Origin: Gammaproteobacteria bacterium
GTDB taxonomy: Bacteria > Pseudomonadota > Gammaproteobacteria > GCA-002705445 > GCA-002716945
Reading direction: 5' to 3'
DNA length: 64,000 bases
NCBI GenBank assembly: GCA_018667355.1
Contig: JABIVC010000010.1
Location: forward strand, 1-64,000
Part shown: positions 1-64,000 of the stretch, one piece after another
How the letters are laid out: each line of letters starts with the position of its first letter
How positions within the stretch are numbered: the stretch's first letter is position 1
The notes under the pieces: model-generated
Told to the model about the DNA's origin: nothing
Database searches by the model: none
The model's input: only the letters and a program-made list of their open reading frames with translations
Translations under genes and position numbers: made by a program

Positions 1-2
1 TA

Positions 3-79
3 GGGTGATTAGCTCAGCTGGTTAGAGCACCGCCCTTACAAGGCGGGGGTCGTAAGTTCGAATCTTTCATCACCCACCA
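3..79 (+). tRNA. tRNA-Val (anticodon TAC), CCA encoded
   Basis: Cloverleaf read by eye: GGGTGAT/ATCACCC acceptor, CCGCC-CTTACAA-GGCGG anticodon arm, TTCGAAT T-loop, CCA at 77-79. Confidence 0.95.
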
Positions 80-88
80 TAACAATTT

Positions 89-118
89 AAAAGAAGCAGA
101 TTTATCTGCTTCTTTTTA
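89..118 (+). terminator. Rho-independent terminator after tRNA-Val
   Basis: Perfect 12-bp stem AAAAGAAGCAGA / TCTGCTTCTTTT with TTTA loop, followed by a U-tract. Confidence 0.85.
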
Positions 119-160
119 TTTATGTGCATAGAGTTTAATGATAATATAACTTAGGTTTTT

Positions 161-234
161 GGGGGTGTAGCTCAGCTGGTTAGAGCGCCTGCCTGTCACG
201 CAGGAGGCCGAGGGTTCGAGTCCCTTCACTCCCG
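161..234 (+). tRNA. tRNA-Asp (anticodon GTC), no encoded CCA
   Basis: GGGGGTG/CACTCCC acceptor (one G.U), CCTGC-CTGTCAC-GCAGG anticodon arm, TTCGAGT T-loop. Confidence 0.95.
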
Positions 235-262
235 AAACCGCTTTAATGAAATTAGTAGACAT

Positions 263-2110
263 ATGTTATCAAAAATAAGAGATAAATTAAGCACATGGGT
301 TATAGGAGTTTTACTTTTATTAATTGCAGTTCCTTTAATATTTATGGGCTTAGGCAATTATGAGTCATCTCAGGAAAACTATGCTTTTAAGATTAATGAG
401 CAAGTAATTTCAACTTCTCAGTTAGAGCAAGAAGTATTTCAATATCGTCAAGCATTGGAAAAGAACTACCAAGGTAATCTTCCTCCATTATATACCAATA
501 GCTTTATTAGAGACATTACAGTTGATTATATGTTTAGAACAATACTACTGGACCAAGCATCTAGAAATATTGGGTTGGTTTTTCATAATAATTCTATTCT
601 TGACACAATTTATTCTACCTCATCTTTTAGAGATGATGATGGGTTTGATAAAGAAAAATACCTATCACAATTATATCGTATTGGTATGAATCCAAATTCT
701 TATGAAAGATATGTTTATCAAAAAGGTATTACCAGTCAGTTGCAAGATTCTATAACTAATACATCCTTTTTAACTAAAACTGAAAAGAATGATTTAATTA
801 AATTTCGACATCATACTAGAAATGTTAGCTATATGATTATCGATTATAATGATATAAAAAAAAGCATAGAAATAAGCTCTCAAGAACTCATAGAAGAATA
901 TGAGAATAATCTTGATATTTATCGTTCACCTGCTTATGCCAAATATTTATATTTAGATATTGATAAGAATGACATAATCAGAAATATAAAAGTTACTGAT
1001 GCCCAAGCAAAAAGTATATATGAGCTAAATTTAGAAGAGGGAGTTTATATAAACCCTGTTGTTTATAAGCTAAACCATGTCTTACTAGATACTGATATAA
1101 TAGCAAAAGAAGCACTAAGAGCATTAAATGAAGGTTCATCCTTCGAAGAAGTGTCTTTAAAGTATTCGACTGACACAGAAACTGTTGAAAATAAAGGATA
1201 TCTTGGAGAATTTACTCTAATAGATTTACCAGATTATCTATCTTCATCAATCACTAGTCTTGAAGTGGCTGAAATCTCAAATATCATTCAATCTTCAAAA
1301 GGTTTTCATATTATTTCTATATTAGGCCAAACTGATAATTCTATAAGTAGTTTTGATGATTTAAAAGATACAATTAAAAAGGATTACAAGAAAGAATCTG
1401 GTACTCGTAAGTATTTTGAGATAGCTGATGAAATTACAGAAATGAATTTTACAAAAAAATATAATCTTAAAGAGTTAGCTGATAGATTCAATATTCAAGT
1501 TAAATTATCCAAGTATATTTCTAAAGACGAAGGACATGGAATATTTGATTATGAGTTTGTTAGAGAAAATATTTTTACAGATGATGTAATTATGGATTCA
1601 AAAACAAGCGAGGTCATATATCTTAACAATGATAGACTTATTATTGCTGAATTAGATAGCTATAAAAATTCAAAGCAATTAAGCTATGAAGATTCTAAGG
1701 AGATTATTGAAGTTCTTGTTTTAACTGCTAAGACAAATGATGCTATTGTTGAAAAATCTGAAAATATTAGAAATGATCTTAATGCGGGTATCTCGGATCA
1801 ATTTGATAGATTATCTAGTTTTTCAGGAAGTATTGATTCTGATGAAATAGATGGAAAGATTAAACAATTATTTTTTAATATAAATCCAGCACAAGGATTT
1901 GTTTCAATGAATTTAGGCAGTAAAGATTATATTATATTTTCAGTTAATGATATTGTTTATCCAGAGAATGTTGATGAAATAAGTGATTTCGAGGATTATT
2001 ATAATTTTGCAAATAACACTCGTAGTGAAACAGAGTTTAATTCTTTTTATAATCTCTTTAGATCAAATGCAGAAATAAATATTAATACTGAATATATGGG
2101 TAGAGACTAA
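263..2110 (+). CDS. ppiD: Peptidyl-prolyl cis-trans isomerase D, membrane-anchored periplasmic chaperone
   Basis: N-terminal TM anchor (MLSKIRDKLSTWVIGVLLLLIAVPLIFMG), SurA_N-like and parvulin-like regions; next to fabI. Confidence 0.85.
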   Translation: MLSKIRDKLSTWVIGVLLLLIAVPLIFMGLGNYESSQENYAFKINEQVISTSQLEQEVFQYRQALEKNYQGNLPPLYTNSFIRDITVDYMFRTILLDQASRNIGLVFHNNSILDTIYSTSSFRDDDGFDKEKYLSQLYRIGMNPNSYERYVYQKGITSQLQDSITNTSFLTKTEKNDLIKFRHHTRNVSYMIIDYNDIKKSIEISSQELIEEYENNLDIYRSPAYAKYLYLDIDKNDIIRNIKVTDAQAKSIYELNLEEGVYINPVVYKLNHVLLDTDIIAKEALRALNEGSSFEEVSLKYSTDTETVENKGYLGEFTLIDLPDYLSSSITSLEVAEISNIIQSSKGFHIISILGQTDNSISSFDDLKDTIKKDYKKESGTRKYFEIADEITEMNFTKKYNLKELADRFNIQVKLSKYISKDEGHGIFDYEFVRENIFTDDVIMDSKTSEVIYLNNDRLIIAELDSYKNSKQLSYEDSKEIIEVLVLTAKTNDAIVEKSENIRNDLNAGISDQFDRLSSFSGSIDSDEIDGKIKQLFFNINPAQGFVSMNLGSKDYIIFSVNDIVYPENVDEISDFEDYYNFANNTRSETEFNSFYNLFRSNAEININTEYMGRD

Positions 2111-2877
2111 ACTCCACTTATATTAAATCCACAGTCAACATAGATAATCTGTCCTGTAATACCTGATGATGATTCACTTGCTAAAAAAAGCGCGGTATTA
2201 GCTACCTCTAAAGTTGTGACATTTCTCTTCAATGCTGATTTATCTTCTACATGTTTTAGAATCTCATTAAAACCTGAAATTCCAGCTGCCGCTAAAGTCT
2301 TTATGGGTCCAGCTGATATCCCATTAACACGAACATTTTTATTACCAAGAGAATGAGACATATATCTTACATTTGCTTCTAGACTTGCTTTAGCTAACCC
2401 CATTACATTGTAGTTTTTAATGACTCTTTCTGACCCTAGATAACTAAGTGTTATTAACGAGCCATTTGTATTAATAATGTCATTAAACTCTTTAGCTAAT
2501 GCGGCAAAACTATAAGAGCTAATATCATGTGCTATTTGGAAGCCCTCTCGGGTTATATTTTCGACATAATCCCCGCTCAATAACTCTCTTGGAGCAAAAG
2601 CAGCTGAATGGATAATTATGTCTATACTAGACCATTTATCTTTAATGAAATTCTTTAAATTGCCTATATCTTCATCTATTGCAAGATCACATGGGTGAAT
2701 TATTGAATTTCCTGATAATTCTGAGGATATTTCTTCCACTCTACTTTTTAATTTTTCATTTTGATATGTTAATGCAATTTCTGCACCATTATTGCTAAAT
2801 ACTTGGGCAATGCTGGCTGCTATTGATCTTTTACTTGCTACACCTATTATCAGTACTTTCTTATTTTTTAAATTCAT
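2107..2877 (-). CDS. fabI: Enoyl-[acyl-carrier-protein] reductase (NADH)
   Basis: FabI-type SDR: GVASKRSIAASIAQVF, SYLGSERVIKNYNVMGLAKASLEANVRY, C-terminal GQIIYVDCG. Confidence 0.93.
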   Translation of the reverse strand: MNLKNKKVLIIGVASKRSIAASIAQVFSNNGAEIALTYQNEKLKSRVEEISSELSGNSIIHPCDLAIDEDIGNLKNFIKDKWSSIDIIIHSAAFAPRELLSGDYVENITREGFQIAHDISSYSFAALAKEFNDIINTNGSLITLSYLGSERVIKNYNVMGLAKASLEANVRYMSHSLGNKNVRVNGISAGPIKTLAAAGISGFNEILKHVEDKSALKRNVTTLEVANTALFLASESSSGITGQIIYVDCGFNISGV

Positions 2878-2942
2878 TTTCTTATAATTTTGCTTTAATA
2901 GTTATATAGAATATTATAATAAAGTATAAATCTTAATTTTTC

Positions 2943-4733
2943 ATGAATATTTACTATAAAATGCTAATTAAACTACCAGCCATTATCTGTACCTTACTAT
3001 TTAGTATTGTGACCTTGGCTGACAAGTCTATTGCTATTGGCTATGAACCTAAGTATAGCAATACTTTTACAAACTTTGATTATGTAAATCCTGATTCTAA
3101 ACAGGGTGGAGTAATTAAATTATCAGCATTTGGGACATTTGAATCTCTAAATCCATTCCTGCTAAAATCCTTGGCCCCTGCAGGTTTAACAAATTTAGTC
3201 TTTGAGACTTTAATGGAAAGGAGTCTCGACGAACCATCATCTAGCTATGGACATATTGCCTCAAGATATAGCCTGTCAGATGATAAATTATCTGTTACTT
3301 ATCATATTAAAGATAATGCTTATTTTTCAAATGGAGATAAAATTACAGCAAGTGATGTTAAATTCTCTTTTTATACATTAATTGGAAAAGATGCTCATCC
3401 TCAGTATAAAATCTATTGGTCTGATATTAAAGATGTTGTAGTTATCGATTCAAAATCAATAAAATTTATGTTCAACAAAAAAAATCCTGAGCTACATATG
3501 ATCATAGGGGATATACCTATTTTCTCCAAAAAGTGGTTCAATGGAAAATCATTCAGTGATTCAATCCTCGACGCACCCATTGCCAGTGGCCCATACATTA
3601 TAAGTAAATATGAAACTGGAAGATTCATTGAATATAAAAAAAATCCAAACTATTGGGCCATTAAGGAACCAACTCGGAAAGGAATGTTTAATTTTGAAAA
3701 AATAATTTTTAAATATTATAAAGATATGACTGTTGCCCTTGAGGCTTTCAAGGCAGGCGAGTATGACTTTATTTACGAGAACCACTCTAAGAGGTGGGCA
3801 AGAGATTATAATGGTCCCAATTTTAGTAATAATACAATTATAAAAACTGAACTGAAGCATATGAATAATGCTGGTATACAGGGATTTATATTTAATACTA
3901 GAAAGAAAATATTTCAAGATAAAAGAGTTAGGAAGGCTATCACCTTAGCTTTTGATTTTAATTGGTCTAATAATAATCTTTTTTATAATCAGTATACTAG
4001 ATGTGAAAGCTATTTTAGTAATAGCGAACTCTCAGGTAGCTTAAAGCCAACTCAAGATGAATTAGATTTAGCTGAAACACTTTCTATACCATTATCTAAA
4101 GTAATAGAAAAAGACAATGAATTCATTTTTGATTCATCAAAGAATAATAGAAAAAATCTCTATAAAGCAAAAAAGATATTTGATGATTTAGGCTGGACGG
4201 TAAAGAATGAAATACTATATGATAATAATAATTCAATAGTTGAATTTGATTTTTTACTTGCTCAAAAAGGTTTCGAGCGTATTCTAGCACCATTTGCTAA
4301 AAACTTAAAAAAACTAGGAATCAGATTAAACTATAGAACTATAGACCTCTCGTTATATCAGAGACGAGTAGATTCCTTTGATTTTGATATGATGGTTATG
4401 AGCTACCCTCAATCTCAATCACCTGGCAATGAACTTATGTCAATGTTTCATTCTAATAGTGCTCAGAGTAAAGGCACATATAATGTAGGTGGGATTAGTG
4501 ACCCACATATTGATATACTTTTAGAAACTATTATCTATAGTTCTGATAGAAAGGATATGATAATTGCGGCAAATTTGTTAGACAGGCTTCTTTGGAATGA
4601 ATTTTATATGTTGCCTAATTGGTATATAAATACACATAGAATCGCTTTTTTTGATAAATTTGAACAGCCTGCTAATTTACCTAAATATTATGAAGCAACA
4701 AATTATATTTTAAAAACCTGGTCTGTTAAATAA
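2943..4733 (+). CDS. yejA: Peptide ABC transporter substrate-binding protein (YejA/NppA-like)
   Basis: SBP_bac_5-type protein with signal peptide, followed by two permeases and a double-ATPase. Confidence 0.8.
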   Translation: MNIYYKMLIKLPAIICTLLFSIVTLADKSIAIGYEPKYSNTFTNFDYVNPDSKQGGVIKLSAFGTFESLNPFLLKSLAPAGLTNLVFETLMERSLDEPSSSYGHIASRYSLSDDKLSVTYHIKDNAYFSNGDKITASDVKFSFYTLIGKDAHPQYKIYWSDIKDVVVIDSKSIKFMFNKKNPELHMIIGDIPIFSKKWFNGKSFSDSILDAPIASGPYIISKYETGRFIEYKKNPNYWAIKEPTRKGMFNFEKIIFKYYKDMTVALEAFKAGEYDFIYENHSKRWARDYNGPNFSNNTIIKTELKHMNNAGIQGFIFNTRKKIFQDKRVRKAITLAFDFNWSNNNLFYNQYTRCESYFSNSELSGSLKPTQDELDLAETLSIPLSKVIEKDNEFIFDSSKNNRKNLYKAKKIFDDLGWTVKNEILYDNNNSIVEFDFLLAQKGFERILAPFAKNLKKLGIRLNYRTIDLSLYQRRVDSFDFDMMVMSYPQSQSPGNELMSMFHSNSAQSKGTYNVGGISDPHIDILLETIIYSSDRKDMIIAANLLDRLLWNEFYMLPNWYINTHRIAFFDKFEQPANLPKYYEATNYILKTWSVK

Positions 4734-5797
4734 TGTATTATTATATAATAAAAAGATTACTATTGATGATACCAACTTTGTTAGGTATATTATTTTTAAC
4801 ATTTGTTGTAACTCAATTTGTCCCAGGTGGGCCGGTTGAACAACTTACAAATCAGTTAACAAGCCTTAATGTAACTGGAGAAGCTTCTTCAGGTTCAGCA
4901 AACTTATACCGGGGCTCTAGCGGACTAAGTGAAGAACAACTTTTAAGTCTTAAGGAATACTATGGTTTTGATAAACCATTTATTGAGAGGTTTACTGATT
5001 TAGTAAAAAATTATCTCGTGTTTGATTTGGGTGATAGTTATTTTCATCATCAGTCTGTTTCGGAGCTTATAGTTTCAAAACTACCTGTATCAATTAGTTT
5101 GGGATTATGGACTTTCTTAATAATTTATTCTATTTGTATTCCTTTGGGTATAAAAAAAGCTGTTACACATGGGTCTAATTTTGACTTAACAAGTAGTACA
5201 ATAATACTTATTGGATATTCTATCCCAGGTTTTGTTTTAGGCATCAGTTTAATTGTTTTGTTTGGAGGTGGAAGTTTTTATGATGTTTTTCCAACAAGAG
5301 GTTTAATATCGGATAATTGGGATGAATTATCGATTGGTGCTAAAATTTTAGATTATCTATGGCATATGACTCTGCCAATAATATCCTCCGTTATCGGAAG
5401 TTTCGCTGTAATGACTATGTTGACAAAAAATAGCTTCATAGAGGAAATAAAAAAACAGTACGTCTTGACAGCAAAAGCTAAAGGGCTTACTGATAATGAG
5501 ATATTATATAAGCATGTTTTCAAAAACGCTTTGATACCAATACTAACTGGTTTTCCAGCACAGTTTATTTCAGCTTTCTTTACAGGTAGTATCTTGATAG
5601 AAACAATATTCTCTTTGGATGGCATTGGCTTATTATCATATGAATCAATACTTCATCGTGACTATCCTGTAGTACTAGGTACTTTATTCTTATTCACTCT
5701 TCTTGGTTTACTAGCGAAGTTATTAACTGATATAAGTTATTTATTTGTTGATCCAAGGATTAAGTTTGACTCTATTGATAATGGGAGAAATAATTGA
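4733..5797 (+). CDS. yejB: Peptide ABC transporter permease (YejB-like)
   Basis: BPD_transp_1 permease with EAA-like loop TAKAKGLTDNEILYKHVFKNALIP. Confidence 0.85.
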   Translation: MYYYIIKRLLLMIPTLLGILFLTFVVTQFVPGGPVEQLTNQLTSLNVTGEASSGSANLYRGSSGLSEEQLLSLKEYYGFDKPFIERFTDLVKNYLVFDLGDSYFHHQSVSELIVSKLPVSISLGLWTFLIIYSICIPLGIKKAVTHGSNFDLTSSTIILIGYSIPGFVLGISLIVLFGGGSFYDVFPTRGLISDNWDELSIGAKILDYLWHMTLPIISSVIGSFAVMTMLTKNSFIEEIKKQYVLTAKAKGLTDNEILYKHVFKNALIPILTGFPAQFISAFFTGSILIETIFSLDGIGLLSYESILHRDYPVVLGTLFLFTLLGLLAKLLTDISYLFVDPRIKFDSIDNGRNN

Positions 5798-6813
5798 ATA
5801 AACTAAATAAATATAGCTCTTATTGGATTAAGTTTTTAGAGAATAAAAGAAACAAATATAGCTTATTTATTTTTAGCTTCATTTTTATTCTCAGTTTATT
5901 CGCAGAAGTAATTAGTAATGATAAACCATTAGTGATGAATATTGATGATAAATTATACTTTCCAATATTAATGACATATAGTGACAAACACTTTGGTGGC
6001 TATTTCGATACCGAAGCTGATTATAAAGATGATTTTATGACTCGAAAGTTAGAAATGAAAAATAACTGGGCAGTATTCCCTTTTAACCCACACTCCTATA
6101 ATAGTATTAACCTTAATAACTCAAAACCTAATCCTGCTCCACCGTCTAAATATAATTATTTAGGCACTGATGATCGAGGGAGAGATGTTTTAGCTAGGCT
6201 AATATATGGTTTCAGATTATCTGTTTTATTTGCTTTTGCGTTAACTGCAATTGGAATATTGATTGGTCTTTTTTTTGGAGCCCTCCAAGGATATTATGCT
6301 GGTAAGATAGATTTGTATTTACAAAGGTTTATAGAAATCTGGGGCTCTATGCCTGAATTATATCTTTTAATAATATTTTCATCGTTATTTGAACCAAATA
6401 TTTTTTTACTCATAGTTCTTTTATCGCTTTTTGGCTGGATGAGTTTATCAGATTACGTAAGAGCTGAATTTCTGAAAGGAAGAAACATGGAATATGTAAT
6501 TGCCGCAAGAACTCTAGGGCTTTCTAATACAGAAATAATTATAAAACATATTTTACCTAATAGCATGGTTTCTGTGATTACTTTTTTACCATTTAGGATT
6601 AGTGGCGCAATATTGATATTAACAAGTTTAGATTTTTTAGGTTTGGGTGTACCACCAGACACACCAAGTCTAGGCGAATTATTGGCTCAAGGTAAAGACA
6701 ATATAGAGGCATGGTGGTTATCAATATCAACATTTTTAGTACTTACTGGAACATTACTATTATTAATATTTATAGGGGAGGGTATCAGAGAATCTCTTGA
6801 TGCAAGGTCCTAA
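5794..6813 (+). CDS. yejE: Peptide ABC transporter permease (YejE-like), TTG start overlapping the yejB stop
   Basis: Permease motif AARTLGLSNTEIIIKHILPNSMVSV; TTGA overlap with yejB. Confidence 0.85.
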   Translation: MNKLNKYSSYWIKFLENKRNKYSLFIFSFIFILSLFAEVISNDKPLVMNIDDKLYFPILMTYSDKHFGGYFDTEADYKDDFMTRKLEMKNNWAVFPFNPHSYNSINLNNSKPNPAPPSKYNYLGTDDRGRDVLARLIYGFRLSVLFAFALTAIGILIGLFFGALQGYYAGKIDLYLQRFIEIWGSMPELYLLIIFSSLFEPNIFLLIVLLSLFGWMSLSDYVRAEFLKGRNMEYVIAARTLGLSNTEIIIKHILPNSMVSVITFLPFRISGAILILTSLDFLGLGVPPDTPSLGELLAQGKDNIEAWWLSISTFLVLTGTLLLLIFIGEGIRESLDARS

Positions 6814-8396
6814 TGAAGATATTAGAAATTAAAAACCTCTCTCTCAAAAGTAAAAAAAATAATATATTATTATTGCAGAACATCAATCTTATACTAAATA
6901 AAGGTGAAATTTTAGGGATTGTTGGAGAGTCAGGTTCTGGTAAAACTTTGATGGGGCTTTGTATAACAAAACTTATAGATCCAAACATTTTTGAAATCAT
7001 ATCAGGAGAGATTATCTATGATGGTAAAAATCTTCTTGAATGTCCTGAGGACTATCTGAGAAATATAAGAACTAGTATGGTATCGATGATTTTCCAAGAA
7101 CCAATGTTATCCTTGAATCCGGTACAAACAATACAAACTCAATTACATGAAGTAATTAAACTTCATATAACAAGGAATGAAAAAGAGATTGACACCTTAT
7201 CAGAAGAAATTATTACTAAAACTGGTCTTGCAGATATTAAGAAAATATTATCAAGTTATCCTCATATGCTATCTGGTGGTCAGCGGCAACGTATTATGAT
7301 TGCAATTGCACTTGTTTGTAAGCCAGAGGTTCTTATCGCTGATGAACCAACAACTGCATTGGATGTAACTCTGCAATTACAGATATTAGATTTACTCAAA
7401 GACTTTAAAAATAAGAATAATATGTCAATGATATTAGTTTCACATGATTTAGATTTAATCAAAAATTACTCTGACCATATTATTATTCTTAATAATGGTC
7501 AAGTTGTAGAAGAAGGTATTACTAGAGATATTTTTGAAAGACCTACTAATGAGTATACTAAGAAACTAATTTCAAGTAGACCAGATAATATGATTAGTTC
7601 TGAGGCAGGTAATGTGAAAATATTAGAAACAAAAGACTTATCTTGTAGATTTGCACTTAATAATGCTTTCTTTTCAAAAAATAAAAAATACTTTACTGCT
7701 CTTTCTAATATAAATATCCACATTAACTCAGCTGAAACTATAGGGATAGTTGGAGAATCTGGTTCTGGCAAAACAACGCTAGCAATGGCTATAATGCAAC
7801 TTCTTGATTATAAGGGAAATATATTATTTGATAATCAGGACTTTTCCAAACTTTCTGAGAAAGATATTAGGAAACATAGAGATGATTTTCAAATTGTTTT
7901 TCAGGATCCTTTTTCATCGCTTTCGCCTAGATTAAACATATTAGAAATACTATCAGAAGGACTTTTAGCTTTTAATAAGAATATTACAAATGAAAAATTA
8001 GTTAATATATGCTCTTCCTTATTAACAGAAGTTGGTTTAAATCATGATATGCTTTCAAGATACCCACACCAATTTTCAGGAGGACAAAGACAACGTATTG
8101 CTATTGCTAGAGCACTTTCTATGAAACCAAAACTTATTATATTTGATGAGCCAACTAGCGCGTTAGATGCTATTGTACAAAAAAATATTTTAGAATTGAT
8201 TGTTTCATTACAAGAAAAATATTCATTAAGTTATTGTTTCATCAGCCATGATTTAAAAGTAATTAAGTCTATTTCACATAGAATATATGTTATTAAGGAC
8301 TCTAAAATTATAGAAACAAATTCTACAAAGAATATATTATGCAACCCAAAAAGTGACTATACACGTAGTCTCATAAAGTCTTCATTTTTAAGCTGA
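6813..8396 (+). CDS. yejF: Peptide ABC transporter ATP-binding protein with two ABC domains (YejF-like)
   Basis: Two Walker A motifs (GESGSGKT), two signature motifs (LSGGQRQR, FSGGQRQR), two Walker B regions. Confidence 0.88.
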   Translation: MKILEIKNLSLKSKKNNILLLQNINLILNKGEILGIVGESGSGKTLMGLCITKLIDPNIFEIISGEIIYDGKNLLECPEDYLRNIRTSMVSMIFQEPMLSLNPVQTIQTQLHEVIKLHITRNEKEIDTLSEEIITKTGLADIKKILSSYPHMLSGGQRQRIMIAIALVCKPEVLIADEPTTALDVTLQLQILDLLKDFKNKNNMSMILVSHDLDLIKNYSDHIIILNNGQVVEEGITRDIFERPTNEYTKKLISSRPDNMISSEAGNVKILETKDLSCRFALNNAFFSKNKKYFTALSNINIHINSAETIGIVGESGSGKTTLAMAIMQLLDYKGNILFDNQDFSKLSEKDIRKHRDDFQIVFQDPFSSLSPRLNILEILSEGLLAFNKNITNEKLVNICSSLLTEVGLNHDMLSRYPHQFSGGQRQRIAIARALSMKPKLIIFDEPTSALDAIVQKNILELIVSLQEKYSLSYCFISHDLKVIKSISHRIYVIKDSKIIETNSTKNILCNPKSDYTRSLIKSSFLS

Positions 8397-9527
8397 TTCA
8401 AAAATATTTTTCAAAATTTGAGAATAAACTTTGGTTGTATTTAGCAAATCTTTTTCGGTTGTATGCTCATTAATTTTGTGAATTGATTCATTAATGAGAC
8501 CAAATTCGACTACTTGATCACATATTTTTGCAATAAATCTTCCGTCTGATGTGCCTCCATCAGTCGTGATTTCTGGATTTATATCCAAGACCGCTTTAGT
8601 AGCTTTAATGCATGAATTTAATAAATCCTTTTTCACTGTTAGATATGGATCACCCGAATGGTGCCATTCAATATTGTATTTTAGCTTACTAGAGTCCATT
8701 ATTTGATGAATATCACTCATTAGTTTATCGCATGTTGTTTCTGTCGAATATCTAAAATTAAAATCCATAGTTAGTTGCCCTGGTATAATATTTGATGCAC
8801 CCACACCACTATTTAAATTCGATATCTGAAACGATGTCGGCGGGAAGTATTTATTACCTTTATCATACTTTTTGGTAACCATATCATTTAGCGTTGGTGA
8901 AAAAGCATGAATAGGATTCATTGCGTTATGCGGGTATGCTACATGACCTTGTATACCTTGGATTGTAATTTTTCCAGATAATGAACCTCTTCTTCCATTT
9001 TTGATGGTGTCGCCCAATACTTTTTTAGAGGATGGCTCGCCTATCAAACACATATCAATATTATGTTTCGTTAAATCACCATCATTTACTAATCTTTTAA
9101 TACCATTTTGAGCAGGACCTTCTTCATCACTGGTTAGTATCACCATGAGACTTCCTTTAAAATCTTTATTTGAATTAATAAAATCTTTAATAGATATTAG
9201 AATACATGCGACACTCCCTTTCATATCTGATGTGCCACGACCATATAATTTTGAATCTATTTCTGTAAGCTCAAAAGGGTTTGATATCCACTTATCTAAG
9301 TTTCCAGTTGGAACAACATCTGTATGCCCAACATATGCAAAAACAGGACTATCTTTTCCATATCTTGCTATTAGATTTATTACATCTCCGTTTTTTTTGA
9401 ATTCAATTTCAAAACCTAAAGATTCTAAATATTCTGCGATGAATTTTTGGCAACCGTCATCTTCAGGTGTTAGCGATTTACAACTAATCAATTTACTTAA
9501 TAATTTTACTATGCTTTTAGTGTTCAT
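8388..9527 (-). CDS. dapE: Succinyl-diaminopimelate desuccinylase
   Basis: M20 peptidase motifs GHTDVVPTG, GRGTSDMKG, SDEEGPA, GGTSDGRF. Confidence 0.93.
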   Translation of the reverse strand: MNTKSIVKLLSKLISCKSLTPEDDGCQKFIAEYLESLGFEIEFKKNGDVINLIARYGKDSPVFAYVGHTDVVPTGNLDKWISNPFELTEIDSKLYGRGTSDMKGSVACILISIKDFINSNKDFKGSLMVILTSDEEGPAQNGIKRLVNDGDLTKHNIDMCLIGEPSSKKVLGDTIKNGRRGSLSGKITIQGIQGHVAYPHNAMNPIHAFSPTLNDMVTKKYDKGNKYFPPTSFQISNLNSGVGASNIIPGQLTMDFNFRYSTETTCDKLMSDIHQIMDSSKLKYNIEWHHSGDPYLTVKKDLLNSCIKATKAVLDINPEITTDGGTSDGRFIAKICDQVVEFGLINESIHKINEHTTEKDLLNTTKVYSQILKNIFESA

Positions 9528-10303
9528 GATATTTTTTTAATACTCTCTTCATTTCTAAAGGTTAGAATTTCATAACCATTATTTGTTACCAATATTGTAT
9601 GCTCCCATTGCGCTGATAATGAATGATCTTGAGTCACCACAGTCCATCCATCACCTAATAGTTTTGTTTTATATTTTCCAGCGTTTATCATTGGCTCAAT
9701 TGTAAACGTCATACCTTCCTCTAATCTAATCCCAGTATTTTTAATCCCATAATGTAATATTTGAGGTGATTCATGAAAATTTTTTCCTATCCCATGTCCA
9801 CAATAGTCTTTTACTACTGAAAAGTTATTATCATAAGCATGTTTTTGTATTACGGCTCCTATATCTCCTATTTGAAGACCTGGCCTTACTATACTGATTG
9901 CTTTGTACATGCATTCCTGTGTAATTTTACAAAGTCTTTCTGCTAGTATACTTGGTTTTCCAACATGATACATTTTACTTGTATCACCATGAAACCCTTC
10001 TTTTATTACTGTTACATCGATATTTACTATATCACTCTCTTTCAAAATTTTATCGCCTGAAGGTATCCCATGGCATACCTGATGATTAATAGATGTACAT
10101 ATAGATTTTGGGAAACCTTTGTAATTCAATGGCGCCGGTATTGCACTTTGCTCTTTTACTATGAAATCATGGCATATTAGATCAAGTTCTTCTGTTGAGA
10201 CACCTGGCTTAACATGCTGTTCAATCATTTCTAAAACCTCAGATGCTAGTTTTCCAGCAACACGCATTTTTTCAATATCTGATTTTGTTTTGATATCTAC
10301 CAT
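9524..10303 (-). CDS. map: Type I methionine aminopeptidase
   Basis: M24 motifs NHQVCHGIPS, VNIDVTVIKEGFHGDTSKMY, GHGIGKNFHE, FTIEPMI; next to rpsB. Confidence 0.95.
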   Translation of the reverse strand: MVDIKTKSDIEKMRVAGKLASEVLEMIEQHVKPGVSTEELDLICHDFIVKEQSAIPAPLNYKGFPKSICTSINHQVCHGIPSGDKILKESDIVNIDVTVIKEGFHGDTSKMYHVGKPSILAERLCKITQECMYKAISIVRPGLQIGDIGAVIQKHAYDNNFSVVKDYCGHGIGKNFHESPQILHYGIKNTGIRLEEGMTFTIEPMINAGKYKTKLLGDGWTVVTQDHSLSAQWEHTILVTNNGYEILTFRNEESIKKIS

Positions 10304-10450
10304 TAAATTTACCTAAATAGCACTTTTTAGCTCAAATTATCAGATTTTTATTGTTGAATCCATGTAAATATGATAAAAAACCCTATCAACAATATTTATA
10401 CTGATATTGTATTGTATGAATAATTAAATTTATTAGGAGTATCGCTAAGA

Positions 10451-11257
10451 GTGGCTAATTTATCTATCAAAGAAATGATCAATGCGGGCGTGCATTTTGG
10501 CCATCAATCTAAATACTGGAATCCCAAAATGCGCCCATATATATACACAACCTATAAAAAATTACATATCATTAATTTGGAAGAAAGCGTGTCACATTTT
10601 AACACTGCGATTACTTTTATTGAAAAACTAACGAAAAATAATGCAAAGATATTATTTGTTGGAACTAAGCGTGCAGCTAGAGACTTGATAGGTAAATATG
10701 CAACAGAAGCTAAGATGCCATATGTAAATAATAGGTGGCTTGGTGGCATGTTAACAAACTTTGATACTATCAAAAAATCTATTGCCAAACTTGACTCTTT
10801 AAAAGCATATTTAGATTTAGCAACATTAAATGGTTTAACAAAAAAAGAATCCCTAAATGTAAAAAAACAAATTGCTAAATTAGAAAAGAACCTTTCTGGA
10901 ATTAAGAATTTGGATAATAAACCAGACGCACTATTCGTTATAGACACAAGATATGAGAAGATTGCAATTCAAGAAGCTAATAAATTAAACATACCAGTTA
11001 TAGCGATTGTAGATAGTAATAATTCTTTCGAAGGAGTTGATTATATGATACCTGGTAATGACGATTCAATGTCGTCTATAGATTTATTTTTGAAATCAGT
11101 AACTGATGTGATAATGAATACTAAATCTAAATTTATTAAACCAGCTAGTCAAGCTAATGAAGGAAAACCTACCGATTCTTCAGCTAAAATGGTTAAGAAA
11201 AAACAAGTCCTTGAAGTAGAAGTAAAATCTGATAAGAAAAATATAGAAGAGGTCTAA
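10451..11257 (+). CDS. rpsB: 30S ribosomal protein S2 (GTG start)
   Basis: VHFGHQSKYWNPKMRPYIY, VNNRWLGGMLTNF; followed by tsf. Confidence 0.96.
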   Translation: MANLSIKEMINAGVHFGHQSKYWNPKMRPYIYTTYKKLHIINLEESVSHFNTAITFIEKLTKNNAKILFVGTKRAARDLIGKYATEAKMPYVNNRWLGGMLTNFDTIKKSIAKLDSLKAYLDLATLNGLTKKESLNVKKQIAKLEKNLSGIKNLDNKPDALFVIDTRYEKIAIQEANKLNIPVIAIVDSNNSFEGVDYMIPGNDDSMSSIDLFLKSVTDVIMNTKSKFIKPASQANEGKPTDSSAKMVKKKQVLEVEVKSDKKNIEEV

Positions 11258-12124
11258 ATGTCAACAGAACTTGAACTACTAAAACAACTCAGAGATATAA
11301 CTGGTGCTGGGATTCTTGATTGCAAAAAATATTTAGTAAGAGCTAATAATAAATTAGATGACGCAATTAAATTAATGAGATCTGAGGAAGGCATTAAGGC
11401 TGATAAAAAATCAAGTAGAGTTGCTGCAGAAGGTGTTGTTTATTTTAAGTCTAACTCAGCAAAATCGTTATTAATTGAAATAAATTCAGAAACTGATTTT
11501 GTTGCAAGAGGAGATGACTTTCTTGAGTATGTAAACCAAACATGCGAAATGATAATAACTAGCTCATATACTTCTCTGGAAATGTTACATAACTCAGATG
11601 ATGAGGCTATTAAAAATAATCTTGAAGAACTAAGAAAAAATTATGTAACTAAGCTTGGTGAGAATATACAAATACGAAGATTTGACTGCCTTGATAATAC
11701 AAAGAGCTTTGTTACTGGTTATACCCACAATAATAAAATCGGAGCTGTAGTTGCGCTTGCAAAAGAGGACTCTCAGCTTTCAAAAGATATTTGTATGCAA
11801 ATAGTTGCATCATACCCACTCGCATTAGATGAAAATTCTTTAGATGAAAAAACATTGGCAAATGAGAGGGATGTTTACAAGGCTGAATTAGATAAATTAG
11901 ACAAAAAAGATGATATCAAAAGAAATATCATGGATGGTAAAGTTAAAAAATTTATAACAGATAATACATTATTGAATCAACCATATATTAAAGATGGCTC
12001 ATTAAGTCTAAAGAAAATTCTCAAAGATAATGAAATTTTATCTTATACTCGTTATCAACTTGGCGAAGGTATTGAAAAAAAACAAGAAGACTTCGCTGAC
12101 GAAGTATATAGCCAAATTAAATAG
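11258..12124 (+). CDS. tsf: Elongation factor Ts
   Basis: LRDITGAGILDCKKYL, INSETDFVARGDDF. Confidence 0.96.
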   Translation: MSTELELLKQLRDITGAGILDCKKYLVRANNKLDDAIKLMRSEEGIKADKKSSRVAAEGVVYFKSNSAKSLLIEINSETDFVARGDDFLEYVNQTCEMIITSSYTSLEMLHNSDDEAIKNNLEELRKNYVTKLGENIQIRRFDCLDNTKSFVTGYTHNNKIGAVVALAKEDSQLSKDICMQIVASYPLALDENSLDEKTLANERDVYKAELDKLDKKDDIKRNIMDGKVKKFITDNTLLNQPYIKDGSLSLKKILKDNEILSYTRYQLGEGIEKKQEDFADEVYSQIK

Positions 12125-12132
12125 TTAAAGTA

Positions 12133-12846
12133 ATGACTAGTCCCAAATATAAACGGGTATTACTTAAACTTAGCGGCGAAGCTTTGGTTGGTAATAAAAA
12201 ATATGGTATTGATGATACTATTATTAAAGAATTTGCTTCCCAAATATCGCTAGTCCAAAAAGAAAAAATTGAACTTATCATAGTTATAGGTGGAGGTAAT
12301 TTCTTCAGGGGTAGTGATTTAGAAAAATTAGGAATTCAAAGAGTTACTGCTGATCATATGGGTATGCTGGCAACAGTAACAAACTCACTTGCCTTACAGA
12401 GTTCTATTGAACAATTGAATGTTCAATGTAGAGTAATGTCTTCAATTACTATAGATGCTGTTTGCGAAAAGTATATAAAACGTAAAGCAGAGAGGCATCT
12501 TGAAAAGGGAAGGGTTATAATACTTGCTGCAGGTACTGGAAATCCATATTTCACAACAGACTCTGCCGCAAGCTTACGGGCAATTGAATTAAATGCTCAT
12601 ATTATGCTTAAGGGTACCAAAGTTGATGGCATATATGACAAAGATCCTGTGAAAAATTCAGATGCCGTATTATACCAATCTATATCATATTCAGAGATTC
12701 TTAAGAACAATTTAGAAGTAATGGATGCAACCGCAGTCATTATGTGTAAAGAAAATAATATGCCTCTCAAGGTATTTAATATCCTCAAAAAAGGTAGCTT
12801 AAAAAAAGCAATTTTAAGTGATAAGATAGGAACTATAATTGGTTAA
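12133..12846 (+). CDS. pyrH: UMP kinase
   Basis: KRVLLKLSGEALVG, GGGNFFRG, AAGTGNPYFTTDSAA. Confidence 0.96.
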   Translation: MTSPKYKRVLLKLSGEALVGNKKYGIDDTIIKEFASQISLVQKEKIELIIVIGGGNFFRGSDLEKLGIQRVTADHMGMLATVTNSLALQSSIEQLNVQCRVMSSITIDAVCEKYIKRKAERHLEKGRVIILAAGTGNPYFTTDSAASLRAIELNAHIMLKGTKVDGIYDKDPVKNSDAVLYQSISYSEILKNNLEVMDATAVIMCKENNMPLKVFNILKKGSLKKAILSDKIGTIIG

Positions 12847-12848
12847 TC

Positions 12849-13406
12849 ATGATAGAAGAAATTAAAAAAGAAGCAGAATTGAATATGTCTAAAGCCATTG
12901 AGGCTTTGAATAATGCATGTGGTAAAATAAGAGCAGGTCGACCTAATCCAGGCATGTTAGATCAAATTGAAGCTGACTATTTTGATACTAGAACGCCACT
13001 TAAACAGCTTGCTAATATAACAATTACTGATGCATCTACAATTAGTCTAAATGTTTGGGATAAAACTGCTATCCAGTCTATCGAAAAAGCAATAGTAAAC
13101 TCAAATCTCGGGTTATCACCTGTAGTTAATGGTATGGTTATCCATATAAAAATACCTCCACTTACCCAAGAAAGGAGAAATGAGTTAATCAAGATACTTA
13201 AGAAAGAAGGGGAGAATGCTAAAGTATCTCTAAGAAACGTCAGAAGAAATATAAATACCACTATTAACAATTTCGAGAAAGAAAAGAAAATATCTAAAGA
13301 TTTTGAGCGTGATTATATTATAGAAATTCAAGTTATAACTGATAAATATATTAAAATGTCCGAGGAAATCATAAATAAAAAAATTGCTGAAATAAGCGAA
13401 GTATAG
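12849..13406 (+). CDS. frr: Ribosome recycling factor
   Basis: RRF family; IRAGRPNPGMLDQIEADYF, RRNINTTINN; order pyrH-frr-uppS. Confidence 0.95.
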   Translation: MIEEIKKEAELNMSKAIEALNNACGKIRAGRPNPGMLDQIEADYFDTRTPLKQLANITITDASTISLNVWDKTAIQSIEKAIVNSNLGLSPVVNGMVIHIKIPPLTQERRNELIKILKKEGENAKVSLRNVRRNINTTINNFEKEKKISKDFERDYIIEIQVITDKYIKMSEEIINKKIAEISEV

Positions 13407-13408
13407 TT

Positions 13409-14140
13409 ATGTCCAGTAAAAGTATTTCTCATGTCTCAATAATTATGGATGGTAATGGTAGATGGGCAAACCAAAAAAATATGCCAAGAGTTCATGGTCA
13501 TAGGCAAGGCATAAAATCAATTAATAAAATTGTCTCAGCTTGCTCTGTTAGGCAGATATCTCAGTTAACCTTATTTGCATTTAGTAGTGAAAACTGGAAA
13601 AGACCAGAATATGAAGTTCAGTTCTTACTTAAATTATTTGAAGATTCAATTAATCAATACATAAATGATTTAGATAGTAATAATGTAAAAATTCACTTCA
13701 TAGGTGATTTAGATATATTTGGTAAAAAACTATTAGATAATATAAAAAATGCAGAACAGATTACAAAGAATAATACTGGCCTAAAGTTAAACTTCGCATT
13801 AAATTATGGAGGGAAATGGGATATTATTAATGCATTTAATAAAATGATAGACAATAATTCCAGTCTGCAAAGAAAAAAAATCAGTATAGATGATTTTGAG
13901 AAATATTTATCTTTGAGTGCTGACAGTCCTGACTTATTAATTAGAACAGCTGGTGAACAAAGGTTAAGCAATTTTATGTTATGGCAACATGCATATACTG
14001 AGTTATATTTTACAGATTGTCTCTGGCCTGATTTTGATGAAAAAGAATTAGATATGGCTATACAACACTATCAAAATACAACCAGAAAATACGGTTCTTT
14101 ATCTAAAGAAAATGTTTTAAGCAAAAAAAATGCTAAATAG
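13409..14140 (+). CDS. uppS: Undecaprenyl diphosphate synthase
   Basis: IIMDGNGRWANQKNMPRVHGHRQG, FAFSSENWKRP, DLLIRTAGEQRLSNFMLWQ. Confidence 0.96.
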   Translation: MSSKSISHVSIIMDGNGRWANQKNMPRVHGHRQGIKSINKIVSACSVRQISQLTLFAFSSENWKRPEYEVQFLLKLFEDSINQYINDLDSNNVKIHFIGDLDIFGKKLLDNIKNAEQITKNNTGLKLNFALNYGGKWDIINAFNKMIDNNSSLQRKKISIDDFEKYLSLSADSPDLLIRTAGEQRLSNFMLWQHAYTELYFTDCLWPDFDEKELDMAIQHYQNTTRKYGSLSKENVLSKKNAK

Positions 14141-14975
14141 AATCTTTACAGGCATAATCTTGGTATCTTTCTTTATAACCTTATTGCTCTATGGTAGTGG
14201 GTTAATAATAGCTTCCTTGTTTTCTATAATATCAATCTATGCATTTTATGAATGGTTAAAAATTTGCAAAACTACCAACAAAGATATTTTTACTCTCATA
14301 TCTTTTGCTTTGATAATGATGACAATATTTCTTTTATACTATACCCATCCAGTAATTATATTTTTAGCTTATGCTTCAATATTTATCTGGCTACTTATTT
14401 TATTTGACTTATTATATGGTTTAAATATTTATATAAGAACTTTAAAAACTTGCCCTAAAGCTATGGGGCTAGTATTTATTTTAACCACATGGATTTTATT
14501 TATATCTCTGGGTAATACTACTAATTCTGAGATCTTATCCTATGACTATTTATTATTTTCTAATTCAGAACCATTCTATATAAGTCAGTATTATTTATTC
14601 TTAATCGCCTTGGTTTCACTTACAGATATGTCTGGATTCTTTGTTGGAAAGTTAGTGGGCAACAGGAAACTCAGCCCTATAATAAGCCCTAATAAAACTA
14701 TTGAAGGCTTTGTCGCCTCAATATTAATTCCAGTTATTGCATTTTATATAACTTTTACCTATATATTTACTGTTACAATCTTTCTTGAAGATATATTTTA
14801 CATGTTAATATGTTGCATATTCTGTACAGTTGGAGATTTATTCGTTAGTTCTTATAAGAGATTATATGAAGTTAAAGATTCTGGAAAATTACTTCCAGGA
14901 CATGGTGGTGTTTTAGATAGATTAGATAGCTATCTTCCAACTATTGCAATTTTACATATTTGGTTGTTTTTATAA
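14130..14975 (+). CDS. cdsA: Phosphatidate cytidylyltransferase
   Basis: Polytopic; S(P/N)NKTIEGF and GDLFVSSYKRLYEVKDSGKLLPGHGGVLDRLDS signature. Confidence 0.94.
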   Translation: MLNRIFTGIILVSFFITLLLYGSGLIIASLFSIISIYAFYEWLKICKTTNKDIFTLISFALIMMTIFLLYYTHPVIIFLAYASIFIWLLILFDLLYGLNIYIRTLKTCPKAMGLVFILTTWILFISLGNTTNSEILSYDYLLFSNSEPFYISQYYLFLIALVSLTDMSGFFVGKLVGNRKLSPIISPNKTIEGFVASILIPVIAFYITFTYIFTVTIFLEDIFYMLICCIFCTVGDLFVSSYKRLYEVKDSGKLLPGHGGVLDRLDSYLPTIAILHIWLFL

Positions 14976-16168
14976 TGATTACAATTTTGGGATCTACAGG
15001 TACAATTGGTAAAAATACATTATCTGTTTTAGAGAGCTTAGGTAGAAAAGGAGAAGTATTTGCCCTAAGTGCTAATAAAAACTTTAAGTTGCTCTTCCTT
15101 CAAATTAAACTATTTAAACCGAAGTATGTTGTAATATCAGATAAAATTAATGCATTGAAACTAAAAGAATTATGCAAGTCAAATAATATTAGTACTAAAA
15201 TATTGCATGGCGCAAAAAATCTTTCATATATAAGTTCTCATAAAAGTTGCAAATGCTTATTATCAGCGATAGTTGGTGCTGCTGCACTGCAACCAACTTA
15301 TGATGCTGTAAAGTCTGGTAAAAAAGTACTTTTAGCAAATAAGGAATCACTGATTATGTCTGGAAAGCTTTTAGTGACTGCAGCAAAAAAAAGTGGAGCC
15401 ATATTGATACCAGTAGATAGTGAGCATAATGCAGTTCTTCAAATTTTATCCACTTTTGGTATTAGTTATGATAATGAAAGCAGAAAAAATATCTCTAAGA
15501 AAGTTAAGATGATAACTTTAACTGCATCTGGAGGGCCATTTCTGAATTATACTACAAAAAAATTATCTAAAGTCACACCAAAAGAAGCTATTAATCATCC
15601 TACTTGGAAAATGGGTAAGAAAATATCTGTAGATTCTGCTTCGATGATGAATAAGGGTTTGGAGGTAATAGAGGCTGCCATATTATTTGAGCTACACCCT
15701 AAACAAATTAATATACTTATACATCCACAAAGTATTGTCCATGCATTGGTTAAATTTAATGATGGTTCACTAATATCGCATATGAGTGCACATGATATGA
15801 GAATTGCTATTAGTTATGCTTTGTCATGGCCAGATAGATATGATATTGATGTAAATTGCTCTAAAAAGATTCATTTAGAACAATTGACATTTCAAAGCAT
15901 AAAGCCCAAGCAGTTTAGATGCTTAGATTTATGTCTTAAAGCTTTGAATATCGGGGATAATGCTCCAGCTATATTAAATGCTGCTAACGAGATAGCCGTA
16001 GAAAAATTTCTTGAAAATAAGATTAAATTTACTGATATACCAGTTATAATTGACAAAGCTTTGAAAAGCATCCCAATAAAGAAATGTAGTACAATTAAGT
16101 CTATAATAGGATGTGATCAATATACAAGAGACTATACAACTAATTACATAAATAAAAAATGGAAATAA
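14975..16168 (+). CDS. dxr: 1-deoxy-D-xylulose 5-phosphate reductoisomerase
   Basis: ILGSTGTIGKNTL, ANKESLIMSG, PVDSEHNA, SASMMNKGLEVIEA; ATG at 14975 overlaps the cdsA stop (TAATG) and is preferred over the TTG at 14960. Confidence 0.94.
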   Translation: MITILGSTGTIGKNTLSVLESLGRKGEVFALSANKNFKLLFLQIKLFKPKYVVISDKINALKLKELCKSNNISTKILHGAKNLSYISSHKSCKCLLSAIVGAAALQPTYDAVKSGKKVLLANKESLIMSGKLLVTAAKKSGAILIPVDSEHNAVLQILSTFGISYDNESRKNISKKVKMITLTASGGPFLNYTTKKLSKVTPKEAINHPTWKMGKKISVDSASMMNKGLEVIEAAILFELHPKQINILIHPQSIVHALVKFNDGSLISHMSAHDMRIAISYALSWPDRYDIDVNCSKKIHLEQLTFQSIKPKQFRCLDLCLKALNIGDNAPAILNAANEIAVEKFLENKIKFTDIPVIIDKALKSIPIKKCSTIKSIIGCDQYTRDYTTNYINKKWK

Positions 16169-17514
16169 TACAAAGCATCTTGGGATTTTTTATTGCAATT
16201 GGGATATTGGTAACATTCCATGAGTTTGGTCATTTTTACATAGCAAGGTTGTTTAATGTGCGAGTGCTTAATTTTAGCATTGGTTTTGGAAAAACTTTAT
16301 ATAAAAAAAAATTTAGTAGTGATGGTACTGAGTATTCTATTGGTTTAATTCCTCTAGGTGGATATGTGAAAATGCTAGAATCATCAGAAATCAATGACGA
16401 TACTGATAAGAGTGATTATTTATATTGTTTTGACAAACAATCTGTATATAAAAAATTTTTAATAGTTGCTGCCGGACCAGCTTTTAATTTAATTTTAGCA
16501 ATTATCTTTTTTACGATTATTCATTTTTCAGGAATTACAGGTATGAAACCATTCATAACATCCATTGATGGTCATAATTTACCTACAATTGAAACAAATT
16601 CGTTTCATGAAATTATTGAAGTAAATGGTATAGTCACTAAAAGATGGCAAGATGTTAGGGTTGAGATACTAAATACAGTTGTAAATAAAGATAAACTTGA
16701 TGTACTCATCAGAGATAGTAAAAATGATACCACAAGTATAAAAATTAATTATGAGGATAATATTTTAAAAAAAGATGGAGATATTATTACTAATATAGGT
16801 TTAAAACCTAAAACTCCTGAGTTCCCATCCATAGTTGGTTCTATAGAGAATAATTCACCTGCGTCACTCGCTGGTCTTCAAGTAGGAGATCAGATTATTA
16901 GTGTTAATAAAGTATCCATAACTAATTGGAACGCTCTGGTAGAACAAATTAAAATTAATCCAGATAAAATATTACAGTTGAAACTTATTCGTGATGATAA
17001 AGAGTTAGACATAATTCTTGTGCCAGCTGTTAATACATCTATGGATAATAATTATGGTTACGCAGGAATATCACCAGATCAAACTGCACTAAATAAGTTT
17101 AGGATACTCGTAAAGTATCCTTTTTTTGAGTCTATTTATAAATCTATACTCCTTACCTATGATTATTCATTACTAACAATTAGGATGATATATGAACTAT
17201 TTACTGGACAGGCAAATATGAAGAATATAAGTGGGCCATTAAGTATTGCAGAATTTTCTGGAAAATCATTATCAATGGGTTTTGTGTATTTTGCTTATTT
17301 ACTAGCAATACTAAGTATTAGCTTGGGTGTTTTAAATTTACTCCCTATACCAGTATTAGATGGAGGCCATCTAGTGTACTATATTCTAGAAATGTTAACA
17401 GGGAAGCCTGTCTCTGAAAAAGTACAATTGATTGCTCAACAATTTGGAATGTTGATACTTTTTGGAATTATGATTATAGCTTTTTATAATGATTTTGCGA
17501 GATTACTGCAATGA
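16159..17514 (+). CDS. rseP: RIP metalloprotease RseP (site-2 protease)
   Basis: HEFGH zinc motif near the N-terminus, PDZ region, LPIPVLDGGH. Confidence 0.94.
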   Translation: MEIIQSILGFFIAIGILVTFHEFGHFYIARLFNVRVLNFSIGFGKTLYKKKFSSDGTEYSIGLIPLGGYVKMLESSEINDDTDKSDYLYCFDKQSVYKKFLIVAAGPAFNLILAIIFFTIIHFSGITGMKPFITSIDGHNLPTIETNSFHEIIEVNGIVTKRWQDVRVEILNTVVNKDKLDVLIRDSKNDTTSIKINYEDNILKKDGDIITNIGLKPKTPEFPSIVGSIENNSPASLAGLQVGDQIISVNKVSITNWNALVEQIKINPDKILQLKLIRDDKELDIILVPAVNTSMDNNYGYAGISPDQTALNKFRILVKYPFFESIYKSILLTYDYSLLTIRMIYELFTGQANMKNISGPLSIAEFSGKSLSMGFVYFAYLLAILSISLGVLNLLPIPVLDGGHLVYYILEMLTGKPVSEKVQLIAQQFGMLILFGIMIIAFYNDFARLLQ

Positions 17515-19904
17515 TGATTAGAGTATTACTCATATCTCTCATCTACCTAGTACCTTCTAGCTTCATGAATGCATATGCTGCAGAAGAAGATTCTGCGGAA
17601 AGTATGCTCATATCTAATATCATCATTAATGGAAATAAAAGAGTTACTAATGACACTATTCTTAGCTATTCAAATGTCAGCGAAGGTGATTTGTTCAGCC
17701 CTGACCTTGTTAAAAAAATAATTAAGGATTTATATAAAACTGGTTATTTTGACGATATTTCAGTTTCATTAAAATTTAATGATTTGATCATAAATGTAAA
17801 TGAGAAGCCTATAATATCTGCAATCACTATTACTGATAATGCTATTATTGAAGATGAGGATATATTAAAAGCATTAGAAGATGTTGGTATATCAACTACA
17901 CGACCCTATGATAGAAATATCTTTGATAAAATACAACAAGAGCTTGTAAGATTGTATTTTGATAGAGGGAGATATAATGCTGATATATCAACAACTATAA
18001 CTAATCTAGAGAGAAACAGAGTTTCAATTGAGCTCACTGTAAACGAAGGCGATCCATCTAGTATAAGAGAAATAAATATTGTTGGAAACAAGGCTTTCTC
18101 CAAAGAGAAAATACTTGGAATAATGAAATCTGGCACAAAGTATTTTTTTGAGTTTTGGTCATCAAAAGATACTTATTCTAGTTCTATCTTAAAATCTGAT
18201 ATAACCAAAATAGAGAATTACTATTTGAATAGAGGTTTTGTAAGATTCCGCATTTTATCTAACCAGGTGAACTTATCTAATGACAATAAAGATATCATCA
18301 TTACAATAAATATCGAAGAAGGAGAAAGATATGAGTTTGGAGATATTAAGCTCTATGGAAATGCAGTTGTTGACCCCGCAATTATTAGGAAAAATATAAA
18401 AGAAGTAATTCTGCCTAAGCAAACTTTTTCTCGACAAAAGCTACAGGAGTCTGAAGAACTCATTGGTTATCTCCTTGGTGATGAAGGCTATGCTTTTCCA
18501 GAAATATCATCTTTACCTTTAATCGATGATGCAACTAAAATTGTTGATATAGAGTTTAGGGTGGATCCTGGACAACGTAGCACGGTAAGAAGAATTAATA
18601 TAGTCGGCAATGATAATACAAATGATGAGGTTTATAGAAGAGAGTTACGTCAGTTTGAGTCAGCCATTCATAGTAATAAAAATATTGAAAGATCTAAGGT
18701 CAGACTTCAAAGACTTAAGTATGTTGAAAATGTTAATGTTATAAAAACTAAAGTTTCTAATACCAGTGACCTTGTTGATGTTACTTTTGAGATCACTGAA
18801 CGTAAATCTGGAGAATTTAAGGTAAGCGCTGGTTGGTCTGATACAGATGGTGCAATTTTTGATATAAACTTACAGCAAGATAATTTCCTTGGGTATGGAA
18901 AAAATGTTGGCTTAAAAGCCTCAAAAAGTTCAGTTAATACTGCATTGCAATTTCTACTAACAGATCCATACTATACATTTGATGGTGTAGCTAGAACTCT
19001 TTCTGCAACAATTAGTCAAACAGATGTTAGTGGTAGTTCAACTGCCTCGTATCTATCAGATACTCTTGCCGCAGGTGTTATGTATAATATGCCTATCTCA
19101 GAAACAGCTACATTTGGAATAGGTTACGATGTTTCTTTAACTGAATTCACTACCACAATTGGGTCTCCAGTAATAGTCAGACACCACATCACTGACCATG
19201 GAAGGACTTCTTTAGGTATTACGTTTAAGGCTGATTATACTTCTGATACAAGAAATAGAACGATTTTTGCTGAAACTGGCATCTTGAGTACTTTATCAGG
19301 TAATCTATTTATGGGTTTTGATGGGGCATCTCATACTTCTTTCACTCATAGATCAGAATTAAATAAAGGGCATGTATTAAAAACATTTGGTTTTGACTGG
19401 AATACAGTTTTTCAACTTAAAACAACTGTTGGGATTGGATTTGGTCTTGGAAGCGCAACATCATTACCATTCTATAACAAGTACTTCGCAGGTGGTAATA
19501 CTACTGTTAGAGGTTATAAAGGTTCAACATTAGGCCCTTTGACTTATAATGCAGCAAGAGGCCCATTGACTTGTGCTGCTCAAAGTGTTCCTGGCACATT
19601 CATCAAGTGTGATGCTATAGGTGGCGACTTCTTAACTGCTGCACAATTTAATTGGGTATTTGCACCTCCACCATTTCTTGGTGAAGACACAAGAGCATTA
19701 CGAACAACTTTATTCTTTGACATAGGAAACGTATTTGAGAAAGTTAATAACTTCGACTACAATGAGTTAAGGGCGAGTTATGGCATAGAGTTTAATGTAT
19801 TAACTCCAATTGGCGGTGTTTCCGTAGGTTTTGTAAGTGCTATTAACGACAAAGAAGGAGATGATGTTCAACCAGTAATTTTTCAGTTAGGAGGAGCTTT
19901 TTAA
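17511..19904 (+). CDS. bamA: Outer membrane protein assembly factor BamA
   Basis: POTRA repeats, C-terminal beta-barrel, TTVRGYKGSTLGP loop-6 motif, terminal F after QLGGAF. Confidence 0.95.
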   Translation: MMIRVLLISLIYLVPSSFMNAYAAEEDSAESMLISNIIINGNKRVTNDTILSYSNVSEGDLFSPDLVKKIIKDLYKTGYFDDISVSLKFNDLIINVNEKPIISAITITDNAIIEDEDILKALEDVGISTTRPYDRNIFDKIQQELVRLYFDRGRYNADISTTITNLERNRVSIELTVNEGDPSSIREINIVGNKAFSKEKILGIMKSGTKYFFEFWSSKDTYSSSILKSDITKIENYYLNRGFVRFRILSNQVNLSNDNKDIIITINIEEGERYEFGDIKLYGNAVVDPAIIRKNIKEVILPKQTFSRQKLQESEELIGYLLGDEGYAFPEISSLPLIDDATKIVDIEFRVDPGQRSTVRRINIVGNDNTNDEVYRRELRQFESAIHSNKNIERSKVRLQRLKYVENVNVIKTKVSNTSDLVDVTFEITERKSGEFKVSAGWSDTDGAIFDINLQQDNFLGYGKNVGLKASKSSVNTALQFLLTDPYYTFDGVARTLSATISQTDVSGSSTASYLSDTLAAGVMYNMPISETATFGIGYDVSLTEFTTTIGSPVIVRHHITDHGRTSLGITFKADYTSDTRNRTIFAETGILSTLSGNLFMGFDGASHTSFTHRSELNKGHVLKTFGFDWNTVFQLKTTVGIGFGLGSATSLPFYNKYFAGGNTTVRGYKGSTLGPLTYNAARGPLTCAAQSVPGTFIKCDAIGGDFLTAAQFNWVFAPPPFLGEDTRALRTTLFFDIGNVFEKVNNFDYNELRASYGIEFNVLTPIGGVSVGFVSAINDKEGDDVQPVIFQLGGAF

Positions 19905-19908
19905 TATT

Positions 19909-20415
19909 ATGAATACTATATATAAATCAGTTTTATTTTGTCTTATAACGACAATATTTATTCCATCTTTTGCAAGCGCGGAACTTAAAATGGGTATAGT
20001 TAATCTAGATCAACTATTCAAAGAAATCCCAATCTATAGAGAGTCACAAGAAAAAATAAAAAAACAATTTGATCCTAGGGCAAGGAATTTAAAAACTCTT
20101 GAGCAAGAATGGAGTGCATTAAATGAAGAATATTTGAAAAATGAAACAGTGATGTCGGATAAAGAAAAAAAAGCTCTTGTTGAGAAAATTCAATCAATAG
20201 AGAAGAAGTTTAGAAGTGGTCAAGAAAAGATACAGACAGATTTACAAACTGTACAACAAGAGGAACTCTCTAAAATTAGAGCTATCGTAGAAACAACAAT
20301 TACGGAATATGCAGAAAATAATAACTACGATCTTATTATTAGAGCTGATGGCACTACATTATTTGCAAAAAAATATATTAATATTACTCAAGAGATTATC
20401 TCTAAACTTCAATAA
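19909..20415 (+). CDS. skp: OmpH/Skp family periplasmic chaperone
   Basis: Signal peptide, coiled-coil helix, position between bamA and lpxD. Confidence 0.88.
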   Translation: MNTIYKSVLFCLITTIFIPSFASAELKMGIVNLDQLFKEIPIYRESQEKIKKQFDPRARNLKTLEQEWSALNEEYLKNETVMSDKEKKALVEKIQSIEKKFRSGQEKIQTDLQTVQQEELSKIRAIVETTITEYAENNNYDLIIRADGTTLFAKKYINITQEIISKLQ

Positions 20416-21365
20416 TGAAGCTAAATAAGAAATATTCTTTAGAAGAATTATCCTTAAAGTATGACTGCGATGTGTTAGGCGATGCAAAAACTACATTCGA
20501 ATTTGTTTCTAGTATTTTCAATAGTCAAGATGGTTCAATTTCTTATATAAGTAACATTAAAAATATCTCATATATCGAAGGTAGTAAGTTATCATGTATT
20601 ATTGCAACAAAAGAGGTTGCATCTAAGATTAAAATCCCTGTTTTAATTCATGAAAACCCTCAATTACTATTTATCAAGATAATCAAGGAAAACTATGATT
20701 CATTAGATAGCACTATGTTTTCTGATAAGGTCGTTGCAGGTAATAATATTCATTCATCGGCAACAATTGGAATCAATTCAGTGATAGGTAAAAATGTTAC
20801 TATAGGAAAGTCATCAACAATATATCCTAATGTTACCATATATGATAATTCAATTATTGGCGATAATGTGATAATTCAATCTGGGTCAGTAATTGGATCC
20901 GATGGTTTTGGCCTTATAAAAGAATCTGGGCTTTGGACTAAAGTTCCGCATATAGGTAATGTTATAATCGGAAATAATGTTGAGATTGGGGCAAATACTA
21001 CAATAGACAAAGGAACATTAGATAGTACGATAATTTCCGATAATGTCAAAATTGATAACCTTGTTCATGTTGCTCATAATGTTACTATAGGCGAAAATAC
21101 TGCTATAGCTGCTTGCACTGGAATAGCTGGAAGTGCAAGCATAGGGAAAAATTGCACTATAGGTGGTGGTAGTGGTATAAATGGTCATATTGATATTGTT
21201 GATGATGTACATATTCATGGCATGACAATGGTAACTAAGTCTATAATGGAACCAGGTATGTATGCATCTGGTACTACCGTTGAACCAGCTAAAACTTGGA
21301 GAAAAAATCAAGCAAGATTTAAAGAATTAGATGAGTTAGCCAAGATAGTTAAGAAAAAAATATAA
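20415..21365 (+). CDS. lpxD: UDP-3-O-(3-hydroxyacyl)glucosamine N-acyltransferase
   Basis: Hexapeptide-repeat acyltransferase, VIGSDGFGL, HVAHNVTIG. Confidence 0.94.
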   Translation: MKLNKKYSLEELSLKYDCDVLGDAKTTFEFVSSIFNSQDGSISYISNIKNISYIEGSKLSCIIATKEVASKIKIPVLIHENPQLLFIKIIKENYDSLDSTMFSDKVVAGNNIHSSATIGINSVIGKNVTIGKSSTIYPNVTIYDNSIIGDNVIIQSGSVIGSDGFGLIKESGLWTKVPHIGNVIIGNNVEIGANTTIDKGTLDSTIISDNVKIDNLVHVAHNVTIGENTAIAACTGIAGSASIGKNCTIGGGSGINGHIDIVDDVHIHGMTMVTKSIMEPGMYASGTTVEPAKTWRKNQARFKELDELAKIVKKKI

Positions 21366-21379
21366 AATGGAGAAACACA

Positions 21380-21811
21380 ATGAGCGATACAGATATTCAG
21401 AATTATTTACCACATAGATATCCATTTTTACTAATAGATAAGATACTAGAGTTCAAGAAGAATGTTTCTCTTAAGGCGCAAAAAAATGTAAGTAACAATG
21501 AGCCTTTTTTTCAAGGTCATTTCCCAGGTCATCCAGTATTTCCTGGAGTCCTTATTTTAGAGGCAATGGCACAAGCTACTGCTCTGCTAGATTTTAAAAG
21601 CAATGAAAGAGAGAAAGATAGCCTTTTATATTATTTTGTAGGTATTGATAAAGCTAGATTTAAGAAACCTGTCGTACCTGGAGATATCCTAGTTATAGAT
21701 GTTCAGCTCAATCATAGCAAAAGAGACGTCCATAAGTTTACAGCTTCATGCATGGTAGACGATGCAGTTGTTTGTACAGCAGAGCTATTAGGAGCTGTTA
21801 GAGCCAAGTAA
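21380..21811 (+). CDS. fabZ: 3-hydroxyacyl-ACP dehydratase
   Basis: LPHRYPFLLIDKI, FQGHFPGHPVFPGVLILEAMAQ. Confidence 0.96.
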   Translation: MSDTDIQNYLPHRYPFLLIDKILEFKKNVSLKAQKNVSNNEPFFQGHFPGHPVFPGVLILEAMAQATALLDFKSNEREKDSLLYYFVGIDKARFKKPVVPGDILVIDVQLNHSKRDVHKFTASCMVDDAVVCTAELLGAVRAK

Positions 21812-22581
21812 TGATCCATCCAACCGCAATAATTAGTAAGTCCGCTGAAATTGATAGCACGGTTACCATTGGCCCTTATTCTGTTGTTGGTAATAATGTT
21901 AAAATAGCAGGTAATACAACGCTAGAAAGCCATGTGGTTATCAAAAAAAATACTATTATTGGTACAAGCAATAAGATACATCAATTTGCCTCTATTGGAG
22001 AAGACCCACAAGATTTAAAGTTTGATGGTGAAGAGACCACTCTCACTATTGGTGATAACAATATATTTAGAGAGTATTGTACGGTCAACAGGGGAACAAT
22101 AACTGGTATAAATGAAACTATAATTGGTTCAAACAATCTTTTTATGACATCTAGCCACATAGCACATGATTGCGTCATAAAAGATAATTGTATACTTTCA
22201 AATGCTGCATCACTGGCAGGGCATGTCAGGATTGGTAACAATGTTTCTCTGGGTGGATTTACATTAGTACATCAGTTTTGTGAGATAGGTGATTATGCCT
22301 TTAGCGGGTTAGGAACAGTAATTTCAAGAGACGTAACACCGTATACCCTTGTTGCTGGTAATCATGCGCAAGCCTATAAAATTAATACTGCTGGCTTAAA
22401 GAGAAAGGGTTTTGATGTCGATGTAATTAAAGGTCTAGAGAAATTATTTAGATTATTAATTAAATCTAGAGCTAGCAGACAAGATGTTAAATTATCTATT
22501 AAAGAATTAAATTTAAATTTTAAAGAAGCTAAAAATTTTATTGATTTTGTAAATAGCAGCGAAAGAGGTGTTACGAGATAA
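21811..22581 (+). CDS. lpxA: UDP-sugar (UDP-GlcNAc or UDP-GlcNAc3N) acyltransferase LpxA
   Basis: Hexapeptide repeats, SSHIAHDC catalytic His region, GLKRKGF. Confidence 0.94.
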   Translation: MIHPTAIISKSAEIDSTVTIGPYSVVGNNVKIAGNTTLESHVVIKKNTIIGTSNKIHQFASIGEDPQDLKFDGEETTLTIGDNNIFREYCTVNRGTITGINETIIGSNNLFMTSSHIAHDCVIKDNCILSNAASLAGHVRIGNNVSLGGFTLVHQFCEIGDYAFSGLGTVISRDVTPYTLVAGNHAQAYKINTAGLKRKGFDVDVIKGLEKLFRLLIKSRASRQDVKLSIKELNLNFKEAKNFIDFVNSSERGVTR

Positions 22582-23718
22582 TCATCTAAGCATACTATTT
22601 GCTATTTTTGCAACATTTATTGCGGCCCCAGGCTTTAGTATTTCTCTTATTCTCGTGTAATCATTTTCAATTTTTTCTCTATACAGAGTATCTGTATCAA
22701 TTCTTTGTAATTCAACCATAACTTGGACTTCATCACTATAATCAGGTTGTATAAACTCTTTTACAACGGGTTGAGAACCTAAAGTCTCGCCTAAAATTAG
22801 ATTAACTAAACCTATATATTTTAGTTTAACAAGATTTTTCATAATAAAGTATGTTAGTGGAGAGAGTCGATACATGATAATCATTGGGATATTCATAATT
22901 GCCAATTCTAATGTAACAGTTCCAGACGCAGTAATAACCTTCTGACATCTCTTAACCTCATCTGTATTCATTCCATTCACCAAGAATTGATCCCACCCAT
23001 TAGGCAATAATTTTATTAATAATTTTTTAGAAGACTCATTCGCATAAAAGATTTTTATATTTTTTGTATGCATTTCATCATTATTAGAGATTTTAGTAGA
23101 GTCAATCATTTGGAATATATTATTTCTTATCTCAGATTCTCTGCTACCTGGGAAAATTCCTATACTAATCATTCTATGATTATATTTTAATTCAGTTGGT
23201 TTAAATTTATCATCATCAGCTAATGGATGACCAACATATGTCACATTATTTGTATATTTTTTAAACAATCTCTCTTCAAACGGAAATATTACTGCTAAAT
23301 GATCAACAATCTTTATTATTTTCTTTATTCTTTTTTCACGCCATGCCCATACTTGTGGAGCTACATAAAATAAAACCGGTATTTTATTTTTTTTTGCAAA
23401 TTTAGCAATTTTCAAATTAAATTCTACATAATCAACTAAGACAATTAAATCAGGCTTATTCCTTGTTATATGGTCATATGCTATATTCAATGCCTTTCTA
23501 ATTTTTGAATACTTAGCTATTACTTCAATGAGACCTATAACAGAGATTTCTTCAGAGTTAAAAATTATCTTAGTATCTGTCTTTTTTAATTCTTGTTGAC
23601 CTATAGCAGTGAACCTAATATTAGAGTTCATTTTTTTGTGTTCTTTAACATAATTAGCTGCATGCTGATCCCCTGATGGTTCACCCGCAATAATGAATAT
23701 ATTTTTTACTTTATTCAT
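22582..23718 (-). CDS. lpxB: Lipid-A-disaccharide synthase
   Basis: IIAGEPSGDQHAANYV, YVAPQVWAWRE..RI, ASGTVTLELA. Confidence 0.94.
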   Translation of the reverse strand: MNKVKNIFIIAGEPSGDQHAANYVKEHKKMNSNIRFTAIGQQELKKTDTKIIFNSEEISVIGLIEVIAKYSKIRKALNIAYDHITRNKPDLIVLVDYVEFNLKIAKFAKKNKIPVLFYVAPQVWAWREKRIKKIIKIVDHLAVIFPFEERLFKKYTNNVTYVGHPLADDDKFKPTELKYNHRMISIGIFPGSRESEIRNNIFQMIDSTKISNNDEMHTKNIKIFYANESSKKLLIKLLPNGWDQFLVNGMNTDEVKRCQKVITASGTVTLELAIMNIPMIIMYRLSPLTYFIMKNLVKLKYIGLVNLILGETLGSQPVVKEFIQPDYSDEVQVMVELQRIDTDTLYREKIENDYTRIREILKPGAAINVAKIANSMLR

Positions 23719-24818
23719 TTATAATTATTGATAACCTTAGAAATATATTTTATAGACTCTTTGCTCAATTCTGGATAAATAGGAATTGAAATACATTCCT
23801 TGGTAATCTTTTCAGTATTATTGAGATGACATTTATAGTTAAACATTTTCATTGCTTTCTGTTTGTATATTGGTATCGGGTAATAAATCCCATAAGGGAT
23901 GGAATTAGCTGAAAGATATTTAACGAATTTTTTCCTATTTTTAACCTTAATCGTATACTGATTATAGACATGATGTGAGTTATCTTCTGTTTTGTAAGGC
24001 AAGGCAATTAATTGATTCTTTATTGAAGACTGGTATAACTTTGCAATCTCATTTCTTTTTTTATCAAGACTATTAATAATTTTGATTTTTGCAAGCAAGA
24101 TTGCAGCTTGTATTTCATCCAATCTAGAATTATACCCAATATATTCATGGACATTCCTAATTAAACCACCATGATTTCTTAGTTTCTTTAGTTTCTTCAT
24201 TTTAACATTGCTGTTAGTTGTAATCATTCCACCATCTCCTGCACAACCCAGATTCTTTGTGGGGAAAAAACTAAAACACCCAAAATCACCAAATGTTCCT
24301 GTATACTTAGAATTTTTTTTAGCTCCAAATGATTGTGCACAATCTTCTATTAGACTAATTCTATATTTTTTACATAATTTTTTTATTTTTATTATTTCTG
24401 CTGATTGTCCAAATAAATGTACTGGCAATATAGCTTTAGTTCTTCTATTTATATACTTCTCAATATCATTATAATTGATATTAAAAGTTTTAGGATCTAT
24501 ATCAGCAAATATTGGTTTGGCACCTACAAGAGCAATTGCTTCTGCAGTTGCAAAATAAGTAAAAGGTGTGGTAATGACCTCATCGCCATGACCAATATCC
24601 AATGCTCTTAGAGATAAGACAAGTGCATCTGTCCCAGAATTGCATGACACACTATATTTAGATCCAATAAAGTTAGAAAATTCTTCTTCAAGCTTATTAA
24701 CATTATCTCCTAAGATATATTGGCCAGACTTTAAAATTTTCAATATATCTTTATTAACCTTTTTAGACAAAGATTTATATTGTTCTGTTAAATCAAATAT
24801 TTTAATTCTTTTATTCAT
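23715..24818 (-). CDS. DegT/DnrJ/EryC1 PLP-dependent sugar aminotransferase, GnnB-like
   Basis: NSGTDALVLSLRAL, EDCAQSFGA, FSFFPTKNLGCAGDGGMI (PLP lysine); 4-nt overlap with lpxB. Confidence 0.85.
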   Translation of the reverse strand: MNKRIKIFDLTEQYKSLSKKVNKDILKILKSGQYILGDNVNKLEEEFSNFIGSKYSVSCNSGTDALVLSLRALDIGHGDEVITTPFTYFATAEAIALVGAKPIFADIDPKTFNINYNDIEKYINRRTKAILPVHLFGQSAEIIKIKKLCKKYRISLIEDCAQSFGAKKNSKYTGTFGDFGCFSFFPTKNLGCAGDGGMITTNSNVKMKKLKKLRNHGGLIRNVHEYIGYNSRLDEIQAAILLAKIKIINSLDKKRNEIAKLYQSSIKNQLIALPYKTEDNSHHVYNQYTIKVKNRKKFVKYLSANSIPYGIYYPIPIYKQKAMKMFNYKCHLNNTEKITKECISIPIYPELSKESIKYISKVINNYK

Positions 24819-25738
24819 AATAATTTTGATATAAGTGTTGCAGTCTTAACAGCAGATTTACCTTGAAGACCATCAACTAATGGCTTCTCTTTTCCAATGC
24901 AAGATAGAATAAAATTATTTATCTCATCTTTCAAAGCGTCTGTTTTATCATACTGAATTTCTTTAAAACTGAATAGTCCTTTTTTATTTTGAGTATTTTT
25001 AATATACTTTTTTATATTCGAATTCATAAAGTCTACAGAGTAATATTTATCTTTTTCGAATACTCTTATTTTTCTTTCATTTTTTTGACTTATTCTGCTA
25101 GCTGTTAAATTTGCAATTGCTCCTCCAGAGAACTCTATTCTGACATTGGCTATATCAGTTGATTTTGTAATTATCTTTTTTCCAAATGCAGAGATATTTT
25201 TAATTCTTTTACCTATTAACGTAGTTACTATATCAATATCATGAATCATTAAGTCAAAAACAACATTAACATCTGTTGATCTCGGATTAAATTTTGCTAA
25301 TCTATGTACCTCAATAAATAATGGGTTGGTTATTTCCTTCGTTAGTTTTTTCATTACTGGATTAAATCTTTCAAGATGTCCTACTTGAAGAATAACTTTC
25401 TTTTTCTTTGCTAGCTTTACTAGTTTATCTGCCTCAAGAGTAGTTTGCGTCATTGGTTTTTCAATTAATACATGTTTTTTATTTTCTAGAAAAAACTTAG
25501 CTATTTTATAATGCATCTTTGTAGGTGTTACCAGGGATATAGCATCAATATCACTAAGTATCTCTTTGTAGTTTGTAGTTTTCTTTATAGAGCTATTCGA
25601 AGGGATGACAATATTATCAAGATTGCTATCAACAGCCCATTTAGTATTACATTGTCTGTTATTAATGAATTTCTCAAGATGGTATTTACCTAGGTAACCT
25701 ATTCCTATGACACCTATATTTAATTTTTTTCTTTTCAT
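24815..25738 (-). CDS. Gfo/Idh/MocA-family sugar-nucleotide dehydrogenase, GnnA-like
   Basis: GVIGIGYLGKYH Rossmann motif, LIEKPMTQT, DLMIHDIDI; 4-nt overlap with the aminotransferase gene. Confidence 0.85.
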   Translation of the reverse strand: MKRKKLNIGVIGIGYLGKYHLEKFINNRQCNTKWAVDSNLDNIVIPSNSSIKKTTNYKEILSDIDAISLVTPTKMHYKIAKFFLENKKHVLIEKPMTQTTLEADKLVKLAKKKKVILQVGHLERFNPVMKKLTKEITNPLFIEVHRLAKFNPRSTDVNVVFDLMIHDIDIVTTLIGKRIKNISAFGKKIITKSTDIANVRIEFSGGAIANLTASRISQKNERKIRVFEKDKYYSVDFMNSNIKKYIKNTQNKKGLFSFKEIQYDKTDALKDEINNFILSCIGKEKPLVDGLQGKSAVKTATLISKLL

Positions 25739-25804
25739 TTTGAAGTATTGGCTTTGATTATTTGTTATATTTATAATATCTCAATTATATATAGTGAACT
25801 AGTT

Positions 25805-26365
25805 ATGACAAGTCAATTTTTAGCGGGTGTCGATGAAGTTGGTCGAGGTTGTCTTGCTGGACCAGTCATATCTGTTGCAATCATACTAAAAGACACTATA
25901 GACAGGTCCCTCATGGTTGATTCTAAGAAGTTATCCCCATTAAGAAGAGCTAAGCTTGCAAGCTATATCCTTGAACATTCTTGTTCTGTCGGTGTTGGAG
26001 AATGCAGTAATCATATGATTGATAAGGTAAATATTCATAATGCAACCTTAGAATCTATGAGGCTTGCAATTATGAATCTACATTTAATGCCTGATTTAGC
26101 ATATATTGATGGAATACATAAGCCAGACATCGATATTAATTCAAAGTGCTTTATTCAAGGTGATAATTTAATACCAGAGATTTCTGCTGCCTCTATTGTG
26201 GCGAAAGTATTACGAGATAATATGATGTTAAGATTAGATAAAATCTTACCTGTTTATGGGTTTTCAAGGCATAAAGGTTACGGAACAAAAGAGCATATTC
26301 ATGCGATAGATTTATTTGGACCCTCCGTTTATCATAGGTTTACCTTTGCTCCAATAAAGAATTAA
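25805..26365 (+). CDS. rnhB: Ribonuclease HII
   Basis: GVDEVGRGCLAGPV, AASIVAKVLRD, GYGTKEH; ATG at 25805 preferred over the track start. Confidence 0.94.
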   Translation: MTSQFLAGVDEVGRGCLAGPVISVAIILKDTIDRSLMVDSKKLSPLRRAKLASYILEHSCSVGVGECSNHMIDKVNIHNATLESMRLAIMNLHLMPDLAYIDGIHKPDIDINSKCFIQGDNLIPEISAASIVAKVLRDNMMLRLDKILPVYGFSRHKGYGTKEHIHAIDLFGPSVYHRFTFAPIKN

Positions 26366-26370
26366 ATTAT

Positions 26371-29300
26371 ATGACTAGTAACTTTACACACTTACATCTT
26401 TTAACATCCTACTCTTTAAGTTGTAGCACAATAAATATTGATAAGTTAATTAAGGTGGCAAAAAAAAATAAAATTACTGCATTAGCAATTACTGATCATT
26501 TAAATGTTTTCGCTGCAATAAAATTTTATCAAAAATGTATAGATAATAAAATTAAACCTATAATAGGTTGTCAGATTCCTGTTAAATACGATACTGAGGG
26601 CAGATTGACACCCAATATCATCGTTTTATGTAAGAATATTGATGGCTATAAAAACTTAATTAAACTTCTTTCTGAAATACATGTAAAAAAAGAACAAAAT
26701 AAATCTGCTGCGGCAGATATTAGCCAACTTAAGAAATATAATGATGGTTTGATAATATTATCTGGTGGGCGGAATGGCATTGTGGGCTCTAATCTTTTCT
26801 CAGAAGAAAATACCTCTAAAATTTGTTTTGTAAAAGAGTTGCGAGAAATATTTTCAGATCGCATATATATACAGATTGATAGACGCAATGATCAATCAGA
26901 AAAATTGTTTAATAATAAACTATTAATGATAGCAGAAGAGCTTGGTTTACCCTTGGTGGCTACAAATCATGTACTTTTTCTGGAGAAGACTGATTTTGAT
27001 GCACATGAGGTCAGAGTATGTATAAATAAAAAGATTAAAATAGATGATAGGGTTAATCAAAGTGAGTTTTCAGATGAGCAGTATTTTAAGACTGAGAATG
27101 AGTTCAAGATACTTTTTGAAGATATCCCTGACGCGATAGAAAATATTTCTGAAATTGTAAAAAAATGTAATATTCATATTAACACCAAAGGTTATCATCT
27201 TCCTTTATTCAATACGCCTGACAACTCAAATGTTGACATCTATTTTGATAACGTAGTTGAAAGAGGTTTACAAGAAATATTAGAAAATAACCCAGACTTA
27301 AATATATCTGAGTATAAAGATAGATTAAAACATGAAATCAAAGTAATAAAAGAGATGGGCTTTGTTAGTTATTTTCTAATCGTACAAGAATTTATTGATT
27401 GGGCAAAAAAGAATTTAATCCCAGTTGGCCCAGGCAGAGGTTCTGGCGCTGGCTCTTTAGTTGCATTTGCTATGAAAATAACATCTATTGACCCTATTAA
27501 GTATAATCTTCTTTTTGAAAGATTCTTGAATGTTGAACGTATGTCTATGCCTGATTTTGATATAGATTTTTGCATGATTAGTAGACAAAAAATCATTGAA
27601 CATATCACTAACTTATATGGTGAGAGCAAAGTTTCACAAATAATTACTTATGGTACTTTATCAGCCAGGGCGGTAATAAGGGATGTAGGAAGAGTTTTAG
27701 GAATGGGTTATACATTTGTAGATAGAATTGCAAAATTAATACCTTTTAGTGTTGGAATAACTATAGATGACGCGCTTAAACAAAATAAAGAATTAAAAAA
27801 AGAATATCAGAATAATGAAGAAATAAAAAATCTAATAGATACTTCAAAAAAACTTGAGGGGCTCCCTAGAAATGTTGGTAAGCATGCAGCAGGTATTGTT
27901 GTTGCACCAGGAGACATAGATAATTTTATACCATTATATAGAGTAGAAGAAAGTGACGAGATAGTTACTCAATATGATAAAGATGATATAGAGAAATTGG
28001 GTCTGGTAAAGTTTGATATTTTAGGCTTGAGAACTTTAAGTATTATTGATAGAGCTACAAAAACAATTATTGAGAATCATGGCAAAATTAAAAATGATTC
28101 TTATATAGGATTAGATGACAGTAAAGTATTTGATTTGTTGCAACAAAAATTAACCACTGGAGTGTTCCAACTTGAGTCATCAGGGATGAAGAGATATATG
28201 GGAAGGCTTAAACCTGACTGTTTTGATGATATAGTAGCGATTGTTGCTTTATATAGACCTGGACCTCTAGGAACAGGTATGGTTGATGATTTCATTAATA
28301 ATAAGCATGGTAAAAAAATTAACTATGAACACTCACTACTCGAGCCAATTCTTTCTGAAACATATGGCTTAATTTTATATCAAGAACAAGTAATGGAAAT
28401 ATCACGATCTCTTGCTAATTATACTTTGGGAGAGGCAGACTTACTTAGAAGAGCAATGGGAAAAAAGAAGAAGGAAGAAATGGAAATGCATAGGAAAAAA
28501 TTTATTGATGGCGCCATCTTAAAAGGAATTAATCCTAATATTGCTAGTTCAATTTTCTCTAAGATGGAAAAATTTGCTGGATATGGGTTTAATAAATCTC
28601 ATTCTGTTGCATATGCATCAATATCTTATCAATGTGCCTTCCTAAAAACTTATTATACGTCAGAATTTTTATCTGCAGCGCTTTCTTCAGATATGGATAA
28701 TACTGATAAAGTAATATCTCTTATTGATGCTTGTGAAGAAATGTCTATTACCGTTCTCCAACCAAATATCAATCAATCAGCTTTTAACTTCACTTCATTA
28801 AATAAAAATTCTATTTTATATGGACTGGGGGCTATTAAAGGGGTAGGAGCAAATGCAGTAAATCATATTAGTGAAGAGAGACTAACTAATGGAAATTTTA
28901 AAAGTATTTTTGACTTTTGTGAACGCATTTCTCTTAATACAGTCAATATAGGCACAATTGATGCTCTGATTTATTCTGGTTCATTCGATGTCTTTAAAGA
29001 AAATAGATTGACAATGAAGAACAGTCTTCATAAAGCAATGTTATATGGTCAGCAAAAACAAAACTCTAAAAATACAGGCCAACAAGAACTATTTGAAAAT
29101 AAATCTGAATCATTTTTAGTCTCACAAGAGGATGACATTGATTCAAGTTTGAAAATAAATGATACAATTAATAATAGACTTAAATCATTATCACTAGAAA
29201 AAAAAGTCATAGGTTTTTATTTGAGCGGACATCCAATCAAAGAATATCAAGATGAGATAACATCGATGTCTATTAAATCAATTGAATATTATTTCAATCA

Positions 29301-29844
29301 ACTTTATTCAATAGAAACTGATGACGATTATAGTGAACATGGAACAGTGAGTGGAGTAATAACAAATATTAGATCACAAAGAATGGGTCAAGATCAGTTT
29401 ATTAATATTCTTACCATCGATGACTCTACCCATAGATTAGAAATTATTCTTTTTTCTGATGTTTATGAAAAGTATCGTAATTTAATTAAAGAAAATGAAG
29501 TTTTATTTTTTTCAGGTGTCATTGCAGTTGATGATTATAATGGTGATTTAAGCATGAAGGCTACAAAAGTAATTGATATGGATTCAGCAAGGCTAAAGTT
29601 TTCTAAAGAGATTGAGTTATTCATTTCACCAGAGCATATTAATGATAATGTTTTAGATAAAATAGTTAGTATATTAGAGCCTCATAAAAATGGTAAATGC
29701 CCACTTACTATAAAATGCTTAAGCAACCAGCATATTGTTCCATTGAATCTTGATAACCAATGGCTGATTAATCCATCATCAAATTTAATCAATGGACTAT
29801 CTGATTTACTTGGAAAGGAAAATATTATTGTAAAATATCAATAG
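26371..29844 (+). CDS. dnaE: DNA polymerase III alpha subunit
   Basis: PHP domain, VGPGRGSGAGSLVAFA, MPDFDIDF, C-terminal OB-like region. Confidence 0.97.
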   Translation: MTSNFTHLHLLTSYSLSCSTINIDKLIKVAKKNKITALAITDHLNVFAAIKFYQKCIDNKIKPIIGCQIPVKYDTEGRLTPNIIVLCKNIDGYKNLIKLLSEIHVKKEQNKSAAADISQLKKYNDGLIILSGGRNGIVGSNLFSEENTSKICFVKELREIFSDRIYIQIDRRNDQSEKLFNNKLLMIAEELGLPLVATNHVLFLEKTDFDAHEVRVCINKKIKIDDRVNQSEFSDEQYFKTENEFKILFEDIPDAIENISEIVKKCNIHINTKGYHLPLFNTPDNSNVDIYFDNVVERGLQEILENNPDLNISEYKDRLKHEIKVIKEMGFVSYFLIVQEFIDWAKKNLIPVGPGRGSGAGSLVAFAMKITSIDPIKYNLLFERFLNVERMSMPDFDIDFCMISRQKIIEHITNLYGESKVSQIITYGTLSARAVIRDVGRVLGMGYTFVDRIAKLIPFSVGITIDDALKQNKELKKEYQNNEEIKNLIDTSKKLEGLPRNVGKHAAGIVVAPGDIDNFIPLYRVEESDEIVTQYDKDDIEKLGLVKFDILGLRTLSIIDRATKTIIENHGKIKNDSYIGLDDSKVFDLLQQKLTTGVFQLESSGMKRYMGRLKPDCFDDIVAIVALYRPGPLGTGMVDDFINNKHGKKINYEHSLLEPILSETYGLILYQEQVMEISRSLANYTLGEADLLRRAMGKKKKEEMEMHRKKFIDGAILKGINPNIASSIFSKMEKFAGYGFNKSHSVAYASISYQCAFLKTYYTSEFLSAALSSDMDNTDKVISLIDACEEMSITVLQPNINQSAFNFTSLNKNSILYGLGAIKGVGANAVNHISEERLTNGNFKSIFDFCERISLNTVNIGTIDALIYSGSFDVFKENRLTMKNSLHKAMLYGQQKQNSKNTGQQELFENKSESFLVSQEDDIDSSLKINDTINNRLKSLSLEKKVIGFYLSGHPIKEYQDEITSMSIKSIEYYFNQLYSIETDDDYSEHGTVSGVITNIRSQRMGQDQFINILTIDDSTHRLEIILFSDVYEKYRNLIKENEVLFFSGVIAVDDYNGDLSMKATKVIDMDSARLKFSKEIELFISPEHINDNVLDKIVSILEPHKNGKCPLTIKCLSNQHIVPLNLDNQWLINPSSNLINGLSDLLGKENIIVKYQ

Positions 29845-29879
29845 TTATTTTGTAAGAATTGTTTATAATTATCTGAATA

Positions 29880-30845
29880 ATGAAAGAATTTAACCCAAAC
29901 TACCTAGACTTTGAGCAACCTTTATTAGAAATAGAAGGTAAAATTAAACAAATTAAAAATGATCCAGTTAGAACTGCTAACTCTGATGCTAAAATTACAA
30001 AGTTAGATAAAGAGCACTCCCAATTGACTAATAAGATATTTAATAATTTAACTGATTGGCAGATTTCACAATTAGCAAGACATCCTTTAAGACCATATAC
30101 ACTTGATTATATCCCAAATTTATTTTCGTCATTTACAGAGCTTCATGGAGATAGAATGTTTGGTGATGATCCTGCTCTGATTTGTGGAATTGCTAAGGTT
30201 GATAAACATGTTTTCATGTTTATAGGGCATCAGAAAGGAAGAGATGCTAAAGAGAAAGTTAAGCGGAACTTTGGTATGCCTAAACCAGAGGGTTATAGGA
30301 AAGCGCTGAGGGTAATGAAGTTGGCCGAGAAGTTTAACTTGCCGGTTGTAACGTTCATAGATACCCCTGGAGCTTATCCAGGTATTGATGCTGAATCACG
30401 CAATCAAAGTCAAGCTATTGCAGAAAATCTATATGTCATGTCAAATTTAAAGGTACCTGTTGTTTCTATAATTATTGGCGAAGGGGGATCAGGAGGAGCT
30501 TTAGCAATTGGAATTTCTGACAAACTTGCTATGTTACAAAATAGTATTTATTCTGTTATTAGTCCTGAGGGTTGCGCCTCAATTCTATGGAAAGATGCCA
30601 AAAAAGCTGAACAAGCTGCTGATGCGCTCTGTATTACTGCAACTAAGCTAGTTGATTTTAATTTAGTTGATGTGATTATACCAGAACCGTTGGGTGGTGC
30701 GCATAGGGATCATAATGCTATGGCTTCATCTTTAAAAATGAATTTAATTACAATGCTAGATGAATTATCAGTTATAGATATCGACCAAATCTTATATAAA
30801 CGTAAACAAAAAATTGGCTTATATGGTAAATTTGAAACTTCATAA
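29880..30845 (+). CDS. accA: Acetyl-CoA carboxylase carboxyltransferase subunit alpha
   Basis: LHGDRMFGDDPALI, FIDTPGAYPGIDAE, GEGGSGGALAI. Confidence 0.96.
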   Translation: MKEFNPNYLDFEQPLLEIEGKIKQIKNDPVRTANSDAKITKLDKEHSQLTNKIFNNLTDWQISQLARHPLRPYTLDYIPNLFSSFTELHGDRMFGDDPALICGIAKVDKHVFMFIGHQKGRDAKEKVKRNFGMPKPEGYRKALRVMKLAEKFNLPVVTFIDTPGAYPGIDAESRNQSQAIAENLYVMSNLKVPVVSIIIGEGGSGGALAIGISDKLAMLQNSIYSVISPEGCASILWKDAKKAEQAADALCITATKLVDFNLVDVIIPEPLGGAHRDHNAMASSLKMNLITMLDELSVIDIDQILYKRKQKIGLYGKFETS

Positions 30846-31788
30846 ACTTGTAAATACTTGTAGTGCCCATATTTCAACTCTTAAAAAAAATAAATTTCTA
30901 ATAGCATATAGCGGAGGAATTGACTCATCTGTTCTTCTTGATTGTTTTGTTAAATTAAGTTCAATCATCCCGATTGAGATTAGGTCTATTCATATCAACC
31001 ATGGGATTACCAAAGAAGCTATCCTTTTTGAAAATCATTGTAAAGAAATGTGTAAGGAATATGGGATTACCCATATAACTGAAAATTTAAATCTTATGGC
31101 ATCATCCAATATAGAGGAAGAATGTAGAAAAGAAAGATATAAGAAACTAACTAAATACTGCCATGAAGATGAGGTAATAGTTACCGCGCATCATGAAGAA
31201 GACCAAGTGGAAACTTTTTTGTTAAGACTTATGCGTGGCTCTGGTGCACGGGGTCTGTCATCAATGAAAATTAAATCTCAATACCACAAAAAAACTATAT
31301 TTCGACCATTGTTAAAAGTACCTAAGTCAGAGATTAAAGAATATTCTGTAACTAATCAGATTACTTTTATTGAAGATGACAGTAATAAAAATAATCTATT
31401 TGATAGAAACTTCGTTAGAAATGATGTTATTCCTCTTCTGAAGTCTAGATGGCCATCTATTAACAAAAGTATTATAAATAATATTTCTGTTCAAGATATA
31501 CAGCATAAATTTATCGCTGACTCTACTAATTCATTATTACCTCAATATTATGTATTGAATGATAAGGAGTTAGATGTTGCAAAGTTGAATCTTGTAAAAT
31601 ATCATACAAAAGTCATGATAATTCATGAATGGGTTTTTTTACAGTCTAACGTTATACTTAATTTAAAGCATATAAATGAGATTATTAAAATACTTAATAC
31701 CAATAATGATTCAAATCCACTATTTACCTATAACTCAGTTACAATTAATAAAAATAGAGGATTTTTAATTTTATCTACTAAATCATGA
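30823..31788 (+). CDS. tilS: tRNA(Ile)-lysidine synthetase
   Basis: AYSGGIDSSVLL PP-loop, HHEEDQVETFLLRLMRGSGARGL; ATG 30823 is an alternative to TTG 30814. Confidence 0.92.
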   Translation: MVNLKLHKLVNTCSAHISTLKKNKFLIAYSGGIDSSVLLDCFVKLSSIIPIEIRSIHINHGITKEAILFENHCKEMCKEYGITHITENLNLMASSNIEEECRKERYKKLTKYCHEDEVIVTAHHEEDQVETFLLRLMRGSGARGLSSMKIKSQYHKKTIFRPLLKVPKSEIKEYSVTNQITFIEDDSNKNNLFDRNFVRNDVIPLLKSRWPSINKSIINNISVQDIQHKFIADSTNSLLPQYYVLNDKELDVAKLNLVKYHTKVMIIHEWVFLQSNVILNLKHINEIIKILNTNNDSNPLFTYNSVTINKNRGFLILSTKS

Positions 31789-31870
31789 ATGATTATACAA
31801 GATTTGAGAAATTAATTGCTTTGCAAATGTATATTTATTCCTCAAGGTTGTCTATAATCCACTTAAGCGT

Positions 31871-33490
31871 ATGACAAGATATGTATTTATCACTGGCGGA
31901 GTAGTTTCATCTCTTGGAAAGGGAATAGCGGCTGCCTCCCTTGCTTCTTTATTCAAATTAAGAGGTTTTAAAGTCTCTTTACAAAAATTAGATCCATACA
32001 TTAATTTAGACCCAGGAACAATGAGCCCTATACAGCATGGCGAGGTTTTCGTCACAGATGATGGAGCAGAAACTGACTTAGATTTGGGTCACTATGAGAG
32101 ATTCGTGGGTATTAGAATGACTCAGGATAGTAATGTTACTGCTGGGCGTGTTTATTCGAATGTAATAAACAAGGAAAGAAAGGGTGAGTATCTTGGAAGC
32201 ACAGTTCAAGTTATTCCTCATATTACTGATGAAATTAAAAAACTAATCATTAGGGGCGCCAAAAACTCAGATATAGCATTTGTTGAAATTGGTGGAACTG
32301 TTGGCGATATAGAGTCTTTGCCTTTTCTTGAGTCAATAAGACAATTTAGTTTAGAGCTAGGTAAGTCACGCTCAATGTTCGTTCATCTAACGCTTTTACC
32401 TTATATTGAAGTGACTAATGAGATTAAGACTAAACCAACGCAGCATTCAGTCAAGGATTTAAGGTCTATCGGAATACAACCCGATATACTATTATGCAGG
32501 GGAAAAAATGCTATAAATCAGAGACTTAAAAAGAAATTAGCATTGTTTACTAATGTACCAGAAAAAGCTGTTTTTTCAGCAGTTGATGCAAAATCAATTT
32601 ATGATATCCCGATATTATTTAGAGAGCAAAAAATTGACGAGTTTATGTCAAAACAATTCAAATTAAAGACAAAAAGGCTGAATTTGTCACCTTGGAATAA
32701 TTATAGATTAAAAGCCAGTAAATGTAAGAAAATAGTCAAAATTGCCATGATTGGTAAATATGTTGATCTTGCTGACTCCTATAAATCATTGAATGAAGCT
32801 TTGTACCATGCAGGTATAATAAATAATCGTATTGTTGAAATCACATATCTAGATTCTGAGAAAATAACCAAAAAGACTGTCAAGAAACTAAGTAAAATGG
32901 ATGGCATTCTTGTTCCAGGTGGATTTGGAAATAGGGGCATAGAAGGTAAGGTGTTGGCTGCGGAATATGCTCGTGTTAACAATGTGCCATATCTGGGGAT
33001 ATGTCTTGGAATGCAAATATCAGTCATTGAGTTTGCAAGAAATGTGCTCAAGCTTAAAAATGCAAACAGCACCGAATTTAATAATAAAACAAGACATCCA
33101 GTTGTAGCTCTTGTGAATGAATGGCGTGACAGCTCTGGAAAGAAGATTATTTCGGATAAGAAAAATATGGGAGGCACTATGAGACTAGGCTCTCAAGGAT
33201 GCGCCCTAGAAAAAAAATCATTAGCATATAAAATGTATAAAAAGTCAGTTATAAATGAAAGGCATCGTCATAGATATGAGGTTAATAATGGGCTTATAGA
33301 GCTATTTGATGCTAGTGGGTTGGTTTTTAGTGGTAAATCAAAGAAAGGTAATTTGATGGAGATTATTGAGTTGAAAAGTCATCCTTGGTATGTCGGGTGT
33401 CAATTTCATCCAGAATTCACCTCTTCACCCATTTCTGGACATCCATTATTTAATGGGTTTATTGCTGCATCAGCAAAAAATAGGAAATAA
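31871..33490 (+). CDS. pyrG: CTP synthase
   Basis: YVFITGGVVSSLGKGI, GGTVGDIES, GICLGMQ, QFHPEF. Confidence 0.97.
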   Translation: MTRYVFITGGVVSSLGKGIAAASLASLFKLRGFKVSLQKLDPYINLDPGTMSPIQHGEVFVTDDGAETDLDLGHYERFVGIRMTQDSNVTAGRVYSNVINKERKGEYLGSTVQVIPHITDEIKKLIIRGAKNSDIAFVEIGGTVGDIESLPFLESIRQFSLELGKSRSMFVHLTLLPYIEVTNEIKTKPTQHSVKDLRSIGIQPDILLCRGKNAINQRLKKKLALFTNVPEKAVFSAVDAKSIYDIPILFREQKIDEFMSKQFKLKTKRLNLSPWNNYRLKASKCKKIVKIAMIGKYVDLADSYKSLNEALYHAGIINNRIVEITYLDSEKITKKTVKKLSKMDGILVPGGFGNRGIEGKVLAAEYARVNNVPYLGICLGMQISVIEFARNVLKLKNANSTEFNNKTRHPVVALVNEWRDSSGKKIISDKKNMGGTMRLGSQGCALEKKSLAYKMYKKSVINERHRHRYEVNNGLIELFDASGLVFSGKSKKGNLMEIIELKSHPWYVGCQFHPEFTSSPISGHPLFNGFIAASAKNRK

Positions 33491-33496
33491 TTAAAT

Positions 33497-34306
33497 ATGT
33501 CTATAAATATTGGAAAAACTAAAGAATTAACCCTGATTTCAGGTCCATGTGCAATAGAATCCGAAAAAATGTCAATGAGCATAGCAGAACATATATGTGA
33601 GATCACACAAAAATTACCTATATCATACATATTTAAAGCTTCCTTCGATAAAGCCAATAGGTCATCAATAAACTCTGAAAGAGGAATTGGTATAGAGAAA
33701 GGGTTAAAAATATTACGGAAAGTAAGAGAAAATTTTAATATCCCAGTAATAACTGATGTCCATGAAGACAGTCCGATGGATGAGGTTGCAGATGCTGTGG
33801 ACATTATACAAACTCCTGCCTTTTTATGCAGACAAACTAATTTTATTATAAAAGTCGCCTCTACCATGAAACCAGTCAATATAAAAAAAGGACAGTTTTT
33901 ATCACCAAAGGAGATGATAAATGTAGTAAAAAAAGCTAAATCTACTGGAAATAACGAGATATATGTTTGTGAAAGAGGTGCATCTTTCGGGTATAATAAT
34001 TTAGTTTCTGACATGAGATCATTAGTAATACTTAGGGACACAGGCTGCCCCGTTGTGTTTGATGCGTCTCACTCAGTTCAACAACCTGGAGCATTAACAG
34101 ATCATTCTGGGGGCGAAAGTGAATTTATTCCTGTGCTTGCAAGAGCTGCAGTAGCTGTAGGAGTAGATGCTCTTTTTATTGAGACCCATCCCGAACCTAG
34201 CAAAGCTATAAGTGATGGAAAGAACTCACTAAATATCAATGATTTAAATGGATTATTAAATGATGTTATTAAGATAAATAGTATAATAAAAGAAAACATG
34301 GAGTAA
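33497..34306 (+). CDS. kdsA: 3-deoxy-8-phosphooctulonate synthase
   Basis: [41 protein letters not shown]. Confidence 0.96.
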
Positions 34307-34310
34307 ACGG

Positions 34311-35591
34311 TTGAGTATTATAAAGAGCGTAAAAGCAAGGCAGATATTAGATTCTAGAGGGAACCCTACAATAGAGGTTGATATGGAGTTGGCTTGTGGA
34401 TCTGAAGGTCGTGGAATTGTTCCATCAGGAGCATCTACAGGTGCCCTGGAAGCACTGGAACTGAGGGATGGAGATAATTCTATATATCTCGGAAAATCAG
34501 TTATCAACACTGTTAATCTTATAAACAAGGAAGTTAGTTCAAAAATTAGTAGTAGCGAGGATTTTACACAAGAATCTTTGGATAAACTTCTCATTGACCT
34601 AGATGGGACAGATAATAAAAAAAGATTGGGGGCAAACGCTATTCTTGGTGTATCTCTTGCTTTTTCCCATGCTAATGCAAAGTCTCTAGATAAGCCATTG
34701 TATAAAACCTTCAGTCATGATAATAATTTTTCGTTACCAGTGCCTATGATGAATATTATCAATGGTGGCGCGCATGCCAATAATAGTTTAGATTTTCAAG
34801 AATTTATGATTTTACCAATTGGTTTTGATTCTTTTAGTGAGAGCCTCAGAGCTGGTGTTGAAATATTTCATGGTTTAAAATCTAAACTGAATAAATTGTC
34901 CCTTAGCACAGCAGTAGGTGATGAAGGAGGTTTTGCCCCTAATATTAGTTCAAATAAAGAGGCACTTGAGGTAATACTAGACTCAATAAGCCATGCAGGC
35001 TATGAGCCTGGAGCCGAAGTCTTTTTAGGGTTAGATGTTGCTAGTTCAGAATTTTATAAAAATGGTAAATATGAATTATCAAATGGAATTTCATATACAA
35101 ATACTGAATTTTGTGATTATTTAGAAGAACTTACAAGAAGTTATCCTATTATAAGCGTAGAAGATGGCATGTCTGAAGATGATTGGGAAGGTTGGTCGTT
35201 GCTTACAAGCACGCTCAGCAGTAAACTCCAGCTGGTAGGGGATGATGTATTTGTTACAAATCCAAAAATATTTGAAAAGGGCATAAAAGAAGAAATTGCT
35301 AATGCGATTCTCATTAAATTTAATCAAATTGGTACAATCACTGAGACTTTAGATACAATTGCAATGGCGAAAAAAAATAACTATAACTATATAATTTCAC
35401 ATAGAAGTGGAGAGACAGAAGATGTGACTATAGCAGATTTAGCAGTTGGCACTGCCTCTGGTCAAATTAAAACAGGTTCACTCTCAAGATCAGATAGAAC
35501 TTCAAAGTATAATCAATTATTAAGAATTGAAGAGGAGCTAGGAACATCTTTTTTTAATAAGGATGATGTTTTTGGCAGATGGATGAAATGA
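34311..35591 (+). CDS. eno: Enolase (TTG start)
   Basis: [24 protein letters not shown]-type motif, [10 protein letters not shown]. Confidence 0.97.
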
Positions 35592-35866
35592 AGATATATC
35601 ATGCAATCTGCTTGATATTATTCTTGAGTTTGCAACATTCTTTATTTCTGAGTAACAATAGTTTATTTACATATTATGGTTTAAGCAATACATTAAATTC
35701 ATATACAGAAGAGGTTTTATCATTGCAAAATAAAAATGAAAATCTTAAAGAAGAGATCAAAATTATTAATACTGATAAATCTTTTTTAGAAGCTCATGCT
35801 AGAGAAAACTTTGGATATATAAAAAACAATGAAACTTTTTATCAAATTATAAAAAATGAAAAATAA
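35579..35866 (+). CDS. ftsB: Septum formation initiator FtsB
   Basis: Short TM plus coiled coil, [17 protein letters not shown]; eno-ftsB-ispD order. Confidence 0.85.
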
Positions 35867-36533
35867 AATCTGTGATGCTATAATTCTAGCAGCAGGAACT
35901 AGCAAAAGATTTAATTCAACTTCTCCAAAGCAATTTCTAAAAATTAATAATAAGAATTTGATTGATATAGCCATTGATAATCTTAAATCTTTAAAAAAAA
36001 TAAGAAATATCTATATTGTATTAAAGAAAAATAATCCTTATAAGGTAAAAAAAGATTTAAAGATGATTATAGGTGGCAGCACGAGAACTAAATCTGTTTA
36101 TAAATCTCTAAGTTTCGTTTCTAAAACTGAGGACGTTCCTGATAATATTTTAATACATGATGCTGCACGACCATGCCTAGATATTAGAGATCTGAAAGAA
36201 CTATTCTCTAAAGGAAATAAGTCGACAACAGGATTATCGCTTGGTTATCCATTGACTAACGCATTAAAGAAAGTTAATTCTAGATTAGAAGTAATCAGTA
36301 ATGTGAAAAGGGATAATCTATACATGTCTTTTACTCCTCAGATATTTAATTTTTCCAAGCTATTTCTAGCTTACACTGATATTATCAGAAAAGAACAAAA
36401 TGTTGATGATGAAATTGAGGCGATGACAAAATCAGGCCATAAGGTTAAACTTATGAAGTCATCTCCAAGAAATATTAAATTAACTTATCAGGATGACCTT
36501 GAGGTAATAAAAGCCTTAATGAAAAAAATATGA
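35856..36533 (+). CDS. ispD: 2-C-methyl-D-erythritol 4-phosphate cytidylyltransferase
   Basis: IILAAGTSKRFNSTSPKQFL, LIHDAARPCL. Confidence 0.93.
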   Translation: MKNKICDAIILAAGTSKRFNSTSPKQFLKINNKNLIDIAIDNLKSLKKIRNIYIVLKKNNPYKVKKDLKMIIGGSTRTKSVYKSLSFVSKTEDVPDNILIHDAARPCLDIRDLKELFSKGNKSTTGLSLGYPLTNALKKVNSRLEVISNVKRDNLYMSFTPQIFNFSKLFLAYTDIIRKEQNVDDEIEAMTKSGHKVKLMKSSPRNIKLTYQDDLEVIKALMKKI

Positions 36534-37117
36534 GAATTGGTTTAGGAATAGATACGCATCAATTGATACCTGGAAAATCAATGAGACTAGGAGGTGTTGA
36601 CATACCCTCAACTGTATCTATTAAAGCTCACTCTGATGGAGACATAATATACCACTCAATAGCTGATTCAATATTAGGCGCAATTGGGGCTGGTGATATA
36701 GGAGACCATTTTCCAGACACAGATCCTAAGAACAAAAACCTTGATAGCAGAGTTATAGTTATGCATGCTGTTAAGCTAGCAATAGAGAAAAATTTAATAC
36801 TAAATAATCTTGATATTACTCTCCTGCTAGAGTCACCTAAAATATCACAATATAAAGATATAATGAAAATGCAAATACTTGAAATGTTTTTAGAAGCATT
36901 CGCAGTTAATTGTCCTGAAATGCTAGTTAAAACGAACCCTAATGTTTTGTTCATGGAGGACATGATTAACATTAAGGCCTCGACTTCAGAAACTCTTGGT
37001 TTTATTGGTAAAGGGCATGGAATTACCTGTTATTGCATGGTATCTCTTAAAGATCTTGATTCAGAATCTTTAAAAGAAGCACTTTATAGATTTGTAGGTA
37101 AAGAGTATCAAGTATAA
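36530..37117 (+). CDS. ispF: 2-C-methyl-D-erythritol 2,4-cyclodiphosphate synthase; possible C-terminal extension
   Basis: RIGLGIDTHQL, AHSDGDIIYHSI, GDIGDHFPDTDP; about 30 aa follow the usual GxGITC region. Confidence 0.94.
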   Translation: MRIGLGIDTHQLIPGKSMRLGGVDIPSTVSIKAHSDGDIIYHSIADSILGAIGAGDIGDHFPDTDPKNKNLDSRVIVMHAVKLAIEKNLILNNLDITLLLESPKISQYKDIMKMQILEMFLEAFAVNCPEMLVKTNPNVLFMEDMINIKASTSETLGFIGKGHGITCYCMVSLKDLDSESLKEALYRFVGKEYQV

Positions 37118-37144
37118 TGAGCCACTAAAAATTATAGGAAGTTT

Positions 37145-38224
37145 ATGTCATTAACTCATTTGAAAAATATTGGGCCACTAATTATCAATTTAGATGGTAT
37201 TGAGCTCTCTAATAGTGAGAGACAACTTATACAGCATCAGTTAGTAGGTGGAATCATACTCTTTTCTCATAATTTTATTTCAAAGAAACAATTAAAGTCT
37301 TTTGTTAATGATATTAAGAGCATAAAAGATAATTTACTGATTACCATCGACCATGAAGGTGGAAGAGTGCAAAGACTTATGAATGGTTTTACACGTTTAC
37401 CAAGTTTTGAAAAAATTTCAGAAATAAAGGATGCAGACCTTCGCGCACAGATTGCATATCAGGTTGGCTATATTAGTGGTTATGAATTATCCAAGATAAG
37501 TATTGATATTAACTATTCCCCTGTAGTTGATATTAATCATAATAAAACTAATAACTTATTAAAAGATAGAACCTTTGGCGATAATGTCGATAATATTATT
37601 TCTTTAGCAAATGAATATGTCAAAGGATCACTTGATGCTGGAATTCTTCCAGTTTTAAAACATTTTCCTGGTCATGGTAGAGTAATAACTGATAGTCATA
37701 CAGAAGAATGTTTTTCAGACGTAAAAATGAATGAGTTATTAGATACAGATATACTTCCTTTTAAAATATTACATGATCAGTATGCTGAGGCTAATTTACC
37801 AATCATGACCAATCATATATTATATAAGAATATAGATGAATTTATTACAACCTACTCAGAAGAATGGCTTATCAGACAATCAAACATGATCTTCTCAAAA
37901 AAACCTTTCTTTATAAGTGATGATGTTGAAATGTTTTCAGCTACTGTTCTTGATGGTAAAAAAATATCTTGTGAAAAAAGGGTATTATTAGCTTTAAGAG
38001 CAGGATGCAGGATGATTATTGCCACAACAATGCAAGATAATAAAATTATTAAGAATAAAGCATCTCCTCAGTATTTTAAAAAAAATTACCTTACTGATGA
38101 TATCATTAAGTACTTTGAAAAAAATCATGATAAAATGTCTAAAATAGTAATACCCAAGGCAATAGATGAAAGTAGAGAAAGGTATGGCGAGTGTCTTGTA
38201 AATATGAAACAGATGGGATTATAA
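37145..38224 (+). CDS. nagZ: Beta-N-acetylhexosaminidase
   Basis: GGIILFSHNF, IDHEGGRVQRL, KHFPGHGRVITDSH. Confidence 0.93.
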   Translation: MSLTHLKNIGPLIINLDGIELSNSERQLIQHQLVGGIILFSHNFISKKQLKSFVNDIKSIKDNLLITIDHEGGRVQRLMNGFTRLPSFEKISEIKDADLRAQIAYQVGYISGYELSKISIDINYSPVVDINHNKTNNLLKDRTFGDNVDNIISLANEYVKGSLDAGILPVLKHFPGHGRVITDSHTEECFSDVKMNELLDTDILPFKILHDQYAEANLPIMTNHILYKNIDEFITTYSEEWLIRQSNMIFSKKPFFISDDVEMFSATVLDGKKISCEKRVLLALRAGCRMIIATTMQDNKIIKNKASPQYFKKNYLTDDIIKYFEKNHDKMSKIVIPKAIDESRERYGECLVNMKQMGL

Positions 38225-38227
38225 ATT

Positions 38228-39304
38228 ATGAATGACCTCTTAGCATTAATATTTAAAACAGATTTATATACACAGATTGCTTCTATATTATTTTTTGCTC
38301 TTGCGCTATTATTTATTAAAAATAAATTAATTCTTCTATTCACTGGAATTTCAAAAAAAACTGCAACTGATTTTGATGATATTATTATTAAGTCGATTCA
38401 AAAACCTTTAACTTATTTAATAATATTTGGATCACTTATTCTTATATTTCAATCTCTAAATGGTTTTTATAAATATTTAGATGGGTTTAATATTGGAACA
38501 ATTATATATGTATTAATAGTAGCTATTATCTCCTGGATACTGATCAGAATTCTAGATAACTACTTTATAAATAAATCATTCTTAAAAAACTTAAAGGTTG
38601 ATGATGACCCAGTTGTAATTGAGCAAACATATGAAATCGCTATAAGAATATTCAAGATTATTGTTATTGCAATCACCATTTTAATGATAATGCAAGAATT
38701 TGGTCTTAGTATATCTGGGTTACTTGCTTTTGGTGGAGTAGGTGGTCTAGTTGTTGGTTTAGCAGCTAAAGACCTTTTGTCTAATTTTTTTGGAGGTCTA
38801 ATGATTTACTTCGACAGGCCTTTTAAAGTAGGTGAGTTCATTAAGTCTCCAGATAGAAATATTGAAGGTATTGTAGAAAGTATTGGTTGGAGACTAACTG
38901 TTGTGCGTACATTCTCAAAAAATGTTTTGTATATACCGAATGCTGCTTTTGCTAATATTATTGTAGAAAATGCAACACGAATGACGAATAGAAGAATAAA
39001 TGAGGTGATAGGCCTCAAGTATGATGATTTTCAAAAAATTCCAAAGATTGTGTCGAGTGTCAAAGTTTATCTGTCAGATCATCAAGAAATAGACCAAGGG
39101 AATGAGCCTGTAGTATCTTTTAAATCTTTTTCTGCCTCTTCCTGTGATTTTTTTATTTATGCTTTTACGACTACCAAAGACTGGCGTGAATACTTGAGAA
39201 TCAAAGAACAGATTTTATATAAGGTTTCAGATATCATTAAAGAGAACAATGCTTCAATAGCATTTCCTACAATGACTATTGAAATGGATAGACCAGAAAG
39301 ATAA
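38228..39304 (+). CDS. MscS-family mechanosensitive ion channel
   Basis: GGLVVGLAAKDLLSNFFGGLMIYFDRPFKVGEFI. Confidence 0.9.
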   Translation: MNDLLALIFKTDLYTQIASILFFALALLFIKNKLILLFTGISKKTATDFDDIIIKSIQKPLTYLIIFGSLILIFQSLNGFYKYLDGFNIGTIIYVLIVAIISWILIRILDNYFINKSFLKNLKVDDDPVVIEQTYEIAIRIFKIIVIAITILMIMQEFGLSISGLLAFGGVGGLVVGLAAKDLLSNFFGGLMIYFDRPFKVGEFIKSPDRNIEGIVESIGWRLTVVRTFSKNVLYIPNAAFANIIVENATRMTNRRINEVIGLKYDDFQKIPKIVSSVKVYLSDHQEIDQGNEPVVSFKSFSASSCDFFIYAFTTTKDWREYLRIKEQILYKVSDIIKENNASIAFPTMTIEMDRPER

Positions 39305-39310
39305 ATGATT

Positions 39311-42300
39311 CTAGAAAATTGACTTAATGAGATTTTCTATCTTCTGGCATATATCTGCAGTATCCTCATTATCCAATGATAATTGAATTGAGCTATTTTT
39401 TAGTATTTTCATTTCATATTGACTCATGTTAGCTATAATCTTTTCTACGCTAATATTATCTTTATCCTTAAACTCAATCTTTGCGATGCCATCTACAATT
39501 TTAATATGTTTGATATTTTTATCTTTAAGAGTTAATTTTAGTTTTGAGATGTGAAGTAAATTTTCTAAAAATTCAGGCATAGGTCCATATATATCAATCA
39601 ACTCATCAGAAATGTAAGTAATTTCATTTAAGTTTTTACAAGATGATATTTTTTTGTAATACTTTAGTCTTGTTAAAATATCATTAATATAGTCTTGTGT
39701 TATTAAACATGATTTGTTTATCTCAATTTCAATACTATCTATATCTTCTTTGTTATCTCCAGTTCTTAAAAATTCAATACTTTTGTTAAGTATATCCGTA
39801 AACATGGCATATCCAATTTCATATATCTGACCACTTTGTTCTTCCCCAAGAATTTCTCCTGCTCCTCTAATTTCTAAATCATGGGTAGCTAACTCTAAGC
39901 CACCACCTAAACTTTCGACCGAATCAATTGCCAAAAGCCTCTTTTCTGCATCTTTTGTCATCTTGTGTTCTTCAGGAATTACAAGGTAAGCATATGCTTG
40001 TCTATTAGTTCTTCCAACCCTACCTCTAATTTGATGAAGCTGAGAGAGTCCAAATTTATTACTATTATTAATTATTATAGTATTTACGTTTTGTATATCT
40101 AAGCCACTTTCAATGATGCTAGTACATACAAGTAAATCATACTCTTTATTTAAAAATTTTTGCATTTCTATTTCAATATATTTTGGATCTAATTGCCCAT
40201 GTATTTTCCCAACTTTTATATCTTGATTTAGTAGCAATAGTCTTTCAATTTCTATATCCATAGTACTAATTTCATTATGTACATAATATATTTGACCGCC
40301 TCTTTGGATTTCCCTTTCAATAGCTTCATTTATAATATCTTTTTCCCATTTGATTATACGTGTCACTATTGATTTTCTATTTTGAGGCGGTGTTTCCATT
40401 ACGCTTAAATCTTTTATTTGAGATAATGCGGAATTTAATGTCCTCGGAATAGGTGTTGCGGTAAGCGTAATTATATCTATATTATTTTTCAATTTTTTAA
40501 TCTTTTCTTTATCTGTCACTCCAAATTTATGTTCCTCATCAACGACAAGTAATTTTAAGTTATTAAATTCTATTTTTTTAGATAAAATCGCATGAGTCCC
40601 TATGATTATATCGATTTCTCCATTTTTCAGCTTTAATAATGTCTCTTTTTTATCTTTAGCTGATTGTAGGCGAGAAATCTTTCCTATATTAATTGCTGTA
40701 GACGAAAATCTATTAATAAATGATTTGTAATGTTGTTCAACTAATATTGTAGTAGGTGCTAGAACTATAGTTTGGCAATTATTTATTGCAGACAAAAATG
40801 CTGCGCGCATTATTACTTCAGTTTTACCATAGCCGACATCACCACAGATGAGCCTGTCCATGGGTTTTTCAGATTCCATATCATCAATTACATTGTTTAT
40901 TGATTTAATCTGATCCTCTGTTTCTTGATACGGAAAGGCATCAGAAAATTTCTGATATTCTATAATATTATTTTTGAAGGCAAAACCTTTTGAAGAAAGT
41001 CTTTTCGATTCAATTTCCAATAAATCAACAGCAATATCATTTATTTTTTTCTTAGCTCTATTTCTAATCTTAATCCAATAATCTGTCCCTAGATTATGTA
41101 GAGGAATATTTAGTCCAGTATGACCAGAATACTTTTTTAATAAATTGATAGATGTTACTGGTATATATAAGATATCTTCATTTGAATACTCTAGTTTTAT
41201 CAATTCTGTCTTTATACCCTCAACATCCATATTAATTAGACCTTTGTACCTGCCAACCCCATAGTTATCATGCACTACTGGTGAATCTAATTCTAATGAT
41301 GAAATATCATTTATATAATTATCAACAAGTTTATTTTTTGATTTTTTTGGGATAGCAAGAGATCTTGCGCCAAATATGTCTTTTGCAGATATGAAGCTAA
41401 TATTATTTTCATAATCTACAAACCCATCATCAATGTATTTTTTTATTATGTAGATAATATTTGTATTTTCTATATCAGTAAAACTATCGACTATATGATA
41501 TTTTAGTTTTAAGTTCTCTAAGAGTTTTTGTATTTCCAATATCAGACTATTTCTTTCTATGGCAAAAACAATTTTATTATTATTTTTATAAATATAATCT
41601 TTTAGGCTTTTATACGGATCCTTAAAAGCATTATTAATCAACAAGGAAGGTAACTTTCTTATTGGAGAGTTGTTAGCTAACATGCCTGTTTCAACTTTGT
41701 AAAGTGACAATACACATTTCATCATATTGCTAATGGATGCCTTATATATATCATCATTAATTATTAATAACTGATAATTGAGAATATATCTCTGATCTTT
41801 ATATTTTGCATAGTAATCTCTATACCTATTCCTAATTAATTTTAATTCATCACCTGTATTTTTCATTGATAGAACTATATTTTTCTCAGTATTTGGAATC
41901 AGATTAAATATGGTTGTTAAGTTATCATATAATACAGGTATTATATTTATTGCAGATGAATGGGGGAGATTATTTATAATCTTTTCATACTCAACATCTT
42001 CGAGATATTCATCGTCAAATACATCTTTGCATTTTGACTTATAAGTCTTTATGACATCATCTGTTATTATAACTTCATTTGCAGGTCCAAGAAAAAAATC
42101 CTTGATAGTATTTTTTGAGACTTGAGTATCAACATTAAACATCTTTAATGTTTCTAGCATATCACCATCAAAATTTAGTCTTATAGGATAATTTTCGACA
42201 GTAGAATACACATCTATAATTGCACCTCTGATAGCATATTCACCTTTATTTACAACTTTTTCAGTCCTATCATATTTCATATTTCTCAGAAGAGTTATGA

Positions 42301-42703
42301 AATTATTATATTCAAAGTCTTTGCTTATCTGTGTAAAATACTTTGATAGAATATTTTTTGGGACTAAGTACTTAGCTATTGCAGAATAACTTGTAATTAT
42401 AATATTATTTTCACTACTCAATATATTCTTATAACTTTTTAACCTTTCTGACAAAACATTTACATCGTACATTAAATCTTCATATGGAAAACTTTCATAT
42501 TCAAGGAATAAACTTATATTTTTTTCACTATTTAAGAATAATTTTAATTCATCACTAAAGTTGATAATTTCATTATTATTATTAAGTAAAATAATCGTAT
42601 TATTAAAATTATGTGATATTTTTTCAATAATATAACTACCAGATGATCCATAAAGACCACCATAAACATAATTATTTTTATTATCCTTAAATATATTTTT
42701 CAT
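39311..42703 (-). CDS. mfd: Transcription-repair coupling factor
   Basis: CarD-like RID region (SPVVHDNYGVGRYKGL), helicase motifs CGDVGYGKTEVIMRAAF, DEEHKFG, TATPIPRTL. Confidence 0.96.
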   Translation of the reverse strand: MKNIFKDNKNNYVYGGLYGSSGSYIIEKISHNFNNTIILLNNNNEIINFSDELKLFLNSEKNISLFLEYESFPYEDLMYDVNVLSERLKSYKNILSSENNIIITSYSAIAKYLVPKNILSKYFTQISKDFEYNNFITLLRNMKYDRTEKVVNKGEYAIRGAIIDVYSTVENYPIRLNFDGDMLETLKMFNVDTQVSKNTIKDFFLGPANEVIITDDVIKTYKSKCKDVFDDEYLEDVEYEKIINNLPHSSAINIIPVLYDNLTTIFNLIPNTEKNIVLSMKNTGDELKLIRNRYRDYYAKYKDQRYILNYQLLIINDDIYKASISNMMKCVLSLYKVETGMLANNSPIRKLPSLLINNAFKDPYKSLKDYIYKNNNKIVFAIERNSLILEIQKLLENLKLKYHIVDSFTDIENTNIIYIIKKYIDDGFVDYENNISFISAKDIFGARSLAIPKKSKNKLVDNYINDISSLELDSPVVHDNYGVGRYKGLINMDVEGIKTELIKLEYSNEDILYIPVTSINLLKKYSGHTGLNIPLHNLGTDYWIKIRNRAKKKINDIAVDLLEIESKRLSSKGFAFKNNIIEYQKFSDAFPYQETEDQIKSINNVIDDMESEKPMDRLICGDVGYGKTEVIMRAAFLSAINNCQTIVLAPTTILVEQHYKSFINRFSSTAINIGKISRLQSAKDKKETLLKLKNGEIDIIIGTHAILSKKIEFNNLKLLVVDEEHKFGVTDKEKIKKLKNNIDIITLTATPIPRTLNSALSQIKDLSVMETPPQNRKSIVTRIIKWEKDIINEAIEREIQRGGQIYYVHNEISTMDIEIERLLLLNQDIKVGKIHGQLDPKYIEIEMQKFLNKEYDLLVCTSIIESGLDIQNVNTIIINNSNKFGLSQLHQIRGRVGRTNRQAYAYLVIPEEHKMTKDAEKRLLAIDSVESLGGGLELATHDLEIRGAGEILGEEQSGQIYEIGYAMFTDILNKSIEFLRTGDNKEDIDSIEIEINKSCLITQDYINDILTRLKYYKKISSCKNLNEITYISDELIDIYGPMPEFLENLLHISKLKLTLKDKNIKHIKIVDGIAKIEFKDKDNISVEKIIANMSQYEMKILKNSSIQLSLDNEDTADICQKIENLIKSIF

Positions 42704-42706
42704 AAT

Positions 42707-42738
42707 AAAAAAAAGCAGTACAAATATGTACTGCTTTT
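42707..42738 (-). terminator. Rho-independent terminator after the rhodanese gene
   Basis: 12-bp perfect stem AAAAGCAGTACA/TGTACTGCTTTT, 4-nt loop, 8-U tract on the minus strand. Confidence 0.9.
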
Positions 42739-42756
42739 CATTTTAATAAGTATCGA

Positions 42757-43428
42757 TTATTTTACTGTATTAAACCCAAGAATTTCCCAGTTTTGCATAC
42801 CACCACGGTACCACTTGATTTTATCAGCAGGGTAGCCATATTTTAGTAAGCTCTTAATATTGTTTGGTGACTGACCACACCACATTCCATTGCAATACAT
42901 AACTAATGTTTTAGCATCGTTAAAATAGAATAATCCATTTTGCTCTTTAGCACCAAACTTTTCAGTCATGATTTCAGCAATTGATATTGGATCTGCTCCC
43001 TTAGCTTCACTTAAGTGAGTCCACGGAATATTTACTGCACCAGGAATCATACCTTTTGCAACCCAGTCAGGTGTTCTAGAGTCAATAACCATTATTTCAG
43101 ATCCATCAGGCATTTTTTGCCCTTTGCTCATCATAATCGCGTAATGTATTATTTCTTGTTCCCCAATTGTTTCAATCCCAGGCCTTAATTGCATTGGTTG
43201 AACACAAAATGGTGGACATGGCCTTGATGTTTTAGCAAACGCAGGGTTTACTGTATTTTTATTATTTTGATTTCTCATGAATTTCACATCACCACTACCA
43301 GCTGAAACTCCTATTTCTAATGAATTTGGACCGTCAGCTTTTGATATTGCTACTGGCTTATCAGCATATGCAGTAGAGAATGAAAGCATAGAAACTAAAA
43401 CAACACTTAATATTGATTTGATATTCAT
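42757..43428 (-). CDS. Periplasmic rhodanese-domain protein with CPPFC motif
   Basis: Signal peptide MNIKSILSVVLVSMLSFSTAYA; RPCPPFCVQPM; rhodanese DSRTPDWVAKGMIPGAVNIP and active loop YCNGMWCGQSP. AAGGGAGAAGAT before ATG 43428 supports this start over 43494. Confidence 0.88.
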   Translation of the reverse strand: MNIKSILSVVLVSMLSFSTAYADKPVAISKADGPNSLEIGVSAGSGDVKFMRNQNNKNTVNPAFAKTSRPCPPFCVQPMQLRPGIETIGEQEIIHYAIMMSKGQKMPDGSEIMVIDSRTPDWVAKGMIPGAVNIPWTHLSEAKGADPISIAEIMTEKFGAKEQNGLFYFNDAKTLVMYCNGMWCGQSPNNIKSLLKYGYPADKIKWYRGGMQNWEILGFNTVK

Positions 43429-43450
43429 ATCTTCTCCCTTTTTAGTATTA

Positions 43451-43606
43451 TTATTCACAATCTGGCTCTTCTTCGCTTGGCTTTTCTTCCTCATATATTA
43501 CCTGATCTAGACTAGATAGTTTTTGGTTATGATTCAATTCATAACTACCTAAATAGGTCGAGCTTATGGTGAATAAACCCATTAAAAATATTGTTACTAT
43601 TCTCAT
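43451..43606 (-). CDS. Unannotated 51-aa small secreted or membrane protein with acidic, Cys-containing tail
   Basis: MRIVTIFLMGLFTISSTYLGSYELNHNQKLSSLDQVIYEEEKPSEEEPDCE*; GAGG RBS 6 nt before the ATG; ends 22 nt before the rhodanese start. Confidence 0.75.
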   Translation of the reverse strand: MRIVTIFLMGLFTISSTYLGSYELNHNQKLSSLDQVIYEEEKPSEEEPDCE

Positions 43607-43750
43607 GTATTACCTCTATTTGAGTCATTGATAACCATACAGAGCCATCTTTATACCAATTCTACAGTATATGGGTATTTAAATGAACCTATTTATTATG
43701 AAATAGGCATTGGTTATTGTTGGTATTTGCAGGGTATTTTCAGTAAGGGG

Positions 43751-44593
43751 TTATATATCTAACCTGAACCCCCACATTTTTTTTGATTTCTTTTTCATAG
43801 TAAGATCAATTATAGTAGAGCTAGTAGATTCACTAATATCATTCATCAATATTATATTCCCATCAGAATTTGTTACAAAACTTGAGCCCCAAAACTTTAT
43901 AGTATTTTTATTATTACTTTCAACTCCAGTTCTATTTGCTATAACGATAGGAGTATTAATCATCAAACTATTTGCTGCAATTACACCCATCCATTTTTCT
44001 TTTTCATTGAGAAGTGTGATGGGTTTGTTGTTTTTATATGCATATCCTATAGAAGTAGGACATAAAATTATGTCAGCTCCTAATTTATTGATTTGTTGAT
44101 ATGACTCTGAGTGCCATTGATCCCAACAAATCATTAATCCAATCTTACAAATGCCAATATCAATGACTACGTATTTATTCTTTGATTCATTGAAATAATA
44201 TTTTTCCTGATAACATTCTTCGTTGGGTATATGCTTTTTTCTATATTTCCCAATAACAATACCTTTTGGCGATATTAATGCTGCAGAGTTATAAAATTTA
44301 TCTTTATTTTTCTCAAAAAAAGAAAATAGAAAAAAAATTTTTTTCTTCATGCATAGTTCAACCATTGTTTTGACTATTTTTGATGACATACTTATCGCTA
44401 GATTCTTATATTTAGAATTTTTGATAATTGGGAAATATTTTAAGTAAGAAAGTTCATGACTAATAACTATAGTAGGTTTATTTGTGACTTTAATGCCATC
44501 AATTTTCTTAATTAGATTATTTAAGTTTTCATCAATGTTATCACCGACTGGATATTGTAATATTACGATATTTAATTTTTTATTATCTTTCAT
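43751..44593 (-). CDS. aguB: Carbon-nitrogen hydrolase, probable N-carbamoylputrescine amidase
   Basis: Nitrilase fold with putative E/K/C triad (HELSYLKYFP, KYRKKHIP, MICWDQWHSE); 4-nt overlap with the aguA-like gene. Confidence 0.82.
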   Translation of the reverse strand: MKDNKKLNIVILQYPVGDNIDENLNNLIKKIDGIKVTNKPTIVISHELSYLKYFPIIKNSKYKNLAISMSSKIVKTMVELCMKKKIFFLFSFFEKNKDKFYNSAALISPKGIVIGKYRKKHIPNEECYQEKYYFNESKNKYVVIDIGICKIGLMICWDQWHSESYQQINKLGADIILCPTSIGYAYKNNKPITLLNEKEKWMGVIAANSLMINTPIVIANRTGVESNNKNTIKFWGSSFVTNSDGNIILMNDISESTSSTIIDLTMKKKSKKMWGFRLDI

Positions 44594-45612
44594 AATATGA
44601 AATTATTACTACAACAATGCAGGCCTCCAAATTCATTTAACAATGCAGTTGATTCTAAAAAGAAAATAACATGATTTGGAAATAACCCTTTTATATTCTG
44701 CTTCTTATCTTTACCAGTATTTTTGTTTACTGGAATAATTATTAGATCTCCAACTTCTATATAGTTCAAGTAAGAGAATGGTAAGATATCTCCATCAAGA
44801 GATTTAACGATATCTTTGATATCATGATTGACAGCGATCATGGAGTCAATATTATTTGATTTTATAATAATTTCTTCTAATTGTTTCTTTAATTCTTTCA
44901 AGGTTTTATAGTCTGGATGTTTTTTATCATTTGTAGCCATGTATAAAATAGTATTATCATCTTTAAAACGCACAAGATTATCTATATGTCCATCAGTATC
45001 GTCCCCAGTTAATTCTTGTACATTTACAAAATAATAGTTACCATTTATTTTTTTATCAAAAACAGATTTTATTTTACTTTCAATAGTATTCCACGATAAC
45101 GAATTATGTTTAATTATAGAATTTTTATTAAATATATAATCATTATTTGAGTTGATAATATTTCCTCCCTCTATTATTACTTCATTAATCAAGTATTTAT
45201 GATTTAATGAATATCTTTTAATGACATCATTAAAAAACATTTTATCATTATAGTGGTTATACTTGTTACCATACCCGTTGTAACCATGGTTAATTACTCC
45301 TGAATTTGATATTTTAGGCCCATAATCCCGAATCCAGATATCATCAAAGTTATATTCATAAAAAGTTATAAATTTATTATAATCAATATGAATATCAGAT
45401 AACTTATAGTTAGCTTCATATAGATTATTTTCAATATTTATATTTTTATGATGTATTAAGATAATCATATATCGGTTAGAAACAGCTATATTGATAATTT
45501 CATAATAAATTCTAATTAAATCATGCCAAAATATTTTATCCCTATATATGCTTGGCCATACTATCATCAGAGTATTTGTATCTTTGTCAATTATAAAGCT
45601 TTCTTTGGCCAT
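44590..45612 (-). CDS. aguA: Agmatine deiminase (PPAD_porph family)
   Basis: DIWIRDYGP, EGGNI, TGDDTDGHIDNLVRF, ILPFSYLNYIEV, GGLHC. Confidence 0.86.
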   Translation of the reverse strand: MAKESFIIDKDTNTLMIVWPSIYRDKIFWHDLIRIYYEIINIAVSNRYMIILIHHKNINIENNLYEANYKLSDIHIDYNKFITFYEYNFDDIWIRDYGPKISNSGVINHGYNGYGNKYNHYNDKMFFNDVIKRYSLNHKYLINEVIIEGGNIINSNNDYIFNKNSIIKHNSLSWNTIESKIKSVFDKKINGNYYFVNVQELTGDDTDGHIDNLVRFKDDNTILYMATNDKKHPDYKTLKELKKQLEEIIIKSNNIDSMIAVNHDIKDIVKSLDGDILPFSYLNYIEVGDLIIIPVNKNTGKDKKQNIKGLFPNHVIFFLESTALLNEFGGLHCCSNNFIL

Positions 45613-45652
45613 AGTTATTTTTTTAACTTACTCAATGTGTTATAATTTTGTC

Positions 45653-46900
45653 ATGCGATTGTTACTAGCATATAGGTTTTTGCGGTCGAAACATAATTCT
45701 AGTTTCATAAATATCATATCAAAAATTTCGGTTCTAGGTATAATTCTCGGAATTTCTATCCTCATAACTGTTATATCTGTAATGAATGGTTTTGAGCATG
45801 AATTAAAAGAAAAAGTTCTTGGATTTACATCTCATGTGACAGCTTTCAAGAGTCAGGATAATTCATCAAACTCATTAGAAGAATTTGAAAATCTCAAGTT
45901 GAAAAAACATATTTTGGGATATTCTCCATATATTGAAAAAGAAATACTATTGTCCTCAGAATCAGGAACCGCAAATGCTTTTTTTAGGGCAGTGAATCCT
46001 ATGCTTGAAAAAGATGTGGGCATGATTCACAAGAATATGATTTTTGGGAGTTATACTCAATTGAATGATGACAAGAATAATATTTTAATTGGATCTGGTA
46101 TAGCGTCTAAGTTAGCTGTTAACGTTGGTGATGTTATAGAAGTATATGCTTATTTCAAGTCTAATAACTCAACTAAACTTTTCCCCTTCAAGGAAAATTA
46201 TTTTGTAGTTGGTGTTTTTGATGCGGGTATATATGAGTATAATAATGCTTATACATTTATAAATCTAAATAGCTTTCTGAATAATCTTAAAAATAATAAC
46301 AAAAATCATATAACTTTTGATTCAATAAGAATAAGGCTTCAAAACCCTTTGAATGCGTTTTCATTCGCAACAATATTTAATAAAAACCAAGATAAGTATT
46401 ATGCGCAAGATTGGAGTTATACTCATCAAGCATTGTTCACAGCAATTAGTAATGAAAAGAGGGTGATGTTTATAATATTAATGTTAATAGTAGCTATAGC
46501 GGCTTTTAATATTATTTCTTCACTTCTAATGCTTGTAATGAGTAAAGAAAAAGAGATATCAATCTTGTTGGTTTTAGGAGCAAAACAGAGAGATATAATT
46601 TTAATTTTTTTATATCAAGGTTTAATTTTAGGGATGATTGGTATTGTATTTGGTGTTGTGTTTGGAATACTTCTATCTAGTAATATTGATGCAGTTATAC
46701 TATTCATAGAAAGTTTATTTAATATAAATCTAATGCCTGTTGAAATATATCATTTAAGTAAAATCCCATCAATTATCGATTATAATAATATCCTGTTCAT
46801 AATAATATATACTTTTATTCTAACTTTAATCTCAGCAATTTATCCTGCATTAAAAGCATCTGGAATTAATCCTGCAACTATATTCAGAGGTAATAATTAA
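45653..46900 (+). CDS. lolC: Lipoprotein-releasing ABC transporter permease (LolC/LolE/LolF family)
   Basis: MRLLLAYRFLRSK..., ILGISILITVISVMNGFEHELKEKVLG; FtsX domain. True start ATG 45653. Confidence 0.9.
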   Translation: MRLLLAYRFLRSKHNSSFINIISKISVLGIILGISILITVISVMNGFEHELKEKVLGFTSHVTAFKSQDNSSNSLEEFENLKLKKHILGYSPYIEKEILLSSESGTANAFFRAVNPMLEKDVGMIHKNMIFGSYTQLNDDKNNILIGSGIASKLAVNVGDVIEVYAYFKSNNSTKLFPFKENYFVVGVFDAGIYEYNNAYTFINLNSFLNNLKNNNKNHITFDSIRIRLQNPLNAFSFATIFNKNQDKYYAQDWSYTHQALFTAISNEKRVMFIILMLIVAIAAFNIISSLLMLVMSKEKEISILLVLGAKQRDIILIFLYQGLILGMIGIVFGVVFGILLSSNIDAVILFIESLFNINLMPVEIYHLSKIPSIIDYNNILFIIIYTFILTLISAIYPALKASGINPATIFRGNN

Positions 46901-46901
46901 A

Positions 46902-47570
46902 ATGCTCAAATGTAAAAGCATTAATAAATATTTTAATTTGAATCATTCAGATGATAAAGCCCATGTTCTTGATAATATTAATTTAAATATTACTGACGGC
47001 CAAATTGTTGCTTTAAAAGGACCATCTGGTAGCGGGAAAAGTACTTTGCTGAATTTAATAGCAGGTTTAGATAAACCTTCTTATGGAGAAATAATACTAA
47101 ATAATATTGATATCAATAAACTCGACATTAATAAATTATCAACTTTTAGGAATCTTAATATTGGAATTGTTTTTCAATTTTTTAATCTAATTAACGATCT
47201 AACAATATTAGAAAATATTTCATTGCCCTTATTATTAAGAGGTGTTAACAAGAAAACTGCTGAAAATAAAGCTAAAATTATAATAGATGACCTCAATTTA
47301 CTTAATCGTATTAATTATAAAACAAATTTATTATCAGGTGGTGAATGTCAAAGAGTTGCTATTGCAAGAGCATTGATAATGAAACCTAAAATTATATTAG
47401 CTGATGAACCAACAGGAAACCTGGACGCTGTTAATTCAGAAAATGTTATGGAACAACTGATAGGTAATTGTAAAAATTACAACACTTCTTTACTAATGGT
47501 CACTCATGATGAAAGTTTATTGCCCAGATTTGATAACATACTTACTTTAGATTCTGGGAAAATAGTATAA
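46902..47570 (+). CDS. lolD: Lipoprotein-releasing ABC transporter ATP-binding protein
   Basis: GPSGSGKSTLLNLIAGLDKPS, LSGGECQRVAIARAL, LADEPTGNLD. Confidence 0.93.
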   Translation: MLKCKSINKYFNLNHSDDKAHVLDNINLNITDGQIVALKGPSGSGKSTLLNLIAGLDKPSYGEIILNNIDINKLDINKLSTFRNLNIGIVFQFFNLINDLTILENISLPLLLRGVNKKTAENKAKIIIDDLNLLNRINYKTNLLSGGECQRVAIARALIMKPKIILADEPTGNLDAVNSENVMEQLIGNCKNYNTSLLMVTHDESLLPRFDNILTLDSGKIV

Positions 47571-48074
47571 TTATTTTACTCTATTCTTCAAACGCCTGTA
47601 TGCATGTAATCTCCATAGAATATGCATAATGTAATAACCTAGAATACTCGATACGACTCCTATGATTAGTGTGCCAACTATTAAAGGTTCCCATATATTA
47701 CCCATAGCACTCATAATCCACTCCGTATTTAATTCGAACTCTTTATATACTGGCTCAAGATTTAAAACATAGTTTCCAAAGAGATATGCAAAATACATCA
47801 TAGGCGGCATTGTAATAGGATTACTAATCCATACACCTGCCACTGAGAGTGGAAGATTTGCTCTAAACAGTATTGCACAATATGCGGCTGGTATCATCTG
47901 AAAAAACATTGGCATCCAACCCCAAAAAATACCGATAACAACACCTCTACAGAATGGTATTCTATTAAACCGCCATAGATCTTCATGAAATAATGCATTA
48001 CCCAAGAAACTCAAAAACTTATAATCTTTGACTATATCTTTATTGGGTGTATATTTTTTAAAAAACTTTTTCAT
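47571..48074 (-). CDS. DUF2062 domain membrane protein
   Basis: GNALFHEDLWRFNRIPFCRGVVIGIFWGWMPMFFQM...ISNPITMPPMMYFAY. Confidence 0.85.
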   Translation of the reverse strand: MKKFFKKYTPNKDIVKDYKFLSFLGNALFHEDLWRFNRIPFCRGVVIGIFWGWMPMFFQMIPAAYCAILFRANLPLSVAGVWISNPITMPPMMYFAYLFGNYVLNLEPVYKEFELNTEWIMSAMGNIWEPLIVGTLIIGVVSSILGYYIMHILWRLHAYRRLKNRVK

Positions 48075-48171
48075 ATGTTATAGTAACTGTAATAAAAATA
48101 GATATTTTTCATTCAAAATGTATTAATATCATATACTACTACATATCTTTCACTTTTTTGTTAAATTAAAT

Positions 48172-49938
48172 ATGCAAAAACCAGATAATTCCAAACTCAA
48201 GTCTAGTTTATATCTTAGATTATTAGGCTATACCTTTAGATACAAGATTGTCTTCGCATTTTCAGTATTAGCAATGGCTATGTTTGCAGTGACAGATACT
48301 GCTTTTGCAGCATTAATTAAACCATTATTAGATGGAAGTTTTGTAGAAAAAGATCCTGACACAATTAGGTTATTCCCTTTTATACTTATAGGCCTTTTTC
48401 TATTGAGAAGTGTATCAGGTTTTATATCTACATATGGAATTTCTTGGGTTGGCAGGAATGTAGTTAAGACAATACGTCAAGAAATGTTTGAAAAACTCGT
48501 ACATATGCCTACCAAAACATATGATTTTGCATCTTCTGGCGAACTATTATCCAAACTTACTTACGATACAGAACAAGTTGCTGAAGCGGCTACCAAAGCT
48601 ATAACAGTTCTGGTCAGAGATGGTTTGACAGTAATTGGTTTATTAGGACTAATGTTTTATCAAAGTTTTATCTTATCCATTGGCTTATTTGTTATAGGAC
48701 CAGTAATAGCAATATTTATAAAAGTAATGAGTGTTCGATTTAGGGATGCAAGTAGACATATACAGGAATCAATGGGTTTTATTACAAATGTAGTAGAAGA
48801 ACTAATAGCTGGGCATAGAGTGGTAAAAATATTTGGAGGAGAGAAGAGTGAAAAAAATTCATTTGAAAATGTAAATGATAATAATAAAGAAAGACATTTA
48901 AAGTTAGCTCTAATTCAAGGAATAAGCATACCTTTAGTTCAGTTTATAGTAGCACTGTTCTTATCAGGAGTGATTTATTTTGTAACATCTGATGAATATC
49001 TTGAAGTAATTTCTGTTGGAACATTTATGTCATTTATTACAGCAATGATATTAATATTTGCCCCAATAAAAAGATTAGCTGAAATCAATGTTGTATTACA
49101 AAGAGGATTAGCTGCTAGTGAATCAGTATTTAAGCTTTTAGATTCTCAGTCTGAAGTTGATAGAAACAATAATAATTTTAATAAAATATTTTCTCGAGAT
49201 TTTGAGACTATTAGTTTTAATAAAATTAACTTTTCTTATTATGACAATAATAATCTTGTGTTAAATAATATTAATTTCTCAATTCCAAAGGGGACTACAT
49301 GCGCTATTGTAGGAAAATCTGGTAGCGGAAAATCCACGCTCATAAATCTATTACCAAGATTCTATGATATTAAGGATGGAAGCATTTGCATAGATAGTGA
49401 CAATATTAGTACTTTTTCATTAAAAGAGCTCAGAGGAATGATTGCTTATGTTGGACAAGATCTAACATTATTTAATGATTCAATAAGAAATAATATTGCT
49501 TACGGAGCTTTGGAAAATAAATCTCTTGATGATATTAGATATGCTGCTAAAAGCGCGAATGCATCAGATTTTATAAATAATCTTGACCAAGGGTACGATA
49601 CATTTGTTGGTGATAATGGAGTACTGCTATCTGGCGGACAAAGACAGAGGATTGCAATAGCTCGTGCAATCTTAAAAGATGCACCTATACTTTTATTAGA
49701 TGAAGCTACCAGTTCATTAGACTCTGAGTCTGAAAAGCTTATACAAAATGCCCTCATAGAATTACAAAAGAATAGGACAACGATAGTTATTGCACATCGC
49801 CTATCAACAATTGAAAAAGCAGACCAAATTATTGTTTTAGATTCTGGAAGCATTAGGGAAGTTGGAAAACATTCTGATCTTATAAGTAAAAATGGACTGT
49901 ATGCAAAATTACATAAAATACAATTCCCTGATTTATAA
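48172..49938 (+). CDS. msbA: Lipid A export ATP-binding/permease protein
   Basis: Type IV ABC exporter; GKSGSGKSTLINLLPRFYD, LSGGQRQRIAIARA; next to lpxK. Confidence 0.94.
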   Translation: MQKPDNSKLKSSLYLRLLGYTFRYKIVFAFSVLAMAMFAVTDTAFAALIKPLLDGSFVEKDPDTIRLFPFILIGLFLLRSVSGFISTYGISWVGRNVVKTIRQEMFEKLVHMPTKTYDFASSGELLSKLTYDTEQVAEAATKAITVLVRDGLTVIGLLGLMFYQSFILSIGLFVIGPVIAIFIKVMSVRFRDASRHIQESMGFITNVVEELIAGHRVVKIFGGEKSEKNSFENVNDNNKERHLKLALIQGISIPLVQFIVALFLSGVIYFVTSDEYLEVISVGTFMSFITAMILIFAPIKRLAEINVVLQRGLAASESVFKLLDSQSEVDRNNNNFNKIFSRDFETISFNKINFSYYDNNNLVLNNINFSIPKGTTCAIVGKSGSGKSTLINLLPRFYDIKDGSICIDSDNISTFSLKELRGMIAYVGQDLTLFNDSIRNNIAYGALENKSLDDIRYAAKSANASDFINNLDQGYDTFVGDNGVLLSGGQRQRIAIARAILKDAPILLLDEATSSLDSESEKLIQNALIELQKNRTTIVIAHRLSTIEKADQIIVLDSGSIREVGKHSDLISKNGLYAKLHKIQFPDL

Positions 49939-50927
49939 TGGAGAAATTTCTAAATAATATTTGGTATTCATCGTTTAATTTATTTAGCTTTTTACTTCTT
50001 CCGATTTCACTGATTTATTTATTTGTAATTTCTTTACGATCATATCTGTACCAGTTGGGAATATTCAAGATTAATAAATTTAATATTCCAATTATAATTG
50101 TAGGTAATATATCTATTGGTGGCTCCGGTAAAACACCATTTTGTATTTGGCTGGCAAAGTATTTAATGTCTAAAAATCTTGAAGTAGGGATAATTTCGTC
50201 TGGTTATAAAGGCTCTTCAGTTAAACCTATTATAGTCAAAAAAAACTCTGACCCACTTCTTGTTGGCGATGAATCTTTACTTTTATTTGAAAAAACACAA
50301 GCTAAGGTTGTAAGCTCCGGGAATAGAGTTAAAGCAACAGAATATTTGATAAACTCTTTTCAAGTTGACGTGATAATTCATGATGATGGAATCCAGCATT
50401 ATGCTTTAGCTAGGGATTATGAAATCATTTTAGTCGACAACAATAAACTTTTTGGAAATGGTTTTTTACTTCCTTCTGGTCCATTACGTGAACCGAAGTC
50501 TCGTCTTAAAAAAGCAAATATAACTGCGAGGACTAATATTAATAATGATGATATTTATTCAGTAAGATCCGAGAATCAAGGTGTTCGAAATATACTTACT
50601 AATGAAGTAAAAAGTCTTAATGACTTCAAAGACAAAGAAATACATTTAGTGACTGGCATAGCATCTATTGAAAATATCACAGCAGAACTAGATAATCACA
50701 AGATAAATTATACCTCACATAAGTACAATGATCATTATAAATTTACTGGAAATGAATTTAACTCACTCAATAACGCGCCAATCTTTCTTACCTCTAAAGA
50801 TTATGTTAAGTTACATAAACTAGATAATAAAAATATTTGGGTTTTACTTCATGAAGTTGTTCCTAATGATTTATTCATAAAAAAAATTAACAAGGACTTA
50901 TCGAAAATCTTAAAATATGAAAACTAG
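49938..50927 (+). CDS. lpxK: Tetraacyldisaccharide 4'-kinase
   Basis: VGNISIGGSGKTPF Walker A, DDGIQHYALARDYEI. Confidence 0.94.
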   Translation: MEKFLNNIWYSSFNLFSFLLLPISLIYLFVISLRSYLYQLGIFKINKFNIPIIIVGNISIGGSGKTPFCIWLAKYLMSKNLEVGIISSGYKGSSVKPIIVKKNSDPLLVGDESLLLFEKTQAKVVSSGNRVKATEYLINSFQVDVIIHDDGIQHYALARDYEIILVDNNKLFGNGFLLPSGPLREPKSRLKKANITARTNINNDDIYSVRSENQGVRNILTNEVKSLNDFKDKEIHLVTGIASIENITAELDNHKINYTSHKYNDHYKFTGNEFNSLNNAPIFLTSKDYVKLHKLDNKNIWVLLHEVVPNDLFIKKINKDLSKILKYEN

Positions 50928-51636
50928 AATTATAATACCAGCAAGACTTAAGTCAACTAGGTTTCCTAATAAACTTATAAAAGTTTTTAATGGAAAAACT
51001 TTGATTGAACATGTTTGTTTAAGAGCTAAAAAACTAAAGTATGATTCACTCATAGTAGCTACAGACAGTTTAAAGATAAAAAAAATAATAGATGATATTG
51101 GAGTTCAGACATGGTTTTGTACAAAAAAATATTCATGCGGAACTGAGAGGATAGCTAGCTTATGCGCTGACTTAAAATTTAATAAAAATGATATTGTTAT
51201 TAATATTCAGGGTGATGAGTATAATTTCCCACTAAGTGCTGTCAACAAGGTCATCGCTGATTTAAAAATCTCTAAAAAAAGTATCGTTTCTACGGTTGTC
51301 TGCAATACTAAAGACAAGAAGCTGATTGCGAATAAAGACTCTGTGAAAGTAGTGACTGATATAAATGATAATGCTCTCTATTTTTCTCGACTACCAATAC
51401 CTTACAATTCTAATGAATCTTATTCTCTGCACTTAGGAATATATGGTTACAAAGTTAGCTTGCTCAATATACATGATTCACTTTCTAATTCAAAGTATGA
51501 AGTATCTGAGAGTCTCGAGCAACTGAAATTTATATATAATAATATTCCTGTACACTGTGTTAAAATTAAGAGCCATAATTCGATTAGTATTAATTCTATT
51601 AATGATTTAAAATTAGTAACAACGAGTATTAAATGA
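50917..51636 (+). CDS. kdsB: 3-deoxy-manno-octulosonate cytidylyltransferase
   Basis: IIPARLKSTRFPNK, NIQGDEYNFP, LHLGIYGYK. Confidence 0.93.
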   Translation: MKTRIIIPARLKSTRFPNKLIKVFNGKTLIEHVCLRAKKLKYDSLIVATDSLKIKKIIDDIGVQTWFCTKKYSCGTERIASLCADLKFNKNDIVINIQGDEYNFPLSAVNKVIADLKISKKSIVSTVVCNTKDKKLIANKDSVKVVTDINDNALYFSRLPIPYNSNESYSLHLGIYGYKVSLLNIHDSLSNSKYEVSESLEQLKFIYNNIPVHCVKIKSHNSISINSINDLKLVTTSIK

Positions 51637-52610
51637 AGAAAACTATAATAACAATAACTGGCGCAGCAGGGAATATAGCGTATTCATTAATATTTCGTAT
51701 TTTATCAGGTAATATTTTTCCTGACACTCATAAAATACAGATAAATCTCCTTGATCTTGCAGAAGCACTCCCGATTTTAAAAGGTGTTAAGTATGAAATA
51801 GAGGATTGCGCATTTCCTAATCTAGAAAACATAACAATCACTGATAATCCAGAGCTAGCTTTTATGGATTCTAATTATATTCTCTTGGTTGGAGCAAAAC
51901 CAAGGTTCAAAGGCATGCAAAGGGCAGACTTGTTATTAGATAATGCAAATATTTTTCAAAAACATGCAAAAATAATTAATGAATGTGTAGGTAAAGATAC
52001 AAAAATTGTAGTAGTAGGAAACCCTGCTAATACGAATGCTTTGATTTTACAAAACTTTGCCCATAATCTACCTGCTGAAAATATAACATCACTTATGAAA
52101 TTAGATCAAAATAGAGCAAAAAGTATCTTAGCTAATAAATTAGATAAATCAGTTAAAGATATTTCGCAATTGGTAGTTTGGGGAAATCATTCTGTCACAC
52201 AGTTTCCTGACCTTAACCATACCCTTGTTTCTGATAGCCATGACTTAATTTCATCGCTTGATAAGAATTGGATCAATGATATTTTCATACCAAGAGTACA
52301 AAAAAGAGGAGCCGAAATTATTGAACATAGAGGTAAATCCAGCGCAGCATCTGCTGCCTCAGCAATATATGACCATTTAAGTATATTGGTTAATGGATCG
52401 ATAGAGTGGGAATCTATGGGTATTATTAGAGAAAATAATTATAATATATGTGATGAAATTTTCTTTTCATTCCCATTAAAAATTTCTACATCTAATATCG
52501 ACATAATAAATGATTTAGATATCAGTGAAAATTCAATGAAGTATATAAAAGATACAGAAAAAGAACTTCTTGTAGAAAGAGATATAATTAAAGATATACT
52601 CAAAAACTAA
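51633..52610 (+). CDS. mdh: Malate dehydrogenase, cytosolic/type-2 family
   Basis: ITGAAGNIAYSLIF, GAKPRFKGMQRADLL, GNPANTNALI, KLDQNRAKS, VWGNHSVTQFPD. Confidence 0.92.
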   Translation: MKKTIITITGAAGNIAYSLIFRILSGNIFPDTHKIQINLLDLAEALPILKGVKYEIEDCAFPNLENITITDNPELAFMDSNYILLVGAKPRFKGMQRADLLLDNANIFQKHAKIINECVGKDTKIVVVGNPANTNALILQNFAHNLPAENITSLMKLDQNRAKSILANKLDKSVKDISQLVVWGNHSVTQFPDLNHTLVSDSHDLISSLDKNWINDIFIPRVQKRGAEIIEHRGKSSAASAASAIYDHLSILVNGSIEWESMGIIRENNYNICDEIFFSFPLKISTSNIDIINDLDISENSMKYIKDTEKELLVERDIIKDILKN

Positions 52611-53503
52611 TTAACTATATTAATTTTAGATTTGTTTATATATAAATTTTTTTTAATGGAATCTAATCTTATCACTGCTAAACATATAGTTTCTTGATTT
52701 ATATTAAGATTACTACTCATTACCTCACCGAGTATTTCATCATCATCATCATGCACTTTACTTAAGATATTTATAGAATCAGAGGAATGGCTTATAAGGA
52801 ATAATTTTTTTTTAATTTTCCCAAGGTAGTGTGTTCTAGCTACAATTTCTTGTCCCGTGTAGCATCCTTTTTTATAATTTATACCATTTAGTTTTTCTAA
52901 GTTAAGAACTTGAGGAATGTATAGTTCTTTTGTCTCTATATTAAGTCTTAAGAAGCCATTATAATAATCAGATAATTTATTTATATTTAGCGATAGCTCG
53001 TCTTCATCGATTAATCTATTTATACAATCAATTCCTTTTGCTATATTTGTGTAGACGAGTGTTGATGAAGAAAAGTTTCTGCAGTTATTGTCTAATATCC
53101 AGTAACCATCATTTCTTTTTACGCCATTAGAATTTTTATTATCAAGGTCTCTCAATAAATTATCTGAAGTTTCTCCACATACACCAACAATCGAATACTC
53201 ATCTGCTACTTCTATAACTACCTTAGACATTAAAATATACATCGATAGTTTCTGAATAAAATAATCGGCAATTTCTTTATTAATTAATATTATATATTTA
53301 TCAGAGTCTTTAAGTATTCTGAATATTGCTATTACTTTACCCTGATTTGTAGAATATGAGGAGTATTGAAAAATATTTTTTTCCAATAAATTTATATCAT
53401 TACTGAATTGGCCTTGTAAAAATGTACTAGCATCGTCTCCCGCTACCTTAATACATATCGTCTCTGGGTCTTTGGAATAACCGGATAATTCTCTAATATT
53501 CAT
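52607..53503 (-). CDS. ygfZ: Folate-binding Fe-S cluster assembly protein YgfZ
   Basis: YgfZ signature KGCYTGQEIVARTHYLGKIKKKLF. Confidence 0.92.
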   Translation of the reverse strand: MNIRELSGYSKDPETICIKVAGDDASTFLQGQFSNDINLLEKNIFQYSSYSTNQGKVIAIFRILKDSDKYIILINKEIADYFIQKLSMYILMSKVVIEVADEYSIVGVCGETSDNLLRDLDNKNSNGVKRNDGYWILDNNCRNFSSSTLVYTNIAKGIDCINRLIDEDELSLNINKLSDYYNGFLRLNIETKELYIPQVLNLEKLNGINYKKGCYTGQEIVARTHYLGKIKKKLFLISHSSDSINILSKVHDDDDEILGEVMSSNLNINQETICLAVIRLDSIKKNLYINKSKINIVN

Positions 53504-53634
53504 ATAAAGTACTGATATCCTTGAAAATAATTAATTACCATAAATTTATTATTATTAATTGATTATATCTAAACTTCTAATAATGAAAATAAGTATATCC
53601 TAATAAAGTACTATTTATTTAATTTATATTTGCA

Positions 53635-53640
53635 TATAAT
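53635..53640 (+). promoter_or_regulatory. Candidate -10 element (TATAAT) of the sdh operon
   Basis: TATAAT just upstream of GGAGAG RBS and ATG 53659; -35 not obvious. Confidence 0.45.
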
Positions 53641-53658
53641 ACGTGTTGGAGAGATTAC

Positions 53659-53808
53659 ATGAATAACGATAAAAAAACAGTTAAGCCAGACACTAAAAAA
53701 AATACTACTAAAAAAAATAAGGAAGTTAAGGAAATAGGTGGGCGTGAAGGTCTAGACCCAACAAGATATGGTGACTGGGAAAAAAGTGGTCGCTGCATAG
53801 ATTTTTAA
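53659..53808 (+). CDS. Succinate dehydrogenase assembly factor 4 homolog (SDHAF4/DUF1674), 49 aa
   Basis: MNNDKKTVKPDTKKNTTKKNKEVKEIGGREGLDPTRYGDWEKSGRCIDF*; the C-terminal GGxxGxxPTRYGDWEKxGRCxDF is the family signature; RBS GGAGAG; ends 1 nt before sdhC. Confidence 0.9.
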   Translation: MNNDKKTVKPDTKKNTTKKNKEVKEIGGREGLDPTRYGDWEKSGRCIDF

Positions 53809-53809
53809 C

Positions 53810-54196
53810 ATGGAAAAAATAATGAATAATAAAAGACCAGTATCTCCGCATTTACAAATTTATAAGCCACAACTAACTTCTGTTCTCTCTATAACACATA
53901 GATTTACCGGGGTTATTTTATCTTTATTTTCTATATTAATTCCTTTTTCTTTACTCTTTATTTCATTTGGATCTGATTATTACCAATTATTTTTGTTAAT
54001 AGCAAATCATGTATTTATTAAAATTATTCTAATAGGGACAATTTTTTCCCTCGCTTTTCACTTAAGTAATGGAATCAGACATTTATTCTGGGATATGGGA
54101 CTTGGTTTGAGTATCGAAGACAGTTATATGTCTGGATACCTAGTAATCTTGACCTCTATATTAATAACTTTTTTTGCGATATTTTACATAACCTAA
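53810..54196 (+). CDS. sdhC: Succinate dehydrogenase cytochrome b556 subunit
   Basis: RPVSPHLQIYKPQLTSVLSITHRFTG, HLSNGIRHLFWD. Confidence 0.94.
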   Translation: MEKIMNNKRPVSPHLQIYKPQLTSVLSITHRFTGVILSLFSILIPFSLLFISFGSDYYQLFLLIANHVFIKIILIGTIFSLAFHLSNGIRHLFWDMGLGLSIEDSYMSGYLVILTSILITFFAIFYIT

Positions 54197-54206
54197 CAGG
54201 AGACTT

Positions 54207-54533
54207 ATGGCTATCTTTCATTGGAAATTACAAAGAATCAGCGCAATACTTCTTGTGCCGGTTGTAGTGTATGTAACGCTTTATTTACTTAACATCGGAG
54301 AACTATCTTATGCTGATGTTGTAGACGATGTTTCATCATTTCAGAGTATATTTTTAATAGGCTTTATGGCGCTTGTCTTATTTACGCATAGTTCTTTGGG
54401 TATAGAAACGATATTGGAAGATTATATACATGACACAAAAACTCAGAGTTTATTAGTGAACCTCTCAAAGTTTTTCCATGCTATATTATTTTTATTGACA
54501 CTTATTTCGCTAATAGTAATTAAAGGGAATTAA
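54207..54533 (+). CDS. sdhD: Succinate dehydrogenase membrane anchor subunit
   Basis: Three TM helices, [29 protein letters not shown]. Confidence 0.92.
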
Positions 54534-54534
54534 T

Positions 54535-56313
54535 ATGGAAAACAGTAAAATTATAAAACATACTCATGACGTTATAGTTATTGGGGCTGGAGGTTCAGGA
54601 TTAAGAGCAACAATGGGAATTTCTCAATCTGAACACAGTGTAGCTTGTATATCAAAAGTTTTTCCAACTAGAAGTCATACTGTAGCTGCCCAAGGTGGAA
54701 TAAGCGGAGCACTCGGCAATATGGGTGAAGATGATTGGAGATGGCATATGTATGATACTGTAAAAGGGTCAGACTGGTTGGGCGATCAAGATTCAATTGA
54801 GTATATGTGCAAGAATGCTGTCGAGTCCATAATAGAATTAGAGCATTTTGGAGTCCCCTTTTCTAGGACCGAAGAAGGTAAAATTTATCAAAGACCATTT
54901 GGCGGTATGACAACAAACTATGGTAAGGGAATTGCACAAAGAACATGTGCTGCTGCTGATAGAACAGGGCATGCTATTCTTCATACCTTATATACTCAGG
55001 CACTCAAGAATAATGTAGACTTCTTTATTGAATACTTCGTAATAGATTTAGTCTTCGAGGAAGGGAAGTGTGTGGGTGTTTTGGCATGGTGTTTAGATGA
55101 CGGTTCCATCCATCTTTTCCAAGCTCATATTGTAATACTTGCCACGGGTGGTCATGGAAGAACATATCAGTCTTCAACATCAGCTCATACATGTACTGGT
55201 GATGGTAACGGCATGATTTTAAGAGCAGGTTTGCCTTTAATGGATATGGAGTTCATTCAATTTCACCCAACAGGAATTTATGGCGCTGGTTGTTTAATAA
55301 CTGAGGGAGCTAGAGGTGAAGGAGGTTACCTAACAAACTCTGAGGGAGAGAGATTCATGCCAAAATATGCTCCTAATGCTAAAGACTTAGCATCTAGAGA
55401 TGTGGTTAGTAGAGCTATACAAATGGAAGTTAATGCTGGAAGAGGTGTCGGAGAGGACAAAGATCATGCTTTGTTGCATTTGGAGCACCTTGACGCAAGT
55501 ATAATTCATGAAAAGTTACCAGGAATCACAGAAACTGCAAAAATATTTGCGGGCGTTGATGCAACAAAGGACCCTATACCTGTAATACCAACAGTGCATT
55601 ACAACATGGGTGGCACACCAACTAACCATTATACCGAGGTAATATCGAGTGGTGATGGGAAAACAGTTGAAGGTTTGATGGCCTTAGGTGAAGGTGCTTG
55701 CGTTTCTGTTCATGGTGCGAATAGATTAGGCTCTAATTCTTTGTTAGACCTAATAGTTTTTGGTAAATCTGCAGCAGAGAGAACTTGTGCTTTATTAGAT
55801 AAAAAAACTAAGAATCATGTTCAAATTAAATCATCTACGATTGATGACATAATGGATAATTTTGAATCAACAAGGAATTCATCAGGTGATATTGGAACGG
55901 CAGAGTTAAGAGATAAAATGCAAAAGACTATGCAAAGATATGCTCCTGTATATAGAGATGATGACACGCTCAAAAAAGGCATTGATATAATGCAAGGATT
56001 GTTTAAAGATTTTAAAAATGTATCTGTTAGCGATAAGTCACTGGTTTGGAATACAGACTTAGTGGAAACACTCGAACTCAACAATCTTCTTTATCAAGCG
56101 CTAGCAACTTTGTACTCTGCACAAAATAGACAAGAGAGCAGAGGAAGTCATGCGAGAGATGATTATCCAGACAGAGATGATAAGGAATGGCTAAAACATA
56201 CAATGGTAACAATTGACAATAAGGGTAATAATAAATTTGATTATAAGCCTGTTAAACTAGACACATTAACCGATGAAGTTGAAACAGTTAAGTTAAAAGC
56301 AAGGACGTATTAA
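54535..56313 (+). CDS. sdhA: Succinate dehydrogenase flavoprotein subunit
   Basis: [20 protein letters not shown] (FAD-His), [27 protein letters not shown]. Confidence 0.97.
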
Positions 56314-56315
56314 AA

Positions 56316-57083
56316 ATGGCTAAATTCACATTACCAATTAACTCTAAAGTAACAGAAGGCAAAACCTTTAAGCCCTCTGTGGAACCAAAAAATAAATTAC
56401 GTGTTGATATTTATCGCTATAACCCTGATTTAAATTCTAATCCATATCTAGATACATACATACTTGATAAGGATAAATTTGGCCCAATGGGCTTAGATGT
56501 ATTACTATATATAAAAAATAATATTGACCCAACATTGGCATTTAGAAGGTCATGCAGAGAAGGTATCTGTGGATCATGTTCTATGAACATCAATGGGACA
56601 AATACATTGGCTTGTATTCTTAATATTGCAGATGAAAAGCATTTAAAAATATATCCTTTGCCTCATATGCCGGTCGTGAAAGATTTGGTTCCAGATATGA
56701 AAGATTTTTATAAACAATATGAGTCTATAAAGCCATGGTTAATTAATGATTCCAAGCCAGATAGAGAGCACTTGCAGTCGCAGGATGATAGGTCAAAATT
56801 AGATGGATTAATTGAATGCGTATTATGTGCATGTTGTTCTACAAGCTGTCCAAGTTATTGGTGGAATTCTGACAAGTATTTGGGACCGGCAACTCTACTA
56901 CATGCTTATAGATGGATTATAGATAGCAGAGATAAAGCAAAAAAAGAAAGATTATCAGAATTAGCTGATAAATTTAAACTTTTTAGATGTCATACAATTA
57001 TGAATTGTACAAAGACATGCCCAAAAAACTTGAATCCAGCTAAAGCAATTTCCCATATTAAGCAAATGTTAGCATCTGAATAA
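56316..57083 (+). CDS. sdhB: Succinate dehydrogenase iron-sulfur subunit
   Basis: [58 protein letters not shown]. Confidence 0.97.
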
Positions 57084-57084
57084 T

Positions 57085-57318
57085 ATGCGCCTATCTGAAG
57101 TAATCTGGAAGTGCAGGAAAGGCATAAGAGAAGTTGATATTTTATTATCGCAATACACTGAAAAATTTTATCCTGATCTTTCAGAAGAGGATAAAAAAAT
57201 TTATATTGAATTTATAGATCAAGATACATATGCAATTCTTGATGTTCTCGTTAATGACAAAAAGCCGGAAAATGAAAAATTTGTAAAGATAGTTGAAGCC
57301 TTAAAATCATTTAACTAG
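57085..57318 (+). CDS. sdhE: FAD assembly factor SdhE
   Basis: CRKGIREVDILL...YPDLSEEDKKIYIEFIDQDTYAILDVLV aligns by eye with E. coli SdhE; directly after sdhB. Confidence 0.88.
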   Translation: MRLSEVIWKCRKGIREVDILLSQYTEKFYPDLSEEDKKIYIEFIDQDTYAILDVLVNDKKPENEKFVKIVEALKSFN

Positions 57319-57330
57319 TATTATTATCTT

Positions 57331-58074
57331 ATGAAAAGCAAAAGAATTCGTTTAGGGGTCAATCTCGATCATATTGCATTCATCAAGAAGTCCAGAGATA
57401 CATTATACCCAAGTCTTGCCGACGCTGTTAAAGTAACAGAGGAAGCAGGTGCAGATCTAATAACTATACATTTAAGAGAAGATAGACGTCATATACAAGA
57501 CTTAGATGCTATCGAAGTCCGTGAGTGTGCCAAAACTTTGAATTTTGAGATGGCTCACACTGATGAGATGATTAAATTTGCAACAGAACTTAGACCAGAT
57601 TTTTGTTGCATAGTACCCGAGAAAAGAGAAGAAAAGACAACTGAAGGTGGGCTAAATCTAAAATCACTCAATAGTTCTGAATTGGATTTATTTAAGAATA
57701 ATATTGAGAAACTAAAAGCAGCTGATATCAAAACATCTTTGTTTATTGATCCTGACATAGAGTCGGTTAAATTATCCAAAAAACTGGGAGCTGAGATAAT
57801 TGAATTGCATACAGGAGATTATGCAAATAAGTTCAACTCTATTGATGAGTTTGATGCTCTTGAAAGCTTAATAGCTTCATCTAATTATGCTCATTCGATT
57901 GGTTTATTAGTAAATGCTGGGCATGGGTTGAATTGTGAGAATATAGCTCAAATATGTGAGATACCACATATACATGAGCTAAATATTGGTCATGCAATTA
58001 TCTCTCAAGCTGTTTTCACAGGTTTAAATGATGCAATCGAAAAAATCATAAGTATAATGAACAACTGTGATTAA
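57331..58074 (+). CDS. pdxJ: Pyridoxine 5'-phosphate synthase
   Basis: RLGVNLDHIAFIK, GADLITIHLREDRRHIQDLD, NAGHGLN. Confidence 0.95.
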   Translation: MKSKRIRLGVNLDHIAFIKKSRDTLYPSLADAVKVTEEAGADLITIHLREDRRHIQDLDAIEVRECAKTLNFEMAHTDEMIKFATELRPDFCCIVPEKREEKTTEGGLNLKSLNSSELDLFKNNIEKLKAADIKTSLFIDPDIESVKLSKKLGAEIIELHTGDYANKFNSIDEFDALESLIASSNYAHSIGLLVNAGHGLNCENIAQICEIPHIHELNIGHAIISQAVFTGLNDAIEKIISIMNNCD

Positions 58075-58444
58075 GGGTATAGGTATAGATTTGATTGATA
58101 ATTCCAGGATTAAAGTCCTGTATGAAAAATATGGGCAAGTTTTTGCAAAAAAAATATTATCTGAAAATGAAATGATAGAATTTAAGAAATCTAAGTCTCC
58201 TGTGAATTACCTAGCCAAACATTTTGCATCTAAAGAAGCTTTGTCTAAAGCATTAGGTACAGGATTGTATAGAAAGGGTATTATTCCATCTAAGCTAGCT
58301 ATAGATCATGATAAAGCAGGAAAGCCTTTTTTTATACTAAATGATAATCTCACTAGAGTATTGAAGGAAATATCAGCAACCAACATATTGTTGTCAATAT
58401 CTGACACAAAAAGTCATTCAACTGCTATGGTTTTGGTCGAATAG
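58067..58444 (+). CDS. acpS: Holo-[acyl-carrier-protein] synthase (GTG start)
   Basis: IKGIGIDLIDNSRI, LAKHFASKEALSKALGTGL. Confidence 0.95.
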   Translation: MIKGIGIDLIDNSRIKVLYEKYGQVFAKKILSENEMIEFKKSKSPVNYLAKHFASKEALSKALGTGLYRKGIIPSKLAIDHDKAGKPFFILNDNLTRVLKEISATNILLSISDTKSHSTAMVLVE

Positions 58445-58445
58445 G

Positions 58446-59318
58446 ATGAAGTTTACCGATATACAAGCAACTATAGGGAACACTCCTTTAATTCAAGTCC
58501 CAGCCAAATCTAATACCAGCATTGTCTTAGCTAAGTGCGAGGGGAATAACCCTGGAGGCTCAATAAAAGATCGCGCCGCTCTTAGAATGATTAATGATGC
58601 TGAAAAAAGCGGAAAGATTAAAAAAGGTGATACTTTAATAGAAGCAACAAGTGGTAATACGGGTATTGCGCTATCGATGGTTGCTGCAATAAAAGGTTAT
58701 AAAATAATCATTATAATGCCAGAAACTGTCTCATCCGAGAGAATCAAGACAATGAAAGTATATGGTGCGGAAGTAATCCTGGTATCTAAGGAAGAGGACA
58801 TGGAGGGAGCACGTGATCTTGCTACTAAAATGGGCCAATCTGGGGAAGGTTTGGTGCTGAACCAGTTTGCTAACTCGTCTAATTATATGGCTCATTTTGA
58901 AAGCACTGGACCAGAGATATGGCGGCAAACAGATGGAAAAATAACCCATTTTGTATCAGCAATGGGGACAACTGGGACTATTACTGGCGTCTCAATGTTT
59001 CTTAAGTCAAAAAATAACGATATTAAGATTATTGGTGTACAGCCAGAAGGTGGTTCTAGAATTCCTGGTATCAGAAGATGGAACAAGGGATATGAGCCAG
59101 AAATTAGAAAAAATGCCATTATTGATAATATTATTGACATAAATCAGATTGATGCAGAGTTAACTTCAACTGAGTTATCAGAAAAAAACGGTATTTTTTG
59201 CGGGCTATCAGCAGCAGCCAATATCTATATATCTAGAAATATAGCACGTGATAATGCTAATGCCATTGTAGTTACAATATTATGTGATAGAGGAGACAGG
59301 TACCTTTCGAAGCTATAG
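58446..59318 (+). CDS. cysM: Cysteine synthase (CysM type)
   Basis: IGNTPLIQV, CEGNNPGGSIKDRAA, EATSGNTGIAL, GGSRIPGIRRW. Confidence 0.92.
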   Translation: MKFTDIQATIGNTPLIQVPAKSNTSIVLAKCEGNNPGGSIKDRAALRMINDAEKSGKIKKGDTLIEATSGNTGIALSMVAAIKGYKIIIIMPETVSSERIKTMKVYGAEVILVSKEEDMEGARDLATKMGQSGEGLVLNQFANSSNYMAHFESTGPEIWRQTDGKITHFVSAMGTTGTITGVSMFLKSKNNDIKIIGVQPEGGSRIPGIRRWNKGYEPEIRKNAIIDNIIDINQIDAELTSTELSEKNGIFCGLSAAANIYISRNIARDNANAIVVTILCDRGDRYLSKL

Positions 59319-59326
59319 AGTGAACG

Positions 59327-60835
59327 TTACTTTGTTATTAAAAGATTTTTTCCTGCGGTCAACGATCTTGACGACTTAATATTATTGGTTGAAAGCAACT
59401 CTTTCTTTGAAATCTTGAAACCCTTGCTGATAATGTTAACTGTGTCACCCAAGTCAACAACATATCTTAGATTGATTTTGTCTGTTCTGGATAATATAGG
59501 GGCCTTCATAATAATCTTGATTTTCTGCGATATCTTAAGTTTTGTTTTAACAGTTGCATCATTCCATGACAATAATGTCTTGAGGTTTGTGTTATAGTAT
59601 CTTGCTATTTTATACCAGTTGTCATATCTTTTTACAATATGATTGTATGTTATTGTTTTATCATTAATTATATACTCTGTACCAGCAATTGTAACCGTAT
59701 TATCATTATCAGCAAGACCTTCTATCGGTAACACGATTTTTTGACCAATCCTTATTAAATCTGATTTTAAATTATTTAATACCTTTATCGACTTGATAGA
59801 TACATTGTATATTCTTGATATCTTCGAGAGACTGTCTCCTCTCACCACTTTATGAATCTTATTTTTATAAATTATTCTCGCTAGCTTATTAAATCTTTTT
59901 GCAAAAAGATCAGCATTTTTTCTGGGTAGTAATAACTTATTCTGCATCTCTGGTAAAAAATACCAGCCACTAAAGCCCGGGTTCAATCTATGAACTTTGT
60001 CTTCTTCTAACCCAGAGAGAATAGATATTGTATAAAAATCAATAGGATATGAGACTTTTATAAATTTAGTTGAACTTTTATTAGAAATCTTCGGTAGATT
60101 AAAACCATATGCTCTTGGATTGGCAATAATATCTCTTATTGCTATCAATTTCGGGACATATATTTCAGTCTCACGTGGCAAGTCGAGATCCCAGAATGTC
60201 TTCTGACCTATGGTATAGTTTGCTTTTCTTAAAGATTTACTTACATTACCAGCCCCAGTGTTATAGGAGGCTATAGCTAGAAGCCAGTCTTGTTTAAAAT
60301 GCCGATGCATATCTTTGAGAAAGTGAGCAGCTGCCTTTGACGAGCTTAATATGTCTCTTCTGCCATCATACATCCAACTTTTTGATAAACCATACTCTTT
60401 TGCCGTGGGAGGTATAAATTGCCATATACCAGCAGCTTTTGATGGAGAGTAGGCAAATGGTTGATAACCGCTCTCCACTAAAGGAAGAAGCGCTAATTCT
60501 AAGGGAAGGTTATTCTTTTCTAATTCAGCAATTACATGATGTATAAATGGTTTTGATCTTTCGATAGATCTGTATACAAAAGCTTTATTATTAACGAACC
60601 ACTTTATTTCTCTCTCGACCCTTGCCGAATAGACGGTGTCTAGGCAAAATCCACTTCTTAATTTATCCCAAACCTGAGGATAATTTCTAAGGCTCAAGCT
60701 CTTTGTATTACAGTCAAAACTCCCAAAGTTTGCGAGAATTTGTGGCCGTTTATAACTAATAGATTGGTTGCAGCTTGTAATAAAAGATGCACATAATATA
60801 ATCGTGATAAGGCTTTTAATATTTTTAAAAAACAT
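59327..60835 (-). CDS. mltD: Membrane-bound lytic transglycosylase D, lipoprotein with LysM repeats
   Basis: Lipobox ITSC, SLT domain LALLPLVESGYQPFAYSPSKAAGIWQFIPPTAKEYGL, C-terminal LysM repeats; start at M10 of the track ORF. Confidence 0.9.
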   Translation of the reverse strand: MFFKNIKSLITIILCASFITSCNQSISYKRPQILANFGSFDCNTKSLSLRNYPQVWDKLRSGFCLDTVYSARVEREIKWFVNNKAFVYRSIERSKPFIHHVIAELEKNNLPLELALLPLVESGYQPFAYSPSKAAGIWQFIPPTAKEYGLSKSWMYDGRRDILSSSKAAAHFLKDMHRHFKQDWLLAIASYNTGAGNVSKSLRKANYTIGQKTFWDLDLPRETEIYVPKLIAIRDIIANPRAYGFNLPKISNKSSTKFIKVSYPIDFYTISILSGLEEDKVHRLNPGFSGWYFLPEMQNKLLLPRKNADLFAKRFNKLARIIYKNKIHKVVRGDSLSKISRIYNVSIKSIKVLNNLKSDLIRIGQKIVLPIEGLADNDNTVTIAGTEYIINDKTITYNHIVKRYDNWYKIARYYNTNLKTLLSWNDATVKTKLKISQKIKIIMKAPILSRTDKINLRYVVDLGDTVNIISKGFKISKKELLSTNNIKSSRSLTAGKNLLITK

Positions 60836-60889
60836 ATGTATGATAGATAGACTACCAAACATGCATGTTTATTACTATCCGATTTATCT

Positions 60890-61618
60890 ATGAAATTAAA
60901 TACAAATAATTATAAATATAAAGAATTAATTAAATGGTATAGAAAGGCAGCCAACCAACCGTTTAAGAAAGCCTTAAATGATCAGATACCTGAAATTAAA
61001 AAGCATATATCAGGTAATAATGTGCTTTACATAGGATTGTCCGAGTTTACAAAAAAATTTGAACCATCTAAATACCTTAGTTTTATTGCAATAGATGAGA
61101 TAACATCTTCAGACGATGTCGCAGACTCTAAGAGATTGCCTTTCGCAGATAATTCGCATGATGTTATCGTGATAATACATGCCCTAGATTATACGGAAAA
61201 CCCTTATGAACTCGTCCGGGAGATTGATAGAATAGCCACAGATGATGCTAATGTTACAATGATAGGATTTAATAAGATGAGCATATGGGGTTTGATTAAA
61301 CCTCTTATGAATAGGGCAATACCACCATGGTTTTTAAATTTTCATTCGGTATATAGTATTAGAGAGTGGTTTAAAATCTTAGGTTATGACTCCTCGTATA
61401 ACGATACTTGCGCATTAATACCTATTGCTATTAAAAGTATTTCTAAGTATGTGTCTAAACTAGGTATGTTACAGAAAATCTTTGCTTCCAATTATGGCGG
61501 ACTATATTTCCTGGTTTTTGATAAAAAAATGATACCTTTGAACCCTATAAAGTTAAAATTTTCCGAGAAATACATGGTTTCTACATTCCCAAAATCTTCT
61601 CTTAATAGAGTCAAATGA
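60890..61618 (+). CDS. SAM-dependent methyltransferase (YafS-like)
   Basis: RLPFADNSHDVIVIIHALDYTENPYELVREIDRI; next to rnhA-dnaQ. Confidence 0.8.
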   Translation: MKLNTNNYKYKELIKWYRKAANQPFKKALNDQIPEIKKHISGNNVLYIGLSEFTKKFEPSKYLSFIAIDEITSSDDVADSKRLPFADNSHDVIVIIHALDYTENPYELVREIDRIATDDANVTMIGFNKMSIWGLIKPLMNRAIPPWFLNFHSVYSIREWFKILGYDSSYNDTCALIPIAIKSISKYVSKLGMLQKIFASNYGGLYFLVFDKKMIPLNPIKLKFSEKYMVSTFPKSSLNRVK

Positions 61619-62067
61619 ACGTAGTTAAAATATATACAGATGGAGCTTGTAGTGGGAACCCTGGGGCTGGTGGCTGGGGTGTTGTAATTATCAACAAGAC
61701 AGATATAGAAAAATTTTGCGGATATGAGAAAGATACAACAAATAATAGAATGGAGTTGATGGCAGCAATTCAGGGTATTGCCAAACAAGAAATAGGGTCA
61801 ATAATTACTTTGTATACTGATTCAAAATATGTGAAAGATGGTATTACTTCATGGGTTATGAATTGGAAAAAAAATAACTGGATAACTAGTGCAAAAAAAC
61901 CAGTTAAAAATAAAGACTTATGGCAGAAATTAGATTTGCTATGTGAAAATCATCAGATAACCTGGAAATGGGTAAAAGCACATCAAGAAGACATATCAGA
62001 TGAGACCAAGTATAACAATATGGCTGATGAACTGGCTAGAGGTGGTATTTTAAAATGGAAAGATTAA
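61615..62067 (+). CDS. rnhA: Ribonuclease HI
   Basis: IYTDGACSGNPGAGGWGVV, NNRMELMAAI, YTDSKYVKDGI. Confidence 0.96.
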   Translation: MNVVKIYTDGACSGNPGAGGWGVVIINKTDIEKFCGYEKDTTNNRMELMAAIQGIAKQEIGSIITLYTDSKYVKDGITSWVMNWKKNNWITSAKKPVKNKDLWQKLDLLCENHQITWKWVKAHQEDISDETKYNNMADELARGGILKWKD

Positions 62068-62714
62068 TTGTTCTAGACACAGAAACAACCGGTCTTGATG
62101 TAGATGACGGGCATAAGGTTATTGAAATTGGATGCGTAGAAATAATTGATAGGAATATCACATCTAATTTTTTTCATGAATATATCAACCCAAAAAGGTC
62201 AGTGGATGAAAAAGCTTTTGAAGTTCATGGGATATCAAACGAGCATCTTGCGGATAAACCAATATTTTCTGAAATTGCTGACAAACTTATGGATTATGTA
62301 TCTGACTCTGCTCTGATAATCCATAACGCGCCCTTTGATATTGGTTTTTTAAGAGGGGAGCTTAGTTTTTCTGGAAAAAATCCTGATGATATTAGCATGG
62401 AAAGAGAAATACTTGACACTTTGAAAATTGCTAGGAAAACATTTCCTGGTAAAAGAAATTCCCTCGATGCTTTATGCTCAAGGTATGCTGTTGATAATAC
62501 AGATAGGAATTTACATGGTGCTCTTCTTGACGCCAGGCTATTAGCAAATGTTTATCTTAGAATGACTCAGGGGCAAACTAGCATTGAAGGCTTGTCACAG
62601 TCAGTCAATAAGTCCGACCAGGATCTAACGGACAATGTTCATAGTAGAAAGAGAAGGGTAATTTACGCTACAAGTGAAGAAACAGATAGCCATCTAAACT
62701 ATTTTAAAAAATAA
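62055..62714 (+). CDS. dnaQ: DNA polymerase III epsilon subunit
   Basis: VLDTETTGLDVDDGHKVIEIG, HNAPFDIGFL, HGALLDARLLANVYL. Confidence 0.95.
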   Translation: MERLIVLDTETTGLDVDDGHKVIEIGCVEIIDRNITSNFFHEYINPKRSVDEKAFEVHGISNEHLADKPIFSEIADKLMDYVSDSALIIHNAPFDIGFLRGELSFSGKNPDDISMEREILDTLKIARKTFPGKRNSLDALCSRYAVDNTDRNLHGALLDARLLANVYLRMTQGQTSIEGLSQSVNKSDQDLTDNVHSRKRRVIYATSEETDSHLNYFKK

Positions 62715-62715
62715 T

Positions 62716-63162
62716 TTATTTGTTTTTTAATATTCTATCTTTATTTCTTTCCCAATCTCTATTTTTAATATCAGCTCTTTTATCATGGGCTTTTTTACCT
62801 TTTCCAATTGCTATTTCAAGTTTTATTAGAGAATTTTTTGTATACATTTTTGTAGGAACTAGTGCATGGCCATTTTGTTTCATATCATTAGAGATGTTAA
62901 TGAGTTCTCTTTTATTGAGTAATAACTTCCTTGACCGGCGAGAATTAACTTTATCGCTATCTGATGTGGAAGATAATACCTTAAGATGAGCATTTATTAG
63001 ATAAGCTTCGTTATTTTTAATTGTAATATAACTTTCAGATATCTGTGCATGCCCAGACTTGATGCTTTTTACTTCCCATCCATGCAGGCTTAGACCAGCC
63101 TCATACTTTTTCAAAAGAGAGAATTTAAAAGATGCTTTTTTATTGGTGCACAATATATTCAT
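62716..63162 (-). CDS. smpB: SsrA-binding protein
   Basis: YEAGLSLHGWEVKSIKSGHAQISESYI, KRADIKNRDWERNKDRI. Confidence 0.95.
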   Translation of the reverse strand: MNILCTNKKASFKFSLLKKYEAGLSLHGWEVKSIKSGHAQISESYITIKNNEAYLINAHLKVLSSTSDSDKVNSRRSRKLLLNKRELINISNDMKQNGHALVPTKMYTKNSLIKLEIAIGKGKKAHDKRADIKNRDWERNKDRILKNK

Positions 63163-63222
63163 ATATTTATGACATTATGTATAATACTTACTATGGTACC
63201 ATAAAATTATCTGGAGTAAGAT

Positions 63223-64000
63223 ATTATAGCTAATCAACGTCAATCAATTCATGGTCAATGGTCATCAAAAATAATATTCATTTTTGCTGCTACTGGATCT
63301 GCTGTGGGATTGGGTAATATCTGGAAGTTTCCATGGATGGTCAGTGAGAGTGGAGGCGGTGCTTTTGTATTACTTTATATAATAAGTGTAATATTAATTG
63401 CTCTACCTATAATGATTGCTGAAGTATTTATTGGTAGGCATGGAAAACAGAACCCAGTTGCCAGTATAAAGTACCTTTCAAATGAATCGAGTTCCTTCGA
63501 TGTTAAAGAAATTGATTCTGATTTAAAGCGCGTTAAAACTAAAAAACAGAAATACTCTAATTCAGATGATTATACTAATTGGCAATTAGTTGGATGGGGA
63601 GGTATTATCGCTGGAATATTAATACTCTCATTTTATAGTGTTATTGCGGGTTGGACTATGTCCTACATTTTAAAAGCTGGATCGGGTGCTTTTAATTTAA
63701 TTGGTCTTGTTGAATCTAAAAAAATATTTTCTGATTTGATCTCAGACCCTGAAAAACTACTTGCATGGCATACTATTTTCATCTTCTTAACTTGTTATAT
63801 AGTTGCGCAGGGCGTGAAAGGAGGTCTCGAAAAAGCTGTAAAATTTTTAATACCAGGACTATTCATATTATTAATAGGACTGGCATTATACTCAACTACC
63901 TTGAGTGGGTTCAATGATGGCATTAAATATATGTTTATACCGGAATTATCTAAAATAGATTCCGGTGTGGTTTTGAGTGCTATTGGAATGGCATTTTTTT
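63223..64000 (+). CDS. Neurotransmitter:sodium symporter (SNF) family transporter, truncated by the window end; apparent ATT or ATA start
   Basis: HGQWSSKIIFIFAATGSAVGLGNIWKFPWMVSESGGGAFVLLYI is the NSS TM1 signature; no ATG/GTG/TTG before TM1 in frame. Confidence 0.9.
   Translation, partial: MIANQRQSIHGQWSSKIIFIFAATGSAVGLGNIWKFPWMVSESGGGAFVLLYIISVILIALPIMIAEVFIGRHGKQNPVASIKYLSNESSSFDVKEIDSDLKRVKTKKQKYSNSDDYTNWQLVGWGGIIAGILILSFYSVIAGWTMSYILKAGSGAFNLIGLVESKKIFSDLISDPEKLLAWHTIFIFLTCYIVAQGVKGGLEKAVKFLIPGLFILLIGLALYSTTLSGFNDGIKYMFIPELSKIDSGVVLSAIGMAFF

Follow-up and report, generated by a model that had tools for sequence, protein, structure and literature searches.

The window analysed here, a stretch of 64,000 nucleotides from a gammaproteobacterial contig, carries on its minus strand (43606..43451) a small open reading frame of 51 codons that reads MRIVTIFLMGLFTISSTYLGSYELNHNQKLSSLDQVIYEEEKPSEEEPDCE and is followed by the gene for a periplasmic rhodanese. 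The features of the locus, in the direction of transcription, are:

43751..45612, minus strand: aguB-like gene (43751-44593) and aguA-like gene (44590-45612), upstream of the tail gene
43616..43613, minus strand: GAGG ribosome-binding site of the small open reading frame, 6 nt 5' of its ATG, read from the sequence
43451..43606, minus strand: gene for the tail protein, 51 aa, acidic, predicted exported, with a penultimate Cys (frame conserved in the family, where it precedes the rhodanese gene; dN/dS mostly below 1)
43451..43474, minus strand: C-terminal signature EEEPDCE plus stop, GAAGAAGAGCCAGATTGTGAATAA
43438..43434, minus strand: GGGAG ribosome-binding site of the rhodanese gene, read from the sequence
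42757..43428, minus strand: periplasmic rhodanese, 223 aa, start ATG 43428 (PF00581, E = 2.8e-13; probably SoxL-like, by synteny in relatives)
43204..43218, minus strand: CPPFC motif, rhodanese residues 71-75 (C71, P72, P73 and C75 invariant in 52 sequences)
42877..42894, minus strand: active-site loop CNGMWC, rhodanese residues 179-184 (C179 and C184 invariant in 52 sequences)
42739..42710, minus strand: intrinsic terminator, a strong hairpin 3' of the rhodanese gene (z = -6.1; 0/200 shuffles fold as well)

An earlier, sequence-only reading of this DNA had proposed the 51-codon frame as an overlooked gene, and its sequence, the GAGG site, the 22-nt gap between its stop and the rhodanese ATG and the Shine-Dalgarno-led rhodanese start were all confirmed on the letters, as was a terminator downstream of the pair. 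The same reading had pointed out that the automatically called, longer rhodanese start overlaps the small frame. This start (ATG 43494) is not supported, because it is not conserved: in the relative L002 the frame becomes open only immediately ahead of the MKINS start. The N-terminus of the 51-aa protein is hydrophobic and, judged from the sequence, would serve as a signal or an anchor; our signal-peptide judgements rest on hydrophobicity, and an A-x-A-like cleavage site is indistinct in this protein and present in most of its homologues. The protein has one Cys, next to the last residue. Profile searches with Pfam and NCBIfam gave no domain match for it, and none of the tail-type peptides tested against these collections was covered by a family. 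The aguA-aguB-like gene order precedes the tail gene in the window and at the family loci, and an aguB-like gene also precedes it in a distant gammaproteobacterium (L254); we claim no functional link between these neighbours and the tail-rhodanese pair.

A first search of 40 relatives recovered the small gene in frame beside the rhodanese gene in 18 further genomes of the family (in one of them, G003, the contig stops short of the rhodanese), and later searches added two more relatives in place, G007 and G010. Same-genus relatives are 35-78% identical. The frame was kept without an internal stop in the 18 genomes and in G007 and G010; the lack of frame conservation named beforehand as the sign of a false gene did not occur. 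Selection had been expected to hold Ka/Ks below 1, which was the case in nine of the ten informative pairs (dN/dS 0.16-0.84) and failed in one (1.02); the corresponding values for the rhodanese were at most 0.05. The predicted recurrence of an EEEPDCE-type tail next to the rhodanese was also borne out, with the signature P-[DE]-C-[DE] in 21 of 25 family genomes, the four genomes lacking it having a completeness of 69-78%. On this comparative evidence the 51-aa frame is a genuine conserved gene, whose product has a drifting body and a nearly fixed tail.

The partner gene encodes a rhodanese domain behind a signal peptide, as in SoxL, the domain being supported by PF00581, by the AlphaFold model (mean pLDDT 84) and by a fold search whose best PDB matches were rhodanese folds, and the signal being read from the sequence. 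A PDB sequence search with the rhodanese gave a weak match to Uba4 only. Relatives of the rhodanese gene lie behind soxA-SAXB (L028), behind soxXA (L065, L066) and, in L232, last in a sox operon that includes SAXB, the SAXB model score being below its cut-off at the SAXB-bearing rhodanese loci. By this gene order in relatives, the rhodanese is probably SoxL-like. The pair in the window is not beside sox genes; those of its genome sit on another contig.

The spread of the tail protein was assessed in several sets of genomes. At rhodanese loci drawn from a 274-genome sample of Gammaproteobacteria, a relaxed tail rule was applied (an open reading frame of at least 35 aa, a Cys within the last 3 residues and at least 5 acidic residues within the last 12); across the 88 loci and 3890 frames, all matches were immediately upstream of the rhodanese gene and co-directional with it, with none at any other place. 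A codon pattern for E-E-P-[DE]-C-[DE]-stop, blind to neighbours, found 20 sites in the 274 genomes versus 5 for the reversed pattern, and among 399 genomes drawn from across the phylum the sole match to a stricter pattern was the window's own site. Among the matches listed from a pattern scan of named genomes, 107 of 119 ended in a true stop and 80 had an automatic signal call. Of these 80, again among the matches listed, 69 precede a rhodanese within 1.6 kb and three precede a DsrE-like protein, one of the three also lying behind fccB; nearly all carry gammaproteobacterial labels, together with a few labelled 'bacterium' and one labelled Alphaproteobacteria. The last (L251) is a real pair, whose rhodanese groups with those of gamma-labelled genomes. 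Most of the matches listed outside Gammaproteobacteria were read as chance, because they have no signal peptide or a longer frame runs on, and L092, L103 and the match at window position 51318 were likewise taken as chance. A 15-aa tail adjoining thioredoxin and DsrE-like genes (L190) was set aside, as its frame against soxYZ is probably no gene.

Since the pattern-selected sets were chosen by their tail, its conservation within them is not independent evidence; such evidence comes from the family loci and the 88 relaxed-rule loci, and in these sets, which were not picked by the exact pattern, the penultimate Cys is conserved. In a tree of 122 rhodaneses, a sample enriched for tail-positive rows, presence of the tail gene needs 10 changes versus 33.5 when labels are shuffled, and a single supported region of the tree holds all tail-positive rhodaneses. 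The rhodanese need not have this partner, since 37 of the 122 occur without a tail gene. The family spans Gammaproteobacteria and has in-frame members in most genomes of the window's own family.

One hundred distinct members are 41-119 aa long (median 61.5) and share a layout in which a variable, acidic linker joins a hydrophobic Sec-type start to the fixed end E-E-P-[DE]-C-[DE]-COOH; beyond residue 24 their median net charge is -9. A second Cys beyond residue 22 occurs in 46 of them; it lies directly behind the signal, often as C-x-[VI]-[FV]-[AS] (L008, L018, L150, L167 and about 42 others), and is absent from the window protein. Two similar ends were also seen: a lipoprotein-like variant, L053 (G148:C6), ends in LEDDC, with the Cys last and not penultimate, and an EF-hand-like secreted protein of another kind, L330 (G695:C137), ends in EEECD.

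The neighbours of the tail gene connect it to sulfur metabolism. In L156 the order is fccB-tail-DsrE (FccB by PF21706/PF09242, DsrE by PF02635), and the tail gene also precedes DsrE-like genes in L111, L112 and L217; where a DsrE-linked copy is present, the genome mostly has one linked to a rhodanese as well. Within or beside sox genes it was found in three lineages; gene orders include tail-rhodanese-soxXYZA (L025/L243) and soxXYZA-SAXB-Trx-HbpS-tail-rhodanese (L232), and in L218 the tail gene adjoins soxXYZA. In the 274-genome class sample, SoxY was present in 18/18 tail-positive versus 128/256 tail-negative genomes (Fisher P = 7e-6); among rhodanese-positive genomes alone the association is non-significant (P = 0.31), so the link to Sox may run through the rhodanese alone. 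In L183, L230 and L257 the tail gene stands apart from any sulfur gene in the surrounding DNA read. The genome of the window, of about 1.03 Mb (G+C of the window 31%), encodes soxXYZA and the reverse-dsr cluster dsrABEFHCMK on other contigs (L396, L397), from which we read the host as a sulfur oxidiser with a small genome; an initial assignment to SAR86 was given up on account of these genes. The sequence-only reading had suggested a small partner of the rhodanese, perhaps a persulfide or thiol acceptor. Its first part stands, as a genuine gene with a conserved tail paired with a signal-peptide rhodanese across Gammaproteobacteria; for the second, the place of the tail protein beside genes for DsrE-like, FccB and Sox proteins agrees with a function in persulfide or thiol chemistry. 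The Sox/SoxL context and the wider family are additions to that reading.

We consider that there is about an even chance that the tail protein and the rhodanese together act as a sulfane-sulfur relay in the periplasm, with the tail protein as the persulfide acceptor. The SoxL-like rhodanese would take sulfane sulfur from SoxY, or sulfur from thiosulfate or polysulfide, onto C179 of the CNGMWC loop and would transfer it to the one Cys of the small protein, the penultimate residue of a flexible acidic arm. This arm could in turn hand the persulfide onward, for example to sulfur globules, to a polysulfide pool or to an importer that serves the reverse-Dsr pathway in the cytoplasm. Acceptance and onward transfer of a persulfide by the tail Cys we infer from its position, its anatomy and the analogy with DsrC and SoxY; export, interaction, direction of transfer and downstream acceptor are likewise inferred parts of the relay. 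Against it count the rhodaneses that lack a tail gene, the non-significant association with SoxY among rhodanese-positive genomes, the tail genes without sulfur neighbours and the separation of the window pair from sox.

Alternatively, the tail could be a thiol redox partner that carries no sulfur, its Cys forming or reducing mixed disulfides with CPPFC or CNGMWC and thereby resetting or protecting the rhodanese. The invariance of the cysteines in both motifs is in line with this, as are the thioredoxin-like genes adjoining the tail gene in L218 and close by in L232, the redoxin gene near it in L180, and the second Cys behind the signal in nearly half of the members. However, the window protein and about half of the family have a single mature Cys, so they could not cycle through a disulfide of their own, and CPPFC is also found in rhodaneses without a tail gene; we therefore regard this function as unlikely.

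Tails of the same kind also occur outside the small bacterial proteins. In Cocleimonas flava DSM 24830 (L223/L320), an M16-like peptidase, identified by eye, ends in EDEDEEPDCD, and this genome also has a stand-alone tail protein. In viral sequences, the stricter pattern matched 42 contigs versus 9 for a scrambled pattern, and in 34 of those contigs EEEPDCE ends an open reading frame, most with a visible signal peptide, with at least 3 different bodies and with two cut by the contig end (for example L264, L265, L261, L262 and L295, within the range L260-L301). In the T4-like contigs read, the tail peptide gene lies between conserved phage neighbours, and a second pattern, built on the peptide body, retrieved relatives from the same viral contigs. 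The longest viral record is T4-like by its gp23, nearest to Pelagibacter phage Mosig and Methylophilales phage Melnitz (75%), and the viral tail contigs are T4-like where testable. A tblastn search with two viral peptides against phage isolates gave no match, 50-kb stretches of Melnitz-2 and Mosig contained no such tail frame, nor did the 40 kb read from the 123.7-kb viral record away from its own tail gene, and a PHROGs search returned nothing convincing. Given that dsrC and soxYZ occur on known phages, the viral tails might act at the same sulfur step.

The sharing of one tail by the M16-like peptidase and the viral peptides, on unrelated bodies, could also mean that E-E-P-[DE]-C-[DE]-COOH is a general tag, recognised by an envelope enzyme for processing, modification or attachment, with the small proteins as minimal substrates, and to that extent it counts against the relay. 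Save for the peptidase, though, the carriers accepted among the cellular genomes examined are short peptides, mostly beside sulfur enzymes, and the tail lacks the transmembrane segment or basic end of known sorting tags, which makes a general tag quite improbable. Slightly less credible still is a role in storage or nucleation, and not as a stoichiometric carrier, in which the acidic Cys peptide would bind metal or form a coat on polysulfide or on sulfur particles as they arise. The short, strongly acidic peptide with its low-complexity linker would suit such a role, and so would the sulfur-oxidiser setting with a SoxL-like enzyme, SoxL having been proposed to feed sulfur globules (PMC3368242); about half of the members, however, have one Cys, no conserved His cluster was seen, and the order of the tail residues is far more fixed than charge alone demands. 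Lastly, a small regulatory or inhibitory peptide whose tail docks in the active site and so gates the rhodanese would explain the one-to-one pairing of the genes and the acidic C-terminal Cys, but it is highly improbable given that the same peptide stands beside DsrE-like proteins, which belong to another family, with no rhodanese directly downstream (L112, L156, L217).

The relay thus remains the reading that we prefer, and its interest lies in a gap in the pathway. In sulfur oxidisers without SoxCD, the exit of sulfane sulfur from SoxY to globules or to the reverse-Dsr pathway is unsettled, and to our knowledge no acceptor of SoxL has been identified. A conserved and easily missed protein of 40-120 aa with a C-terminal Cys, encoded beside SoxL-like enzymes, is a concrete and testable candidate for the SoxY-exit step, for which sulfur import into the cytoplasm on low-molecular-weight persulfides has been proposed (PMC3397948). 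With copies of the tail on viruses, phages may interfere with this step as well. In its widest form, the proposal would be that proteins ending in E-E-P-[DE]-C-[DE] make up a hitherto undescribed family of very small carriers of sulfane sulfur in the periplasm, which in gammaproteobacterial sulfur oxidisers receive it physiologically from SoxL-type rhodaneses and DsrE-like proteins. T4-like marine phages would then have a tail of their own with which to tap or redirect the periplasmic sulfur flow of the host. We hold this whole to be possible but doubtful.

Among known systems, the tail protein resembles DsrC/TusE (TIGR03342) in its penultimate C-terminal Cys, which in DsrC is the persulfide site and accepts sulfur from DsrEFH in Allochromatium vinosum (PMC3397948). 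DsrC, however, is folded, cytoplasmic and about 110 aa long, whereas the small protein has 51 aa, an N-terminal signal or anchor, a Cys flanked by D/E and no domain match; the window genome itself encodes a DsrC/TusE-type protein (L397), which ends in PTGCV. With SoxY, the carrier of SoxYZ (TIGR04488), it shares the pathway context and would share the periplasmic location and a reactive Cys in a flexible C-terminal arm. The sulfur substrate of SoxY is bound by the Cys of a GGCGG arm (PMC6067878), which extends from a folded domain with SoxZ as partner, while the small protein has neither a SoxY domain nor GGCGG and ends in EEEPDCE. It thus belongs to neither family, because no model matches and both size and motif differ. 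PEP-CTERM-like sorting tags have a C-terminal transmembrane segment and a basic end, in contrast to the acidic end, with no hydrophobic C-terminal segment, found here. Viruses of sulfur oxidisers carry dsrC and soxYZ (PMC8190135), which is a precedent for C-terminal-Cys sulfur carriers on viruses, the viral peptides described above matching the bacterial family in signal, acidic linker and tail only. Finally, the SoxL of A. vinosum (Alvin_2171), proposed to move sulfane sulfur from SoxY to storage globules (PMC3368242), is encoded downstream of soxXAK; although the rhodanese gene of the window is not beside sox, its relatives likewise lie behind soxA-SAXB or soxXA, and it is on gene order and domain that we liken the two enzymes.
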